A DNA stretch of 60,500 bases, from contig CANRIW010000009.1 in assembly GCA_947630785.1 (NCBI GenBank), positions 1 through 60,500 of the forward strand. Direction: 5' to 3'. Source of the DNA: an uncultured Oscillospiraceae bacterium (GTDB lineage: Bacteria > Bacillota > Clostridia > Oscillospirales > Oscillospiraceae). Positions 1 through 60,500 of this stretch are shown piece by piece. The notes below the pieces were generated by a model. That model saw only the letters and a program-made list of their open reading frames with translations, had not been told where the DNA came from and ran no database searches. The translations under genes and the position numbers were made by a program. Each line of letters opens with the position of its first letter. The first letter of the stretch is position 1.

Positions 1-1265
<1,265 letters not shown>

Positions 1266-1285
1266 TCAGCGGTTTTTCATGTGTA

Positions 1286-1314
1286 TTGCGAAAAGAAGAA
1301 AAGTGTGGTAAACT
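1286..1314 (+). promoter_or_regulatory. promoter of yifB
   Basis: TTGCGA, 17-bp spacer, TAAACT; the -10 lies about 32 bp upstream of the yifB ATG. Confidence 0.55.
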
Positions 1315-1345
1315 GTCGGAAAAGGTTGAGAGGAGGGGAGAACCC

Positions 1346-2872
1346 ATGGTGCGGAATGTGATGTCTCTGGGCTTGCAGGGGGTGGCGGGTTATCCCGTCA
1401 CCGCCGAGTGCGCCCTGTCCGGCGGCCTGCCCGCATTTGACGTGGTGGGCCTGCCCGACGCCGCCGTGAAGGAGGCCCGGGAGCGGGTGCGCTCCGCCAT
1501 CAAGTGCAGCGGGTTCGACTTCCCTGTGTCCCGGATCACCGTGAACCTGGCCCCCGCCGACCGGAAAAAGGCGGGCACTGTGTACGACCTGCCCATCCTG
1601 GTGGGTATTTTGGCCGCCAGCGGGCAGATATCTTTGAAAAAAGAGCAGAAGTCCGCCTTCCTCGGGGAGCTGTCCCTGGACGGGCGGCTGCGGCCGGTGT
1701 CCGGGGTGCTGCCCATGGCCCTGGCCGCCCTGCGGGAGGGGATGGAGCGGCTGTACGTCCCCGCCGACAACGCCCCTGAGGCTACCCTGGCCGGAGAGGG
1801 GCTGGAGGTCATTCCGGTGAACACCGTGGAAGAGCTGGCGGCCCATCTGTCCGGGGAGGCGCCCATCGACCCGGCCCCGGCCTGGACGCCGGAGAACGGG
1901 GACTATAACGGCCCTGACTTCAGCGAGGTCAAGGGCCAGGAGCAGGCCAAGCGGGCCCTGGAGGTGGCCGCCGCCGGAGGACATCACGTGCTGATGACCG
2001 GTAGCCCCGGCGCGGGCAAGTCCATGATGGCCAAGCGCCTGCCCTCCATTCTGCCCGATATGACGCGGGAGGAGGCTCTGGCCTGCACGGAGATCTATTC
2101 GGTGATGGGCATGACCAGCCGGGAGGAGCCCATGGTGCTGCGGCGGCCTTTCCGTTCCCCCCACCACACCATCTCCGCCGTGGCCATGGTGGGGGGCGGC
2201 GCCACCCTGCGGCCCGGGGAGATCTCCCTGGCCCACAACGGGGTGCTGTTTCTGGACGAGCTGCCCGAGTTCCACGCCGACGTGCTGGAGGTCCTCCGCC
2301 AGCCCCTGGAGGACGGCCAGGCCAACCTGACCCGTGTGACCGGCTCGGTGACCTATCCCAGCCGGTTCATGCTGGTGTGCGCCATGAACCCCTGCAAGTG
2401 CGGATGGTACGGCCACCCCTCGGGGCGGTGCACCTGCACCGAGCAGTCCGTCCGGCGGTATCTGTCCCGGCTGTCCGGCCCCATGCTGGACCGCATTGAC
2501 ATCTGCGTGGACGTGCCCTCCCTGGAGTACGACGAGCTGTCCGGCGAGTCCGGCCCGGCGGAGCCTTCCAGCGTGATCCGGGCCAGGGTCAACGCCGCCC
2601 GGGCCGTCCAGCGAAAGCGCTTCGGCTCCGACGGCCCCGCCTGCAACGCCCAGATGGGCCCCAGGGAGCTGAAGGCGTACTGCGCCCTGGATGAGGGCTG
2701 CCAGCAGCTCATCCGGGGGGCCTATGACCGGCTGGGCCTTACCGCCCGGAGCTACGACCGCATCCTGCGGGTGGCCCGGACCATCGCCGATCTGGACGGG
2801 GCGGAGGACATCGAAGTGCAGCACCTTGCAGAAGCGCTGCAATACCGCCCTCCCGAGCATCTGAGAGTATGA
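1346..2872 (+). CDS. yifB: YifB/ComM-family Mg-chelatase-like AAA+ ATPase
   Basis: 508 residues, the usual family length. The N-terminal part (about 1-165) is the Lon-protease-like/ChlI-associated domain (GLPAFDVVGLPDAAVKEARE). The AAA+ Mg-chelatase domain has Walker A GSPGAGKS at residues 219-226 and Walker B VLFLDE near residue 305; the C-terminal helical domain ends with the LAEALQYRP motif typical of the family. ComM in proteobacteria acts in branch migration during natural transformation; the role in Clostridia is unproven. ATG at 1346 was chosen because AGGAGGGGAG lies just upstream; upstream in-frame starts lack a ribosome site. A terminator follows immediately. Confidence 0.93.
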   Translation: MVRNVMSLGLQGVAGYPVTAECALSGGLPAFDVVGLPDAAVKEARERVRSAIKCSGFDFPVSRITVNLAPADRKKAGTVYDLPILVGILAASGQISLKKEQKSAFLGELSLDGRLRPVSGVLPMALAALREGMERLYVPADNAPEATLAGEGLEVIPVNTVEELAAHLSGEAPIDPAPAWTPENGDYNGPDFSEVKGQEQAKRALEVAAAGGHHVLMTGSPGAGKSMMAKRLPSILPDMTREEALACTEIYSVMGMTSREEPMVLRRPFRSPHHTISAVAMVGGGATLRPGEISLAHNGVLFLDELPEFHADVLEVLRQPLEDGQANLTRVTGSVTYPSRFMLVCAMNPCKCGWYGHPSGRCTCTEQSVRRYLSRLSGPMLDRIDICVDVPSLEYDELSGESGPAEPSSVIRARVNAARAVQRKRFGSDGPACNAQMGPRELKAYCALDEGCQQLIRGAYDRLGLTARSYDRILRVARTIADLDGAEDIEVQHLAEALQYRPPEHLRV

Positions 2873-2874
2873 AA

Positions 2875-2906
2875 AAATCCCTCTCCGTTTTTCGGAGAGG
2901 GATTTC
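2875..2906. terminator. bidirectional intrinsic terminator between yifB and secG
   Basis: AAATCCCTCTCCG and CGGAGAGGGATTT form a 13-bp stem with a short T loop. A- and T-rich flanks on both sides suit the two convergent genes. Confidence 0.85.
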
Positions 2907-2919
2907 CTTTGCGCTGTTC

Positions 2920-3162
2920 TCAGGCGAACACGATGCCGATGATCAGGGTCAGCACCATGAACCCGATGGCCACCCACTTGGTGACGCGGGCCAGCTTGGC
3001 GTCGGCGGTCTTGGCCTTGTTCTTGGACAGGAAGGTGTCGGCGCCGCCGGCGATGGCCCCGGACAGGCCGGCGCTCTTGCCGGACTGGAGCATCACAATG
3101 GCGATGAGCACCAGGGCAAGAATGAAATAGATGATGGACAGCACGATTTGAACAGGAGTCAT
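2920..3162 (-). CDS. secG: preprotein translocase subunit SecG
   Basis: 80 residues with two membrane helices (about 5-24 and 58-78) separated by the conserved loop LQSGKSAGLSGAIAGGADTF, which is diagnostic of SecG. It associates with SecYE in the cytoplasmic membrane and assists SecA-driven protein export. AGGAAACGAT upstream supports the ATG at 3162. It stands alone and is convergent with yifB, sharing the terminator. Confidence 0.95.
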   Translation of the reverse strand: MTPVQIVLSIIYFILALVLIAIVMLQSGKSAGLSGAIAGGADTFLSKNKAKTADAKLARVTKWVAIGFMVLTLIIGIVFA

Positions 3163-3338
3163 ATCGGATCGTTTCCTTTCGGTTTTACAGTTTCAATAAG
3201 GGCATGATTTGCCCGCACAGGTAATCTGTATGTTACCACACTATCCCGGAGATTGCAAGCGTTTTTTTCATCCGGACCCATGATTTTTCCCATTTTATCG
3301 TGCGATGCGCCCTGATGGAAGATTTCCTCAAAAAACTT

Positions 3339-3378
3339 GGAACAAATGTTTGACAAAATGAAAAGGATGTTGTATACT
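3339..3378 (+). promoter_or_regulatory. lexA promoter with overlapping SOS box
   Basis: TTGACA (3350-3355), 17 bp, TATACT (3373-3378). The sequence GGAACAAATGTTTG at 3339-3352 matches the Gram-positive LexA/DinR box CGAACRNRYGTTYG at nearly every position and covers the start of the -35. LexA bound here would block polymerase, giving the usual autorepression. Confidence 0.85.
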
Positions 3379-3421
3379 GGGTCACAGAGGAAATCGCCGC
3401 GTCGAGGGAAGGAGCATTATT

Positions 3422-4021
3422 ATGAGTAAACTGACCCCTAAGCAGGCTCAAATTTACGACTACATCCTGGCGTTCACCGATACCCACGGCTATCCCCCCT
3501 CGGTGCGGGAGATCGCCGAGGCGGTGGAATTGAAGTCCCCTTCCACCGTCCACTTCCACCTGAAGGGGCTCCGGGAGGCGGGGCTCATCTCCCAGGCGGA
3601 GGGCAAGACCCGTGCTATCACCATTACCGACGGGTCCCACAACCGGAGGGACCAGGTGCCCCTGGTGGGCTATGTGGCCGCCGGCTCCCCCATCCTGGCC
3701 CAGGAGAACATCGAGGAGTATCTGACCTTTGACACCAATGGCCTCACCGGGGAGCATTTCGCCCTGAAGGTCCGGGGCGAGTCCATGATCGAGGCGGGCA
3801 TCCTGCCCGGCGACCTGGTGGTGGTCCACCAGCAGCAGCAGGTCCGCAACGGGGACATCGTGGTGGCCCTCTTTGAGGACGAGGCCACCGTCAAGACCTT
3901 CCGCCGCATCGACGGCCACATCTGGCTCATGCCGGAGAACTCCAGCCCGGAGTATCAGCCCATCGACGGGGAGGGCTGCTCTATCCTGGGCCGGGTGGTG
4001 GCGGTGATCCGCCGGTACTGA
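3422..4021 (+). CDS. lexA: SOS repressor LexA
   Basis: 199 residues. The N-terminal winged helix-turn-helix (about 1-65, with YPPSVREIAEAV and SPSTVHFHLKGL as recognition region) precedes the S24 self-cleaving domain. The Ala-Gly scissile bond is at residues 87-88 (YVAAGSP), the nucleophile Ser121 is in RGESMIEAGI and the general base Lys158 in EATVKTF; all are intact. RecA-stimulated self-cleavage induces the SOS genes. A single gene with its own SOS-box promoter and terminator. Confidence 0.97.
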   Translation: MSKLTPKQAQIYDYILAFTDTHGYPPSVREIAEAVELKSPSTVHFHLKGLREAGLISQAEGKTRAITITDGSHNRRDQVPLVGYVAAGSPILAQENIEEYLTFDTNGLTGEHFALKVRGESMIEAGILPGDLVVVHQQQQVRNGDIVVALFEDEATVKTFRRIDGHIWLMPENSSPEYQPIDGEGCSILGRVVAVIRRY

Positions 4022-4036
4022 GTTGATTGGAGATAC

Positions 4037-4065
4037 AAACGGCCGGCCCGACGGGCCGGCCGTTT
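4037..4065 (+). terminator. lexA terminator
   Basis: AAACGGCCGGCCCG / CGGGCCGGCCGTTT stem with a one-base loop, followed by TTTTGCG. Confidence 0.85.
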
Positions 4066-4104
4066 TGCGTATGGGGGAGCGGTTGACAGACGGGAAGCTG
4101 ATGA

Positions 4105-4656
4105 TTATAACCGTTTCATCATCATATACTCATTTGCAAAAGTGCCATCTTTCCTTTGTGCCGCATCCGGCCTTACTCCTGTGATACGAAACCCCATTTT
4201 CTCATACAAGCCTCTTGCTCTGCTGTTTCCTTCGATGAATTCAAGCTCAATTTGACGGATGCCATCACGTTTTTTGGCTGTTTGAATCAGTTCCTCGAAC
4301 ATTCTTGTTCCAATTCCGAGATTCCAGTACTCTTGCAGAATCGCAATCGCAACAGAAGCTCTATGACGATATTTTATTCCGCTCCGAAAAGTGATCTGAC
4401 AATTTCCGGCGATCCTGCCATCCACAAAGCAGACGATCATAAGCTCATTTTGACCGAGGCATTTTTCACGAATGAAGGACTTCTCCTGTTCAAGGGTCAA
4501 ACTTGCGAACTCCTCCGGATACTTCATCAAATAGTCCGTCTCGCCAGACGTTTTGACAATAAATTGGAGTAGTTCCTCTGCGTCATCTTCGCAAGGGCTC
4601 CGAAGCAGCGCCTCACGTCCATCTTTTAATTCAAATGTTATCTCTTTGAAAACCAC
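4105..4656 (-). CDS. GNAT-family N-acetyltransferase
   Basis: About 183 residues from the GTG at 4656 (VVFKEITFELKDGREALLRSP). Contains the GNAT fold: a core strand IAGNCQITF, the acetyl-CoA loop region LQEYWNLGIGTRMFEELIQTA (a Q/RxxGxG/A-like variant, WNLGIGT) and the C-terminal ELEFIEGNSRARGLYEKMGFRITG motif. Substrate unknown; closest in style to RimJ/L-like or YhhY-like enzymes. An alternative GTG start at 4794 would add 46 residues that resemble no GNAT N-terminus and overlap the proB promoter, so the shorter form is preferred. Base composition is clearly AT-richer than the neighbours, suggesting recent acquisition. Confidence 0.8.
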   Translation of the reverse strand: MVFKEITFELKDGREALLRSPCEDDAEELLQFIVKTSGETDYLMKYPEEFASLTLEQEKSFIREKCLGQNELMIVCFVDGRIAGNCQITFRSGIKYRHRASVAIAILQEYWNLGIGTRMFEELIQTAKKRDGIRQIELEFIEGNSRARGLYEKMGFRITGVRPDAAQRKDGTFANEYMMMKRL

Positions 4657-4820
4657 TGTTTTTCCCCAAAAACACCGTTTTTCGCTCTGATTGACTTCCA
4701 GACAAATCCGTATTGATCGATTGATTTTACCATCCCGCAAAATTTCCGTCAAGGCACTTTCCTTTTTGGAAACTCTGTGGTATGATAGTGGCACTTTAGC
4801 GGAACAGAGAGGGAAAGACC

Positions 4821-5606
4821 ATGAAGATCGTCGTGAAGGTGGGCACCTCCACCCTGGCCCACGCCACCGGGCGGCTGAACATCCGGCGGGTGGAGGCGCT
4901 GGTGAAGGCGCTGGCCGATCTGAAAAACGCGGGGCATCAGATCATTTTGGTGTCCTCCGGGGCCATCGGCATGGGGGTGGGCCGGCTGAACCTGCCGGGC
5001 CGTCCCGCCGACATGCCAACCAAGCAGGCGGCCGCCGCCGTGGGCCAGTGCGAGCTGATGTACACCTACGACCGGCTGTTCTCCCAGTACGGCCACACGG
5101 TGGCCCAGATCCTGCTCACCGCCGGGGACGTGGAGCTACCCCAGCGGCGGCGCAACTTCGAGAACGTCATGGGCCGCCTGCTGGTGCTGGGGGCCCTGCC
5201 CATCATCAATGAGAACGACGCCGTGGCCACCGACGAGGTGGGCGTGTCCACCACCATCGGCGAGAACGACACCCTGTCCGCCATCGTGGCCGGGTGCGTG
5301 GGGGCCGACCTGCTGGTGATCCTGAGCGACATCGACGGGCTGTATACCGCCGACCCCCGGAAGGACGCGGCGGCGAAGCTCATCCCGGAGGTGGAGGCCA
5401 TCACCCCGGGGGTAGAGGCTCTGGCCGGGGGCGTCGGAAGCGCCCTGGGCTCCGGCGGCATGGCCACCAAACTGAAAGCCGCTCGACTGGTGATGGCCCA
5501 GGGCTGCGACATGGTCATCGCCAACGGCCAGCGGCCGGAGACCCTGTACGACATCGCGGCGGGGAGGCCCGCGGGCACCCGCTTTGTGGGGAGGAAGGAC
5601 GCATGA
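4821..5606 (+). CDS. proB: glutamate 5-kinase
   Basis: 261 residues: an amino-acid kinase domain with [10 protein letters not shown] at the N-terminus, SSGAIGMG, the feedback/substrate loop [11 protein letters not shown] and the [19 protein letters not shown] nucleotide-site region. It phosphorylates glutamate for proline synthesis. The protein ends after the kinase domain, so the C-terminal PUA domain of the roughly 367-residue E. coli enzyme is absent, as in the known short ProB forms. Overlaps proA by ATGA, so the two are translationally coupled. Confidence 0.95.
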
Positions 5607-6859
5607 CCACATTAGAGTTATTGCAGCAGGCCAGGGCCGCCAAATCGGCTATGGCTTTGGCTGATACCAATACGAAAAACGCCGCTCTGCTGGCTATGGC
5701 GGACGCCCTGGAGGCCCGTGCTGGGGACATCCTGGCGGCCAACGAGCTGGACCTGGAGGCGGCGAAGGGGGCCGTGTCCGACGTGATGCTGGACCGGCTG
5801 GCCCTGTCGGCGGACCGGATCAGGGGAATGGCCGCCGGCGTCCGGGAGGTGGCCGCCCTGCCCGACCCGGCGGGGGAGGTGCTGTCCCGGACGGAGCGGC
5901 CCAACGGCCTGGTCATCGAGAAGACCGCTGTGCCCATGGGGGTCATCGCCATCATCTACGAGAGCCGGCCCAACGTCACCTCCGACGCGGCGGCCCTGGC
6001 CCTGAAGGCGGGCTCCGCCTGCGTGCTGCGCTGCGGCAAGGAGGCCCACCGCTCCGCTGCCGTAATCGTGGAGGCCTTGAGGGAGGGCCTGACCTCCGCC
6101 GGTCTGCCCGCCGGCGCCCTGGGGCTGGTGGAGGACACCTCCCATGCCTCCGCCAACGAGCTGATGACCGCCTCCGGCTATGTGGACCTGCTCATTCCCC
6201 GAGGGGGCGCGGGGCTCATCCGGGCCTGCGTGGACAACGCCACCGTCCCCGTCATCGAGACGGGCACCGGCATCTGCCACATCTATGTGGACCGGGACGC
6301 CGACCAGGACATGGCCCTGGACATCCTGGAGAACGCCAAGTGCTCCCGGCCCTCGGTCTGCAACGCCGCTGAGGTCTGCCTGGTCCACCGGGACATCGCG
6401 GCGGAGTTCCTGCCCAAATTCAAAAAGCGCATGGCGGACGACCGGGCCGCCGCCGGCAAGCCCCCGGTGGAGCTGCGGCTGGACGTTGAGGCCGCGAAGC
6501 TCATCAACGGCACGCCCGCCGGGGAGAGGGATTTCGACACCGAATTTCTGGACTATATCATGGCCGTCAAAGTGGTGGACAGCGCGGAGGGGGCCGTGGC
6601 CCACATCGCCGCCCACTCCACCGGCCACTCGGAGAGCATCGTCACCGAAAACGCGGAGACCGCCCGGAAGTTCCTCCGGGGGGTGGACTCCGCCGCCGTG
6701 TACTGGAACGCCTCCACCCGGTTCACCGACGGGGGGGAGTTCGGCCTGGGCTGCGAGATGGGCATCTCCACCCAGCGGCTCCACGCCCGGGGGCCCATGG
6801 GGCTGCGGGAGCTGTGCTCCTACAAGTACGTCGTCACCGGGGCGGGGCAGATCAGATAA
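5603..6859 (+). CDS. proA: glutamate-5-semialdehyde dehydrogenase
   Basis: 418 residues, family-typical length. It reduces glutamyl-5-phosphate to the semialdehyde with NADPH. Visible motifs are [37 protein letters not shown] near residue 115 (cofactor region), IPRGGAGLI, the catalytic-cysteine segment [19 protein letters not shown] and [23 protein letters not shown] at the C-terminus. The start ATG overlaps the proB stop and has GGAGGAAGG upstream. Together with proB it makes the first two steps of proline synthesis; proC is not in the window. Confidence 0.96.
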
Positions 6860-6872
6860 GCGCGCCTGATAG

Positions 6873-6918
6873 AAGATCCCCCTCGGATTTGGGATATCCC
6901 AAATCCGAGGGGGATCTT
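6873..6918 (+). terminator. proBA terminator
   Basis: A long perfect hairpin: AAGATCCCCCTCGGATTTGG pairs with its complement around a central TATA-like loop, followed by TTTTG. The long stem may also stop transcription from the convergent AIM24-like gene. Confidence 0.88.
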
Positions 6919-6986
6919 TTGCGCGGAAAGCTCAGGCTGATTTTTGTATGCCGTTTGTCTGCCTGAAAGGCGTTTCCAGGGCCAAA

Positions 6987-7664
6987 TCAGTTGCCGGAGG
7001 GCAGCATCCGGGCGATGGCCCCGGCGAAGTTGCTGATGGGCATGGTCTGGAGCCACACCCGGCCCGGGCCGGTGACCACCGTATTGAACAGCCCCTCGCC
7101 GCCGAAGAGCATGTTTTTCACGCCCTTGACGGTCTGCACGTCCACCGAGCAGGTGGCGTCCATCATGGCCAGGTTGCCGGTGTCCACCACGATGGACTGG
7201 CCGGGCTGGAGGTCGTACTGGACTACCGAGCCGTCGATCTCCACGAAAGCGGTGCCCCGGCCGGACAGCTTCTGAAGGATGAAGCCCTCGCCGCCGAAGA
7301 AGCCGGCCATCCCCTTCTTCTGGAAGAAGATGGACAGTTCCACGCTCTGCTCCGAGGCCAGAAAGCCGGATTTCTGCACCACCATGGGCTGGTTGGGGTC
7401 CACGTCGATGGGCATGATGGAGCCGGGGAAGCTGGAGGCGAAGGCGATCATGCCGGGGCCGCCCTGGGCGGTATAGATGTTTTGGAAGATGGACTCGCCG
7501 GAGAACATCCGGCCAAAGGCTTTGCCGAAACCTCCGGCGGAGGTCTGCATCTGCATATTGGGGGACATCCAGCACATGGAGCCCTTTTCGGTGATCATGG
7601 ACTCGCCCGCGTCCACGTCGCAGATGACCACGGGCATGGGGTCGCCGGTGATATTGTAGCGCAT
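6987..7664 (-). CDS. AIM24/TIGR00266-family protein
   Basis: 225 residues rich in short beta strands and glycine-containing turns (GGFGKAFGRMFSGESIF, YTAQGGPGMIAFASSFPGSI, KGVKNMLFGGEGLFNTVVTGPGRVWLQTMP). These are hallmarks of the TIGR00266/AIM24 domain, a tryptophan-RNA-attenuator-like beta fold of unknown biochemical role. No signal peptide or membrane segment, so cytoplasmic. AGGAGCGATCGTT precedes the ATG. Lies 40 bp downstream of malQ on the same strand and may be co-transcribed with it; no functional link is known. Confidence 0.88.
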   Translation of the reverse strand: MRYNITGDPMPVVICDVDAGESMITEKGSMCWMSPNMQMQTSAGGFGKAFGRMFSGESIFQNIYTAQGGPGMIAFASSFPGSIMPIDVDPNQPMVVQKSGFLASEQSVELSIFFQKKGMAGFFGGEGFILQKLSGRGTAFVEIDGSVVQYDLQPGQSIVVDTGNLAMMDATCSVDVQTVKGVKNMLFGGEGLFNTVVTGPGRVWLQTMPISNFAGAIARMLPSGN

Positions 7665-7704
7665 AACGATCGCTCCTTTTTTCAGATATGGTTTTGGGGA
7701 GGGC

Positions 7705-9204
7705 TCAGAGGAAAAAGTCGGGAGTGGGGGCGGTGCGGCCGTAGAGGGCGGTCTCCCGCAGGAGCCGGCGGGCCAGCTTGTCGCCGGTCTGGCCGGGGAG
7801 GAGCCGCCACTTCCAGTTGTCCCCCAGGGTGGAGGGGGTGTTGATGCGCCCCTCCTGGCCGATGGCGAGCAGATCCTGCATCTGCATCACAGCCAGGTCG
7901 GCGGGGGAGGCCCAGGCGCCCCGCATCATGCCCCAGGCATAGCCCTCCTCCTCGTTCAGCCGGAGGTAGCGCTTGGCGAAGGACACGTCGTCGGGGTCGG
8001 CGTTTGCCATCCAGCCCAGGATGGTCTCATTGTCGTGGGTGCCGGCGTAGACCACGCAGTTGCGGGTGTAGTTGTGGGGCAGATATTCGCTGTCCGGGTG
8101 CTGGTGGTCGAAGGCGAACAGCAGGATCTTCATGCCGGGGTAGCCGGTGTTCCGCTGGAGCATCCGCACTGACTCGGTGAGGAAGCCCAGATCCTCGGCG
8201 ATGATGTCCCGGGGCCCCAGGGCAGCGTCCACCGCCTGGAAGAAGGGGAGGCCGGGTCCGGGACGCCAGCGGCCCCGGCGGGCGTTCTCGTCCCCGAAGG
8301 GGATGGCATAGTATTCGTCGAAGCCGCGGAAATGGTCGATGCGCAGGGTATCGAACAGGCGGAACTGGAACCCGATGCGCCTGAGCCACCAGGAGAACCC
8401 GTCCTGCCGCATGTACTCCCAGTCAAAGAGTGGGTTGCCCCACAGCTGGCCGTCGGCGGTGAAGGCGTCGGGCGGGCAGCCGGCCACCTCGGTGGGGTCC
8501 AGGTTTTCATCCAGCTGGAACTGCCTGGGGTCAGCCCACACGTCGGCGGAATCCAGCGCCACATAGATGGGCAGATCGCCGATGATAGTGATGCCGCTGT
8601 CGTTGGCAAGCTTTTTCAGGGCGTCCCACTGCCGGAAGAACAGGTACTGCACTCCCCGCCAGAAGTTCAGTTCTTCCGCCAGACGCCCCCGGGCGGCCTG
8701 GATGGCCTCGGGCCGGCGGAGCTTTTCCTCCTCCGGCCACTCCCGCCAGGCGCGGCCGCCGTTCTCGCCCTTGAGGGCCATGAACAGGGCGTAATCCTCC
8801 AGCCAGTGGCCGTTCTGCCCCAGAAAGATCCAATAGTCCCCCGGCGGAGAGGCCAGCAGGCGTTTCACCGCCAGCTTCAGTACCGGGAAACGCTTTTCAT
8901 AAAGCAAAGCGTAGTCCACATACCGGGGATCGCCCCAGTCGATATCGGCGTACTCTGACTTCTCCAGCAGGCCGTCCGCCGCCAGATCGTCCAAATCAAT
9001 GAAATAGGGATTGCCGGCAAAGGAGGAGAAGGACTGGTAGGGAGAGTCTCCGTAGCTGGTGGGGCCCATGGGCAGCAACTGCCAGCAGCTCTGGCCGCCC
9101 GCCTTCAAGAATGCCACGAAGTCCCTGGCCGCCTGCCCCATGGTGCCGATGCCGTAGGGGGAGGGCAGGGAGAATACTGGCAGTAAGATCCCGGCTCGTC
9201 TCAT
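7705..9204 (-). CDS. malQ: 4-alpha-glucanotransferase (amylomaltase)
   Basis: 499 residues, GH77. Starts MRRAGILLPVFSLPSPYGIG, typical of bacterial amylomaltases. Conserved stretches visible are SYGDSPYQSFSSFAGNPYFIDL, IGDLPIYVALDSADVW, the nucleophile region LRIDHFRGFDEYYAIP (Asp in RIDHF) and the acid/base segment IIAEDLGFL, plus YAGTHDNETILGW. It transfers alpha-1,4-glucan segments between maltooligosaccharides or glycogen and glucose. Full length, all catalytic residues present. The Shine-Dalgarno is weak (AAAGGCGGA). Confidence 0.95.
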   Translation of the reverse strand: MRRAGILLPVFSLPSPYGIGTMGQAARDFVAFLKAGGQSCWQLLPMGPTSYGDSPYQSFSSFAGNPYFIDLDDLAADGLLEKSEYADIDWGDPRYVDYALLYEKRFPVLKLAVKRLLASPPGDYWIFLGQNGHWLEDYALFMALKGENGGRAWREWPEEEKLRRPEAIQAARGRLAEELNFWRGVQYLFFRQWDALKKLANDSGITIIGDLPIYVALDSADVWADPRQFQLDENLDPTEVAGCPPDAFTADGQLWGNPLFDWEYMRQDGFSWWLRRIGFQFRLFDTLRIDHFRGFDEYYAIPFGDENARRGRWRPGPGLPFFQAVDAALGPRDIIAEDLGFLTESVRMLQRNTGYPGMKILLFAFDHQHPDSEYLPHNYTRNCVVYAGTHDNETILGWMANADPDDVSFAKRYLRLNEEEGYAWGMMRGAWASPADLAVMQMQDLLAIGQEGRINTPSTLGDNWKWRLLPGQTGDKLARRLLRETALYGRTAPTPDFFL

Positions 9205-9226
9205 GTGTGTTCCGCCTTTCTATCCG

Positions 9227-9748
9227 TTAGAATTGGTCGAACAGATCGATCTGATCCCCGTCCAGCACCCGCAGGGGACCGCCGCACCGGCAGCAGTAGC
9301 GCTCCGGGTGGTCGACGAGCGGGGAGCGTTTCATCCGGGGCAGTTTGCGTCCGCAGCGCTGGCACACCACCAGGTATCTCACCGGCCGGTCGTCGGTGAG
9401 GCCCAGCGCCTCGAAATCATCGGACCGGCGGATGGAGTAACCATAGGCCCCGTTCATTTTGATGGCATATCTCTTCCAGCGCGGACCGTGGTTGGAACAG
9501 CCCCGGCAGGTGTGGAGCACCTCATGGGCCAGCACCTGAGACACCGCCTCCGCCGTTCCCTCTTCCCCCAGGCGGGCGGACAGCTCGATCAGATAGCCTC
9601 CGTCCTTCCGGATGCAGCAGCCGAAGCGGTTCCGCGCCCGGCGGTTCAGCCGTACATGAGGGTCGATGTGGGAGGAGACGGGGATGCTCAGCGCTCTGGC
9701 CTGGGTGATGACGGCGGAGAGGAGCTGGTCGATGTCCCGCTGGATCAT
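9227..9748 (-). CDS. SprT-like zinc metallopeptidase-family protein
   Basis: 173 residues. The zinc-protease motif HEVLH (in SQVLAHEVLHTC) is followed by a C-terminal zinc ribbon with two Cys pairs (CQRCGRK and CCRCGG), the layout of SprT/Spartan-like domains. A role in DNA-protein crosslink repair is known for eukaryotic Spartan and is only a guess here. ATG at 9748 is preferred over a TTG eight codons earlier because GAGAGGGGGA sits seven bases upstream of it. Ends 22 bp before malQ starts, same strand, probably one transcript. Confidence 0.85.
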   Translation of the reverse strand: MIQRDIDQLLSAVITQARALSIPVSSHIDPHVRLNRRARNRFGCCIRKDGGYLIELSARLGEEGTAEAVSQVLAHEVLHTCRGCSNHGPRWKRYAIKMNGAYGYSIRRSDDFEALGLTDDRPVRYLVVCQRCGRKLPRMKRSPLVDHPERYCCRCGGPLRVLDGDQIDLFDQF

Positions 9749-9847
9749 GCCGCCGTCCCCCTCTCTTTCCAAAACGATATCATACCATGGGGCGGCCGAT
9801 AAAGCAAGGGGAAACGCCTCTCAGCCGGGGCCGGGGCTTTTTCCCGC

Positions 9848-11206
9848 TCAGTTTTTCAGGCTGTTCATGGGGGCCGGGATGCGGCCGCCCCGGGCGATGA
9901 ACGCCTCGGCGCTCTGGGGGTGGACGGGCATCACCGGGGCGGAGCCCAGCAGACCGCCGAACTCTACCGTATCTCCCACCCGGCAGCCGGGGGCGGGGAT
10001 GATGCGCACAGCGGTGGTCTTCTGGTTGATCATGCCGATGGCGGCCTCGTCAGCGATGATGGCGGCGATGGTGGCGGCGGGGGTGTCGCCGGGGACGGCG
10101 ATCATGTCCAGTCCCACCGAGCACACGCAGGTCATGGCCTCCAGCTTGTCCAGGGTCAGCACCCCGGACCGGGCGGCGGCGATCATGCCCTCGTCCTCGC
10201 TCACGGGGATGAAGGCCCCGGACAGGCCCCCCACGCTGGAGGAAGCCATCACGCCGCCCTTCTTCACCGCATCGTTGAGCAGGGCCAGGGCCGCCGTGGT
10301 GCCGTGGGTGCCGCAGGTCTCCAGGCCCATCTCCTCCAAAATGCGGGCCACGCTGTCCCCGACGGCCGGGGTGGGGGCCAGGGACAGGTCCACGATGCCG
10401 AAGGGCACCCCCAGCCGGGAACTGGCCTCCCGCGCCACCAGCTGGCCCATCCGGGTCACCTGGAAGGCGGTCTTTTTGATGGTCTCGGCCACCACGTCGA
10501 AGGGCTGGCCCTTCACCTTTTTCAGGGCGTGGTGGACCACGCCGGGGCCGGAGACCCCCACGTTGATGACCCGCTCGGCCTCCCCCACGCCGTGGAAGGC
10601 CCCCGCCATAAACGGGTTGTCCTCCACCGCGTTGCAGAACACCACCAGCTTGGCGCAGCCGAAGCCGCCCCGATCCGCGGTGCGCTCCGCGGCGGCCTTG
10701 ACCGTTTCCCCCATGAGGCCCACTGCGTCCATGTTGATGCCCGCCCGGGTGGAGCCCACGTTGACGGAGGCGCACACCACGTCGGTGACGGCCAGGGCCT
10801 CCGGGATGGAAGCGATGAGTTTTTTGTCCGCCGCCGTCATGCCCTTCTGCACCAGGGCGGAGAAGCCGCCGATGAAGTTGACCCCCACCGCCCTGGCGGC
10901 CTCGTCCATGGCTTTGGCGAAGAGGACGTAGTCCGGGCAGTCAGACGCACCGGCCACCAGGGCCATGGGCGTCACCGAGATGCGCTTGTTCACGATGGGG
11001 ATGCCGAACTCCGCCTCGATGTCCTCGCCGGTCCTGACCAGGTTCTGGGCGGAGGTGGTGATCTTGTCGTAGATTTTCCGGCAGGCGGCTTTGGGGTCGG
11101 GGTCGCAGCAGTCCAGGAGGGACACGCCCATGGTGATGGTGCGCACGTCCAGGTGCTCCTGGTCGATCATGTGGATGGTGCTGAGAATATCTTTGTTGTT
11201 CAGCAT
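9848..11206 (-). CDS. UPF0210 (PFL family) protein
   Basis: 452 residues beginning [27 protein letters not shown], the conserved start of the UPF0210/DUF711 family, with [15 protein letters not shown] and [12 protein letters not shown] also visible. The fold is related to pyruvate formate-lyase-like barrels, but no activity is established. It follows an ACT-domain gene by 11 bp; this ACT-UPF0210 pairing is conserved in Firmicutes and archaea and suggests ligand-controlled activity. The start is set by GGGGACAGACC-ATG and by homology; longer in-frame openings upstream run through the ACT gene and are spurious. Confidence 0.9.
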
Positions 11207-11217
11207 GGTCTGTCCCC

Positions 11218-11487
11218 TCAGATGCGGTGCATGGCGTCGAAGATGTCCTCCCGCTGGACGCGGATGTCCAGCCCCCGCTCCTGTCCGGCGGCGGCCAGTT
11301 CCTCCCGTAGCTGGGCGAAGGGCACGGTGGCGGCGGAGGTATCCACCAGCATGATCATGGTGAAATACTCCTGGAGCACGGTCTGGCTGATGTCCAGCAC
11401 GTTGACGTTCTTCTCGCTGAGCAGGGCGCACACGGCGGCGATGATGCCCACGGTGTCCTTCCCGATGACGGTGACGATGGCTCTCAT
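11218..11487 (-). CDS. UPF0237-type ACT-domain protein
   Basis: 89 residues, a single ACT domain ([37 protein letters not shown]), the stand-alone type formerly UPF0237. ACT domains bind amino acids or similar small ligands and usually dimerise; the ligand here is unknown. GAGGAAACC upstream fixes the ATG at 11487; the reading frame is open further upstream through a repeat element, which is not coding. Directly upstream of UPF0210 with an 11-bp gap, so one operon. Confidence 0.9.
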
Positions 11488-11506
11488 GTATGGTTTCCTC
11501 CTCATG

Positions 11507-11584
11507 GTAGGGGCGGCCCAATGTGGCCGCCCGCAATGTACGGATGTACCCGGCGGGTGGGCGGCCACGCGGGGCCGCCCCTAC
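11507..11584. repeat. intergenic inverted-repeat element (REP/MITE-like)
   Basis: About 78 bp framed by GTAGGGGCGGCCC on the left and its exact complement on the right, with an inner inverted repeat TGGCCGCCCGC / GGGCGGCCA. The whole unit folds into one long GC-rich cruciform between the HD-nucleotidase and ACT genes. It resembles the dispersed GC-rich palindromes common in gut Clostridia; only one copy was noticed in this window. Confidence 0.7.
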
Positions 11585-11586
11585 GA

Positions 11587-12162
11587 TCATCCCAGATCGT
11601 CCAGTGTGAGCTGGAAGGCCCCGGCCAGCTCGGCCAGGAACCAGTCCACCTCCTCCATGCCCATGGCGCGCAGGGCGGCCAGGGTCTCGTCAGCCGCCCG
11701 GTTGAACTCGGTGTTGCCGGCCTTCTGCTCCTCCAGGCATTTAAGCCAGGCGGCCAGCTTGTCCGCCGCTTTCACGTAGGGGCGGACGGATTCGTCGCTC
11801 TCCCGGATCAGCGGCTCGTAGACGGGGGCCAGCTCCGGGGGCACCATGGACAGCAGCTTGTCCTGGGCCACCGCCTCCACCGCCTTGTAGGCGTTTTTCA
11901 GCTCCGGGTTGTAGTACTTGATGGGGGTGGGCATGTCCCCGGTGATGATCTCCGGCGCGTCATGGAACAGGGCGGCCGCGGCGGCACGGTCCGGTTCCAC
12001 GTCCTTGTGATAAATCGCCCTGCCGATGGCGGCCAGGGCGTGGGCCAGCACCGCCACCTCGTAGGAGTGCTCCTCCACGTTCTCGGTGCGGGTGTTGCGC
12101 ATCAGCGCCCAGCGGGCGATATACCGGGTGCGGAATATGTAAGCGAAAAAGTTGTAAGCCAT
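11587..12162 (-). CDS. HD-domain 5'-deoxynucleotidase (YfbR family)
   Basis: 191 residues. Starts [42 protein letters not shown] with the HD-superfamily metal ligands H..HD (EEHSYE, LFHDAPE) and a distal D in [12 protein letters not shown], as in E. coli YfbR, which dephosphorylates deoxyribonucleoside 5'-monophosphates. The N-terminal [13 protein letters not shown] is characteristic of this subgroup. GGAGGACAGAGC precedes the ATG. First gene of a minus-strand group followed by the ACT and UPF0210 genes, separated from them by the inverted-repeat element. Confidence 0.88.
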
Positions 12163-12256
12163 GCTCTGTCCTCCGGCAATTCACTCTGTACTTTTGGAGC
12201 GGGAATTGCTATAATCATATAATACCGGACGAGAAAAAACAAGAGGGACAATTCTT

Positions 12257-13549
12257 ATGAAGGTCGCAATTTATACGCTGGGCTGCAAGGTGAACCAGTA
12301 CGAGACCCAGGCCATGGAGCGGGAGCTGCTCCGCCGGGGGCACGAGCTGGCGGACTTTGAGGGCCCCGCCGACGCCTACATCGTGAATACCTGCACCGTC
12401 ACCGCCGTCAGCGACAAGAAGTGCCGCAACCTCATCCGCCGCGCCCGGAAGATGGCCCCGGACGGGGTGGTGGCCGTGTGCGGCTGCTACGCCCAGACCG
12501 CCCCGGAGTCCGTGGCCGCCCTGGGGGTGGATCTGGTGGCGGGCTCCGCCGGACGGATGGACTTTCTGAACAGGCTGGAGGAACAGCTCCGCGCCCGCTC
12601 GGGGCAGGTGGTGGCGGTGGACGACGCCATGAAGCGCCGCGCCTTTGAGCGCCTCCCCGCCGGCGGCCTCGCCGAACGCACCCGCGCCATGCTCAAGGTG
12701 GAGGACGGCTGCGTCAACTTCTGCGCCTACTGCATCATCCCCTACGCCCGGGGGCCGGTGCGCTCCCTGCCCCTGAACGAGGCGGCGGAACAGGTCAAGG
12801 CGCTGGCAGAGCAGGGCTACCGGGAGGTGGTGCTCACCGGCATCGAGATCTCCTCCTGGGGGCACGATTTGAAAAACGGCCAGTCCCTCATCAATTTGAT
12901 GGAGGCGGTGTGCGCCGCCGGGCCGGATCTGCGGGTGCGGCTGGGCTCTCTGGAGCCCCGCACCATCACCGAGGACTTCTGCCGCCGGGCGGCGGCCCTG
13001 CCCAATTTGTGTCCCCACTTCCACCTGTCCCTCCAGTCCGGGTGCGACGCCACCCTGAAGCGCATGAATCGGAAATACGATACCGCCCGATATCTGGAAT
13101 CTGTGGAACTGCTCCGGGCACACTTTGAAAACCCCGGCCTCACCACCGACCTGATCACCGGTTTTCCCGGCGAGACGGAGGAGGAGTTTGCCCAAACGCT
13201 GGCGTTCATCCGGAAGTGCGCTTTCTCCGCCATGCATGTGTTCCCCTACTCCCGCCGGCCGGGGACCCCTGCGGCCTCCATGCCGGACCAGGTGCCGAAG
13301 GAGGTCCGGGAGGATCGCGCCCGCCGGGCCATCGCCGCGGCGGCGGAGATGGAGCGGGCTTGGCTGTCCGCCCAGGCGGGCTCCGTCCTGCCCGTGCTGT
13401 TCGAAGAGGAGAAGGGCGGCCTCTGGCGGGGCCACGCCCCCAACTACGCCGAGGTCCGCGCTCCCGGCGAGGACCTGCACAACCGGCTCCGGCAGGTGCT
13501 CATCGAGGGGGCGGAGGACGGGGCCCTCACCGGGCGAATCGTCCCATAG
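12257..13549 (+). CDS. mtaB: tRNA (N6-L-threonylcarbamoyladenosine(37)-C2)-methylthiotransferase MtaB
   Basis: 430 residues. An N-terminal UPF0004 domain binds the auxiliary cluster (YTLGCKVNQYETQ, YIVNTCTVT, VCGCYAQ), then a radical-SAM core with CVNFCAYCIIPYARG, the CxxxCxxC motif binding the 4Fe-4S cluster. NQYETQ and the length place it with MtaB (YqeV) rather than MiaB or RimO. It converts t6A37 to ms2t6A37 in tRNAs reading ANN codons. GGACAATTCTT-ATG provides a modest ribosome site. Monocistronic, divergent from the HD-nucleotidase gene. Confidence 0.93.
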   Translation: MKVAIYTLGCKVNQYETQAMERELLRRGHELADFEGPADAYIVNTCTVTAVSDKKCRNLIRRARKMAPDGVVAVCGCYAQTAPESVAALGVDLVAGSAGRMDFLNRLEEQLRARSGQVVAVDDAMKRRAFERLPAGGLAERTRAMLKVEDGCVNFCAYCIIPYARGPVRSLPLNEAAEQVKALAEQGYREVVLTGIEISSWGHDLKNGQSLINLMEAVCAAGPDLRVRLGSLEPRTITEDFCRRAAALPNLCPHFHLSLQSGCDATLKRMNRKYDTARYLESVELLRAHFENPGLTTDLITGFPGETEEEFAQTLAFIRKCAFSAMHVFPYSRRPGTPAASMPDQVPKEVREDRARRAIAAAAEMERAWLSAQAGSVLPVLFEEEKGGLWRGHAPNYAEVRAPGEDLHNRLRQVLIEGAEDGALTGRIVP

Positions 13550-13551
13550 GG

Positions 13552-13580
13552 TTGTCAAACGTCTCCATTTGTGTTAAACT
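13552..13580 (+). promoter_or_regulatory. promoter of the mscS operon
   Basis: TTGTCA, 17 bp, TAAACT immediately after the mtaB stop; a 35-bp leader leads to the mscS ATG. Confidence 0.65.
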
Positions 13581-13614
13581 GTTTCCCGACAACATAGAGA
13601 TAGGGGGGACCCCC

Positions 13615-14496
13615 ATGCCGATTTTACGCCTCACTGAGCCGGCGCCCACAGTAGACCCGGAGCAGATCATCGACCAGATCAAAAATATCACCGCCAGCAG
13701 CATCTTTGCCGCGGTGATCACCGCCGTGATCTCCATCCTGGTGATCAGGGTGCTGCTGTCCTTCCTGGACCGGGCCCTTTCCCGCAGCAAGCTGGACACC
13801 TCGCTCCGCAAGCTGATCCACACCCTGCTCCGGGCGGGCCTGATCTTCCTGGGCCTTATCCTGGTCCTTCGGGCCCTGGGCATCGACGTGACCTCCCTGG
13901 TGGCGGTGCTGTCCCTGGTCGGTCTGGCCTTCTCCCTGGCCATGCAGAACTTCCTGTCCAACGTGGCCGGCGGGATGCAGATCTTCGCCTCCCAGCCCTT
14001 CAAGATCGGGGACTGGGTGGAGGTGGGGGACATCGTGGGCTGCGTGACCCAGATCGACCTGTTTTACACCAAGATCAACACCATCGACAACCGGGTGATG
14101 AATCTGCCCAACAGCGTCCTGGTCACCCAGACCATCTGCAACCGGAACACCGAGCCCTTCCGCCAGCTGGAATTCAGGCCCACCACCTCCTACGACACCC
14201 CTGTCCAGCTGGTGCTGGACACCCTGCGGGCCATCGCCTGCGGCGACCCCCGGGTGCTCACTGACCGGGGCATTTTTGTCCATGTGTCCAAGTACGGGGA
14301 CAGTGCCATTGAGTACATCCTGCGGATGTGGTGCAAAAACGAGGACTACTGGGACATCTACTTCGACGTGATGGACGCCCTCAAGCCCACCTTCGACGCG
14401 GCGGGCATCGAGATCACCTATCCCCACCTCAACGTCCACATCGCCGACAACGCCGCCCCCAACCTGGCCGTGCCCGGCGCCAGAGAGGAGCCCTGA
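13615..14496 (+). CDS. small-conductance mechanosensitive channel, MscS family
   Basis: 293 residues. Membrane helices at about 35-60 and 70-95, then the pore helix TM3 (LVAVLSLVGLAFSLAMQNFLSNVAGGMQIF) followed by the beta domain FKIGDWVEVGDIVGCVTQIDLFYTKINTIDNRVMNLPNSVL and the C-terminal alpha/beta vestibule. It opens under membrane tension to release solutes during osmotic downshock. The ATG at 13615 follows TAGGGGGGACC. The gene has its own promoter and is 29 bp from the next gene. Confidence 0.94.
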   Translation: MPILRLTEPAPTVDPEQIIDQIKNITASSIFAAVITAVISILVIRVLLSFLDRALSRSKLDTSLRKLIHTLLRAGLIFLGLILVLRALGIDVTSLVAVLSLVGLAFSLAMQNFLSNVAGGMQIFASQPFKIGDWVEVGDIVGCVTQIDLFYTKINTIDNRVMNLPNSVLVTQTICNRNTEPFRQLEFRPTTSYDTPVQLVLDTLRAIACGDPRVLTDRGIFVHVSKYGDSAIEYILRMWCKNEDYWDIYFDVMDALKPTFDAAGIEITYPHLNVHIADNAAPNLAVPGAREEP

Positions 14497-14525
14497 TCCA
14501 GACTGTTACCTGAGGAGGAATCACT

Positions 14526-15074
14526 ATGTATGAGAAATACCCCAGCGCTGCCAGCGGCCTGAAATGGATGTTCATCGCCGAGATCCTGAGCCTGATCTCC
14601 ATCCCGCTGGTGTTCATTGCTATCGGCGGCCTCACCGCCCTGGCCGCCACCGTGCTGTCCCTGGTGGGCCTGTACACCGCCACCCGGGACGATCCGGGCT
14701 ACTTCCCCGCCCTTTACGCCTCCGTGGCCGACCTGGTCCTCGGCGTCATCGGCAACGCCCTTGGTGAGGGCATTCTGAACACCGTGTTGTCCATCGTCTC
14801 CACGGTGCTGGGCCTGTTCATCGTGTACCAGGTGATTACCACCACCCTCAACCTCCTGGACGGCCGGAACGGGACCCTGGCCCTGCGCGGGGGCTATGTC
14901 ATCAAGATCTACGTGGTCTGCACCTTGGTGGCCGCGGTCTGCATGGTGCTGTCCATCATCCCCATCGTGGACCTCCTGGCCGCCGTGGTCAGCATCGTGG
15001 CCGTCATCGCCATGGTGGTGGGGTACGTGTTCTACCTCATGTTCCTGTACGGGGCCTCCAAGGCCCTGGTGTAA
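14526..15074 (+). CDS. multi-spanning membrane protein of unknown function (copy 1 of a tandem pair)
   Basis: 182 residues with about five hydrophobic helices and no recognised domain. The N-terminus YEKYPSAASGLKWMFIAEILSLIS closely parallels that of the next protein (SVANGLRFIFVANILLLAG), so the two are probably diverged tandem duplicates. The reading frame has a clean ribosome site (GAGGAGGAATCACT). It follows mscS by 29 bp and likely shares its transcript. I do not recognise a family beyond a general resemblance to uncharacterised Firmicutes membrane proteins. Confidence 0.8.
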   Translation: MYEKYPSAASGLKWMFIAEILSLISIPLVFIAIGGLTALAATVLSLVGLYTATRDDPGYFPALYASVADLVLGVIGNALGEGILNTVLSIVSTVLGLFIVYQVITTTLNLLDGRNGTLALRGGYVIKIYVVCTLVAAVCMVLSIIPIVDLLAAVVSIVAVIAMVVGYVFYLMFLYGASKALV

Positions 15075-15080
15075 GCGGCG

Positions 15081-15632
15081 ATGGGCGCCTATCACTCCGT
15101 AGCGAACGGTCTGCGGTTCATTTTCGTCGCCAACATCCTGCTGCTGGCGGGGCGGGTCCTGACCTCTCCGTTTTTCGCCTCCATCCTGCTGCTGGCGGGA
15201 ATAGCGCTGGAACTGGTGGGGCTGGTCATGGTCAACGGGGCGGCCCGCATGTACCGCGCCGCCCTGATCGTGGCCGCCGTCTCGGCGGCGCTGAGCCTGC
15301 TGGCGGCCCTGCTGGCCGGGGGGGATGTCCTGCTCGCCGCCGACGCAGTCTGTCAGGGGCTGGACGCGGTGAAGGTGTGGCTGGTGTGCTCCGCCACCGC
15401 CGGCCTGCTGCTGGCGGGCGGGAGCGAGGCCCTGGTCCGGCGCGCGCGCCCCACCTGGATCGTCTTTGCCGTGTGTACGGCGGCGGCCATCCTGCTGGGG
15501 GTGCTCGGCCCCCTGCTGCCCGGCCTCGCGGCTGTATATGTGATCTTCTCTCTGCTGTATCTGGCCGCCCTTGTTCTGGGCCGGGCCATGTATATCCTTT
15601 TCCTGGCCGGCGCCGCGGGCGCTTTGAAATGA
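15081..15632 (+). CDS. multi-spanning membrane protein of unknown function (copy 2 of a tandem pair)
   Basis: 183 residues, about five to six hydrophobic helices, six bp after the previous gene. The N-terminal pattern (S-A/V-A-S/N-G-L-K/R) and helix spacing match its neighbour, supporting duplication. The ribosome site is poor (GTAAGCGGCG), so translation may depend on coupling to the upstream gene. Function unknown. Confidence 0.78.
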   Translation: MGAYHSVANGLRFIFVANILLLAGRVLTSPFFASILLLAGIALELVGLVMVNGAARMYRAALIVAAVSAALSLLAALLAGGDVLLAADAVCQGLDAVKVWLVCSATAGLLLAGGSEALVRRARPTWIVFAVCTAAAILLGVLGPLLPGLAAVYVIFSLLYLAALVLGRAMYILFLAGAAGALK

Positions 15633-15649
15633 TCTCATAACGCGCGGGG

Positions 15650-15673
15650 GCCGTCCACCGCAGGGTGGACGGC
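15650..15673 (+). terminator. possible terminator after the membrane-protein pair
   Basis: GCCGTCCACC / GGTGGACGGC stem of 10 bp with a 4-nt loop, followed by TCTCTCAT. The T tract is weak. Confidence 0.55.
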
Positions 15674-15691
15674 TCTCTCATATCGTCATCG

Positions 15692-16192
15692 TCATACCAT
15701 CAGCGCGCCGGCGGGGGCTCCTCCCTCCGGCCTGCTGAGCCCGTGGAGGAAGTTGCCGTCGGCCGCCTGCACCTGCCCGCCGATGATGCGGCCCTTGTAG
15801 ATCAGCAGGGCCGCCTGGACGCCTGCCTCCCCGGTGGGATAGTTGGTGATCTCATAGGTGTAGCGCTTCACCCGCTCCCCGCAGTACCGGGTCAGGTCGA
15901 AGCCCTGCCCCTTCTGGAGAGCCAGGTACCCGGCGTAGCTGTCGTCAAAGGTCTCCGGGATGAGCAGTTCCTCGGTGGCGATGGGCTGCTCCGACACCTG
16001 CCAGCCCAGCCCCTCCAGATACTCCACCCGCTTGTCGTTGCCCCGGATCCCCTTTACCTCCGCCGAGGCGGCCGCGGCCTGGCCTGACAGGTGCATGGCC
16101 GTTCCCGCGATGGCCGCCATCAGGCAGAACAGGGCCGCCGCCGTCCCCGCGATGAGCCGTCTCTTTGGTATCCGCGCCGTGATGATGAGCAT
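15692..16192 (-). CDS. DUF4830-like exported or membrane-anchored protein
   Basis: 166 residues. One N-terminal hydrophobic helix (about 13-35, RRLIAGTAAALFCLMAAIAGT) suggests a membrane anchor or signal. The C-terminal part has FDDSYAGYLALQKGQGFDLTRYCGERVKRYTYEITNYP, the conserved block of DUF4830 as I recall it. Function unknown. ATG at 16192 is preferred to a GTG three codons earlier because GGAG lies eight bases before it. Convergent with the membrane-protein pair. Confidence 0.75.
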   Translation of the reverse strand: MLIITARIPKRRLIAGTAAALFCLMAAIAGTAMHLSGQAAAASAEVKGIRGNDKRVEYLEGLGWQVSEQPIATEELLIPETFDDSYAGYLALQKGQGFDLTRYCGERVKRYTYEITNYPTGEAGVQAALLIYKGRIIGGQVQAADGNFLHGLSRPEGGAPAGALMV

Positions 16193-16283
16193 TGTTACCA
16201 CTCCGATCCAGTCTGAGATTCCCCACGGAAACTCTATGTCCCTTTTCCGGAAAGTATGTTAAATGTTAGCGGGAGGTGAGCGC

Positions 16284-16985
16284 ATGGAGCGCCTGGACAA
16301 GCGGCTGACCGGCACAGGCAAATGGAGCCGGACGGAGGCCAAAGCCCTCATCAGGGCCGGCCGGGTGGCAGTGGACGGAACGGTCTGCCGCGCGCCGGAG
16401 CAAAAAACAGATGAGAACGCCTCCGTCACTGTGGACGGCGCCCCCGTGGAGTCCGGGCCGGTATACCTGATGCTCCATAAGCCCGCCGGGGTGGTGTCCT
16501 CCACCGACGATCCCAGAGAGACCACCGTGCTCTCCCTGCTGCCGGAGGAGTACCGGCGGCGGGGCCTCTTCCCTGTGGGGCGGCTGGACAAGGACGCGGA
16601 GGGCCTGCTGCTGCTCACCGACGACGGGCCTCTGGCCCACCGGCTGCTCTCCCCAAAATACCATGTGGACAAGGTCTACTATGTGGAGGTGGACGGCGCG
16701 CTGGACGAGAGCGATGTGTCCGCCCTGGCGGAGGGGGTGGTCCTGGGGGGCGGGACCCGGTGCCTCCCCGCCCGGCTGGAGGTGCTGGAGGGGGGACGGA
16801 GCGCCCGCGTCACCATACAGGAGGGAAAGTACCATCAGGTGAAGCGGATGCTGGCCAGCCGGGGCAAGCCGGTGACCTATCTGAAGCGGACCGCCTTTGG
16901 ACCCCTTGTTCTGGATCCAACTCTTCCAAAAGGTGGTTGGAGAGCACTAAATTTACCAGAAATCCAGGCCCTTTTCCGTCATTGA
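16284..16985 (+). CDS. rsuA: pseudouridine synthase, RsuA type
   Basis: 233 residues. An N-terminal S4 RNA-binding domain (MERLDKRLTGTGKWSRTEAKALIRAGRVAVDG) precedes the RsuA catalytic domain, with catalytic Asp in PVGRLDKDAEGLLLLTDDG and the KYHQVKRMLASRG motif. Family members make pseudouridine at 16S rRNA position 516 (RsuA) or related sites in 23S rRNA; the exact site cannot be decided from sequence alone. ATG at 16284 is preceded by GGGAGGTGAG; an ATG seven codons earlier would place this ribosome site inside the gene. Confidence 0.9.
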   Translation: MERLDKRLTGTGKWSRTEAKALIRAGRVAVDGTVCRAPEQKTDENASVTVDGAPVESGPVYLMLHKPAGVVSSTDDPRETTVLSLLPEEYRRRGLFPVGRLDKDAEGLLLLTDDGPLAHRLLSPKYHVDKVYYVEVDGALDESDVSALAEGVVLGGGTRCLPARLEVLEGGRSARVTIQEGKYHQVKRMLASRGKPVTYLKRTAFGPLVLDPTLPKGGWRALNLPEIQALFRH

Positions 16986-17029
16986 GACGAATTTTTTGAA
17001 AAAATCCACAAAAAGCTCTCAAAAAACTG

Positions 17030-17058
17030 TTGAAATCAGCAAAGAAACCCGGTATAAT
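17030..17058 (+). promoter_or_regulatory. promoter of the CdaR/PucR-type regulator gene
   Basis: TTGAAA, 17 bp, TATAAT, with the coding start about 78 bp downstream of the -10. Confidence 0.72.
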
Positions 17059-17135
17059 GGGCGTGCTGACTGACTTATATCATCTCAGAGCGTGCGGCAT
17101 CGGGCCCCACAGCCGCAGAGAAAGGAGAAAACACC

Positions 17136-18227
17136 ATGTCCAGCCGGATCTTTCAAAGTATCGTCCTCCAGATGAAGGACTGCTCCGACCGCGCCGTCGG
17201 CGTCGTAGACGGGCAGGGCACCGTCGTGGCCTGCAACGAGCTGTCTTCCATCGGTGAAAAGTGGAGCCATGTACCCTCTCTGCTGGCCTCCGATCCAGAC
17301 GCCCTGCTGGTGAGCAGCGGCTACACCTTCAAGGCCCTGCCCGGCTGGAACGGGCAGTTCGACTACGCCGCCTTTGCCCGGGGGGAAGACGAGCAGGCCG
17401 CCCTCATGTGCTCCATGGCGGTGATCGCCCTGAACGGCGCCAAGACCTATTACGAGGAGAAACACGACAAGGCCACCTTCGTGAAGAACATCCTGTGCGA
17501 CAACATCCTGCTGGGCGACATCTACATCCGGGCCAAGGAGCTCCACTTTGTGTCCGAGGCCCCCAGGGCCGTTATCCTGGTCCGCCAGCTGGGCACCCCC
17601 GACGTGGCCGCCGTGGACGTGATCTCCTCGCTGTACCCAGACCGGCAGACCGACTTCGTCCTTTCCATCAGCGAGACCGACGTGGCCCTGGTCAAGCAGC
17701 TGGGGGACAATGCCGATATCCGGGAGGTCCAGAAGATCGCCCAGAACGTGCAGGACGCCCTCAGCCGGGAGCTGGGGCTCAAGACCGTGGTGGGCGTGGG
17801 CACCATCGTGGGCCACATCCGGGACCTGGCCCGGGCCTACAAGGAGGCCCAGGTGGCCATCGACGTGGGCAAGGTGTTCGAGACCGAGCGCTCCATCATC
17901 AGCTATGAGAATCTGGGCATCGGCCGTCTGATCTATCAGCTGCCTACCACCCTGTGCGAGATGTTCCTGCGGGAGGTCTTCAAGAAGAACCCCATCGACG
18001 CGCTGGATCAGGAGACCCTGTTCACCATCAACAAGTTCTTTGAGAACAATCTGAACGTGTCCGAGACCGCCCGGAAGCTGTTCGTCCACCGGAACACCCT
18101 GGTCTACCGGCTGGAAAAGATCAAGAAGCTCACCGGCCTGGACCTGCGGGAGTTCGACGACGCCATCACCTTCAAGGTGGCCCTGATGGTCAAAAAGTAC
18201 CTGGTGTCCCGCGGCATCGAGTCCTGA
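17136..18227 (+). CDS. PucR/CdaR-family transcriptional regulator
   Basis: 363 residues. The C-terminus has the PucR-type helix-turn-helix: FFENNLNVSETARKLFVHRNTLVYRLEKIKKLTGLDLREFDDAITFKVAL, as in CdaR. The central GGDEF-like domain seen in CdaR (VGVGTIVGHIRDLARAYKEAQVAI) is present, while the N-terminal sensory part (about 1-110) has no recognised domain. These proteins usually activate catabolic genes in response to metabolites such as sugar acids. No catabolic operon adjoins it, so its targets are unknown. GAAAGGAGAAAACACC fixes the start. Own promoter and terminator. Confidence 0.88.
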   Translation: MSSRIFQSIVLQMKDCSDRAVGVVDGQGTVVACNELSSIGEKWSHVPSLLASDPDALLVSSGYTFKALPGWNGQFDYAAFARGEDEQAALMCSMAVIALNGAKTYYEEKHDKATFVKNILCDNILLGDIYIRAKELHFVSEAPRAVILVRQLGTPDVAAVDVISSLYPDRQTDFVLSISETDVALVKQLGDNADIREVQKIAQNVQDALSRELGLKTVVGVGTIVGHIRDLARAYKEAQVAIDVGKVFETERSIISYENLGIGRLIYQLPTTLCEMFLREVFKKNPIDALDQETLFTINKFFENNLNVSETARKLFVHRNTLVYRLEKIKKLTGLDLREFDDAITFKVALMVKKYLVSRGIES

Positions 18228-18246
18228 GGCCCAGACCTGACATTTC

Positions 18247-18281
18247 CCGGCTGCGGAGGCACCCCTCCGCGGCCGGTTTTT
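18247..18281 (+). terminator. terminator of the CdaR/PucR-type gene
   Basis: CCGGCTGCGGAGG / CCTCCGCGGCCGG stem (one T-G pair), 4-nt loop, then TTTTT. Confidence 0.88.
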
Positions 18282-18383
18282 CTTCGGACGGCCCGGCGGC
18301 GGTTCCCGGCCTCTTTGTTACCATTTTCGCCGAAAGTTTACATAAAGTTTATTTTTCCCTTGGGCGAACGGCGGCATCTCCTG

Positions 18384-18412
18384 TTGACAGAAGGGGAAAC
18401 AGCGGATATAAT
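18384..18412 (+). promoter_or_regulatory. consensus promoter of ftsEX-hydrolase operon
   Basis: Perfect sigma-A promoter: TTGACA, 17 bp, TATAAT. Transcription should begin near 18419. Confidence 0.85.
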
Positions 18413-18429
18413 GTATTCGTAGCCAGTTG

Positions 18430-18458
18430 GTTACAAATTGGTTACAAAAAGTTACAAA
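18430..18458 (-). promoter_or_regulatory. triple GTTACAAA repeat, WalR-box-like
   Basis: GTTACAAA occurs at 18430, 18441 and 18451, i.e. 11 and 10 bp apart, one helical turn each. On the minus strand this reads TGTAAC-N5-TGTAAC (plus a third TGTAAC after N4), which fits the WalR/YycF consensus TGTWAH-N5-TGTWAH. It lies just downstream of the predicted transcription start, a place more typical of repression. Confidence 0.55.
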
Positions 18459-18478
18459 TTTTATTGGGAGGATCCGGT

Positions 18479-19159
18479 ATGATCCGACTGGTCGGCGTAT
18501 ATAAGGAATATGACAACGGCAGCAAGGCATTGAACGGTATAGACATGAGGATCGACGACGGGGAGTTCGTCTTCCTGGTGGGGCCCTCCGGCTCAGGAAA
18601 GTCCACCATCGTCAAGCTCATCACCGCCGAGGAGGACGCCTCTGAAGGGCAGGTCATCGTCAACGGCTACAATCTGAACAACATCCGCCGCTGGCAGGTC
18701 CCCTTTATGCGGCGCACCCTGGGCGTGGTGTTTCAGGACTTCCGGCTCATCGAAAAGAAGACCGTCCGGCAGAACCTGGAGTTTGCCATGCGGGTCATCG
18801 GCGCGAGCCGCAAGGAGATGAATAAGCGCATCCCCTACGTGCTGGAGCTGGTAGGGTTGGGGGACAAGGCGGACGCATTCCCCGATCAGCTCTCCGGCGG
18901 CGAGCAGCAACGGGTGGCGGTGGCCCGGGCCCTGGTGAACAACCCCGACACCATCATCGCCGACGAGCCCACCGGCAACCTGGACCCGGCCCGCTCCCTG
19001 GAGATCATGACCCTGCTGGAGCGCATCAACGCCATGGGCACCACCATGCTGGTGGTCACCCACGAGCGGGAGCTGGTCAACCGCTTCTCCAAGCGGGTGG
19101 TATCCATCAAGGACGGGTCTCTGATTCGGGATGTGCAGGAGGGCGGCTACAAACTATGA
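18479..19159 (+). CDS. ftsE: cell-division ABC transporter ATPase FtsE
   Basis: 226 residues. Walker A GPSGSGKS at 35-42, Q-loop VVFQDFRL, signature LSGGEQQR, Walker B TIIADEPTGNLD and the switch His in VVTHE. The N-terminus (IRLVGVYKEYDNGSKALNGI) is typical of FtsE. With FtsX it couples ATP hydrolysis in the cytoplasm to activation of a cell-wall hydrolase outside. ATG at 18479 follows TGGGAGGATCCGGT. Overlaps ftsX by four bases. Confidence 0.96.
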   Translation: MIRLVGVYKEYDNGSKALNGIDMRIDDGEFVFLVGPSGSGKSTIVKLITAEEDASEGQVIVNGYNLNNIRRWQVPFMRRTLGVVFQDFRLIEKKTVRQNLEFAMRVIGASRKEMNKRIPYVLELVGLGDKADAFPDQLSGGEQQRVAVARALVNNPDTIIADEPTGNLDPARSLEIMTLLERINAMGTTMLVVTHERELVNRFSKRVVSIKDGSLIRDVQEGGYKL

Positions 19160-20040
19160 AGAAACGCGGCTTTAATCTGGGTTACTTTGTTTCGGAGGGG
19201 TTCCAGAGCATTTTTTCCCACGGACTCATGTCCTTCGCCGCGGTGTGCATGATCGTGGCCTGCCTCATTATCATGGGCTCTTTCTCCCTGCTGGCGGTGA
19301 ACGCTGATAAGATGCTTACCACGGAGGAGGAGAAGAACGAGTTCTTCGCCTACATCGACGAGAACTGCGGTGACGAGGAGGTCGACCAGCTCACCGCATC
19401 GGTCAGGGCCCTGCCCAACGTGGCGTCGGTGGCGTTCACCTCCAAGGAGGAGGCCCACGACGCCTGGGTGACCGATCATCCCGGCGGCGTCGAACTGCCT
19501 GTCAACGTGTTCCGGGACCGGCTGGCCATCCATGTGGTGGATCTGACGCTGTTCACCGATACGGTGAACGCCGTCACCGCCCTGCCGGGAGTGGCCGACT
19601 ACTCCGCCCACTCCGAGCTGGCCCAGGGCTTCGTGCTGGTGCGCCACGCCGCGACCATCCTGGCCACGGTGCTGGTGGCGATCCTGGTAGCCGTCTCCCT
19701 GTTCATCATTGCCAACACCATCCGTCTGGCCGCCTTCACCCGCCGGGAGGAGATCGGCATCATGAAGATCTGCGGCGCCACCGACAGCTTCGTCCGCTGG
19801 CCGTTCATCTTTGAGGGATTGATTCTTGGGGTGTTCGGGGCTGTTATCGCGTTCCTCATCCAATGGGGCATCTATTCCATCGTCATGAATGCCCTGGCCT
19901 CCAGCGGCGTACTCACTCTGTTCACCCCTGTGGCCTTTTCGGCCATGTGGCTGCCGGTGCTGGGGATGTTCCTGCTGGCCGGCGTTCTCATCGGCGCCGT
20001 GGGCTCCGGCTTCGCTATCGGCCGTTTCCTGAAGGTCTGA
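19156..20040 (+). CDS. ftsX: cell-division ABC permease FtsX
   Basis: 294 residues: a cytoplasmic start, TM1 near 22-44, an extracellular loop of about 110 residues, then three helices near 170-195, 220-245 and 260-285 with the FtsX domain signature RREEIGIMKICGATDSFVRWPFIFEGLILG. Known FtsX loops bind and activate a coiled-coil peptidoglycan hydrolase. Starts by ATGA overlap with ftsE. The following gene encodes just such a hydrolase, 30 bp downstream. Confidence 0.95.
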   Translation: MKKRGFNLGYFVSEGFQSIFSHGLMSFAAVCMIVACLIIMGSFSLLAVNADKMLTTEEEKNEFFAYIDENCGDEEVDQLTASVRALPNVASVAFTSKEEAHDAWVTDHPGGVELPVNVFRDRLAIHVVDLTLFTDTVNAVTALPGVADYSAHSELAQGFVLVRHAATILATVLVAILVAVSLFIIANTIRLAAFTRREEIGIMKICGATDSFVRWPFIFEGLILGVFGAVIAFLIQWGIYSIVMNALASSGVLTLFTPVAFSAMWLPVLGMFLLAGVLIGAVGSGFAIGRFLKV

Positions 20041-20070
20041 TTTCGTTCATCTTCTCACGCGGGAGGTCAT

Positions 20071-21459
20071 ATGCTTATGAAGAACACGCTCCGTCGGGCC
20101 CTGGTCGTCCTGCTGGCTCTCGCCATGCTGTTCACCGTGCTGCTGCCGGCCGTAAGCATCTTTGCTCACGCATCTACGGTCACTAAGGAGGACATCAAGG
20201 CGCTGGAGGACGAGCTGGCCGGTATCTCCGACCGCAAGAAGGACGTCCAGGCGCGTCTGGCCTCCATCCGGGAGGATAAAGCCAAGGCCAAGGAGGCCCT
20301 GGACCTGGTCACCGAGCAGGTGCTGCTCACCGAGCAGCAGATCTCCGCTACCCAGGATCTGATCGCCGCCACCCAGAGCCAGATCGCCGCCACCCAGGCC
20401 CAGATCGACGAGAGCCAGGCTCTGCTGGACCAGTATGACGCCGATATCGCCCAGAAGGAGGCGGACATCGCCGAGCTGGAACAGCAGGAGCAGCAGCAGC
20501 TGGAGGAGTATTACGCCCAGGTCCGTTGGATGGATGAGCACGGCTCCATCTCCTATCTGTCCATCCTCTTCCAGGCATCCTCCTTTTCTGAGCTGTTGGA
20601 CTACATCACCATCATCAGGGACCTGATCGCCTACAATGACCGCATCGTCACTCAGCTGCGGGACACGCAGACTGAGCTGGCGGCGGCCCGGGATGAACTC
20701 CAGACCGCCCGGGACGCCCAGGCTCAGATCCAGGCTCAGCTGGAGGAGCAGAAGGCTCAGTTGGAGGAGCAGCAGGCCCAGCAGGAGGCCCAGAAGGCCC
20801 AGCTGGAGGCCCAGAAGGCCCAACTGGAAAAGGATAAGGCGGAAGCCGCCGCCCTGATGGAGCAGATCGCCGCCTCCGAGAGCGAGGCCGCTGCGGAGGC
20901 CCGGCAGTTGGCCGCCGCGGAGGCTGAGGTCCAGCGGGCGCTGAAAAACGCGGAACAGAAATACGCGGAGCAGCTGGCCGCCCTCAACGGCAACGTCAAC
21001 AGCGGCGACTGGTACTGGCCCCTTAACGGAAAGTACGGAATCTCCTCCCTGTTCGGCGGACGGTATCTGTTCGGCCGCTGGGAGAGCCACACCGGCACTG
21101 ACATCCCCGCCGCCGGAGGCACCCCCATCCACGCCGCCAAGGACGGCATCGTTTCCTATGTCAGCCCCAACAAGAACACCTCCTACGGCTGGTACTGCAT
21201 GATCTCCCACGGCAACGGCTATACCACCCTCTACGCCCACCAGTGCCAGCGGCCCATCGTGTCCGAGGGCCAGCGGGTATCCAAGGGCCAGGTGATCGGC
21301 TATGTGGGCACTACCGGCAACTCCACCGGCAACCATCTGCACTTTGAACTGCGCGTCAACGGCGTCCGCAACGATGTGCTGCGGCTCTACCCCAACGTGA
21401 GATTCACCGGCTATGGCACTAGCTGGTACGGCGCCAACTATCCTGCCGGAATGAGATGA
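20071..21459 (+). CDS. secreted coiled-coil M23 (LytM) peptidoglycan hydrolase, EnvC/CwlO-like partner of FtsEX
   Basis: 462 residues: signal peptide (about 1-30), long Gln/Glu/Ala-rich coiled coil (about 35-305, with many QAQIEEQKAQLEEQ-type heptads), then an M23 domain (about 340-445) with zinc ligands in HTGTDIPA and HLHFEL, so the catalytic site is intact. It cleaves peptidoglycan cross-bridges or stem peptides. Position right after ftsEX matches the EnvC-type arrangement, where FtsX releases autoinhibition through the coiled coil. The GGGAGG is only 4 bases from ATG 20071; ATG 20077 is a possible alternative start. A terminator follows. Confidence 0.92.
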   Translation: MLMKNTLRRALVVLLALAMLFTVLLPAVSIFAHASTVTKEDIKALEDELAGISDRKKDVQARLASIREDKAKAKEALDLVTEQVLLTEQQISATQDLIAATQSQIAATQAQIDESQALLDQYDADIAQKEADIAELEQQEQQQLEEYYAQVRWMDEHGSISYLSILFQASSFSELLDYITIIRDLIAYNDRIVTQLRDTQTELAAARDELQTARDAQAQIQAQLEEQKAQLEEQQAQQEAQKAQLEAQKAQLEKDKAEAAALMEQIAASESEAAAEARQLAAAEAEVQRALKNAEQKYAEQLAALNGNVNSGDWYWPLNGKYGISSLFGGRYLFGRWESHTGTDIPAAGGTPIHAAKDGIVSYVSPNKNTSYGWYCMISHGNGYTTLYAHQCQRPIVSEGQRVSKGQVIGYVGTTGNSTGNHLHFELRVNGVRNDVLRLYPNVRFTGYGTSWYGANYPAGMR

Positions 21460-21466
21460 CATCCCA

Positions 21467-21496
21467 GGGGCGCGGGAGAGACCCGCGCCCCTTTTT
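21467..21496 (+). terminator. terminator between the M23 and S41 peptidase genes
   Basis: GGGGCGCGGG / CCCGCGCCCC stem, loop AGAGA, then TTTTT. It may only partly stop read-through, because the S41 gene has no clear promoter of its own. Confidence 0.85.
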
Positions 21497-21518
21497 ATCC
21501 CGTAAAGGAGGGCTTCCC

Positions 21519-22688
21519 ATGGAAGAACAGGCCGTCCAGACCGTGAAAAAGCGCCGGAAACTTCCCGGCTGGGTCAAGATCGTCCTCACCGTGATCCTCA
21601 CACTGGCCGTCGTCCTGGCGGGAGCGTGCCTGGCCCTGGGCCGGAGCGGTTTGGCTATGGTGGAGACTTTCCTGCTGGCCAGATTCGCCTTCGTGGAGAC
21701 CGACGCCGATCTGGACACAGCGGTGGACCAGGGCCTGGACGCCTTTGTGAAGGGGCTGGGGGACCGGTGGTCCTATTATCTCGACGCGGAGTGGTATGAG
21801 CAGGTCATGGCGGACCGGGCAAACAGCTACGTGGGGGTGGGGGTCACCGTCCTCACCAATGAGCGGGAGGAAGGGCTACTGGTCCAGTCGGTGATCGCGG
21901 ACGGCCCGGCGGCTCGGGCCGGTATCGCCGTTGGAGACGTGATCATCGCGGCGGACGGCGTCTCTCTGGCCGGGGAGAACAGGGAGAAGGGCGCCGAGCT
22001 CATCACCGGGCCGGAGGGCACCCAGGTCACCCTTACCCTCCTGCGCCCGGACGGCTCTACCGCCGAGGTGATCTGCACCCGGGCCACTCTCCACAACCCC
22101 GCCGCCAGCGGGAAGATGCTGGAGGGGGATATCGGCTATGTGTACCTGGCCAATTTCAACTACGGCGCGTCAGACAGCCTCCGGCAGGAAGTGGATGCCC
22201 TGGCGGCACAGGGGGCCAGAGGGCTCATCATCGACGTGCGGGACGACGGCGGCGGCTTTGTGAGCGAGCTGACCAAGACGCTGGACTACCTGCTGCCCGA
22301 GGGACCGATCTTTACCATGCGGCCCCGGTGGGGATTCGAGACCATCAGCCAATCGGATGAGGAGTGCATAGACCTGCCCATGGTGGTCATGGTCAACGGC
22401 AGCACCTACTCGGCGGCGGAACTGTTGGCCGCCCAGCTTCGGGAGAGCGCCGGCGCCCCCATCGTGGGGACACTGACCTCCGGCAAGGGCTATGCCCAGG
22501 TGACCTTCCCGCTGCCCAACGGCGGCGGCGTGGGGCTGTCCACCTCCGCTTACTGTACCGGCGGAGGCCACTCTCTGATCGGAGAGGGGCTTACCCCCGA
22601 TGTGGAGCTGGAATTGGACGAGGGAGCTGTCCGGGGCGGGGAGAACGACAACCAGCTTGCCGCCGCCCTGGCCCTGTTTGACCAGTGA
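21519..22688 (+). CDS. S41-family carboxy-terminal processing protease (CtpA-like)
   Basis: 389 residues. Short cytoplasmic start, TM anchor (about 18-42), PDZ domain (about 105-185; YVGVGVTVL, VIADGPAARAGIAVGDVIIAADG) and S41 protease domain with ARGLIIDVRDDGGG, the nucleophile region VNGSTYSAAEL and the general-base region LTSGKGYAQ. The Ser-Lys dyad is present. Secreted side of the membrane; in other bacteria these proteases process or degrade exported proteins, including cell-wall hydrolases, so a link to the M23 enzyme upstream is plausible. ATG at 21519 follows AAAGGAGGG. Confidence 0.92.
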   Translation: MEEQAVQTVKKRRKLPGWVKIVLTVILTLAVVLAGACLALGRSGLAMVETFLLARFAFVETDADLDTAVDQGLDAFVKGLGDRWSYYLDAEWYEQVMADRANSYVGVGVTVLTNEREEGLLVQSVIADGPAARAGIAVGDVIIAADGVSLAGENREKGAELITGPEGTQVTLTLLRPDGSTAEVICTRATLHNPAASGKMLEGDIGYVYLANFNYGASDSLRQEVDALAAQGARGLIIDVRDDGGGFVSELTKTLDYLLPEGPIFTMRPRWGFETISQSDEECIDLPMVVMVNGSTYSAAELLAAQLRESAGAPIVGTLTSGKGYAQVTFPLPNGGGVGLSTSAYCTGGGHSLIGEGLTPDVELELDEGAVRGGENDNQLAAALALFDQ

Positions 22689-22774
22689 AAACGCGACTCC
22701 CGGCGGGTGATGCGGCGGCACCGACGAAAATTCTCCGCCGTGTCCTTGCACAGCGGCATGACTGCGTAATAAGA

Positions 22775-22815
22775 AAGAAGTAGCTCTCCAGCATGAGTTG
22801 GAGAGCTACTTCTTT
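22775..22815. terminator. terminator shared by the S41 gene and the convergent XRE gene
   Basis: AAGAAGTAGCTCTCCA / TGGAGAGCTACTTCTT, a 16-bp stem with an 8-nt loop and T tracts on both strands. It includes the last codons of the XRE gene. Confidence 0.87.
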
Positions 22816-23009
22816 TGAAACTCTTTTCCCGTGATGAGATAGTTGATAGACACGTTGAAATACTCCGACATCCGCAGCAGCATGGCCAGCGACGGTTCCC
22901 GCCGCCCGTTCTCATAGTGGGACAGCGCCTCCCGGGTGATGTTCAGGTCGATGGCCACCTTCTGCTGGTTCAGGTTCCGCTGCTTTCTGATCTCACGCAG
23001 ACCCATCAT
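22806..23009 (-). CDS. XRE-family helix-turn-helix regulator
   Basis: 67 residues, a single Cro/CI-type domain (GLREIRKQRNLNQQKVAIDL, ITREALSHYENGRREPSLAML). ATG at 23009 is chosen because AGGGGGGA lies seven bases upstream; a TTG seven codons earlier would bury this site. Divergent from a TM2-domain gene, with two GTAAC/GTTAC palindromes in the shared promoter region, so it probably represses both itself and that gene. Confidence 0.9.
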   Translation of the reverse strand: MMGLREIRKQRNLNQQKVAIDLNITREALSHYENGRREPSLAMLLRMSEYFNVSINYLITGKEFQKK

Positions 23010-23023
23010 GATGCCATCCCCCC

Positions 23024-23073
23024 TTGACAAGAGCGTAACATTTTGTTACACTAAAAACGTTACGATATGTAAC
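23024..23073 (+). promoter_or_regulatory. promoter of the TM2-protein gene with two palindromic operators
   Basis: TTGACA (23024-23029), 17 bp, TACACT (23047-23052). GTAACA-TTT-TGTTAC (23035-23049) is a perfect palindrome between the two elements, and GTTAC-GATAT-GTAAC (23059-23073) covers the start site; their centres are 24 bp apart. Likely operators for the divergent XRE protein. Confidence 0.7.
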
Positions 23074-23098
23074 ATAGACAGATGAAGGAGTGATAGTG

Positions 23099-23590
23099 AT
23101 GGACGAGCAGGTCAAGCAGGAAAACGAGCAAGTCAAACAGGAAACTGAAGAGCCGGTTCAAACGATCGTGCAACATGGGCAGACGACCATGCAGGCTCCG
23201 ACCCAGCAGGCAGTACAGATGAAGTATTGTAAACACTGCGGCAAGCAGATTCACAACGAGGCGGTAGTTTGTCCCTTCTGCGGCTGCCAGGTGGAGGAAA
23301 TCGGCGGGGCACAGAACAGTCAACCCAGTATTGTCATCAACAATGCGAATACCAATTCCAACACGAATACAAACAACGTTGTTGTAGCTGCCGGAGCTCT
23401 GAAAAAAGAGAAAAACAAATGGGTGGCGGTGTTGCTGTGTTTCTTCTTGGGTTTTCTCGGCGCACACAAATTCTATGAAGGCAAGGTAGGTATGGGTATT
23501 CTTTACCTGTTTACGCTGGGGCTGTTTGGAATCGGTGTGCTGGTCGATTTTATCATGTTGCTGTTCAAGCCCAATCCTTATTATGTGTAA
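23099..23590 (+). CDS. zinc-ribbon plus TM2-domain membrane protein
   Basis: 163 residues: a Gln/Glu-rich N-terminus (about 1-40), a zinc ribbon with CKHCGKQI and CPFCGCQ (about 43-68), an Asn-rich linker, then a TM2 domain with two helices (WVAVLLCFFLGFLGAHKFYEGKVGMGILYLFTLGLFGIGVLVDF). The TM2 domain is widespread in gut Clostridia, function unclear. ATG at 23099 follows AAGGAG by eight bases. AT-richer than its surroundings. Probably controlled by the adjacent XRE repressor. Confidence 0.88.
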   Translation: MDEQVKQENEQVKQETEEPVQTIVQHGQTTMQAPTQQAVQMKYCKHCGKQIHNEAVVCPFCGCQVEEIGGAQNSQPSIVINNANTNSNTNTNNVVVAAGALKKEKNKWVAVLLCFFLGFLGAHKFYEGKVGMGILYLFTLGLFGIGVLVDFIMLLFKPNPYYV

Positions 23591-23634
23591 AAAGGATCCC
23601 GTATCGCTTTATCTGCGATACGGGATCCTTTCTT
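23590..23634. terminator. terminator of the TM2-protein gene
   Basis: AAAGGATCCCGTATCGC pairs with GCGATACGGGATCCTTT around a 7-nt loop. It also closes the convergent asnS transcript. Confidence 0.88.
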
Positions 23635-23646
23635 GACAAATAGGAT

Positions 23647-25041
<1,395 letters not shown>

Positions 25042-25075
25042 AGTTTTCCCTCAATTCGTAGTTTTGGTTATGGAT

Positions 25076-25103
25076 AGTATATCACCTTTCCGCCGTTTTG
25101 CAA
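25076..25103 (-). promoter_or_regulatory. asnS promoter
   Basis: On the minus strand TTGCAA, 16 bp, TATACT, 35 bp upstream of the start codon. Confidence 0.6.
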
Positions 25104-25248
25104 GGGAAAGGCGCAAAATTCTCGCCGGCTGAGAGGGCTTGCGTTTTTTCCTGCAGAGACGCCGCCCGGGCCGCCGCAAGGAGCGGATCCCTTTGGGAGG
25201 AAACGAAATACACCGGGAAAAATCTTGCAGGAAATGACCTCAGCGGCC

Positions 25249-25277
25249 TTGATTTCCAGAAGATGTTGTGTTATACT
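25249..25277 (+). promoter_or_regulatory. promoter-like sequence driving a very short transcript
   Basis: TTGATT, 17 bp, TATACT. A strong terminator-like hairpin begins about 13 bp downstream, so any transcript would be near 45 nt unless it reads through. The rest of the gap 25,104-25,495 holds no gene I can support. Confidence 0.4.
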
Positions 25278-25293
25278 GTGGAACCATAAAAGG

Positions 25294-25327
25294 GCTTTCA
25301 AAATGTATACATTTTGAAAGCTCTTTT
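25294..25327 (+). terminator. palindromic terminator-like hairpin upstream of the SLH-protein gene
   Basis: CTTTCAAAATGTA meets its exact complement TACATTTTGAAAG to form a 26-nt perfect palindrome, followed by seven T residues. The half site TTTCAAAATGTATAC recurs exactly at 25434-25448, in the SLH-gene promoter zone. Confidence 0.6.
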
Positions 25328-25495
25328 TTTCTGCTCCCTCTTTTGACACAGCGCACAGTTTGCCCTGCTTTTTTACCTTTCTTTTAGAGAAAAAGTAAAA
25401 AACCGAGCTGATGCTTTGCCGCCTTGGACAAAGTTTCAAAATGTATACTTTATCAAAAGGCCCTCGCTGTTTGAGACAAGGAGGAAGCAAAAGAC

Positions 25496-27463
25496 ATGAA
25501 ACTGAAAATGCGATTCCTGTCAGCGGTCCTGGCCACAGCGCTGGCCGTGGGCCTGCTGACGACCGGCGTCTCCGCCGCCGGATTCAGCCGGAACAGGACC
25601 TATACCCCGGGACAGTTCACCGATGTGGGGACGAACGTCTGGTACGCCAGCTCGGTCAAGGACGCCTATGAGCTGGGCCTGATGAGCGGCCGCAGCAATA
25701 CCACCTTCGCCCCCGCCGGAATGTTCACCGTGGCTGAGGCCCTCACCGTCGCCGCCCGGCTGCACAACATCTACCACGGCGGCAACGGGACCATTCCCAC
25801 CACCTCTTCCGACTGGCGGCAGAACGCGGCCAACTACTGCATCAGCAACGGCATCATCCAAAAAGACCAGTTTGACAACTATGGCCGAAACGCCACCCGG
25901 GCCGAGATGGCCGCCATCGTGGCCGCCGCCCTGCCTGACAGCGCGTGGAATGCCATCAACAATGTGAAGGAGCTGCCCGACGTGTCGGCCTCTACCGACA
26001 GCAGCGCGGCCATCTTCAAGCTGTATAACGCCGGCGTCCTCGGCGGCAGCGACAACTACGGCCTGTTCCAGCCTTATGCCTGCATCACCCGCGCCGAGGT
26101 GGCCGCCATCGCCGCCCGGTGCGCTGACCCCACGCAGCGCAAGATCCTGAACTTGCTCCCCCTGAGCCAGCGGCAGGCCCCGGAGATCACCGACGCGAGC
26201 CACAAGATGTCCAACGGCCTCATGGTTTTCCGGGACAGCGGCACGAAGCTGTACGGCTACATTGACGGCGCCGGCGCCAAGAGGATCCCCGCCAAGTATG
26301 CAGACGCCAGGGACTTCTCCTACGGCTATGCCCCGGTGTACGCCGACAGAAAGTGGGGGCTGATCGACACCAGCGGCAAGCTGGCGGTCCCTGCCTCCTA
26401 TTCGAGTATGACCGATATGGGTTACGGCGTGTTCGCGGCCAAGGACAGCAACGGCTGGGCCATCGTGGTCAACGGTGTCCTCCAGACGAAGTCTATTTAC
26501 TACGAGATCAAGACCAACGGTGTTTACATTTTCGGCCGGTGCAAGCCCTCCAGTTCCTATGCCTATGACATCTACGATATGACCGGGGCCAAGCTGGGCC
26601 ACTTTGACGGTGAAATCAGCTGGAAGACCGGCTCCCCCCTGCTGGCGGTGAAGTCGGGCAACAAGTGGGCCCTGGCTGTGGGCCGCAAGGCCGTCACCGA
26701 CTACCTGTACGACTCCATCGTGCTGTATGAGAACGCCACGCTGGCCCAGCTGAAGACCGGCTCCATGAGGGCCCTTGGCGGGGAGAACGGTGTCGTCCCC
26801 GGCTGCGATCTCGGTGATCGCTCCATTTATTACGACATCAACGGCGGCTATGCCCTCACCTGGGATGACGCCACCGGGAAGAATTTGGTGGTGGATGCCA
26901 CCGGCTGGACCTCCGAGCCCTTTGATAATGTGCTCAGCTGGGGCAGTGCCCGGGTGGAGGACAACAGCGACAAGGGCGTGGTCTTTGCCTACGGCTATGG
27001 GATGGAAGTCATCGACACCGCGACCGGAAAGGTCTACACCCCCGTGGAGCAGTACCACGACAACAACAAGCCGAAATACGCCCTGATGGAGGACGGCACA
27101 TGCTACCTGGGCGACGGCACCCGCTGCACTGAGTTCACCCTGTGCGGCGACAACGCGTGCGCCACTTTCCGCGTCAACGGCAAGTACGGCCTGGTCCGCA
27201 AGGACGAGCAGTTCGACACCCAGATCGTGGTGCAGCCCGTCTGCAGCTCTGAGGAAGAGGCCAAAACCGCCTACGGCTACTACAAGATCGACAAGGAGAA
27301 CGGCAAGCCGGTGGTGACCTACGGCAACGAGGCCAGCGGGTTCAGCGCCGACCAGGGCATCCACTACTATAAGAACAACATCTATTACGATGAGATCAAA
27401 GCGGTGGGCGAGGACTACTACGCCTGCCGGTACAATACCACCTGGTATCTGGTCCATGCCTGA
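25496..27463 (+). CDS. secreted S-layer-homology and WG-repeat protein
   Basis: 655 residues. Signal peptide about 1-27 (LATALAVGLLTTGVSAAG). Three SLH domains: FTDVGTNVWYASSVKDAYELG, a second around NAANYCISNGIIQ/RAEMAAIVAAALP, and a third LPDVSASTDSSAAIFKLYNAG/TRAEVAAIAAR; these anchor proteins to cell-wall polymers. After residue 240 come WG-type repeats (GYIDGAGAKRIPAKY, WGLIDTSGKLAVPASY, YGLVRKDEQFDTQIV). Function unknown, presumably a surface structural or binding protein. AAGGAGGAAGCAAAAGAC precedes the ATG. Upstream control region contains repeated TTTCAAAATGTATAC. Confidence 0.9.
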   Translation: MKLKMRFLSAVLATALAVGLLTTGVSAAGFSRNRTYTPGQFTDVGTNVWYASSVKDAYELGLMSGRSNTTFAPAGMFTVAEALTVAARLHNIYHGGNGTIPTTSSDWRQNAANYCISNGIIQKDQFDNYGRNATRAEMAAIVAAALPDSAWNAINNVKELPDVSASTDSSAAIFKLYNAGVLGGSDNYGLFQPYACITRAEVAAIAARCADPTQRKILNLLPLSQRQAPEITDASHKMSNGLMVFRDSGTKLYGYIDGAGAKRIPAKYADARDFSYGYAPVYADRKWGLIDTSGKLAVPASYSSMTDMGYGVFAAKDSNGWAIVVNGVLQTKSIYYEIKTNGVYIFGRCKPSSSYAYDIYDMTGAKLGHFDGEISWKTGSPLLAVKSGNKWALAVGRKAVTDYLYDSIVLYENATLAQLKTGSMRALGGENGVVPGCDLGDRSIYYDINGGYALTWDDATGKNLVVDATGWTSEPFDNVLSWGSARVEDNSDKGVVFAYGYGMEVIDTATGKVYTPVEQYHDNNKPKYALMEDGTCYLGDGTRCTEFTLCGDNACATFRVNGKYGLVRKDEQFDTQIVVQPVCSSEEEAKTAYGYYKIDKENGKPVVTYGNEASGFSADQGIHYYKNNIYYDEIKAVGEDYYACRYNTTWYLVHA

Positions 27464-27490
27464 TCTCTGACCTCAACAGCAATCGAGCAA

Positions 27491-27525
27491 AAACCCGGTT
27501 TGCCCATGCGGGCAAACCGGGTTTT
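27491..27525. terminator. terminator after the SLH-protein gene
   Basis: AAACCCGGTTTGCCC / GGGCAAACCGGGTTT, 15-bp stem with a 4-nt loop and A/T tracts on both sides, so it serves both convergent transcripts. Confidence 0.9.
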
Positions 27526-27530
27526 TGCTG

Positions 27531-27704
27531 TTAAAACAGGGCCGCCGGAACCAGGAACAGCCACGGCGCGGTAACGGCGGCCATCACCAGTGCGTCCACG
27601 GCCAGATTGCCGAACAGGGTGATGAGGATCACCGGCGGGTTGGGGTAGAACATCAGCACCCAGATGGGGAAGATCACGTTATACAGCCTGATCTGCTTTT
27701 TCAT
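27531..27704 (-). CDS. small two-helix membrane protein, unknown
   Basis: 57 residues starting MKKQIRLYNVIFPIWVLMFYPN, with two hydrophobic helices (about 7-28 and 31-53). The start overlaps the end of the upstream gene by 26 bp, with AGAGGGAC as ribosome site. Last gene of the LytTR operon. No family recognised. Confidence 0.7.
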   Translation of the reverse strand: MKKQIRLYNVIFPIWVLMFYPNPPVILITLFGNLAVDALVMAAVTAPWLFLVPAALF

Positions 27705-28203
27705 CGGTCGTCCCTCTCTTTTCGAGGCGTTTGCGGCCAAGGTACAGCCCCAGACCCAGGGCGGCGGGCAGCAGGGCGCAGGAGACGGTGAGCCCCAGCT
27801 CCCCGGCGGCCAGACGGTCCGGCCAGACGGAGCTCAGCAGGGCCGCCAGCGCCCCGCCGCAGAGCCGCTGGGGGAGCAGAAAGAGATACGAATTGCGCAG
27901 CAGGGCGGTCCCGGCGGCCCACAGCAGCAGGACGACCGCCGTCCCCGCCAACCCCGGCCGGACCTCTCGTGGGGCCAGGTATCCCGCCCCCAGCCAGAAC
28001 AGCAGGGCCAGCGCCCCGGCGGCGGCCCTGCACCACGGCATGGGGCCCTCCAGATGGGCGCCTCCGAAGGCGGCCAGATCCAGCCCCAACAGCGCCAGGG
28101 ACCCCACCACAAGGAGAAGCGCGGCCAGGAACTGGACCATCACCAGCCAGAACAGCAGCAGGGCGGACGAGCAGACCTCAGAGCGCGGTGCTTTCGTGTC
28201 CAT
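27679..28203 (-). CDS. multi-spanning membrane protein of the LytTR operon
   Basis: 174 residues with about five hydrophobic helices, Leu/Ala/Gly rich (LLLFWLVMVQFLAALLLVVGSLALLGL). No recognised domain. It overlaps its neighbours on both sides (26 bp each), indicating translational coupling in one operon. Function unknown; probably part of a membrane complex or transporter with the adjacent genes. Confidence 0.75.
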   Translation of the reverse strand: MDTKAPRSEVCSSALLLFWLVMVQFLAALLLVVGSLALLGLDLAAFGGAHLEGPMPWCRAAAGALALLFWLGAGYLAPREVRPGLAGTAVVLLLWAAGTALLRNSYLFLLPQRLCGGALAALLSSVWPDRLAAGELGLTVSCALLPAALGLGLYLGRKRLEKRGTTDEKADQAV

Positions 28204-28378
28204 AAAGTCCTCCTTTTCCGGGCAGAGAATACATGGCGGCGCAGCCGGACAGCTCCGCCGCGCTTTTCAAAAGGCCATGCCCCAGGGGCGGCGCGGCACG
28301 GGCCACCAGCAGATAGCCCAGCCCGTAGGCCGCCGCCACGCACAGCAGTCCAAGGGGCAGGAGAATGGCCGGCCTCAT
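28178..28378 (-). CDS. small single-helix membrane protein of the LytTR operon
   Basis: 66 residues (MRPAILLPLGLLCVAAAYGLG) with one hydrophobic helix and a Gly/Leu-rich tail. Its ATG overlaps the upstream stop as ATGA, and its 3' end overlaps the next gene by 26 bp. This tight packing supports it as a real gene. No family recognised. Confidence 0.68.
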   Translation of the reverse strand: MRPAILLPLGLLCVAAAYGLGYLLVARAAPPLGHGLLKSAAELSGCAAMYSLPGKGGLYGHESTAL

Positions 28379-29235
28379 GCCGCCGCCTCTTTTTTTCGCC
28401 TGCGCTGGTGGAGCAGCCCTCCGCACAGGTTGCCGGCCAGGGCGGCGGCCAGCACCGCGGCGGCGCAGACCAGGAACGGGACGGTGGGGTTCTGATACCG
28501 GTCCACAAAGTACAGGCCGAACAGGGCCGCCAGGTAGAACCCGCCGCAGGCCAGGGGGTACAGCGGGCAGAACCCGTGCCGTCTGCCCAGGGAGATGCCG
28601 GGAACGCAGGCCGCGATGGCCGTCAGCGGGGTGATGATGGAGACCATGCCGGGGGTGGGGTCGTCCATGCCGTAGAACAGGGTGACCGACAGCGCCGCCG
28701 GCACGGCCAGGCACAGCAGGGCGGCAAAGCCTATATGGGGCAGGGACTCCCGCCACCGCAGGAGGGACGGCTCCGGGGCCAGCCCCAGCTTCTCCCGGAT
28801 GGCGTCCAGCTCGCCGCACCAGGCGATCCACCGGCCCAGCCAGATCATCACATACAGCAGCGCCAGCAGGAGCAGCTCCACCAGCCACATGGCCGCGTCC
28901 AGCGCCCAGCCGGTGAGCAGCACCAGGGCAGAGGACACCGCCGCCATATAGAGGAAGTGGAGCGCCGAGCGGAGAGCCAGCTGCTCCCCCGCGTCGGCGA
29001 AGGGGAGGGTGGCCACGCCCAGGCCCGCGCCGAACAGGAAGTACAGCCCGAACTGGAGGACCGACGCCAGCGGCAGGCCCATCCACTCTATCATTTGAGG
29101 GCTCACCGCCACGATCTCCCACGCGCCCTCGAACCGGGCGCCGTTGAACAGCCCGCCAAGCAGGAACAGCCCCGCCATGCCGATCAGCCCGCCGGTGACG
29201 ATACGGACGATCCACGCCCGTTTTGTCTCATTCAT
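28375..29235 (-). CDS. multi-spanning membrane protein, DUF3021-like at its N-terminus
   Basis: 286 residues, about eight hydrophobic helices. The first 130 residues (four helices starting VRIVTGGLIGMAGLFLLGGLF) have the layout of DUF3021 proteins, which commonly sit next to LytTR regulators; this is suggestive, not proven. The second half adds four more helices. ATG at 29235 follows AGGAGG by eight bases; a GTG three codons earlier is less well placed. Sixteen bp after the LytTR gene. Confidence 0.78.
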   Translation of the reverse strand: MNETKRAWIVRIVTGGLIGMAGLFLLGGLFNGARFEGAWEIVAVSPQMIEWMGLPLASVLQFGLYFLFGAGLGVATLPFADAGEQLALRSALHFLYMAAVSSALVLLTGWALDAAMWLVELLLLALLYVMIWLGRWIAWCGELDAIREKLGLAPEPSLLRWRESLPHIGFAALLCLAVPAALSVTLFYGMDDPTPGMVSIITPLTAIAACVPGISLGRRHGFCPLYPLACGGFYLAALFGLYFVDRYQNPTVPFLVCAAAVLAAALAGNLCGGLLHQRRRKKEAAA

Positions 29236-29250
29236 GCGCTCCACCTCCTT

Positions 29251-29697
29251 TCACAGCCCCACGGCCTCTTTGATCTTCTTCACGTACCGCCTTGAGGCGT
29301 AGGCCGTGGCTGCCCCTCCCGCCAGGGTCATGCGGATAGTGCCCGTCAGGGACAGGTCCAGGGCGGTGACCCGGTCCAGGTTCACGATCTCCGAGTTGGA
29401 CACCCGCACGAACCGGGTGCCGGCGAACTCCTCCTCCAGCTCGTACAGCCGCTGGCGGACGGCGAACGTCCCCTTCTCCGTCTGGCAGGACACCCCTTTG
29501 CCGTCGGCGAAGAAGCGGAGGATATCCCCCAGGGGGATCAGCACCGCCTCGCTTTCCCGGAAGGCGGTGAAGGAGGCGGATGCCTCCTCCCTGCGGAGCC
29601 GCTCGGCCAGGGCCAGCACCTCCGGGGTGGCGGCGGGGGCGCGGATGACGATGTTTGGCCGGCTCAAATTCGGGTCGATCTTCACTTCCACCTTCAT
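29251..29697 (-). CDS. LytTR-domain transcriptional regulator
   Basis: 148 residues: a short N-terminal region (MKVEVKIDPNLSRPNIVIRA) and a LytTR DNA-binding domain (about 45-145) with LIPLGDILRFFADGKGVSCQTEKG, RFVRVSNSEIVNLDRVTAL and a C-terminal ASRRYVKKIKEAVGL. There is no receiver domain, so it is not phospho-regulated in the usual way. LytTR plus DUF3021-type membrane partner is a known pattern in which the membrane protein inhibits the regulator. First gene of a five-gene minus-strand operon. Confidence 0.88.
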   Translation of the reverse strand: MKVEVKIDPNLSRPNIVIRAPAATPEVLALAERLRREEASASFTAFRESEAVLIPLGDILRFFADGKGVSCQTEKGTFAVRQRLYELEEEFAGTRFVRVSNSEIVNLDRVTALDLSLTGTIRMTLAGGAATAYASRRYVKKIKEAVGL

Positions 29698-29728
29698 GCC
29701 GCTGCCCCCTTTCGTTTTGTTCAGGTCC

Positions 29729-29757
29729 AGTATATCCAATCTCTGGGGAAATGTCCA
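29729..29757 (-). promoter_or_regulatory. promoter of the LytTR operon
   Basis: On the minus strand TGGACA, 17 bp, TATACT, 32 bp upstream of the LytTR start. Confidence 0.65.
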
Positions 29758-29814
29758 GCGGTTTGGGACAGACGGTCGTTTTGGGCGGACAGGTGGTCGG
29801 CGGCGGGCAGGAGG

Positions 29815-29843
29815 TTGACCAAACGGGGAAATTGAGGTAAACT
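29815..29843 (+). promoter_or_regulatory. promoter of the SGNH/DUF4358 lipoprotein pair
   Basis: TTGACC, 17 bp, TAAACT, 36 bp before the GTG start; divergent from the LytTR promoter. Confidence 0.65.
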
Positions 29844-29879
29844 GTCCTATAACAGCATTGTCCGAAAGGAGAGACACCT

Positions 29880-30713
29880 GTGAGACGCCGATGGACCGCC
29901 CTGATCCTGCTTTTGTGCTTTCTGCTCCAACTGACGGCCTGCGGTCCGTCCGCCGGGGCGGAGACGCCCGCCACGTCTCCCGCCGGAGAGACCGCGCCGG
30001 TCTCCACGCAGGAGCCCACCCCGGAGCCCACGCCCGAACCCACCCCGGAACCCACCCCGGAGCCAACCCCCGCCCCTGATCTCGACACCTATTTTGACCA
30101 CGCCCTGTTCGTGGGCGACTCCATCATGGAGGGCATCCGGCAGTACGTGGCCAAGCAGCGGAAGGTGGAGCCCACCCTGGGGGTGGCGGAGTTTTTGGCG
30201 GCGGTGGACGGGATCAGCCTGGCCAGTCTGGCCGCCGGAGGCGGCTACCGCTACAAAGGGGCGGACCGCTCCCTCGGCGAGATCGCGGCGGAGCTGGCCC
30301 CGGAGCGGGTTTTCCTGTTGCTGGGCCTCAACGACCTGGCCACCGCCGACCCGGAGATCGACCAGATCATCGAAAGCTACCGGCAGGTCATCGCCCTGCT
30401 GCGGGAGGCCGCGCCGGAGGCGGAGATCGTGGTGATGACCAACCCGCCCAAGGTGGTCTCCAAATGGCTGCCCGCCTACACCGCCAACCGGAACTTCGGC
30501 AACGAGCTGATTGGGGAATTCGCGGCGGCGCTGATCCGGATGTGTGAGGAAAACGGCATCCCCTACGTGGACACCCACGCCGCCCTTCAGGGCGAGAACG
30601 GTGCCCTGCCCGACGAGTGGTGCCGGGACGGGTTCCTCCACCTGAACGACGCGGGCGCCGCCGTGGCGGTGGAGGCCCTCAACGAATTTGCCCGGGAGAG
30701 GTGCGGATTATGA
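29880..30713 (+). CDS. SGNH/GDSL-type esterase lipoprotein
   Basis: 277 residues from GTG. Lipobox LTAC ends a signal peptide at Cys about 21, followed by a low-complexity linker of PTPE repeats (about 45-65). SGNH blocks: I with the nucleophile Ser in FVGDSIMEG, III with Asn in GLNDL, and V with Asp and His in DGFLHLNDAG. Probably removes acetyl or acyl groups from cell-wall or extracellular glycans. AAGGAGAGACACCT supports the GTG. Overlaps the DUF4358 gene by four bases. Confidence 0.88.
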   Translation: MRRRWTALILLLCFLLQLTACGPSAGAETPATSPAGETAPVSTQEPTPEPTPEPTPEPTPEPTPAPDLDTYFDHALFVGDSIMEGIRQYVAKQRKVEPTLGVAEFLAAVDGISLASLAAGGGYRYKGADRSLGEIAAELAPERVFLLLGLNDLATADPEIDQIIESYRQVIALLREAAPEAEIVVMTNPPKVVSKWLPAYTANRNFGNELIGEFAAALIRMCEENGIPYVDTHAALQGENGALPDEWCRDGFLHLNDAGAAVAVEALNEFARERCGL

Positions 30714-31165
30714 GACGGATCACGGCTTGCGCGGCGGCGCTGCTCCTGCTGCTGGCCGCCTGCGGGCCCCAGAAAAAAGAGCTGCCCCAGCCCGCCGAGC
30801 TGTTCGGGGAACTCCAAACAGAGGCGGGACTGGTCGGCATGGTGGACGTAGCCGCCGACCTGCTGGAGGCCAACACCGGCATCGCCCCGGAGGACTACAC
30901 CGCCGCCGCGTACTATATCCCGGAGGCCAGCACCGCCCCGGATGAGATCGTCATCCTCCGGGCGGCGGACCGGGCCGCCGCGGAGCGTATCAAGGAGAAA
31001 TTGGAGGATTACCTGGACTACCGGATCGAGGCGGCCCAGACCTATCTGACGGAACATATGCCGGTGCTGCAAAAAGCGGTGGTCCGGACGGACGGCCTCA
31101 CCGTCTCGCTTATTATTTCCGAGCGGATGGAGGACATCGTGAAGGTATACGACGATTTCAGTTAA
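30710..31165 (+). CDS. DUF4358 lipoprotein
   Basis: 151 residues. Signal peptide with lipobox LAAC (Cys about 19). The mature part matches DUF4358: YYIPEASTAPDEIVILRAADRAAAERIKEKLEDYLDYR, followed by a second hydrophobic strand. These proteins often accompany SGNH hydrolases or acyltransferases in gut Firmicutes, as here through an ATGA overlap. Function unknown; outer face of the membrane. Confidence 0.85.
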   Translation: MRRITACAAALLLLLAACGPQKKELPQPAELFGELQTEAGLVGMVDVAADLLEANTGIAPEDYTAAAYYIPEASTAPDEIVILRAADRAAAERIKEKLEDYLDYRIEAAQTYLTEHMPVLQKAVVRTDGLTVSLIISERMEDIVKVYDDFS

Positions 31166-31207
31166 AAAGGCGCCGCCCGCCGGAACACCCGGCGGGCGGC
31201 GCTTTTC
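31165..31207. terminator. terminator of the lipoprotein pair
   Basis: AAAAGGCGCCGCCCGCCGG / CCGGCGGGCGGCGCTTTT with a small loop. It also closes the convergent asnA gene. Confidence 0.9.
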
Positions 31208-31216
31208 CATCTCAAA

Positions 31217-32230
31217 TTACAGCAGGACGACTCCCGCTTCCTTACACGCCTCGATGGTCTGGGGGTCCCAGATGGACGCCTGTACCTCGCCGATGTGGGC
31301 CTTGCCCAGCAGCAGCATGGACACCCGGCTCTGGCCGATGCCCCCGCCGATGGTCAGGGGCAGCTCCCCGGCCAGCAGGGCCCTGTGGAAGGGTAGCTCC
31401 CGGCGGTAGTCGCACCCGGCGATGGAGAGCTGCTTGTCCAGGGACTTGGGGCTCACCCGGATGCCCATGGAGGAGATCTCAAAGGCGTGGCCCAGCACGC
31501 TGTTCCAGATGAGGATGTCCCCGTTCAGGGACCAGTCGTCGTAGTCAGGGGCCCGGCCGTCGTGGGGCTTGCCGGACTTCAGCGCTCCGCCGATGCCCAT
31601 GACGAAGGTGGTGGGGTGGTCCTTCACCCAGGCGTCCTCCCGCTCCTTGGGGGTCAGGTCGGGCCAGCGGTCCTCCAGCTCCTGGGCGGTGACGAAGGAC
31701 ACCTCCCGGTCGATGACGGGCAGGGGGGTGAGCTGGGGGAAGACGGAGCGCAAGGTGGCCTGGGTGTCGGCCAGGGCGCCCACGATGGTGTTCACCACGC
31801 CCTTTAAGTAGTCGGTGTTCCGGTCCCGGGGGGCCATGACCTTCTCCCAGTCCCACTGGTCCACATAGACCGAGTGGAGGTTGTCCAGCTCCTCGTCCCG
31901 GCGGATGGCGTTCATGTCGGTGTAGAGCCCCTCGCCCACGGAGAACTGGTAGCGGTGGAGGGCCATCCGCTTCCACTTGGCCAGGGAGTGGACCACCTGG
32001 GCGTCCCGTCCGGCATCGGGCACGTCGAAGGACACGGGCCGCTCCACGCCATTCAGATCGTCGTTCAGGCCGGTGGAGGCCTCCACGAACAGGGGGGCGG
32101 ACACCCGGCGCAGGTTCAGCGCCCCGCCCAAGTGGTCCTCAAACAGCCGCTTCAGAAGGCCGATGGCCTTCTGGGTATCATACAGGTTCAGCCGGGGGGC
32201 GTACCCCTCGGGGATGACGGTATTCAGCAT
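31217..32230 (-). CDS. asnA: aspartate-ammonia ligase
   Basis: 337 residues, the class II aminoacyl-tRNA-synthetase-like asparagine synthetase. Conserved blocks: VSAPLFVEASTGLNDDLNGVERPVSFDV, VYVDQWDWEKVM and the C-terminal LPLTIGGGIGQSRVSMLLL. It makes asparagine from aspartate and ammonia with ATP. ATG at 32230 has AAAGGAG nine bases upstream; the adjacent GTG at 32233 is equally possible. Divergent from the aminopeptidase gene. Confidence 0.95.
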   Translation of the reverse strand: MLNTVIPEGYAPRLNLYDTQKAIGLLKRLFEDHLGGALNLRRVSAPLFVEASTGLNDDLNGVERPVSFDVPDAGRDAQVVHSLAKWKRMALHRYQFSVGEGLYTDMNAIRRDEELDNLHSVYVDQWDWEKVMAPRDRNTDYLKGVVNTIVGALADTQATLRSVFPQLTPLPVIDREVSFVTAQELEDRWPDLTPKEREDAWVKDHPTTFVMGIGGALKSGKPHDGRAPDYDDWSLNGDILIWNSVLGHAFEISSMGIRVSPKSLDKQLSIAGCDYRRELPFHRALLAGELPLTIGGGIGQSRVSMLLLGKAHIGEVQASIWDPQTIEACKEAGVVLL

Positions 32231-32275
32231 CACGCATTACTCCTTTGCCGCTTTTTCGCGGGGAACATGGGCCAT

Positions 32276-32304
32276 ATTATAGCCCATGCGGGAGAAAAAT
32301 GCAA
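32276..32304 (-). promoter_or_regulatory. asnA promoter
   Basis: On the minus strand TTGCAT, 17 bp, TATAAT. The -10 sits inside an ATGGGC / GCCCAT inverted repeat (32267-32287) that could be an operator. Confidence 0.68.
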
Positions 32305-32370
32305 GTCTAAAATCGCATTCCTGCAAAATTTCGCTGTGACGCCCAAACGGAAGAAAAATGTAAATAGTAT

Positions 32371-32399
32371 TTGTTTTTCCGGCGGGACAATGATATAAT
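32371..32399 (+). promoter_or_regulatory. promoter of the M29 aminopeptidase gene
   Basis: TTGTTT, 17 bp, TATAAT, 37 bp before the ATG. Confidence 0.65.
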
Positions 32400-32435
32400 A
32401 GCGGATAAGAAAAAACAGCAAAGGATGATCTCCAT

Positions 32436-33677
32436 ATGGTCAAGGATTTTGACGCCAAACTGAAGGAATTCGCCCACCTGCTGATAGACGTGGGAATGAA
32501 CGTCCAGCCGGGGCAGACCCCCCGTATCGAGGGCTTCGTGGAGGCCGCGCCGCTGGTGCGGCTGTGCGTGGAGGCCTGCTACGACCGGGGCGCCCGGAAC
32601 GTCGTCGCCGACTGGGGGGACGATTTTGTTACCCGGCAGCAGTTCCTCCGGGCGGACGAGACGGTTTTCTCCGAGTACCCCAGCTATATGAAGGCAAAGG
32701 TGGACTGGCTGTTGGAGAACCAGTGCCCGAGGCTGTCCATCGCGGGTTCCAACCCGGAACTGCTGAAAGGGGTGGACCCGGCCCGGATGCAGGCCCGCCG
32801 CCGGGTGGCCGGCGCCGCCACCAAGGACTACTTTGACGCCATGATGGCCAACCGGTTCCAGTGGTGCGTGGGCTCCTATCCCACCCCCGCCTGGGCCCAA
32901 AAGGTCTTCCCCGATCTGCCGGAGGACGAGGCTCTGGACGCCCTGTGGGAGGCCATGTTCTCCGTGTGCCGCATCACCGGGGACGGCAAGGCGGTGGAGC
33001 GCTGGCAGGCCCACATGGAGGCCACCACCCGCCGGGCGAAGATCTTGAACGACTACAACTTCAAATTCCTCCGCTACTCCAATTCCCTGGGCACCGATCT
33101 GACCATCGAGCTGCCCGAGGACCACATCTGGGCCGGGGCCTGCGACTATACCCCCGAGGGGGTCCGGTTCGTGCCCAACATGCCCACGGAGGAGATCTTC
33201 ACCGCCCCCCGGTGGGACGGAGTCAATGGACGGGTGTACGCCGCCCTGCCTCTGGCCCTCAACGGCAATATGGTGAAGGATTTCTACATGGACTTCAAGG
33301 ACGGCCGCATCGTGGACGTCCATGCGGAGGAGGGGGAGGAGCATCTGCGCGCCTCCATCGATATCGACGAGGGCTCCCACTACCTGGGCGAGGTGGCCCT
33401 GGTCCAGTATGACTCTCCCATCCGCAACACCGGCCTGCTGTTCTACGAGACCCTGTTCGACGAGAACGCCTCCTGCCATCTGGCCTTTGGCGCAGCCTAC
33501 CCCGAGTGCATCCGGGGCGGAAATGACATGAGCGAGGAGGAGCAGAAGGCCGCCGGGCTCAACCAGTCCATGAACCATGTGGACTTCATGGTGGGCACGG
33601 AGGACCTGTCCATCGTGGGCGTCACCCACGATGGGACGGAGGTCTCGGTCTTTGTCAACGGCAACTTCGCGTTTTGA
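32436..33677 (+). CDS. M29-family aminopeptidase (AmpS/PepS type)
   Basis: 413 residues. Typical M29 blocks: an N-terminal substrate domain (GMNVQPGQTPRIEGFVEAAPLVRLCVEACYDRGARNV), LEDHIWAGACDYTPEGVRFVPNMPTEEIFTAP, and the metal-binding C-terminal half with EVALVQYDSPI, FYETLFDENASCHLAFGAAYP and NQSMNHVDFMVGTEDL. It is a dimeric, metal-dependent aminopeptidase of the cytoplasm. A ribosome site is present (AAGGATGATCTCCAT). Followed after 31 bp by a phosphohexomutase gene. Confidence 0.93.
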   Translation: MVKDFDAKLKEFAHLLIDVGMNVQPGQTPRIEGFVEAAPLVRLCVEACYDRGARNVVADWGDDFVTRQQFLRADETVFSEYPSYMKAKVDWLLENQCPRLSIAGSNPELLKGVDPARMQARRRVAGAATKDYFDAMMANRFQWCVGSYPTPAWAQKVFPDLPEDEALDALWEAMFSVCRITGDGKAVERWQAHMEATTRRAKILNDYNFKFLRYSNSLGTDLTIELPEDHIWAGACDYTPEGVRFVPNMPTEEIFTAPRWDGVNGRVYAALPLALNGNMVKDFYMDFKDGRIVDVHAEEGEEHLRASIDIDEGSHYLGEVALVQYDSPIRNTGLLFYETLFDENASCHLAFGAAYPECIRGGNDMSEEEQKAAGLNQSMNHVDFMVGTEDLSIVGVTHDGTEVSVFVNGNFAF

Positions 33678-33708
33678 CGCTAAAATATAAATATTGGAGG
33701 TTATTGCT

Positions 33709-35436
33709 ATGGATTACAAACAGGCATATCAACACTGGCTGAACTCTCCCGCCCTGTCCGCTACCGAGAAGGCCGAGCTGGAGGCCATCCGGAACGACGA
33801 CAAGGAGATCGAGTCCCGTTTCTTCTCCCAGCTGGAGTTCGGCACCGCCGGCCTGCGCGGCACCATGGGGGTGGGCCTCTACCGGATGAACATCCACGTC
33901 ATCCGCCACGCCACCCAGGCCTTCGCCGAGGTCATCCTGGCCGAGGGGGCCGAGGCGGTGGCCAAGGGCATCGCTGTGTGCTACGACTGCCGCAATAACT
34001 CCGAGCTGTTTGCCCGGGAGGCCGCCTGCGTCATGGCGGGCAACGGCATCCCCGTGCGGCTGTTCGAGTCCCTGCGCCCCACCCCGGAGCTGTCCTTCGC
34101 CATCCGGGAGTACGGCTGCACCGCCGGCATCAACATCACCGCCAGCCACAACCCCAAGGAGTATAACGGCTACAAGGTCTACTGGTCCGACGGGGCCCAG
34201 CTCCCCCCCAGGCATGCCGACGAGGTGGCCCGCAAGATGCAGGAACTGGACGTGTTCGACTGCGTGAAGACCGTGGACTATGACGCCGCGCTGGCCGACG
34301 GCAGGATCGTCCTCATGGGCGAGGAGACCGACGAGAAGTTCCTGGCCAACGTGATGGGGCAGGTCAACGACAAGGCGGCGGTGGAGGCGGTGGCCGACAC
34401 CTTCAAGATGGTGTACACCCCCTTCCACGGCACCGGCCACAAGCTCATCCCCGAGGCGTTGAAGCGCCTGGGCATGAAGCACGTGATCTGCGTGCCCGAG
34501 CAGATGGTCATCGACGGCGACTTCCCCACCGTGGCCTCTCCCAACCCGGAGAACCCGGAGGGCTTCTATCTGGCGGTGGATCTGGCCAAGGCCAACGGCG
34601 CTGACTTCATCCTGGGCTCCGACCCCGACGCCGACCGGGTGGGCCTGATGGTCAAGACCGGGAGCGGCGAGTACAAGGTGCTCACCGGCAACCAGACCGG
34701 CGTGCTGTTGCTGGACTACCTCATCGGCGCGAAAAAGCGCACCGGCAAGATGCCTGAAAAGCCTGTGGCGCTGAAATCCATCGTCTCCACCGAGATGGCC
34801 CGGAAGGTGGCGGAGGACAACGGTGTGGACTTCTACGACACCTTCACCGGCTTCAAGTTCCTGGCCCAGAAGAAGGACCAGCTGGAGGGGGCCGGGGAGG
34901 GCACTGTCATCATGTCTTTCGAGGAGTCCTACGGCTATATGCTGGGCGACTACGTCCGGGACAAGGACGCCGTCACCGCCGCCGTGGCCATGACCGAGAT
35001 GGCCGCCTGGTACTACGGGCAGGGCATGACCCTGGCCGACGCCATGGAGGCCCTCTATGAGAAGTACGGGGACTTCCAGGAGAAGACACTGAACCTGGTG
35101 ATGCCCGGCCTGGACGGCCTGAAGAAGATGGCCGACCTGATGGCGAACCTCCGCGCCAAGCCCCCGGTGGAGATCGCCGGCGTGGCCGTGGCCCAGCAGA
35201 AGGACTACAAGGACGGCTCTGTGGTCGATGTGGCCACCGGCGGGAAGTCCGCCATGGAGCTGTCCGGCTCCAACGTGCTCCGCTACGAGATGGCCGACGG
35301 CACCTCCGTCATCGTTCGGCCCTCCGGCACCGAGCCCAAGGTGAAGGTGTATCTCCTCACCCGGGGGGACAGCCAGGCCGCCTGCGCCGAAAAGATCGCC
35401 AAGTATTCCGCCTGGGCGGAGACTTTGAAAAACTAA
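33709..35436 (+). CDS. phosphoglucomutase/phosphomannomutase-family phospho-sugar mutase
   Basis: 575 residues, the long PGM2-like group. Starts with FGTAGLRGTMGVG, contains the phospho-serine loop TASHNPKEYNGYK, the metal loop GSDPDADRVG, the sugar-binding EESYGY and the phosphate-binding RPSGTEPKVKVY, all intact. It interconverts hexose (or deoxyribose) 1- and 6-phosphates; glucose-1-P to glucose-6-P is most likely. ATG at 33709 follows TTGGAGG; an upstream TTG overlaps that site. Confidence 0.94.
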   Translation: MDYKQAYQHWLNSPALSATEKAELEAIRNDDKEIESRFFSQLEFGTAGLRGTMGVGLYRMNIHVIRHATQAFAEVILAEGAEAVAKGIAVCYDCRNNSELFAREAACVMAGNGIPVRLFESLRPTPELSFAIREYGCTAGINITASHNPKEYNGYKVYWSDGAQLPPRHADEVARKMQELDVFDCVKTVDYDAALADGRIVLMGEETDEKFLANVMGQVNDKAAVEAVADTFKMVYTPFHGTGHKLIPEALKRLGMKHVICVPEQMVIDGDFPTVASPNPENPEGFYLAVDLAKANGADFILGSDPDADRVGLMVKTGSGEYKVLTGNQTGVLLLDYLIGAKKRTGKMPEKPVALKSIVSTEMARKVAEDNGVDFYDTFTGFKFLAQKKDQLEGAGEGTVIMSFEESYGYMLGDYVRDKDAVTAAVAMTEMAAWYYGQGMTLADAMEALYEKYGDFQEKTLNLVMPGLDGLKKMADLMANLRAKPPVEIAGVAVAQQKDYKDGSVVDVATGGKSAMELSGSNVLRYEMADGTSVIVRPSGTEPKVKVYLLTRGDSQAACAEKIAKYSAWAETLKN

Positions 35437-35495
35437 GGCACGATATATACATGGGCAGCCGACCGCTCCCGAGAGGCCGCGCGGGGACATCCGGG

Positions 35496-35541
35496 CAGGG
35501 GGGCACATCATTTGATGTGCCTCCCTGTCTGCGTTTTTTTA
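35496..35541 (+). terminator. terminator of the phosphohexomutase gene
   Basis: CAGGGGGGCACATCA / TGATGTGCCTCCCTG stem (imperfect) with T-rich tail ending in seven T residues. Confidence 0.75.
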
Positions 35542-35550
35542 AATTTCATG

Positions 35551-35597
35551 TTGACAGGCAGCCCATTCTGTGCTAACATATGAGCAGATGTTCAAAT
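35551..35597 (+). promoter_or_regulatory. promoter and ArsR-type operator of the metal-response cluster
   Basis: TTGACA (35551-35556), 17 bp, TAACAT (35574-35579). TGAGCA-GA-TGTTCA at 35581-35594, in an ATA...AAT context, is the imperfect inverted repeat expected for ArsR/SmtB repressors. It covers the transcription start, so metal binding to the repressor should release polymerase. Confidence 0.78.
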
Positions 35598-35620
35598 GTT
35601 TGTCCGAAAGGAGGGGGACC

Positions 35621-35983
35621 ATGGAGGAGAACATGGAGATCGAGCGGTGCGGCTTTCTCTGCGTCCATGAGGACACGGTGGCCCAGGTGATCTCGGAGAT
35701 GCCCGATGACGAGACCCTTTACGACCTGGCGGAGCTGTTCAAGGTGTTCGGGGACTCCACCCGCGTCAAGATCCTCTACGCCCTGTTCGAGGCGGAGCTG
35801 TGCGTGTGCGATATCGCCCAGCTGCTGGGCCTCACCCAGTCCGCCGTGTCCCACCAGCTGCGGGTCCTGAAGGGCTCCCGGCTGGTGAAGCCCCGGAAGG
35901 ACGGCAAGACCGTGTTCTACTCCCTGGCCGACGACCACGTCCGCAAGATCATCGCCCAGGGCATGGACCACATCACCGAATGA
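35621..35983 (+). CDS. ArsR/SmtB-family metal-sensing repressor (CadC-like)
   Basis: 120 residues. Winged helix-turn-helix with LFKVFGDSTRVKILYALFEAELCVCDIAQLLGLTQSAVSHQLRVLKGSRLV. Candidate metal ligands are the N-terminal C-x4-C (RCGFLCVHED) and ELCVCD in the alpha-3 helix, the CadC pattern for Cd/Pb/Zn; a C-terminal DHVRKIIAQGMDHI His pair suggests a second zinc site. It should repress the following transport genes until metal is bound. ATG at 35621 follows AAAGGAGGGGGACC. Confidence 0.92.
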   Translation: MEENMEIERCGFLCVHEDTVAQVISEMPDDETLYDLAELFKVFGDSTRVKILYALFEAELCVCDIAQLLGLTQSAVSHQLRVLKGSRLVKPRKDGKTVFYSLADDHVRKIIAQGMDHITE

Positions 35984-36015
35984 CCGCCACATATTTTGGA
36001 AAGGGAGAGATCCAC

Positions 36016-36228
36016 ATGAAAAAGACCTACAAGCTCATCGACCTGGACTGCGCCAATTGCGCCCGCAAGATGCAGGACGCCATCCTCAAGCTGGACGGGG
36101 TGGAGGACTGCACCGTCAACTTCCTCACCCAGAAGCTGACCATCACCGCCGCCGACGTGGAGGCCCTCATGCCCGCCGTCCTCAAGTGCGTGAAAAAGGT
36201 GGAGCCTGACTGCCAGATCGTGATGTAA
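36016..36228 (+). CDS. stand-alone heavy-metal-associated (HMA) domain protein
   Basis: 70 residues, a single HMA ferredoxin-like domain with the metal motif DCANCARK (CxxC) at residues 13-16. Acts as a metallochaperone or as the detached metal-binding domain of the P-type ATPase encoded next, which has none of its own. AAGGGAGAGATCCAC gives the ribosome site. Confidence 0.92.
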   Translation: MKKTYKLIDLDCANCARKMQDAILKLDGVEDCTVNFLTQKLTITAADVEALMPAVLKCVKKVEPDCQIVM

Positions 36229-36238
36229 TGACCCCTTT

Positions 36239-36286
36239 GACCGCCCGGTTCCGTGCCTCCGCGGAGGACACGGGCGGTTTTTTGCG
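36239..36286 (+). terminator. hairpin between the HMA and P-type ATPase genes
   Basis: ACCGCCCG ... CGGGCGGT with an inner CCTCCGCGGAGG stem, followed by TTTTTT. Probably attenuates rather than stops transcription, since the ATPase gene has no clear separate promoter. Confidence 0.78.
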
Positions 36287-36318
36287 CCCTTTTTTAAGAT
36301 AAGGAGGGAACTCCCACC

Positions 36319-38262
36319 ATGACGAAAAAACAGAAGAAAATGCTGGTCCGCATCCTTATCGCGGGGGCCATGCTGATCGTCCTGGCTCTGATGAAGATGA
36401 AGGGCGACGGGAGGATCTGGCTGCCGGACTGGTTCCACTTGCCCTTCAGTACGCGAGTGCCCGGCTATGACAGCGACGGGAATCTTGTCACTGGCGCTTA
36501 TCTGCCGATCGGCTGGCTGTACCTGATCCCCTACTTCATCATCGGCTGGGACGTGCTGTGGAAGGCCGTCCGCAACATCGCCCACGGCCAGGTGTTCGAC
36601 GAGAACTTCCTCATGTCCCTGGCCACCGTGGGGGCCCTGGCCCTGGGCGAGTACGCCGAGGCGGTGGGGGTCATGCTGTTCTACCAAGTGGGCGAGCTGT
36701 TCCAGAACTACGCCGTGGGCAAGTCCCGGCAGTCCATCGCCCAGCTCATGGACATCCGGCCCGATGTGGCCAACGTGGAGCGGGACGGCGAGATCGAAGA
36801 AGTGGACCCGGAGGAGGTGGAGATCGGCGAGACCATCGTCATCCGCCCCGGCGAGAAGGTCCCTCTGGACGGGGTAGTGCTGGAGGGCTCCACCGCCATC
36901 GACACCGCCGCCCTCACCGGCGAGTCGGCCCCCCGGGACGTGGCGGCGGGGGGCGAGCTGCTGTCCGGATGCGTGAACCTCACCGGACTGCTGAAAGTTC
37001 GGGTCACCAAGGAGTTCGGCCAGTCCACTGTGGCCAAGATTTTGGACCTGGTGGAGAACGCCTCCTCCAAAAAGGCGAAGGCGGAGAACTTCATCACCAA
37101 GTTCGCCCGGTACTATACCCCCGCCGTGGTGTTCGGGGCGCTGGCCCTGGCCATCATCCCGTCCCTGGTGGACGGCCGCTGGCAGATGTGGATCGGCCGG
37201 GCCCTGACCTTCCTGGTCATCTCCTGCCCCTGCGCTCTGGTGATCTCCATCCCTCTGTCCTTCTTCGGGGGGATCGGCGGGGCCTCCCGGAAGGGCATCC
37301 TGGTGAAGGGCGGCAACTACCTGGAGCTGCTGGCCGACGCCGGCATCGTGGTGTTCGACAAGACGGGCACCCTCACCAAGGGCACCTTCGCCGTCAGCGA
37401 GGTCCGCCCCGTGGGGGTGAGCGAGGGTGAACTGCTGGAGCTGGCTGCCCTGGCGGAGCGGCACTCCAGCCACCCCATCGCCCAGTCCCTCCGCTCCGCC
37501 TGGGGGAAGGAGTGCGACCCCGAGCGGGTAGCCGGCGTGACCGAGGTGGCCGGCCAGGGGGTCAAAGCCCTGGTAGACGGCAAAGAGGTACTGGCTGGCA
37601 ACGCCAAACTGATGGCCTCCCTCCCCGGCTGGACGGACGGGGCCGCTACCGGCGCCGTGGGCACCGTGGTCCATGTGGCGGCGGACGGGAAGTACATCGG
37701 ATACGTGACGGTGGCCGACCAGATCAAGGAGACCACCCCTCAGGCCCTGGCCGATCTGAAGGCCGCCGGGGTGCGAAAGACCGTCATGCTCACCGGCGAC
37801 AGCGAGGCGGTGGGCCAGGCGGTGGGAGCGAAATTGGGCATCGACGAGGTCCACGCGGGGCTGCTGCCCGGCGACAAGGTGGACCAGGTGGAAAAACTGC
37901 TGGCCTCCAAGGGGCCCCGGGAGCAGCTGGTCTTCGTGGGGGACGGCATCAACGACGCGCCGGTGCTGTCCCGGGCCGACGTGGGGGTGGCCATGGGGGC
38001 CCTGGGCTCCGACGCCGCCATCGAGGCCGCCGACGTGGTCCTCATGGACGACGACCTGTCCAAGCTGGCGGCGGCGGTGTCCATCGCAAGGAAGTGCCTT
38101 CGCATCGTGCGGGAGAACATCGTGTTCGCCCTGGCGGTCAAGGGGCTGTTCCTGATTCTGGGCGCCATCGGCAGGAGTACCATGTGGATGGCAGTCTTCG
38201 CCGACGTGGGCGTTGCGGTCATCGCCATCCTCAACGCCATGCGGGCGCTGAACGCCAAATGA
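36319..38262 (+). CDS. heavy-metal-translocating P1B-type ATPase (Cd/Zn/Co type)
   Basis: 647 residues. TGES phosphatase motif at 200-203, the transmembrane metal motif CPC at 303-305 (ISCPCALVIS), phosphorylation site DKTGTLT with Asp347, the HP pair in HSSHPIAQ, and the hinge GDGINDAPVL. CPC plus a CadC-like repressor upstream suggests Cd/Zn/Pb export. There is no N-terminal HMA domain; a separate HMA protein is encoded upstream. Residues about 28-60 form an unusually long loop between the first two helices. AAGGAGGGAACTCCCACC precedes the ATG. Confidence 0.94.
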   Translation: MTKKQKKMLVRILIAGAMLIVLALMKMKGDGRIWLPDWFHLPFSTRVPGYDSDGNLVTGAYLPIGWLYLIPYFIIGWDVLWKAVRNIAHGQVFDENFLMSLATVGALALGEYAEAVGVMLFYQVGELFQNYAVGKSRQSIAQLMDIRPDVANVERDGEIEEVDPEEVEIGETIVIRPGEKVPLDGVVLEGSTAIDTAALTGESAPRDVAAGGELLSGCVNLTGLLKVRVTKEFGQSTVAKILDLVENASSKKAKAENFITKFARYYTPAVVFGALALAIIPSLVDGRWQMWIGRALTFLVISCPCALVISIPLSFFGGIGGASRKGILVKGGNYLELLADAGIVVFDKTGTLTKGTFAVSEVRPVGVSEGELLELAALAERHSSHPIAQSLRSAWGKECDPERVAGVTEVAGQGVKALVDGKEVLAGNAKLMASLPGWTDGAATGAVGTVVHVAADGKYIGYVTVADQIKETTPQALADLKAAGVRKTVMLTGDSEAVGQAVGAKLGIDEVHAGLLPGDKVDQVEKLLASKGPREQLVFVGDGINDAPVLSRADVGVAMGALGSDAAIEAADVVLMDDDLSKLAAAVSIARKCLRIVRENIVFALAVKGLFLILGAIGRSTMWMAVFADVGVAVIAILNAMRALNAK

Positions 38263-38297
38263 AAGTTTAAAATCAAGCTGTTGCATTTATGTACAGA

Positions 38298-38350
38298 AGT
38301 TCTCAGGAAATGCCCGGTTTTTTGGGCATTTCCTGAGAATTTTCTTGTTT
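38298..38350 (+). terminator. terminator of the metal-response cluster
   Basis: TTCTCAGGAAATGCCC / GGGCATTTCCTGAGAA, a 16-bp perfect stem with an 8-nt loop, then TTTTCTTGTTTT. Confidence 0.92.
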
Positions 38351-38374
38351 TAATTGAAAACTTTATGAATTTAC

Positions 38375-38403
38375 TTGCAAAAAGCGAAGAAGTGGCATAT
38401 AAT
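38375..38403 (+). promoter_or_regulatory. promoter of the alanine symporter gene
   Basis: TTGCAA, 17 bp, TATAAT, 33 bp before the ATG. Confidence 0.78.
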
Positions 38404-38435
38404 CGCCCCATGTTTGAGAGAAAGAGGGGAGCGCC

Positions 38436-39992
38436 ATGCTCGCAAATCTGCCCGTTCTCGCCCTGGAGGCGGCGGAGCCCACCGGCCTGCTGAAAGTGAT
38501 CACCGAGGTCAACAACTTTATCAACAGCAAGATCGTCTGGGGCTGGCCCGCCATCATCCTGCTGACATTCGTGGGCATCCTGATGACCTGCCTGACCAAG
38601 TGCTTCCAGGTCAGCCACTTCGGCCACTGGATGAAGCAGACCATCGGCAGCATCTTCAAAAAGGACGTGTCCGGCCACACCCAGGACAAATCCATCTCCC
38701 AGTTCCAGTCCCTGTGCACCGCCCTGGCGGCCACGGTGGGCACCGGCAACATCGTGGGCGTGGCGGGGGCCATCATTACCGGCGGCCCCGGCGCGGTATT
38801 CTGGATGTGGATCATCGCCTTCTTCGGCATGATGACCAACTACTCCGAGAACGTGCTGGGCATCTTCTACCGCCGCAAGAGCGAGAGCGGCGAGTGGCAC
38901 GGCGGCGCCATGTACTACCTGCGGGACGGCCTGGGCGCCAAGAAGGGCTGCAAGACCATCGGCGCGGTGCTGGCGGTGCTGTTCTCCATCTTCTGCTTCC
39001 TGGCCTCCTTCGGCATCGGCAACATGACCCAGGTGAACTCCATCTCCGGCAACATGGAGGCCGTGTTCGGCGTGCCCAAGTGGATCACCGGCATCGTGAT
39101 CCTGGCCCTGGTGGCCCTGGTCATCCTGGGCGGGCTGAAGCGCATCGCCTCCGTCACCGAGAAGATCGTGCCCTTCATGGTCATCCTGTACATCGCGGGC
39201 ACCCTGGTGATCCTGTTCACCAACCTGCAACAGATCCCCGCCGTGTTCGGCGCCATCTTTAAGGGCGCCTTCGGCATGAAGGCCGCCGCCGGCGGCATCG
39301 TGGGCTCAGGCATCAAGCTGGCCATCGAGCAGGGGGCCAAGCGGGGCGTGTTCTCCAATGAGGCCGGCCTGGGCTCCTCCGTCATGGTCCACTCCAGCTC
39401 CAACGTGAAGGAGCCGGTGCGCCAGGGCATGTGGGGCATCTTCGAGGTGTTCGCCGACACCATCATCGTCTGCACCCTCACCGCCTTCTCCATCCTGTCC
39501 TCCGATTTGGTGGACCTGTCCACCGGCGCGGTGGTCACCGAGTGGCAGGGCACCGCCATCAACAACTCCAACCTGATGAGCACCATCTTCGGCGAGCAGT
39601 TTGGTTTCATCGGCTCCGCCTTCGTGGCCGTGGCCGTCATGCTCTTCGCCTTCTCCACCGTGCTGGGCTGGTCCCACTACGGCTCCACCGCCTGCGGTTT
39701 CCTGTTCTCCGACAAGGCCGTGCTGGCCTATCGGATTATCTTCGTGGTCGCCATCTTCGGCGGCGCCGTGATGGGCGAGAACCTGGCCTGGGACATCGCC
39801 GACACCCTCAACGGCATGATGATGATTCCCAACCTGATCGGCGTGCTGGTGCTGTGCCCGGTGGTCTACAGGATCACCAAGAACTATGTGGACCGCCACA
39901 TGCGGCACCAGGACATCGAGCCCATGCTGTCCAACTTCAAGGACATCCAGGACGAGACCGCCCCGCTGGTTCGCTCCGGCGAGGAGGAATAA
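38436..39992 (+). CDS. sodium:alanine (glycine) symporter, AGCS family
   Basis: 518 residues with about eleven membrane helices. AGCS signatures are clear: FQSLCTALAATVGTGNIVGVAGAI, GPGAVFWMWIIAFFGMMTNYSENVLG, IKLAIEQGAKRGVFSNEAGLGSS. It imports alanine or glycine with sodium. GGGGAGCGCC precedes the ATG. Last chromosomal-type gene before the mobile region; the boundary of the outer element lies just beyond it. Confidence 0.95.
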   Translation: MLANLPVLALEAAEPTGLLKVITEVNNFINSKIVWGWPAIILLTFVGILMTCLTKCFQVSHFGHWMKQTIGSIFKKDVSGHTQDKSISQFQSLCTALAATVGTGNIVGVAGAIITGGPGAVFWMWIIAFFGMMTNYSENVLGIFYRRKSESGEWHGGAMYYLRDGLGAKKGCKTIGAVLAVLFSIFCFLASFGIGNMTQVNSISGNMEAVFGVPKWITGIVILALVALVILGGLKRIASVTEKIVPFMVILYIAGTLVILFTNLQQIPAVFGAIFKGAFGMKAAAGGIVGSGIKLAIEQGAKRGVFSNEAGLGSSVMVHSSSNVKEPVRQGMWGIFEVFADTIIVCTLTAFSILSSDLVDLSTGAVVTEWQGTAINNSNLMSTIFGEQFGFIGSAFVAVAVMLFAFSTVLGWSHYGSTACGFLFSDKAVLAYRIIFVVAIFGGAVMGENLAWDIADTLNGMMMIPNLIGVLVLCPVVYRITKNYVDRHMRHQDIEPMLSNFKDIQDETAPLVRSGEEE

Positions 39993-40106
39993 GACGGCCG
40001 GCAGGGGACAGGCGGGATGATCTTTCATCCTGTGGTCCGTCAGGTATCCGATTTCAAAAGGAGCGGCGGGGAATGGGCGCGGCTGATAAAGAATGTTTTA
40101 TCATCC

Positions 40107-40150
40107 AACAGCAACAGCATGGTACTTCGGTATCATGCTGTTGTTGTTTT
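40107..40150. terminator. hairpin at the left end of the outer element
   Basis: ACAGCAACAGCATGGTAC / GTATCATGCTGTTGTTGT, a long near-perfect stem with a 3-nt loop and TTTT tail on the plus strand; it includes the final codons of R1. Two smaller hairpins precede it (GGATGA/TCATCC near 40,020 and GATAAA/TTTATC near 40,090). May be part of the attachment region as well as a terminator. Confidence 0.65.
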
Positions 40151-41686
40151 ACTGGATCTGCTAAACTCCGGGGAAAAATCAATTTCACCGATGAAATTAT
40201 AGTGTATGTCAATTCGTTGAATACGATGACCAGTGGATTTATCGGGGGCATGGACTATGATTTTCTCCACAAATTCCCGCAGGAGCGCCGGCGTCAATTC
40301 CGTGGGTTCTGTGTACTTCCTGACGATTTTGAGAAAACTTTGAAGATTCACCGCCTGTTCCTCGGCGCTCTCAACGGTGGGCCGAAGTTCTGAAACAGTC
40401 TGCTTTAACTCGGCCTGCTCCTGTTCATAGTCCCCGGACATTTTCGCAAAGCGTTCCTCGTTCAGCTTTCCCAGCACATGGTCCTCATACAGCCTTCGGA
40501 TGATGGCGTCCAGTTCATTGATACGGTGTTCGGCTTTCTCCAATTTGCGCTTAGCCTGCTCTCGCTCCGCGCTCTGCGCCGCCAGCTTGTTTGTCATCAC
40601 CAGACGCACAAATTCGTCCTCGTCCTCTTGGGCATAGGCCACCACCCTTTGCAGGTTTTGGAGTACCAACTGTTCCAGCACCACAGCCCGGATATAGTGT
40701 GCGCTGCATTGTTTTCTTGTGCGGTAGCTGGAACAGGTATAACACTCCTGCTCATGGGTCCAGGAGGTAGTCCGGCAATGGTACAACCGTGCGCCGCAGT
40801 CGGCGCAGTAGGCCAGCCCGGAGAACATCCCCATCTCTCCCATCTTAGTGGGGCGGCGGCGCTGTTCCCTGGCTTTCTGTACTATTTCCCATGTGTCCTT
40901 ATCAATGATCGCTTCGTGGGTGTTTTCAAAGATCGCCCATTTGTCCGGCGGATTTGCAATACGCTTCTTGCTCTTGTAGGACAGTTTCGTGCCCTTAAAG
41001 TTGGTGGTGCGGCCCAAATATGTGTCCTGTTCCAAAATATTGACTACGCTGCGTTGATGCCACCCACAGGGATCATCCGGGTGGTAATTCCGCATCCTGC
41101 CTGTTCGCCGGAACTCTATCGTTCCCGGCGTGGGGATGCCTCGTTCTTTCAGCATACGGGCGATTTTGCTGGGGCCGTTTCCCTCAACACATAGTTGGAA
41201 AATCAGCTCCACCACGGGGGCCGTTTCCTCGTCGATGACCAGGTGGCCGTCCGCGCCCTTTATGTAGCCATATGGGGGGTTTACAGCGAGACGCTGGCCG
41301 GACATCCCCTTATTGCGGAATACCGATCGAACTTTCTTGCTGGTGTCCTTGGCGTACCACTCGTTGATGATGTTCCGAAAAGGAGTGAAGTCGCTGCTCA
41401 CCTGATCGTCGCTGTCCACCCCGTCATTGACGGCGATGAAGCGTACCCCCATCTCCGGGAAACGCACCTCTGTATAGAGGCCCACCTCCAGATAGTTCCG
41501 CCCGAACCGGGACATATCCTTGACGATCACCATGCTTACAAGTCCGCTTTCAATGTCCGCCAGCATTTCCTGAAAACCGGGGCGGCGGAAATTGGTGCCG
41601 GAGAAACCGTCGTCTTTATAGATTTTGTAATCGGTTATTCCTCGGTCTTTGCAATACTTGGCGAGAATATCGATTTGAGACGAGAT
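40133..41686 (-). pseudogene. large serine recombinase R1, residues 30 to end (split gene, distal part)
   Basis: 517 residues counted from the shared ATC codon (residue 30): SSQIDILAKYCKDRGITDYKIYKDDGFSGTNFRRPGFQEMLADIESG..., then resolvase core (VIVKDMSRFGRNYLEVG), the Recombinase domain (PPYGYIKG, GPSKIARMLKERGIPTPGT), a zinc ribbon (YCADCGARLYH, CYTCSSYRTRKQCSAH) and a coiled coil. The segment with the catalytic serine (YVRLSRDD) is missing here; it lies at 54307-54218, in frame. An internal ATG at 41566 could start a 477-residue fragment, but it would be catalytically dead. The break coincides with the left end of the inner transposon. Confidence 0.88.
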
Positions 41687-41689
41687 TTG

Positions 41690-41702
41690 TCAAGGGGTAA
41701 TT
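41690..41702 (+). repeat. left terminal inverted repeat of the inner transposon
   Basis: TCAAGGGGTAATT, 4 nt inside the GA(T) border; partner of 54200-54212 in opposite orientation. Confidence 0.6.
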
Positions 41703-41718
41703 ATGCAATTTGTGTGTT

Positions 41719-41789
41719 CTTTGTTCAAAACAAAGATGAGATTTTCTGTCCAAAAAAATCTTGTCAATGCGGCAAAAGTATGGTATCAT
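41719..41789 (+). promoter_or_regulatory. promoter region of the ROK regulator gene
   Basis: TTGTCA (41761-41766), 17 bp, TATCAT (41784-41789). Upstream, CTTTGTT / AACAAAG (41719-41735) is a 7-bp inverted repeat with 3-nt spacing, a possible operator. Confidence 0.6.
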
Positions 41790-41822
41790 TTAAAAAATAC
41801 TTTTGCAAAAGCGGTGGTCAAT

Positions 41823-42950
41823 GTGAAATCTACTCAGTCTGTTTCCGATCTGCGAAAGGCAAATAGAAACCGGGTATACCGGTTTCTATACGACTCGAAG
41901 GGAGATCAGACAGTACAGGATGTGTCGAGGGCACTGTCCCTGAGTCTGCCAACTGTGAATCAAAATCTGAATGAGCTGATGGAGTTGGGACTTATCGACA
42001 ACTCCAGGATCGCAAGTTCCAGCGGAGGGCGCCGGCCGCGTCTTTTGTCTGTTATTCCATCCGCCCGCTGCGCCGTGGGCGTGGAAATATCACCTCACCA
42101 TATGTATTTGGTTGCCACAGACCTGAAAGGCAGCGAACTGGATTACCGTGCGGTATCGAGGCCCTTTGAGGCTACGGCGGACTACGCCGCAGCGTTAGCC
42201 GAGGAGATACAGTCGCTTTTGGCGGGCTTGGGGGTCGGTCAGGACAGGGTCCTGGGTGTTGGGGTCACCCTTCCGGGCATCATCAATGTTGAGGATACGG
42301 TATTGGAGTATGCGCCTACGCTGGTTTCAACCCCTTTGGATCTGAGTTTTCTCCGGGCGGCGATCCCCTATGCGGTGAAGTTTTGCAATGACGCCAACGC
42401 GGGCGGATTCGCGGAGTGGTGGGACCAGCCCGAACAGTCCAGCATGGCCTATCTGTCCATCGGCCGGGGCATCGGTGGGGCGATTTTGGTCAACGGGACC
42501 CCCTATTTGGGAGCCCGCCAGCGATCGGCTGAATTCGGCCATATGTGCATCCACCCGGGCGGAAAGACCTGCTCCTGCGGCAGACAGGGGTGCCTGGAGG
42601 CATACTGCTCCACCGCGGTCCTGTCCAATCACCTGGGGATCTCCCTGGCAGACTTTTTTGACGGTTTGGAGGCTGGAGCCGGCGAAAAGCCGCTTCTGTG
42701 GGAGCGGTATTTGGAGGACCTGTCCATCGGGATCGTCAATATCCACACTATGCTGGACTGCGATATCGTGCTGGGCGGCCCACTGAGCCCTTTTCTGGGG
42801 AAGCGCGTTGAGCAGTTAAAGAACTATATTAACCAGGTTGATTCGATTTCTCATACGTCTCAACATGTCCGCTTATGCCGTTATCACGAAAAGTCAAACG
42901 GGATCGGCGTGGCCTTAAAATATGTAGATAACTTCATTTCTAACATATGA
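41823..42950 (+). CDS. ROK-family transcriptional regulator (XylR/NagC type)
   Basis: 375 residues from GTG. N-terminal MarR-like helix-turn-helix (NRVYRFLYDSKGDQTVQDVSRALSLSLPTVNQNLNELMELGLI) and a ROK sugar-kinase-like domain with GVGVTLPGI, IGRGIGGAIL and the zinc motif CSCGRQGCLEAYC. It likely senses a sugar and represses the operon downstream. The GTG at 41823 lies about 27 bp after the predicted transcription start; the ribosome site is weak (AAGCGGTGG). An upstream ATG in frame would extend it across the promoter, so it is disfavoured. First cargo gene at the transposon's left end. Confidence 0.88.
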   Translation: MKSTQSVSDLRKANRNRVYRFLYDSKGDQTVQDVSRALSLSLPTVNQNLNELMELGLIDNSRIASSSGGRRPRLLSVIPSARCAVGVEISPHHMYLVATDLKGSELDYRAVSRPFEATADYAAALAEEIQSLLAGLGVGQDRVLGVGVTLPGIINVEDTVLEYAPTLVSTPLDLSFLRAAIPYAVKFCNDANAGGFAEWWDQPEQSSMAYLSIGRGIGGAILVNGTPYLGARQRSAEFGHMCIHPGGKTCSCGRQGCLEAYCSTAVLSNHLGISLADFFDGLEAGAGEKPLLWERYLEDLSIGIVNIHTMLDCDIVLGGPLSPFLGKRVEQLKNYINQVDSISHTSQHVRLCRYHEKSNGIGVALKYVDNFISNI

Positions 42951-42953
42951 CGT

Positions 42954-42985
42954 AAACAGGCACCCCTGAAAAGGGTGCCTGTTTG
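42954..42985 (+). terminator. ROK-gene terminator
   Basis: AAACAGGCACCC / GGGTGCCTGTTT with a 7-nt loop. Confidence 0.87.
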
Positions 42986-43018
42986 ATATATTGCACAAAA
43001 ATGATGTAGCATATTTAT

Positions 43019-43076
43019 ACAAAATGTTTTGTTAAAAGTTATTGACAAAAGAGAACAGATGTGTTAAATTGTTCTC
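43019..43076 (+). promoter_or_regulatory. promoter and operators of the pentose-use operon
   Basis: TTGACA (43043-43048), 16 bp, TAAATT (43065-43070). GAGAACA (43051-43057) and its complement TGTTCTC (43070-43076) form a 7-bp inverted repeat spanning spacer and -10. ACAAAA / TTTTGT (43019-43032) is a second one upstream. These fit control by the adjacent ROK protein; catabolite control was not recognised. Confidence 0.68.
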
Positions 43077-43165
43077 AGTTAATAAAGATATTTTACAAAA
43101 GTTTTTATAATAAATAACGGGACGCTCGTTTCCCCGCAATGGCGGCAGAACAGGAGGAGAGGTAT

Positions 43166-44686
43166 ATGGAATACCTGATCGGCATTGATCTTGGCACCTC
43201 GGGCACCAAAACGGTGCTGTTCGATGTGAACGGGATGCCGGTGGCGAGCCACACCGTGGAGTATCCGCTGCATCAGCCCCGAAACGGCTGGGCGGAGCAG
43301 GATCCCCACGACTGGTGGGGAGCGGTGCAGGAGACCGTCCGGGCCGTTCTGAACAAGAGCGGTGTCAAGCCGGAGGAGATCAAGGGCGTGGGGCTTTCCG
43401 GCCAGATGCACGGTCTGGTGATGCTGGACGCCCAGGGCCACGTTCAGCGCAGCGCCATCCTCTGGTGCGACGGGCGGACCCAGAAGCAGTGTGACGAGAT
43501 CACCGAGACGCTGGGACAGAGGCTGATCGACATCACCGCCAATCCCGCGCTGCCCGGCTTTACCGCCGGAAAGATCCTGTGGGTCCGGGAGAACGAGCCG
43601 GCGGTCTACGAGAAGTGCCGCCACATCCTGCTGCCCAAGGACTACATCAGATACAAGCTCACCGGCGAGTTCGCCACCGAGGTGTCCGACGCCTCCGGCA
43701 TGAACCTGCTGGATGTGCCGAACCGCCACTGGAGCGGCGAGGTCCTGTCCGCCCTGGACATCGACTCCGGCCTGCTGGGGCGGATGTATGAATCCTGCCA
43801 GGTGACAGGGGCGGTGACGCCGGCCGCCGCCGAGGCCACCGGGCTGGCGGCCGGCACCCCCGTGGTAGGCGGGGCGGGAGACAACGCTGCCGCCGCCATC
43901 GGAACCGGCGTGGTGGAGACCGGCAGGGCATTCACGACTCTGGGCACCTCCGGGGTCATTTTCGCCCACGCAGACCGGGTGACCATCGACCCCAGGGGCC
44001 GGGTCCATACCTTCTGCTCCGCCGTACCGGGGGCGTGGACGGTGATGAGCTGCACTCTGGCCGCCGGACTGTCCCTCCAGTGGTTCCGCAACCAGTTCTG
44101 CGGCGCCGAGCGGGAGCTGGCCGCCGCCCAGGGGCGGGATGTATACGAGCTGATGACTGACAGCGCGGCCCGCAGCCCCATCGGGGCCAACCGGCTGATT
44201 TACCTGCCCTATCTCATGGGGGAGCGGTCCCCGCTACTGGATTCCGACGCGAGGGGCGCGTTCATCGGCCTTTCCAACATCCACACCAAGGGCGACATGA
44301 TCCGGGCGGTGATGGAGGGTGTGGCCTACTCCCAGCGTCAGTGCCTGGACGTGTTCCGGGAGATGGGGGTGGACGTGTCCGACATGGCCGCCTGCGGCGG
44401 CGGCGGGCGGAGCCCCTTCTGGCGGCAGATACTGGCCGACCTGTACGGCTGCCCCGTAAAGACCATCGCCTCCGAGCAGGGGCCGGCGCTGGGCGCGGCC
44501 ATCCTGGCGGGTGTGGGCGCGGGCCTCTACTCCTCCGTGGCGGAGGGCTGCAAGGTGGCCGTCCACGCGGGAGAGATCCAGCGGCCGAAGGCGGAGAACT
44601 CCGCGGCATATGAGCCGTTTTACCAGCTCTATCGGAACCTGTATCCCACGTTGCGGGACAGCTTCCACACGCTGGCGGCGCTGTAA
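43166..44686 (+). CDS. xylB: FGGY carbohydrate kinase, xylulokinase-like
   Basis: 506 residues. FGGY-family blocks: IGIDLGTSGTKTVLFD at the N-terminus, GLSGQMHGLVMLD (typical of XylB), ILWCDGRTQKQCDEI, PVVGGAGDNAAAAIG, LPYLMGERSP and the second signature VAYSQRQCLDVFREMG / GGGGRSPFWRQILADLYGCPV. It phosphorylates a ketose, most likely D-xylulose or a related sugar produced by the isomerase in the same operon. ATG at 43166 follows AGGAGGAGAGG; an ATG nine codons earlier contains that site. Confidence 0.9.
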   Translation: MEYLIGIDLGTSGTKTVLFDVNGMPVASHTVEYPLHQPRNGWAEQDPHDWWGAVQETVRAVLNKSGVKPEEIKGVGLSGQMHGLVMLDAQGHVQRSAILWCDGRTQKQCDEITETLGQRLIDITANPALPGFTAGKILWVRENEPAVYEKCRHILLPKDYIRYKLTGEFATEVSDASGMNLLDVPNRHWSGEVLSALDIDSGLLGRMYESCQVTGAVTPAAAEATGLAAGTPVVGGAGDNAAAAIGTGVVETGRAFTTLGTSGVIFAHADRVTIDPRGRVHTFCSAVPGAWTVMSCTLAAGLSLQWFRNQFCGAERELAAAQGRDVYELMTDSAARSPIGANRLIYLPYLMGERSPLLDSDARGAFIGLSNIHTKGDMIRAVMEGVAYSQRQCLDVFREMGVDVSDMAACGGGGRSPFWRQILADLYGCPVKTIASEQGPALGAAILAGVGAGLYSSVAEGCKVAVHAGEIQRPKAENSAAYEPFYQLYRNLYPTLRDSFHTLAAL

Positions 44687-44699
44687 GGGGGGACACACT

Positions 44700-45335
44700 A
44701 TGGAGATCAAAACGGTTTTTGACCCGACGTTCAAGCCCTATGGCAAAGTGCTGGAGGGTTACAACACCGCCTGCCTGGTGAACGCCATGAAAACCATCCC
44801 GCTGCCTGGGCACGGCACCGCCTATGAGCCCAGCATCCCCGTCCTGGAGGCCACCTGCCTCTACGGTCAGTTCCAGAACAACGCCTACGGCGGTATGCCC
44901 GTCCAAATCGGTATGTGCTGGGGCCGCAATACCAGGCTGAACTGCCTGGAATACCACCGGGACAGCGAGGTCAACGTGGGCGAGGGGGATTTCATCCTGC
45001 TACTGGCCAGACAGGATGAGATCGTGGACGGCGTGCTGGACACCTCCCGCGTCAAGGCGTTCCGGGTGCCCGCCGGCGTTCCGGTAGAGGTCTACGCCAC
45101 CACCCTTCACTACGCTCCCTGTCATGTGAGCGAGGCCGAGGGGTTCCGGGTCGCCGTGGTCCTTCCCAGAGGCACCAACACTGCCGTCCCCGGCGCGAAG
45201 CCGGTCAATGAGGAGGACACCTGGCTCACCGCCCGGAACAAATGGCTGCTGGCCCATCCGGAGTCCGATGAGGGGAAGGGCGGCGCCCACATCGGGCTGA
45301 AGGGCGTAAACATCGACATCATAAACGATATATGA
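44700..45335 (+). CDS. DUF4867-family protein
   Basis: 211 residues, cytoplasmic. Blocks such as VFDPTFKPYGKVLEGYN, EATCLYGQFQNNAYGGMPVQIGMCWG, LNCLEYHRDSEVNVGEGDFILLLA and YATTLHYAPCHVSE show a cupin-like beta fold (EYHRDSE and LHYAPCH as possible metal sites). DUF4867 proteins occur next to sugar isomerases and kinases and may be sugar-acting enzymes, for instance mutarotases or isomerases; this is inference. GGGGGGACACACT precedes the ATG, 13 bp after the kinase gene. Confidence 0.85.
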   Translation: MEIKTVFDPTFKPYGKVLEGYNTACLVNAMKTIPLPGHGTAYEPSIPVLEATCLYGQFQNNAYGGMPVQIGMCWGRNTRLNCLEYHRDSEVNVGEGDFILLLARQDEIVDGVLDTSRVKAFRVPAGVPVEVYATTLHYAPCHVSEAEGFRVAVVLPRGTNTAVPGAKPVNEEDTWLTARNKWLLAHPESDEGKGGAHIGLKGVNIDIINDI

Positions 45336-45348
45336 GGAGGAAAGGATC

Positions 45349-46836
45349 ATGCTGACCAACATCCCTGAGGTAAAACTGGGCATCATCGCCGTGAGCCGGG
45401 ACTGCTTCGTCATCTCCCTGTCGGAGCGGCGGCGGAGCGCCATCGTGTCCGCCTGCGCGAAAAACGGCCTGGACCTGTACGAGTGCAAAACCACCGTGGA
45501 GAACGAACTGGATATGCTGAAAGCGGTCGATGAAGTCAAATCCGCCGGATGCAATGCCTTGGTGGTATTCCTGGGGAACTTCGGCCCGGAGACCCCCGAG
45601 ACCCTCATCGCCAAAAACTTCGACGGCCCCGTCATGTACGCCTCCGCCGCCGAGGGGGACGGCGACCTCATCAATGGGCGCGGCGACGCCTACTGCGGTA
45701 TGCTGAACTGCTCCTACAACTTAGGGCTACGGCATCTCAAGGCATACATCCCCGAGTACCCCGTGGGCTCCGCCGAGGACATCGCGAAGATGATCGCCGA
45801 CTTCGTGCCCATCGCCCGGGCCCTGCTGGGCGTGGCGAATTTGAAGATCATCACCTTTGGTCCCCGGCCCCAGGACTTCTTCGCCTGCAACGCCCCCATC
45901 AAGGGCCTGTACGAGCTGGGTGTGGAGATCGAGGAGAACTCCGAACTGGACCTGCTGGTGAGCTACAAGGCTCACGCCGGGGACCCCCGCATCGCGGGCG
46001 TCTGCGACGAGATGGCCGCCGAGATGGGAGAGGGACGCTATTATCCCGAGCTGTCCGCCCGGATGGCCCAGTTCGAGCTGACCCTGTTGGACTGGGCGGA
46101 GCAGCACAGGGGCAGCCGGAAATATGTGGCCTTTGCCGACAAGTGCTGGCCCGCTTTCCCGGAGGCCTTCGGCTTTGAGCCCTGCTACGTCAACTCCCGG
46201 CTGGTCTCTCGCGGCATCCCCGTAGCCTGCGAGGTGGACATCTACGGCGCTTTGAGCGAGTACATCGGCATGTGCGTGTCCGACAATACCGTCACGCTAC
46301 TGGACATCAACAACTCCGTCCCAGCGCAGATGTGGGCGGAGCAGATCAAGGGTAAATTCGACTATCAACTCACCGACACCTTCATGGGCTTCCACTGCGG
46401 CAACACACCGTCCTGCATGCTGTGCGCGGACCGGGCGGTGAAGTATCAGCTGATCCAGCACCGTCTGCTGGAGCCCAAGGACAGCGAGCCCGACTTCACC
46501 AGGGGCACCCTGGAGGGGGACATCGCACCCTCCGACATCACCTTCTACCGGCTCCAGTGTGACTCCAACGGCGACCTCCGCTCCTACATCGCCCAGGGGG
46601 AGGTGCTGCCGGTGGCGACCCAGTCTTTCGGCGGCATCGGCGTGTTCGCCATCCCGGAGATGGGGCGCTTCTACCGCCATGTGCTGATCCAGAAGCGCTA
46701 CCCTCACCACGGGGCGGTGGCCTTCGGGCACTACGGCAAGGCCCTGTTCGAGGTGTTCAAGTTCCTGGGCGTGGGCGACATCGCGTACAATCAGCCCAAG
46801 AGCCTCCCCTATCCCACCGAGAATCCGTTCCGGTAA
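45349..46836 (+). CDS. L-fucose/L-arabinose isomerase-family protein
   Basis: 495 residues. The fold and blocks of the fucose/arabinose isomerase superfamily are visible: LVVFLGNFGPETPETLIAK, EGDGDLINGRGDAYCGMLN, KCWPAFPEAFGFEPCYVNSRL, the metal-site Glu/Asp in ACEVDIYGALSEYIG and LLDINNS, and FHCGNTPSC. It should interconvert an aldose and a ketose to feed the kinase two genes upstream. The exact sugar cannot be read from sequence; arabinose, fucose or xylose are candidates, and the GH43 neighbour favours a pentose. Confidence 0.86.
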   Translation: MLTNIPEVKLGIIAVSRDCFVISLSERRRSAIVSACAKNGLDLYECKTTVENELDMLKAVDEVKSAGCNALVVFLGNFGPETPETLIAKNFDGPVMYASAAEGDGDLINGRGDAYCGMLNCSYNLGLRHLKAYIPEYPVGSAEDIAKMIADFVPIARALLGVANLKIITFGPRPQDFFACNAPIKGLYELGVEIEENSELDLLVSYKAHAGDPRIAGVCDEMAAEMGEGRYYPELSARMAQFELTLLDWAEQHRGSRKYVAFADKCWPAFPEAFGFEPCYVNSRLVSRGIPVACEVDIYGALSEYIGMCVSDNTVTLLDINNSVPAQMWAEQIKGKFDYQLTDTFMGFHCGNTPSCMLCADRAVKYQLIQHRLLEPKDSEPDFTRGTLEGDIAPSDITFYRLQCDSNGDLRSYIAQGEVLPVATQSFGGIGVFAIPEMGRFYRHVLIQKRYPHHGAVAFGHYGKALFEVFKFLGVGDIAYNQPKSLPYPTENPFR

Positions 46837-46876
46837 GTCTTAGACTTTCAAGATAAAAGGAAGGAGCGCATATCGG

Positions 46877-48292
46877 ATGAAACAACAGGCAGTGAACCCC
46901 TACCTCCCAAGTTGGGAATACATCCCGGACGGCGAGCCCCATCTGTTCGGGGACCGGGTGTACGTCTACGGCTCTCATGACAAGTTCAACGCCCCCATCT
47001 TCTGCGTCAACGACTACGTGTGCTGGTCCGCCCCGGCGGACGACCTCAGCGACTGGCGAAACGAGGGTGTCATCTTCCGCAAGAACCAGGATCCAAAGAA
47101 CAAGCTGGGCCTGCGCCTCCTGTTCGCTCCGGACGTGTGCCAGGGCCCCGACGGGCGGTACTACCTCTACTACGCCTTCGACTTCATGGGGATCATGGGC
47201 GTGGCGGTGTGCGACACCCCGGCGGGCCAGTATGAGTTCCTGGGCCACGTCCACTACAAGGACGGCACCATCTGGGGCCGCCGAAAAGGGGACCAGTTCC
47301 CCTTCGACCCCGGCATCCTCTATGACGACGATGGGCGCGTCTGGCTGTACTCCGGCTTCTACACCCCCACCCCGGCCATTGTTACCGGCGGGAAAAAGCT
47401 CCGCAATGACGGCGGTGTGGTGGTGGAGTTGGAACAGGACATGGTGACCATCAAGACCGAGCCCAGGGTCATTTTCCCCAAGGAGGGTCCCGGCTCCTTC
47501 CCCAACCACGAGTTCTTCGAGGCCAGTTCCATCCGAAAGGACGGGGACAAGTACATCTTCGTGTACTCCTCCCGGCACAACCACGAGTTGTGCTACGCCG
47601 TCAGCGACCGGCCCGACGGCGGCTTCACCTTCGGCGGCACCTTGGTAGACCAGGGCGATATGTTCCTGGACGGCAACCAGGACGAATCCAAGGCCCTCAA
47701 CTACTTGGGCAACACCCACGGCGGGATGCTGAAGCTGGGAGATCAGTGGTACATCTTTTACCACCGGCAGACCAACCGGCACTCCTATTCCAGGCAGGCC
47801 TGCGCGGAGAAGCTGACCCAAAACCCCGACGGCTCCTTCCGGCAGGCGGAGGTCACCTCCTGCGGGCTTAACGACGGGCCGCTGAAGGGCCAGGGCCGGT
47901 ATGAAGCCCGCATCGCCTGCAACCTCTGGAGCAAAACGGGCGTGGGCCGGTACGACGGCTCCAGCCCGAGAAAGCGTCTGGCGGCCCATCCCTACTTCAC
48001 CCAGACGGGGAAGGACCGGGAATCGGACGGCGACCAGTACATCGCCAACATGCGGGACGGCGCGGTGGCGGGGTTTAAGTACTTCGCCTTCGACGGCTCG
48101 GAGACGCACATCGCCGTTGAGACCCGCGGCAGCGGTTCCGGCAGTTTTCTCGTTTCGGATGGGAAAAACGCACTTGCCTCGGTCCCCGCAAACGGCAGCG
48201 CCACGTTCAAGACAGAGCCGGGCACCAAGCCACTTTACTTCACCTACACCGGTGATGGCGCGGTAGACTTTATCGCGTTCACAATAAAATAA
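46877..48292 (+). CDS. GH43-family glycosidase (beta-xylosidase/arabinofuranosidase-like)
   Basis: 471 residues without signal peptide, so intracellular. Five-bladed propeller with GH43-like elements: YIPDGEPHLFGDRVYVYGSHD (general base Asp region), FAPDVCQGPDGRYYLYYAFD, DPGILYDDDGRVWLYSG, the acid Glu region HEFFEASSIRKDGDKYIFVYSS and THGGMLKLGDQWYIFYHRQT. A beta-sandwich tail (about 340-471) resembles a carbohydrate-binding module. Probably trims short xylo- or arabino-oligosaccharides. AGGAAGGAGCGCATATCGG precedes the ATG. Confidence 0.9.
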   Translation: MKQQAVNPYLPSWEYIPDGEPHLFGDRVYVYGSHDKFNAPIFCVNDYVCWSAPADDLSDWRNEGVIFRKNQDPKNKLGLRLLFAPDVCQGPDGRYYLYYAFDFMGIMGVAVCDTPAGQYEFLGHVHYKDGTIWGRRKGDQFPFDPGILYDDDGRVWLYSGFYTPTPAIVTGGKKLRNDGGVVVELEQDMVTIKTEPRVIFPKEGPGSFPNHEFFEASSIRKDGDKYIFVYSSRHNHELCYAVSDRPDGGFTFGGTLVDQGDMFLDGNQDESKALNYLGNTHGGMLKLGDQWYIFYHRQTNRHSYSRQACAEKLTQNPDGSFRQAEVTSCGLNDGPLKGQGRYEARIACNLWSKTGVGRYDGSSPRKRLAAHPYFTQTGKDRESDGDQYIANMRDGAVAGFKYFAFDGSETHIAVETRGSGSGSFLVSDGKNALASVPANGSATFKTEPGTKPLYFTYTGDGAVDFIAFTIK

Positions 48293-48313
48293 AAAATGGA
48301 AGGAGAATGAAAC

Positions 48314-50083
48314 ATGGAATCGACGAATGCGATCTTTGACCTGTTCAAAATGGCGGCCATCGGCGTTGGCGTGCTGGCCCTGGTGCTTGCGGCCCTGTTT
48401 ATCTGGAGGGCAGTCAAGCGGAAGAAGGACGGCAAACGGAGCAAGCTCTTCAATGTCCTCTACAATGTCTCGGCCACAGCGGTCACGGCAGTCTGCCTTG
48501 TGGTCATCATGGTTCTGAACTTCGTAACTGGTGCGTATACAGGCCCCCTGGATGCTTTGATGGTAAAAAGTGCTACCCCGACAGATGACGGAACACTGGA
48601 TGCAGCAAGGGAACTTGTGTACGACATTGCCGAGGAGGGCATGGTGCTTATGAGAAATGAGGATCATGCGCTTCCGCTTCAGACCACGAAAGTAAATGTC
48701 ATCGGATATGACGCGCATAACCCGATCTATAGCGGCACCGGCTCCGGCTTTGTCAGTAACGCCGACTCGATCGACATTTTGAGCTCTCTGGAATCGGCAG
48801 GACTGGAGGTCAACCCTGTGCTGCTGTCCTCCGAGGTGTTTGCCCCGGTGCCAGACCCGAACGCTGGCCAGACGATGGGATTTATTGCGCCGAACTTCTC
48901 TAAGAACGAGATCCCGCTCTCCGCTTATACGGGGGATATTTCCTTTGAAAACCTGAAGAATTATTCCGACGTTGCGATCCTTGCCTTTGGCCGGCGCGGT
49001 TCGGAAGGAGCCGATCTGCCGAGTGACTATCTGCCGCTCGACGAGGATGAGGAAGCGCTGCTGAAAGCCGCCAGCGAGAATTTCGACACAGTGGTCGTCA
49101 TCATCAACAGCGCCAACGCGCTGGAGATGGGCTGGGTAGACGAATACGGCGTCGACGCCGTGATCTGGTCTGGACTGCCCGGACCCTATGGCTTTGAGGC
49201 CCTGGGAAAGATCCTGACCGGCGAAGTAAATCCGTCCGGCCGGCTCCCCGACACCTGGGCCTATGACAACGACTCCAACCCCGTCAGCGAAAACTTTGGC
49301 GAGCAGGCCGCAACGAATGCCGACGGACGGTACTATGTGGACTATGTGGAGGGCATCTATCTTGGCTACAAGTGGTACGAGACCGCTTATGCCGAAGGAG
49401 CTGTCATTACGAACACAAAGACCGGAGAGACCTTTGACTACTCCGACTACGACAAAATCGTGGCGTATCCCTTTGGCTACGGCCTCAGCTATACCACGTT
49501 TGACCAGCAGATCACCGGTGGGACCCTCGCGGAGGGAACATCGCTGGATGCAAGGGGCGAGTACACAGTTGACGTCACGGTAACCAATACCGGGGATACC
49601 GCCGGGAAGTGCGTCGTTCAGCTTTACCTGACCGCCCCCTATACAGAGTATGACAAGGCGAACCTTGTTGAAAAGGCTGCCGCCTCCCTGGCTGCCTATG
49701 CCAAGACCGATGTCCTCGCTCCGGGGGCGTCGGAGACCGTCACATTGAACGTCAGCATGGAAGCGCTTGCCTCTTATGACAGCCGCTATGACAACGGAGA
49801 CGGCACGAAGGGTGCGTATATGCTGGACGCCGGTGATTACATTTTCTCCGTGCGCTCCGACGCGCATACGGTCCTGGACAGCGTGACCGCCGCACTGAAC
49901 GGCCAGTATTTCTTCTCCGGCGAAAACAAGAGGACCAGCGATGCTGTGGCGGCTGTCAACCAGTTTGAGGACGCTACCCGCGGAGAGTATCTCTCCAGAC
50001 AGAACGGGTTTGCGAATTATGCCTCCGCCATGGGATCTGTTCAGCCGGTGATCGAGAATCTGGACCAGGTCAACAATGATATT
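48314..50083 (+). pseudogene. GH3-family beta-glycosidase, 3'-truncated (reversed-domain type)
   Basis: About 590 native residues: two N-terminal membrane helices (about 12-30 and 48-68), the GH3 C-terminal-type sandwich domain (EEGMVLMRNEDHALPL to VIWSGLPGPYGFEALGKILTGEVNPSGRLPDTW), then an FnIII-like domain (VTVTNTGDTAGKCVVQLYLTAPY). The TIM-barrel domain with the catalytic Asp is not upstream, so it must have followed, as in Ruminococcus-type GH3 enzymes with swapped domains. The frame stays open to 50,473 but after about 50,083 it is antisense to recombinase R2. The remaining protein should be inactive. Confidence 0.85.
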
Positions 50084-51889
50084 GGAGTGCCTGGATTCAA
50101 AGGTCTTGCCACAGCACTTGCAAATCAGTTTGAACGGTTCGCCCACAATACGCTTGCCCGCCTTGATCTGCTGATACCGCTCCCGGCTCCTGACCCGCTG
50201 CCTGTGGAGCTGCGCCTGACGCTTGGCCTCCTCCGGCGTAAGCTCCTTCGGAGGAAGCTCGAACCGCCCGATGAACTTCAGGTGGATCTCCACCTCCTGC
50301 ACCCGGTCCCCGTCGATGCGCTCCGGCGCATGGACCAGGATCTTGTCCACGAACTCGTTGATCATCGGCGTGGTCAGCTCGGAGAAGTCGGTGTACTTCT
50401 CTGCCAGCGCGAGGAACTGCTCCACACGAACGGTGTCCTCCTCGAAAGCGGCCAGCCGTGCCTCCTCCTCTGAAACGGCTTCACGCAAAGTTTTCTGCTC
50501 CGCCTCGTACCCGGCAAGCAGACTGTCAAAGCGGTCCCCGGACAGCCGGTCCATGGCGAAGGACTCATAGAGCCTCTTGATGATGGTGTCCAGTTCGGCA
50601 ACGCGCTTCTTGTCCTTATTCAGCTTCCGACGGGCTGCCTTTGCCGCCTCTGTCTGCCGGATCTGGGACGCCGCCCGTACCCTTTCGATGAACTCCTCAC
50701 GATTGGTGATGGCGTAGGTGCTGACCGTGCGGATGGTTTCCAGGATCAGCGTCCTCAATGCTTTCGTAGAGATGTGGTGATTGCCGCAGACCTTTTCCCG
50801 GCGCTGGCCGGCCAGCTTGTAGGCAGAGCATTCATAGACGTCCGATGGATATGGCTTTTTCCCGTTGCCCCGTGTCCGCTGGTTATACATCTTTGAGCCG
50901 CAATCCGCGCAGAACACGAGACCGGTCAACGGATTGGCTTCGCCAAAGGTATCGGTCCGGCGCGGCGTTCCCCGCAGCTTCTGAACAAGCTCCCAGGTGT
51001 CCTTGTCCACGATAGCCTCGTGGGTATTCTCAAAGATCAGCCAGTCCTTGGGCGCGTGGTAAACGGGGTACTTATCCTTATAGGACTCCTTGTGAGATCG
51101 GAAGTTGACCGTGTGCCCCATATATTCAGGCTTGGACAGGATCTGTCCGACTATAAAGTCGCTCCACGCATAGGGCCGGGTGATCTCCTCCTTGCTTTTC
51201 CATGGGCCGCGTCCCTGCCTCGCCAGATAAGCGGCAGGGCATTCCACCTTATCCCGATACAGGATATTCGCAATGTCGCTGAGGCCGTGCCCCTCAATGC
51301 TCAGTTGATAGATCCTGCGCACCACCGCCGCCGCTTCCTCGTCGATCAGCCAGTGGTGTTTATCCTCCGGGTCCTTCCGGTAGCCGTAGATGGCGGTCGT
51401 CGTGGTGGGTTTCCCGGACTCCCCCTTGACCCGAACAGCCGCCTTCTGCTTGCGGCTCAGATCCCGGAGATACCATTCGCTCATGATGTTGATGAACGGC
51501 GCGAACTCGCTGCTGGTCTGGTCGTCGCTGTCGATGTTGTTGGCGATGGCGATGAAGTGGACATTGTGCTGCCTGAAAAAGACTTCAGTATAAAAGCCGG
51601 TCTGGAGGTAGTCCCGCCCGATCCGGCTCATGTCCTTGGCAAGAACGACGCCTACCTTTCCAGCCTCGATGTCCGCCGCCAGCCGTTTCCACGCCGGGCG
51701 CTCGAAGCTGCCGCCGGACCAGCCGTCATCCGTATAGTGGACGCAGTTGGCAAAGCCCTTCTGGGCGGCGTAGTCTTCCAGGTATTTCTTTTGATTTACG
51801 ATGGAATTGCTGTCCCCGGCGATCTCATCGTCGCGGGAGAGGCGCTCGTACAGCGCCGTGATCTTTCCTTCAGCCTGATTTGCGTTCAT
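50081..51889 (-). pseudogene. large serine recombinase R2 (TnpX-like), 3' end lost and fused to antisense GH3
   Basis: 603 native residues. Resolvase domain with catalytic Ser18 (ITALYERLSRDDE), DDGWSGGSFERPAW and LAKDMSRIGRDYLQTG; Recombinase domain (IYGYRKDPEDKHHWLIDEEAAAVV); zinc ribbon (FCADCGSKMYN, YECSAYK, CGNHH); coiled coil; and a C-terminal extension ending at CKCCGKTFESRHSN. There the homology stops and the frame continues antisense through GH3 and GH43 down to 46,757 with no stop (1,710 codons in all). A second Cys pair of the terminal zinc knuckle is missing. Catalysis may still be possible, so calling it dead is uncertain. Start overlaps tnpW. Confidence 0.85.
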
Positions 51890-52104
51890 GACGCGCTCCT
51901 TTCAGACTGACGGCTCATTTGTGACGGATTCATTATAGCACAGATATTGCCGTCTGTGTCAACGGAATTGCGGATCAAATGGATTATTTTATCCTCCATC
52001 GTCTCTTGCGTATCCCCGCTGAAAACGACCTTCACCTTATAGGTGGTAGACCCGATCCGGCGGATCATAAACTGTTCCTGCTGGTCTTCGCTGTTTTTTG
52101 TCAT
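51886..52104 (-). CDS. tnpW: TnpW-family transposon protein
   Basis: 72 residues with the TnpW pattern IRRIGSTTYKVKVVFSGDTQETMEDKIIHLIRN and a tail MSRQSERS. The role is unknown; it lies directly upstream of the large serine recombinase in Tn4451-type elements, as here with a four-base overlap. AAGGAGG is seven bases before ATG 52104; an ATG two codons earlier is too close to it. Confidence 0.88.
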   Translation of the reverse strand: MTKNSEDQQEQFMIRRIGSTTYKVKVVFSGDTQETMEDKIIHLIRNSVDTDGNICAIMNPSQMSRQSERSAS

Positions 52105-52330
52105 CGGCATTCCTCCTTATGATTCAAGAATTGAGGTTTTGCCGTTTCCCCCGGAGCGGTTCCTGACAGGCAGAGCCCCTGGTAGGTGCTGTGTCGTTGT
52201 TTCTCACCCTTGGTACGCTCGCTTTCGGTCATGGCGTACTTCCCCGGTATGATAGCTGTTCCGGACGGTCATTCAGTTTTCATAAGTTCTGCCCCCCTCT
52301 GCGACAATGTTCAAAGCCAAAATCAGATAT

Positions 52331-52506
52331 TTTTTTCTGATGACTCCAGTTTACCAGGATCAGATCGTATTCCAAGAGACTAATGGACACATTTGCGTGA
52401 CCATTAGACACATAGGCATCAGACAATCTTTTTGCTGATTCCAGTTTATCAGGATCAGATCATATTCCAAGAGACCAATGGACACATTTCGTGACTATTG
52501 GACACA
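52331..52506. repeat. tandem 70-bp direct repeat with conserved hairpins
   Basis: Copy 1 (about 52342-52412) and copy 2 (52437-52506) share blocks CCAGTTTA, CAGGATCAGATC, ATTCCAAGAGAC, AATGGACACATTT and GACACA at roughly 90% identity, with a 95-bp period. Each contains an inverted repeat: CTAATGG/CCATTAG (52380-52407) and CCAATGG/CTATTGG (52475-52501). Located upstream of tnpW-R2. Confidence 0.85.
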
Positions 52507-52987
52507 GAGGGCCGTCCATCTGCTCCTGATACAGCAGGAGCCGGAGGCCTTTTGTATGGCGAAGTACGCCTGGTTACCCGGCGTATTTTGCCGGGTTTGC
52601 TCACCTCTCGCTTTGATTGTATCTCAAAAGCAGAGCGTTTGTTACGTCCGCAAAGGGGTAGTTTCAGGGGATTTACTACCCCTCTAAGGGGTAATTGTTA
52701 TGAATATGGGCTATCCCATCCCTTTCACCCCTTCGCTGTGACCTTCAAAGGCCAGAAACAATACACCGTTTCTGATGGTTTAAGTTTAGCGCGAAACTGA
52801 CTTCTTTTGAATGTCCAATTTGGCCGGATTTGTGGGGGTAAACCCGGCCAATTTGGCCGGGTTACATTTAGTTTAACGCAAAACGCAGATCCTTTGGAGG
52901 GACTGGCAGGGCCGGTTTGCGCTGAAAACCGACCCTCTTAGTCCTGGTCGATCTGTTGCGGAGATGGATCGCGGGGACAAATGACAA
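52507..52987. other. hairpin-rich non-coding stretch inside the transposon
   Basis: No convincing gene. Inverted repeats are GCTCCTG/CAGGAGC (52522-52541), ACCCGGC/GCCGGGT (52576-52596), GGGGTAG/CTACCCC (52655-52682) and the near-continuous palindrome AACCCGGCCAA-T-TTGGCCGGGTT (52841-52863). CCAATTTGGCCGG occurs twice, 33 bp apart (52815 and 52848). This could be a leader, regulatory RNA or protein-binding region. Confidence 0.6.
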
Positions 52988-53022
52988 AGGCCCGTTCCCG
53001 GCTGTATGCCGGAAACGGGCCT
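52988..53022 (-). terminator. terminator of the tnpV/stalk-domain operon
   Basis: AGGCCCGTTCCCGGC / GCCGGAAACGGGCCT with 5-nt loop; the minus strand continues with TTTGTCATTTG. Confidence 0.8.
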
Positions 53023-53043
53023 CCCGTATATTTCGTTATATGC

Positions 53044-53667
53044 TTATCCGATCCAGACAGTCGCGCCGGTGAAGTTGCTCCCGGTGTAGCCGCTCTCGGC
53101 GTGGACGGTGCCGAGATTGTACTGACCATAGGAGAAGTAGGCCGTCACCACATAGCCCGGAACGGTCTTCTGTACCTCCGCCATCATCCGCTCCGCGTAG
53201 TCCTCGATGGCCGACTCGTCAAAGGACTTCCACCACGCCTTGAACTCGCTCATGCCCAGGGGGCCGGAGTAGGTCACGGTGAAGATCTTCTCGTTCCCGT
53301 AATGGGTGACCGGCTTCTCCTCGACTGTCCACACCCGTTCAAAGCTGGCGTAGCCGCCGCCCTGAACATCAGGGGCCGTGGGCTTGTCCACGGTGGCAAT
53401 GTGATTCTTGCTGTCGTACCCGACCACCAGACCGTAGGCTTCGGCCAGCGCCCGGAGCGGGGCATAGGTGGTGCCGTTGTAGGTGAACACCATCACGTCG
53501 TTGCCATTGACGTCCTTGGGCTGAAAGACCTCGCCGTCCACCAGGACTTTGATGGGACTGACCTCGATGGTGAGCGCCCCGGTCGCGGCAAGGGCCGTGA
53601 CCGGCAGGGCCGCCAGCGTCAGCGCGGCGATCATGCCGGCCAGGAAGGATACAAACTTGCCCTTCAT
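53044..53667 (-). CDS. secreted stalk-domain (copper-amine-oxidase N-terminal-like) protein
   Basis: 207 residues. Signal peptide about 1-28 (FLAGMIAALTLAALPVTALAATG). Residues about 30-95 form a stalk domain (IEVSPIKVLVDGEVFQPKD, FTYNGTTYAPLRALAEAYGLVVGYDSKNHIATV), which usually mediates attachment to the cell surface. The rest (about 100-207) is an uncharacterised domain with VWTVEEKPVTHYGNEKIFTVTYSG. The start shares its A with the tnpV stop (TGATG), so translation is coupled to a transposon gene, indicating a settled cargo gene of this element family. Confidence 0.85.
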   Translation of the reverse strand: MKGKFVSFLAGMIAALTLAALPVTALAATGALTIEVSPIKVLVDGEVFQPKDVNGNDVMVFTYNGTTYAPLRALAEAYGLVVGYDSKNHIATVDKPTAPDVQGGGYASFERVWTVEEKPVTHYGNEKIFTVTYSGPLGMSEFKAWWKSFDESAIEDYAERMMAEVQKTVPGYVVTAYFSYGQYNLGTVHAESGYTGSNFTGATVWIG

Positions 53668-54056
53668 CAGCAGGCACCCCCTTCCTCGGCATAGACCAGC
53701 TCGGCGGTGACGATCTCCTCGGCGCGGCTGCGGATGCTGTTCATCAGCCCCACCCATCCCATCTGATCCGTGGCTTTGAGGGCCTCGGTCACGCCCTCCC
53801 GCCGGGCCATCCCGGTGCAGATGCGCTCCATGCGCTCATGGCAGGTCTGGTCGATCTCCGCCAGATGCTCAAAGAGCTTCCCGCCGGTGAGCAGGGCGGC
53901 GTACAGACCGGGGCGGTGGTCTTTCAGGTAGCGGAGGCGCATCCGGCCGTACTTGCCGAACTTGGCCTCGCCGGTGTCGGGCAGCTCCAGGTTGGGGATC
54001 AGGTAGTCCCCCTCCTGGCGGTAAGTGCCGCCCATTTGCTCAAAGATGGATTCCAT
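53667..54056 (-). CDS. tnpV: TnpV-family transposon protein
   Basis: 129 residues with the TnpV pattern SIFEQMGGTYRQEGDYLIPNLELPD, GKYGRMRLRYLKDHRPGLYAALLTGGKLFEHLAEIDQTC and GWVGLMNSIRSRAEEIVTAELVY. First found in Tn4451; function unknown. ATG at 54056 follows AAAGGAG by eight bases. Sits at the right end of the inner transposon. Confidence 0.9.
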   Translation of the reverse strand: MESIFEQMGGTYRQEGDYLIPNLELPDTGEAKFGKYGRMRLRYLKDHRPGLYAALLTGGKLFEHLAEIDQTCHERMERICTGMARREGVTEALKATDQMGWVGLMNSIRSRAEEIVTAELVYAEEGGAC

Positions 54057-54161
54057 AAAACAAGCTCCTTTCGTGACAAAATGTTTGCAGTTTGAGGTCT
54101 GCGCCTTGCTTTTACTCCTTTCCTCATAACTGCTTTTCATATCGTCACAAATGAGCCGCAG

Positions 54162-54212
54162 TCATGATGTAATTTTCGAGGGAGAAACCCTCCTCTATAA
54201 ATTACATCATGA
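54162..54212. repeat. right-end inverted repeat pair of the inner transposon
   Basis: TCATGATGTAATTT (54162-54175) and its exact complement (54199-54212), with an inner GAGGG/CCCTC hairpin. The outer copy lies 5 nt from the GAT border and matches the left-end repeat inverted. Likely recombinase R2 binding sites. Confidence 0.75.
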
Positions 54213-54217
54213 TGGGC

Positions 54218-54307
54218 GATGCTGTTGCTGTCCCCCTCGTTTTCATCGTCGCGGGAGAGGCGGACGTAGAGCGCCGCCCATTTTTCATTTGTCAACTGCC
54301 TGTTCAT
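54218..54307 (-). pseudogene. large serine recombinase R1, residues 1-30 (split gene, proximal part)
   Basis: Thirty codons from ATG 54307: MNRQLTNEKWAALYVRLSRD followed by DENEGDSNSI. Contains the catalytic serine motif YVRLSRDD (Ser18). GGGAGGGTGAA gives a good ribosome site. The reading frame ends at the transposon border; the next codon (TCG, Ser) is found at 41683, giving SNSISSQIDIL as in intact relatives. Confidence 0.9.
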
Positions 54308-54397
54308 TTCACCCTCCCATCCGGCAGTTACCGTCTCTTGCCTTGTGACACTTAAATTATATCAATAACCGCATAAAGCGTCAAATTTCTGCACAAA

Positions 54398-54559
54398 TCA
54401 GGCGCGGTTTCTTTTTGTTTCTTTGTCAAGCAAACCTCGGATTTTTTCGGAGACGGTAACGCCCTGGGCGGCGAAAAACCCAGAGACATAATAAACTGTG
54501 TTGCCAACCTTGTTCTCTGTCTTTAGCGTTGGCTGTTTCTCACTTTGAATACCAGCCAT
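54398..54559 (-). CDS. TnpW-like small transposon protein
   Basis: 53 residues (MAGIQSEKQPTLKTENKVGN...). The core KVGNTVYYVSGFFAAQGVTVSEKIRGLL follows the same strand-helix pattern as TnpW (K-x-G-x-T-x-Y-x-V, then E-K-I-x-x-L). It precedes R1 as tnpW precedes R2. GGGGGA lies six bases upstream of the ATG. Belongs to the outer element. Family assignment is by pattern only. Confidence 0.72.
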   Translation of the reverse strand: MAGIQSEKQPTLKTENKVGNTVYYVSGFFAAQGVTVSEKIRGLLDKETKRNRA

Positions 54560-54582
54560 ATGTATTCCCCCTATATGATAAT

Positions 54583-54603
54583 TGCGTCTCACGGTGAGAC
54601 GCA
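54583..54603. repeat. palindrome upstream of the tnpW-like gene (copy a)
   Basis: Perfect arms TGCGTCTCAC and GTGAGACGCA around one G, 24 bp upstream of the tnpW-like ATG. Confidence 0.85.
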
Positions 54604-55063
54604 AAAAACGACAAAATCCGCGCCGTCAAGCGGAGCGGATCAACAGATTCACATATCGCAGAAAAAGAGCATATCCAGACGGCGGCAGGCTGACCGCCTC
54701 ATAGGATCAATGTGCCTCCCTCCATTCTCATGGCGGGGCGTTCCACGCTGTGACGCATGGCCAACGCAAGTATCATCATCCCCGTATATGCCTCGTGGCC
54801 CGCAGCTTGCCAAGGCTGCTTTGCGGCGCTGGTGGTGTTCGCTCCGTCCTCCCGTTGACTGACCTCCCTTCATGGGGGACTTTCCCGGCGCACCCGCCGC
54901 CCGGCTCCACACATACGGAATGTATCTGGCTGCCCTGTTCAGTTGTAGCATGAGGGGCTTATTGATCCCTCTACTCCTTAACTGTCACGGAAAATTAAAA
55001 CGACCCGCTTTTCGTGGAGATTTTACAAAGGTTCCCAAAACAAAACTTTTTTCGCCAGAAAAC
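54604..55063. other. gene-poor stretch of the outer element
   Basis: Open frames of about 100 codons exist on both strands but none has a ribosome site or recognisable domain. GGCGGCAGGCTGACCGCC and other short GC hairpins occur. I see no gene I can support up to the next palindrome. Confidence 0.4.
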
Positions 55064-55119
55064 GAGTTTCACGGTGAGGCGCATTTCCTGTCGAAAATTG
55101 CGTCTCACCGTGAGATTTA
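55064..55119. repeat. paired palindrome unit 1 (left of the transporter module)
   Basis: Two inverted copies of the TCACSGTGAG palindrome: TTTCACGGTGAGGCGCA and TGCGTCTCACCGTGAGATTT, separated by exactly 15 nt. Same geometry as the unit at 59801. The second copy is followed by ATTTTTTG, so it might also end transcription. The 130 bp from here to the permease stop hold nothing else obvious. Confidence 0.85.
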
Positions 55120-55246
55120 TTTTTTGATAAATATCGACTTGCCGTCTATTCGAAAAGGCGGGATAGAGTTGCCCCGCCTTTTCAATCAGATTCTTGCAAC
55201 CGGCACCATTGCATCACGGATAATTCGCTACTCCTGCAATCCCGAA

Positions 55247-56083
55247 TTATTTTAGTCCCTCCCCCAAATTTCTCTGTCCCAGGGCAAAAATCAGCAGACA
55301 GGGCAGCAGATAGACCACCGCCGCCGCAAAAGCCAGCCCCGGCTGTTCCCCGTTCAGCCGGCTCAGCCAGACCGACAGAGGATAGAGTTCCTCTCCCCGC
55401 AGAAGGATCAGCGGCTGCTCCATCATGCTCCAGTTGTCGAAAAAGGTCAGCATGGCCGCCGCCCACAGGGCGCTTTTGCACTGGGGGAGGCAGATGTGCA
55501 GGAAGACCCGCCACTCTCCCGCGCCGTCCAGCCGGGCAGCCTCCATAGTCTCTTTGGGGACCCGAGCCATGTATTTTGTCAGCAGGAAGACCCCAAAGGT
55601 GGAAAAGACGCCCGGCAGAAGGATAGCCCAGCGGGTGTCGTAGAGCCCCAGCCATTTGCTCACAAAGTAATTGGGGACCAGCGTCACCTGATAGGGCATC
55701 AGGGCCAGCAGGGCATAGCCCAGCAGCAGGAGACGTCTCCCCCGGCCGGGGCGGGAGGCGAACCCGTAGGCCGCCAGGGCGGCTACCGCCGTCTGGAGCA
55801 AAGTGGTGGGCACGGTATACAGCACCGAATTGGTGTATTTCTGCCAGTACGCCGGCTCCCGGACCAGGTTTTCATACTGCTCCGCGGTGGGGCGGTCCGG
55901 GAGGAAACGCAGCTCCACCGGCTCGGTCATATAGCCGTCGTCCGCCAGGACCGGGCCGTAATGGGCCGCGATCTCATCGGACGACATGAGGGAGCCGGCT
56001 ATCGTGAGGGCCATGGGGGCCAGGAACAGCAGTGCCAGCAGAATCAGTGCCGCCAATAGCGGGAGCCGCTTTTTCTCACCCAT
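55247..56083 (-). CDS. carbohydrate ABC transporter permease, MalG-type (CUT1)
   Basis: 278 residues, six membrane helices, with the EAA loop EAARLDGAGEWRVFLHICLPQCK that contacts the ATPase. A periplasm-facing loop after TM1 (about 35-85) is longer than usual. It forms a heterodimer with the permease encoded just upstream (8-bp overlap) and takes sugar from the binding protein. No ATPase gene is adjacent; CUT1 systems often share a distant MsmK-type ATPase. Last gene of the module. Confidence 0.9.
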   Translation of the reverse strand: MGEKKRLPLLAALILLALLFLAPMALTIAGSLMSSDEIAAHYGPVLADDGYMTEPVELRFLPDRPTAEQYENLVREPAYWQKYTNSVLYTVPTTLLQTAVAALAAYGFASRPGRGRRLLLLGYALLALMPYQVTLVPNYFVSKWLGLYDTRWAILLPGVFSTFGVFLLTKYMARVPKETMEAARLDGAGEWRVFLHICLPQCKSALWAAAMLTFFDNWSMMEQPLILLRGEELYPLSVWLSRLNGEQPGLAFAAAVVYLLPCLLIFALGQRNLGEGLK

Positions 56084-56960
56084 GCTCCAGATCCCTCCCC
56101 GCCCGGTCCTCCAGCCAGAAGAGCAGCCCGACGACGGCGCACATCAGCCCCGCCAGTGTCAGCGCCGCCGCCGACAGCTTGGGGTAATCCATGGACAGGA
56201 ACGTGTTGTTCATAAAGTGCTGGAGCAGGTAGAGGTAGTCATAGGGATAGGACCCCGTCAGCAGCCAGACCTCCCGAAAGAGCTTCATGGCGGAAACCAG
56301 GGTGAGCATGACTACGAACAGGGCGGTGGGAGCGAGAAAGGGCAGCTTTACGGTGCAAAACCGCCGGACCCGACCCGCGCCGTCCAGCGCCGCCATGTCC
56401 AGCAGCTCACGGGGGACGGCGGCCAGGGCCGCGGCAAACAGCAGGGTGTGGAACCCGATGTTCTTCCAGAGATACAGCAGCAGCACCATCCACCGGCCCC
56501 AGCCGGTGTGGAACCAGTCGATCCCGCCCGTCCCCAGGGTCTCCAGGGCGGCGTTCACCGCGCCGTTCTGGTGGAACAACACCTCCCACACCAGCACCAC
56601 CGAGACCGTCGGCACCAGCATGGGGCTGAGGAAGGCTGTGCGCAGCAGGCTCTTTCCGGGGAGGTTCCTCTCCAGCAGCAGGGCCAGCCCCAGGGACAGC
56701 GGCAGCCCCAGCCCCACCGCCCCGCCGCAGAGGATGGCGGTGTTTTTCAGCCCCACCAGAAAGGCCCGGTTGCGGAGCAAGGCCGCGAAATTGGACAGCC
56801 CCGCGAACGCCCCGTCCACCGGCCTGGACACCAGCGCGTAATACGCCACCACACCGCAGGGCAGTGCGAAGAACACCAGCGTCCCCAGCAGGCTGGGGAA
56901 CAGGAACAGCAGGGACCGCCAGCGGGCCCGGCGGACCAATGTGGAGCCTGTTCGTCTCAT
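56076..56960 (-). CDS. carbohydrate ABC transporter permease, MalF-type (CUT1)
   Basis: 294 residues, six helices (first about 15-37: RSLLFLFPSLLGTLVFFALP), EAA loop DMAALDGAGRVRRFCTVKLPFLAP. N-terminal and helix layout are those of MalF-like permeases without the large P2 loop. Four bp after the binding-protein gene. Substrate unknown, probably an oligosaccharide. Confidence 0.9.
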   Translation of the reverse strand: MRRTGSTLVRRARWRSLLFLFPSLLGTLVFFALPCGVVAYYALVSRPVDGAFAGLSNFAALLRNRAFLVGLKNTAILCGGAVGLGLPLSLGLALLLERNLPGKSLLRTAFLSPMLVPTVSVVLVWEVLFHQNGAVNAALETLGTGGIDWFHTGWGRWMVLLLYLWKNIGFHTLLFAAALAAVPRELLDMAALDGAGRVRRFCTVKLPFLAPTALFVVMLTLVSAMKLFREVWLLTGSYPYDYLYLLQHFMNNTFLSMDYPKLSAAALTLAGLMCAVVGLLFWLEDRAGRDLEHG

Positions 56961-56964
56961 TTCC

Positions 56965-58230
56965 TCACCCCAGCTCCGACAGATAGAGGGTCACCCGGCT
57001 GCGGATGCGCTCCACCGCCTGGTCCAGCGTACAGTCGCCCTCGAAATAAGCCCTGGCCTCCTCGCACATCACGTTGCGGTAGAGGTCGTAGCCCAGATGG
57101 TTCACATGGTCCGCCTTGGGGACAAGGGTGCGGATCGTTGCCTTTTGCTCCTCGTCAAATCGGAACAACACCGCCCCGTCGGGGCGCGTTTCGCTTGCTT
57201 TCAGCCAGGTCTCGAACCGCGCCTGGGAGGTGGGGATGCAGTTGTTTCCCTCTACCGGGCCCAGGTCGCCCTCCAGCAGCATATACCGCAGGAACTCCGC
57301 CGCTCCGGCCTCGTTCCCGCCCCGGATGATCCCAAAATAGGTGTAGCAATCCAGCGAGACGCCGCTGGACTTCCTGCCGGGAATGGGCACGGGAACGTTG
57401 CCGTTCCCTCCGTAGGAGACCCCGAATTCCACCTGGGGCGCATCGGTCAGCATCAGGTCATAGTCCGGCTCAAAGGCGCTGCAGAACTCCAGCAGCCGGG
57501 CAAAGCTGTCCCAGTCGATGGCCTCCGGCCCCTCCTCCGGGTCCACCCAGTAGTCGCCGTAGGCTTTCAGGATATAAAACAGCGAGACGAAGGGCTCGTT
57601 ATACTTCATGGGATAGGCGTGGGCGGCGAAGTCCAGAAACTCGTCCATGTTCGAAAACTCCCGCGCGTCCTCCTCCGGCAGGGAAAAGCAATGCAGATTG
57701 AAGCTGGGGGCCAGGAAGCAGCAGTGTCCGTCTACCTTCATGGCCTCCACGACGTTGGGCATCAGCACCCCCTCCGCAAAGAGGTCCGGGGCGGCCTCCT
57801 CCAGGGGGACCAGCAGGCCCTTTTTCGCGTAGTTCCACATGGGGGTGTAGTCTCTGCTGACCGCCAGATCCAGCTCGCCGTTGGCGATGGCCAGGTTGAG
57901 ACGGGCGATTCCCTCGCCCACGCTGATCATTTCGCCGGGGGTGTACAAAGGGACCGGCTCGATGTAATAGGTATCGTTTTCCGCGTTGAAGGCCGCGATG
58001 GTCTCGCTATACTCGGAACTCTGCACGCCGAAGCGGATCACCTGCCGCCCCTCCGGCGGGACGGACGCGGGCGGGGCGCTCGCATCCGCCGTCTCCATCG
58101 GGGCAGACGAGACAGGGACGGAGACAACAGGCGAAGCGCTGCTGTCCGGGGCCTCTGCTCCTTCCTGGCACCCGGACAGGAGCAGCAGCGCCAGCAGAGC
58201 GGCAAAAGACAGTATCGTTCCTTTTTTCAT
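56965..58230 (-). CDS. extracellular solute-binding lipoprotein (family 1-like)
   Basis: 421 residues. Lipoprotein signal with lipobox LLSGC (Cys about 21), a Ser/Ala/Pro-rich linker to about residue 55, then a bilobed binding-protein fold (QVIRFGVQSSEYSETIAAFNAEN, LAIANGELDLAVSRDYTPMWNYAKKGLLVPLEE). It should deliver a sugar to the two permeases. Quite divergent from well-studied sugar-binding proteins. GAGGAGGGCTCTCT precedes the ATG. Confidence 0.85.
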   Translation of the reverse strand: MKKGTILSFAALLALLLLSGCQEGAEAPDSSASPVVSVPVSSAPMETADASAPPASVPPEGRQVIRFGVQSSEYSETIAAFNAENDTYYIEPVPLYTPGEMISVGEGIARLNLAIANGELDLAVSRDYTPMWNYAKKGLLVPLEEAAPDLFAEGVLMPNVVEAMKVDGHCCFLAPSFNLHCFSLPEEDAREFSNMDEFLDFAAHAYPMKYNEPFVSLFYILKAYGDYWVDPEEGPEAIDWDSFARLLEFCSAFEPDYDLMLTDAPQVEFGVSYGGNGNVPVPIPGRKSSGVSLDCYTYFGIIRGGNEAGAAEFLRYMLLEGDLGPVEGNNCIPTSQARFETWLKASETRPDGAVLFRFDEEQKATIRTLVPKADHVNHLGYDLYRNVMCEEARAYFEGDCTLDQAVERIRSRVTLYLSELG

Positions 58231-58242
58231 AGAGAGCCCTCC

Positions 58243-59067
58243 TCAAAATGGCCCGATGGCATCGACGGAGAGGTAGCCCTCCTGTCCGTCCGACCATTCG
58301 TCACTGCTGATGACCCGCACATGGACAAAGCCCTCCTGAAGGGCGTCCTGCTCTCCGATGAGCATGACGTATTCCCGGCCTTCCCGCACATAGCACGGGG
58401 CCGCCTTTCGATCGACATAGTCCGTGTAGACGGCTTCGGTGAGGATGACACGGTAGCACAGCAGGGCGGGATACAGAGAGTCGGTGGGAAGATAGCCCTC
58501 ATATTCTCCGGTCGTGACCTTTGTCCAGCCGTTGCCCAGATCGCCCTGCCGGATCACAACGGTGCCTGTGGGGACATAAGCCACCAGATCGCTGCGCTCT
58601 GTCGGCTCGCTGCGCAGATGGATGTGCTTTATCACGATCCAGACCGTCTCCCCGGCGGGCTGCTTCTCCCGCAAGTGCAGGATCTCCGCTATACTCAAAT
58701 CGGGGTTCAGGCTCTGTGCCGTGACCATGCCGCCCAGGAAGCAGGCCAGCAGGGCGGCGGCCAGCAGCGCGCCTTTCAGCAGGTGGCGGATGGGACGGCG
58801 GGGTTTTTTCGCCGCCGTCTCCTCTCCGAACAGGGACAGCCCCTCCCCTTCTGGGGTGTTGTAGACCGCTTGGAAATCCCGCCACGCCTGCTCCGGGTCG
58901 GTGAGGCGACCGGCGGGCCGCGTCTTTTCACGAGCGAGCAGCTCGCCGATGACGGCGTCAATGGCCGCGTCGTCGTCCGGGCAGCCGGCCAGCAGCCGTT
59001 CCAGCTCCTCATCGGACAGGTTTGCCAGTTCCTCCGGGTTGTATGGCTTTTTCTCATGTCCTTTCAT
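58243..59067 (-). CDS. membrane protein with cytoplasmic anti-sigma-like part and extracellular SH3 domain
   Basis: 274 residues. N-terminal cytoplasmic part (about 1-95, acidic: YNPEELANLSDEELERLLAGCPDDD), one helix (about 98-118, LLKGALLAAALLACFLGGMV), then a bacterial SH3 domain (about 140-195: IKHIHLRSEPTERSDLVAYVPTGTVVIRQGDLGNGWTKVTTGEYEGYLPTDSL) and a further C-terminal region. Overlap of 14 bp with the ECF sigma gene and this layout suggest an anti-sigma factor sensing the cell wall; no canonical zinc anti-sigma motif is seen, so this is inference. Confidence 0.8.
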   Translation of the reverse strand: MKGHEKKPYNPEELANLSDEELERLLAGCPDDDAAIDAVIGELLAREKTRPAGRLTDPEQAWRDFQAVYNTPEGEGLSLFGEETAAKKPRRPIRHLLKGALLAAALLACFLGGMVTAQSLNPDLSIAEILHLREKQPAGETVWIVIKHIHLRSEPTERSDLVAYVPTGTVVIRQGDLGNGWTKVTTGEYEGYLPTDSLYPALLCYRVILTEAVYTDYVDRKAAPCYVREGREYVMLIGEQDALQEGFVHVRVISSDEWSDGQEGYLSVDAIGPF

Positions 59068-59566
59068 CGCCGTGACCTCCTCTCTCCCCAGTAAGGGCGA
59101 CCCGTAGCCGCTCCTCCGTTCGCTTTACCCGTTTGTAACAGGCCCAAAGGCTGATGTGGGCGGCCTCCGCCGCCTCCCGGTAAGAGAAGCCCTCCAGCGC
59201 CACCCGCAGGAACAGCCGCAGTTCCTCCTTGGGCACGGCCTGAGCGCACTGCTCAAACACGCCGTCCTGCTCCGGCCCGGAGGCCGCGCGTGGGGAGACG
59301 GCCCCCAGCGCCTCCAGCAGCTCCGCCTGCCGACGCCGCTGCCTCAGCAGATTCAGCGCGGTATTTTTCACCGCCAGCTTCATCCAGCCCGCGGGGTTGG
59401 GGCTGCCGGTCAGCGCGTCGATCTTCCCACAGGCGATGCGAAACGCCTCCTGTACCACGTCCTGGGCGTCCGCCCGGTTTTTCACGAAGTGTCGGGCGTA
59501 CAGCTCCAACATATTGAACTGCTCCCGGAACAGAGCCTCCAGAAATATCTCCTGATCTGGCCGCAC
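59054..59566 (-). CDS. ECF-type RNA polymerase sigma factor
   Basis: 170 residues from GTG. Region 2 (FREQFNMLELYARHFVKNRADAQDVVQEAFRIACGKI) with the usual DAxDVVQE motif, and region 4 (LFLRVALEGFSYREAAEAAHISLWACYKRVKRTEERLR) with a helix-turn-helix. GAGGAGGGAGTCCGCC precedes the GTG. Heads an operon with its likely membrane partner and a sugar transporter, so it may control sugar uptake in response to an external signal. Confidence 0.92.
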   Translation of the reverse strand: MRPDQEIFLEALFREQFNMLELYARHFVKNRADAQDVVQEAFRIACGKIDALTGSPNPAGWMKLAVKNTALNLLRQRRRQAELLEALGAVSPRAASGPEQDGVFEQCAQAVPKEELRLFLRVALEGFSYREAAEAAHISLWACYKRVKRTEERLRVALTGERGGHGDERT

Positions 59567-59800
59567 GGCGGACTCCCTCCTCTCTGCGTTCCTCTACTTG
59601 GTTATGTCTGTGGCGGGGCGGATTTGGACAGGCGCAAACTGTTTTTCAAAAATATTATTCCACAGGCCGTAAAGAGAGTCAATCGGCCCCAAAGACCGCC
59701 TGGGCTGCCTCTGCCGCTTCATCCCCTGTTTGCCTTGCCTTTTTCCGAGATACGCTCTTTACTCGACTGGGATATTGCGTGAATCCTTGCTGACAATTAC
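59567..59800. other. upstream region of the ECF operon, no gene supported
   Basis: Contains the operon promoter presumably, but no clear sigma-A elements on the minus strand. A minus-strand frame ending near 59,679 (tail ARQTGDEAAEAAQAVFGAD) might be the remnant of a lost element gene. Confidence 0.4.
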
Positions 59801-59856
59801 AAATCCCACGGTGAGATTCATTTACCGGCGGGTAATGCGTCTCACCGTGGGATTCA
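59801..59856. repeat. paired palindrome unit 2 (right of the transporter module)
   Basis: AATCCCACGGTGAGATTCA and TGCGTCTCACCGTGGGATTC separated by exactly 15 nt, the same orientation and geometry as the unit at 55064. Together they bracket the 4.7-kb ECF/transporter module as direct repeats. Confidence 0.85.
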
Positions 59857-59959
59857 TTTTGCGTGAGCTGGGCTACTTCCCAGCATGGCAAAAGCCGGCT
59901 CCTGCCGGCTTTGCGGGTACGTTCCCCTTAATGACCATTAACGCCGCGGGGCGTTGCCT

Positions 59960-60025
59960 GTCAAGGCCCGTCCGGCCAACGCCGGGCGGCTTGCGGCGAT
60001 TGCGAAAGCAATCGCCGGCCTTGAC
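59960..60025. other. oriT-like nested inverted repeats next to mobC
   Basis: Outer arms GTCAAGGCC (59960-59968) and GGCCTTGAC (60017-60025) are perfect; inside, GGCGATTGC and GCAATCGCC form a 9-bp stem with a GAAA loop (59995-60016), and CGTCCGGC/GCCGGGCG is a weaker pair. Nested hairpins beside a mobC gene are typical of transfer origins. A nick site was not identified and no relaxase gene is in the window. Confidence 0.6.
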
Positions 60026-60074
60026 GGGCGGCACCCTGCGGCGTATCATCCACCCCCAGGGAACATCCGCCCCT

Positions 60075-60383
60075 TCACAGGGCATTCTTGACCATGTGAT
60101 GTATCTGGTTGACCAGCTTGGCGGCCTCCTGTATATCAGCCACAGAAACACTTTTTTGCAGGTTGGCCCAATAAGCGATTTGGTTAATATTCCTGCCGAT
60201 GGCGGACAGTTCCCGGAGCAGGGCGGCGTAGGTTTCGGGCGGCTTTGGGCGCAGTTGAACGCCGGATGCGAGCATACGGATAAACGGGTCGATCCCCAGA
60301 CCGGCCTTGTCCGCCTCTGCCTTTAGATGGCGGTACTCTTGCTCATTCATCCACACGCTCACATGGCGGTTTCGCTTTCTCAT
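60075..60383 (-). CDS. mobC: MobC-family mobilization/relaxosome protein
   Basis: 102 residues. Ribbon-helix-helix-like start MRKRNRHVSVWMNEQEYRHLKAEADKAGLGIDPFIRMLASG and the MobC C-terminal block ALLRELSAIGRNINQIAYWAN, IQEAAKLVNQIHHMV. It binds near oriT and helps the relaxase nick DNA for transfer. AAAGGAG lies five bases before ATG 60383. The relaxase that normally accompanies it is not adjacent on the left side and may lie to the right. Confidence 0.9.
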   Translation of the reverse strand: MRKRNRHVSVWMNEQEYRHLKAEADKAGLGIDPFIRMLASGVQLRPKPPETYAALLRELSAIGRNINQIAYWANLQKSVSVADIQEAAKLVNQIHHMVKNAL

Positions 60384-60412
60384 ACTGGCTCCTTTCATTG
60401 TCACATAAAAAA

Positions 60413-60432
60413 TGCGTCTCACGGTGGGTCTG
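60413..60432. repeat. palindrome upstream of mobC (copy f)
   Basis: TGCGTCTCAC-GGTGGGTCTG, 30 bp upstream of the mobC ATG; one arm is complete, the other degenerate. Confidence 0.75.
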
Positions 60433-60480
60433 TTGACAAATCGCCCCCTCAAAAAATATGCTATAATACCCCCAAGGGGG
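60433..60480 (+). promoter_or_regulatory. promoter of the gene entering at the right edge
   Basis: TTGACA (60433-60438), 18 bp, TATGCT (60457-60462), overlapping an alternative TATAAT (60462-60467). CCCCC-AA-GGGGG (60469-60480) is a perfect palindrome at the transcription start, a likely operator. Confidence 0.6.
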
Positions 60481-60488
60481 CGAACATA

Positions 60489-60500
60489 ATGCAGTTGCAA
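60489..60500 (+). CDS. start of an unidentified gene cut by the window edge
   Basis: ATG CAG TTG CAA after a promoter and GGGGGCGAACATA ribosome-site-like region. Only four codons are visible, so no identity can be given. It is divergent from mobC, in the outer element. Confidence 0.4.

Follow-up and report, generated by a model that had tools for sequence, protein, structure and literature searches.

A large-serine-recombinase element within another recombinase gene of a gut Oscillospiraceae bacterium, best read as one of a family favouring a conserved recombinase codon as its attachment site

The window, namely the whole stretch of 60,500 nucleotides analysed here (contig CANRIW010000009.1), contains on its minus strand a serine-recombinase gene, R1, which serves a different mobile element as its integrase gene and is split within the codon of Gln33 by a 12,534-bp insert (12,532 bp without the core copy). 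The first 32 codons (MNRQ...SNSIAH) are located at 54212..54307 and the part from Gln33 to the stop at 40133..41677, with Gln33 itself at 41677-41675 and IDIL beginning at 41674. The residues add up to 32 + 1 + 513 = 546 and the reading frame is preserved across the insert, so that the length and the absence of a frame shift given in an earlier note on this DNA are borne out. The inserted element proper extends over 41678-54209, and its core dinucleotide, TG on the plus strand and CA on the gene strand, is present at 41676-41677 on the left and at 54210-54211 on the right; the cut points proposed before, 41687 and 54220, are off by about 10 bp.

The earlier note had held that the two parts of R1 belong together, and had proposed a search for uninterrupted homologues. 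Of 59 other genomes searched, at least five contain such a homologue. In G030, the window stretches 40072-41678 (96% identity) and 54210-54562 (98%, including the first 32 codons) lie end to end with a 3-bp overlap, TGA, and its intact R1 of 557 residues reads ...EGDSNSIAHQIDILAKY. Comparison of the DNA with the window parts shows R1 uninterrupted in G024, G022 and G014 as well, while in G016 it is contiguous as far as the contig end, about 38 bases beyond the junction. Both the insertion and its empty site are thereby seen, and the parts that rejoin in frame in the window are joined in natural homologues. The identical 2-bp core is present at both element ends and in the empty site, as for DUF4368/TndX-like recombinases. 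The intact junction reads SNSI-AHQIDIL, and not SNSISSQIDIL, formerly taken as the norm of the family: TCGTCT (41683-41678), six bases of the left end of the element, is what was read as 'SS' in SSQIDIL. As a side observation, the insertion leaves the first 32 residues of the target fused to a few residues encoded by the element.

From left to right, the element begins with its left terminus CCCCTTGACAAATCTCGTCT (41678..41697, minus strand), followed on the plus strand by a ROK regulator with an N-terminal HTH (41703..42950, the true start possibly lying further in), an FGGY carbohydrate kinase (43139..44686), a DUF4867 protein (44778..45335), an isomerase-like protein with an L-fucose isomerase C-terminal domain (45349..46836), a GH43 glycosidase (46877..48292) and a GH3 glycosidase gene (48314..50071) that is cut at an internal junction at 50072. 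On the minus strand lie the element's own large serine recombinase, R2 (50072..51889), whose C-terminal tail is missing from 50072, an ORF with a weak copper-amine-oxidase N-terminal domain (PF07833, slightly below the cut-off; 53044..53757), a TnpV ORF (PF14198, E 1.2e-44; 53667..54140) and the right terminus (54118..54209), a terminal hairpin TGATGTAATTTATAGAGG...AATTACATCA followed by GACTGCGGCTCATTTGTG. Among the 10 larger proteins scanned in the window copy, neither a relaxase or mobilisation gene of its own nor a DDE transposase is found. The view of one mobile element within the recombinase gene of another holds, with the term transposon giving way to a serine-recombinase element with a 2-bp core, which is not a classical transposon.

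Our analysis shows that the termini are shared within the family. The right terminus is common to R2-type elements, and a common left terminus is present in the six where it is seen. The window element, those of G060 and G061 and two of G189 have CCTTGACAAATCT(C/T)GTCT and then CA, on elements of about 12.5 (window), 34 (G060), 19 (G061) and 26 + 26 kb (G189); the inner part CCTTGACAAATCTCGTCT recurs in the elements of G060, G061 (one base different) and G189 (two). In G345 a reversed element, with a related left terminus and then TG, lies between two pieces of a recombinase gene, an N-part and a C-part separated by about 15 kb. Around the core, the two arms of the element form inverted copies of each other; in all 5 elements compared, 11-12 of 20 positions agree (shuffle fractions 0.0044-0.0451), as is expected of a serine-recombinase attP.

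R2 of the window and its sister in G007, a genome of the same genus, both have Resolvase, Recombinase, Zn ribbon and DUF4368 domains above the cut-off. G007 repeats window 50072-54220 in two pieces with 97% and 92% nucleotide identity, on a contig (CANRFT010000035.1, an Oscillospiraceae MAG) that also encodes a MobA_MobL relaxase (E 8e-89), an actin-like protein and transketolase genes, and there the right end of the R2 element adjoins the start of another serine-recombinase gene, interrupted at the codon at which R1 is split. The sister recombinase has 688 residues; R2 of the window stops after residue 603, within the first zinc knuckle, and misses residues 604-688 (about 85), by which the window copy is without the intact integrase of its own that is asked of an IME. 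The simplest reading of the R2-GH3 junction at 50072 is an internal deletion, while an assembly fault may also account for it. A later deletion of this kind would have joined R2 with GH3 and removed the tail of R2, so that this copy is probably no longer mobile and is fixed in place. The idea that precise excision would restore R1 keeps its frame argument, but is doubtful for this copy, since R2 has lost about 85 C-terminal residues. On the minus strand past 50072, R2 continues into antisense GH3, giving an open frame of 1710 codons in all.

To collect related junctions, genome contigs were scanned with R2, which gave 140 relatives, 80 loci being kept. For the right terminus, 28 ends including that of the window were chosen and aligned for a covariance model, a few rows having up to 4 target bases. 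The model finds 77 places in 45 of 300 genomes of the family, of which 71 were used and the 6 weakest left out, and longer flanking stretches were obtained for some of the 71; one of the 77, L221, was not found again by the DNA HMM. The flanks were searched with an HMM from 72 serine recombinases, and 111 right-end hits were reduced to 98 unique junctions, most of the genomes being drafts. A wider search in 394 genomes of the order gave 15 loci with new ids, 12 of them non-duplicate: L255, L259 and L261 repeat the flanks L080, L079 and L093 and were excluded from the new junctions, and the weak L255_392 was left out.

On the whole, 26 of the 98 unique right-end junctions are at the Gln33 codon of serine-recombinase genes (profile position 32/33, written N/Q below), 25 by HMM and one by eye (L169, with a 20-base flank), with 22 in the sense of the gene and 4 reversed. 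Seven more are at a second codon, LYE/D (profile position 446), 6 forward and 1 reversed, the latter on contig C15 of the window's own genome. Among the 98 junctions, the HMM finds no recombinase-gene flank that meets the junction at a codon other than 32/33 or 446; L178, one of the remaining 65, and L190 hold recombinase sequence that stops short of the junction. The 12 new junctions divide into 8 at N/Q and 4 outside recombinase genes. As 65 of the 98 junctions, like 4 of the 12 new ones, fall outside serine-recombinase genes, the wider family is not restricted to these genes. For R2-like right ends, whose types were assigned by eye, the proportions at N/Q are 26 of 32 (first set) and 7 of 8 (second set); the other 6 of the 32 are in a tyrosine-recombinase gene (L069), a transposase with an integrase core (L017, presumably IS3-like) and 4 other places. 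Further recognised targets are DUF3848 (L153) and, below the cut-off, a Mob_Pre relaxase (L078). In C1 of G189, a genome of 2 contigs, three R2-type elements are situated in three different serine-recombinase genes, each at N/Q, and the targets of L091, L164 and L200 have, by eye, R2-like N-termini. In plasmid and phage collections the matches are mainly recombinases of <60% identity, with a single 77% match on a phage contig without the right end.

The recurrence goes with a clade of recombinases. A recombinase is within reach of 43 of the 98 ends, and after dropping L150, whose end is at position 6 at a contig start, the tree includes 42 element recombinases, of which L071 and L072 are identical, and R1. 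R2's clade has 18 members with support 100/100, and 16 of the 18 are at N/Q against 0 of the 24 others, 5 of which are at LYE/D; the two clade members not at N/Q are L069 (a tyrosine-recombinase gene, Phage_int_SAM_3) and a decayed end in G096. All 15 whole members of the clade are 661-693 residues long and carry at the C-terminus a tail in which two CxxC...C zinc-knuckle-like motifs are present; those without the whole tail are the window copy and two of 553 and 581 residues, cut at contig or fetch edges. Since the tail is present in the whole members and the 24 other recombinases are shorter (590-630 residues), it is a candidate target reader that may help to set the target.

As related elements of other gut bacteria are repeatedly found at the same codon, the insertion at Gln33 of R1 is at the habitual site of the element's family and is not a chance hit. 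The best reading is that R2-type elements favour one conserved codon of serine-recombinase genes for their attachment. Very probably, the 12.5-kb segment is a large-serine-recombinase element whose clade prefers an SNSIxNQ-coding attB and repeatedly knocks out the mobility genes of other elements. The circular form of the element would have entered R1 by recombination between its CA core of 2 bp and the first two bases of codon Gln33, a step that R2 presumably catalyses, and R2 and its clade would recognise as their preferred attB the conserved stretch that encodes SNSIxNQ close to the beginning of serine-recombinase genes. As the core covers bases 1 and 2 of a conserved Gln codon, the target is present in many recombinase genes of this type. 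It would follow that mobility genes of other elements are knocked out repeatedly, reversibly in principle, the target element being presumably immobilised while the insert is in place; in the window copy, the later deletion would have fused R2 to the GH3 gene. This knock-out may be selected as competition between elements. Core polarity, considered as proof of orientation control, was dropped, since 22 forward junctions with CA and 4 reversed with TG are largely tautological for a fixed codon; the sole independent part of the argument is that, by eye, CA adjoins 5 and TG 1 of the six R2-type ends outside serine-recombinase genes.

The preference could be merely apparent if the recombinases recognised a short motif loosely and at many targets, serine-recombinase genes being hit often just because they are numerous and dispensable. 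Some R2-type ends are indeed in other genes, and the DUF4368/TndX clade is described as multi-targeting in the part of PMC10083194 available. However, just two codons of a gene of about 1.6 kb are seen used, and the own genome, of 2.17 Mb, contains 9 matches to PF07508 (by estimate <1% of the sequence), yet 33 of the 98 junctions are in such genes; together with the contrast between R2's clade (16 of 18 members at Gln33) and the other recombinases (0 of 24), this makes loose specificity improbable. Very unlikely, and less probable still, is that faulty assembly produced the junctions as chimeras at conserved sequence common to many recombinase genes. The window comes from a 72-contig draft and recombinase genes do have conserved stretches in common, but matching element termini are present at both ends in several assemblies, G189 holds three copies in two contigs, one case is in a strain assembly (L074, Bacterium 1XD42-1), and the sequence in common at the window junction is just 3 bp.

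For the sugar operon, host DNA of a neighbouring chromosomal site might have been captured by a smaller R2 element (50072-54209) through a false left end at 41678; on contig C22 of the same genome (L062) some of the operon genes have paralogues, with 94% and 91% identity and in a different gene order, which would suit such a capture. It is nevertheless very unlikely, as the terminus at 41678 is a family terminus present in the G060, G061 and G189 elements of other lengths, and as G007 has related operon genes and an R2 element on one contig, with the relaxase and transketolase genes between. A composite of R2 and a host operon, raised by the left limit of R2 at 50072, was dropped on account of the same terminus in other elements. 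In an SSV-type split integrase, attP lies inside the element's own integrase; this was rejected too, the minus strand having the N-part before and the C-part after, in the order expected for insertion. A regulated switch, in which the inner element leaves on a signal, R1 is restored and the outer element is free to move, is in keeping with the frame preserved upon excision, and such coupling is proposed for insertions in conjugation genes in the sections of PMC5357655 at hand; with R2 of the window copy truncated, we regard it as unlikely.

The favoured-codon reading may be set beside known systems. R2, with its DUF4368 and a nearby TnpV, resembles the TnpX/TndX-type elements, to which Tn5397 belongs, and its clade differs from them in bearing the extra zinc-knuckle-like tail. 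The available text of PMC3158075 gives Tn6104 and Tn4451 a large serine recombinase, a 2-bp target, TnpV and mobA/mobL; the Tn4451 group is described as low-specificity, whereas R2's clade prefers one codon. According to the part of PMC10083194 available, DUF4368 is frequent in the clade with TndX, and its targets, called those of a multi-targeting clade, were omitted from the target-gene enrichment. Serine-integrase IMEs disrupt the ICE genes traG, maff2 and snf2 in streptococci and C. difficile, in the accessible parts of PMC5357655 and PMC5704250; they likewise insert within a conserved gene of another mobile element, but the target of R2-type elements is the recombinase gene itself, of the invader's own protein family, and it is hit at two conserved codons in several bacterial families. 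Like the res-site hunters of the Tn5053 family, as far as the descriptions at hand go, R2-type elements are drawn to the recombination systems of other elements. The res-site hunters insert by means of a DDE transposase, and at the DNA site res, whereas R2 is a serine recombinase landing in coding sequence, here in codon 33 of the gene and not in a res site. Among open-licence full texts, searched by title and beginning of abstract, no paper is found on serine recombinases aiming at recombinase genes; in this material serine-integrase elements hitting conjugation genes are known, and a recombinase gene as recurrent target is not found in print.

On balance we lean slightly towards a clade of elements of gut bacteria whose speciality is to put recombinase genes of other mobile elements out of action, with a tailed recombinase and conserved catalytic-domain codons of its own family as main attachment site. 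If so, an invader that locks its host element could be locked by its own kin, having a good target in its own recombinase gene; mobile elements would be seen to compete through insertion into those codons of one another's integrases that are most conserved, which would help to account for nested islands in gut Clostridia. The best target-site-matrix match of the window is within R2's own gene (51792..51793, minus strand; score 32.4, next 18.0), a match that is partly circular since the matrix was built from recombinase genes. The family offers natural recombinases for which attP arms, core and preferred attB can be matched, within a clade that has been called multi-targeting, and makes the basis of target choice (tail present or absent, Gln33 or LYED) directly testable.

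Several minor observations are added. In the own genome (G000:C15, L028:756), a second element is inserted, reversed, at the LYE/D codon of another serine-recombinase gene, and a stretch of the window element (window 52870-54092) is found again on contig C15 at 96% identity. The other LYE/D insertions are L077, L079, L080, L082, L098 and L129, five with their own recombinase found, all outside R2's clade. At the right end (window 54118-54165) there is a second stem, ACTGC...GCAGT, and 4 of 9 predicted pairs have changes on both sides among the 28 ends. In addition, the motif GACTG(A)CGGCTCATTTGTG, possibly a site for a regulator or accessory factor, is present at window 51906-51924 (plus strand), just upstream of R2, and at 54146-54163 (minus strand) in the right end of the element, and the pair recurs in opposite orientation in several relatives.
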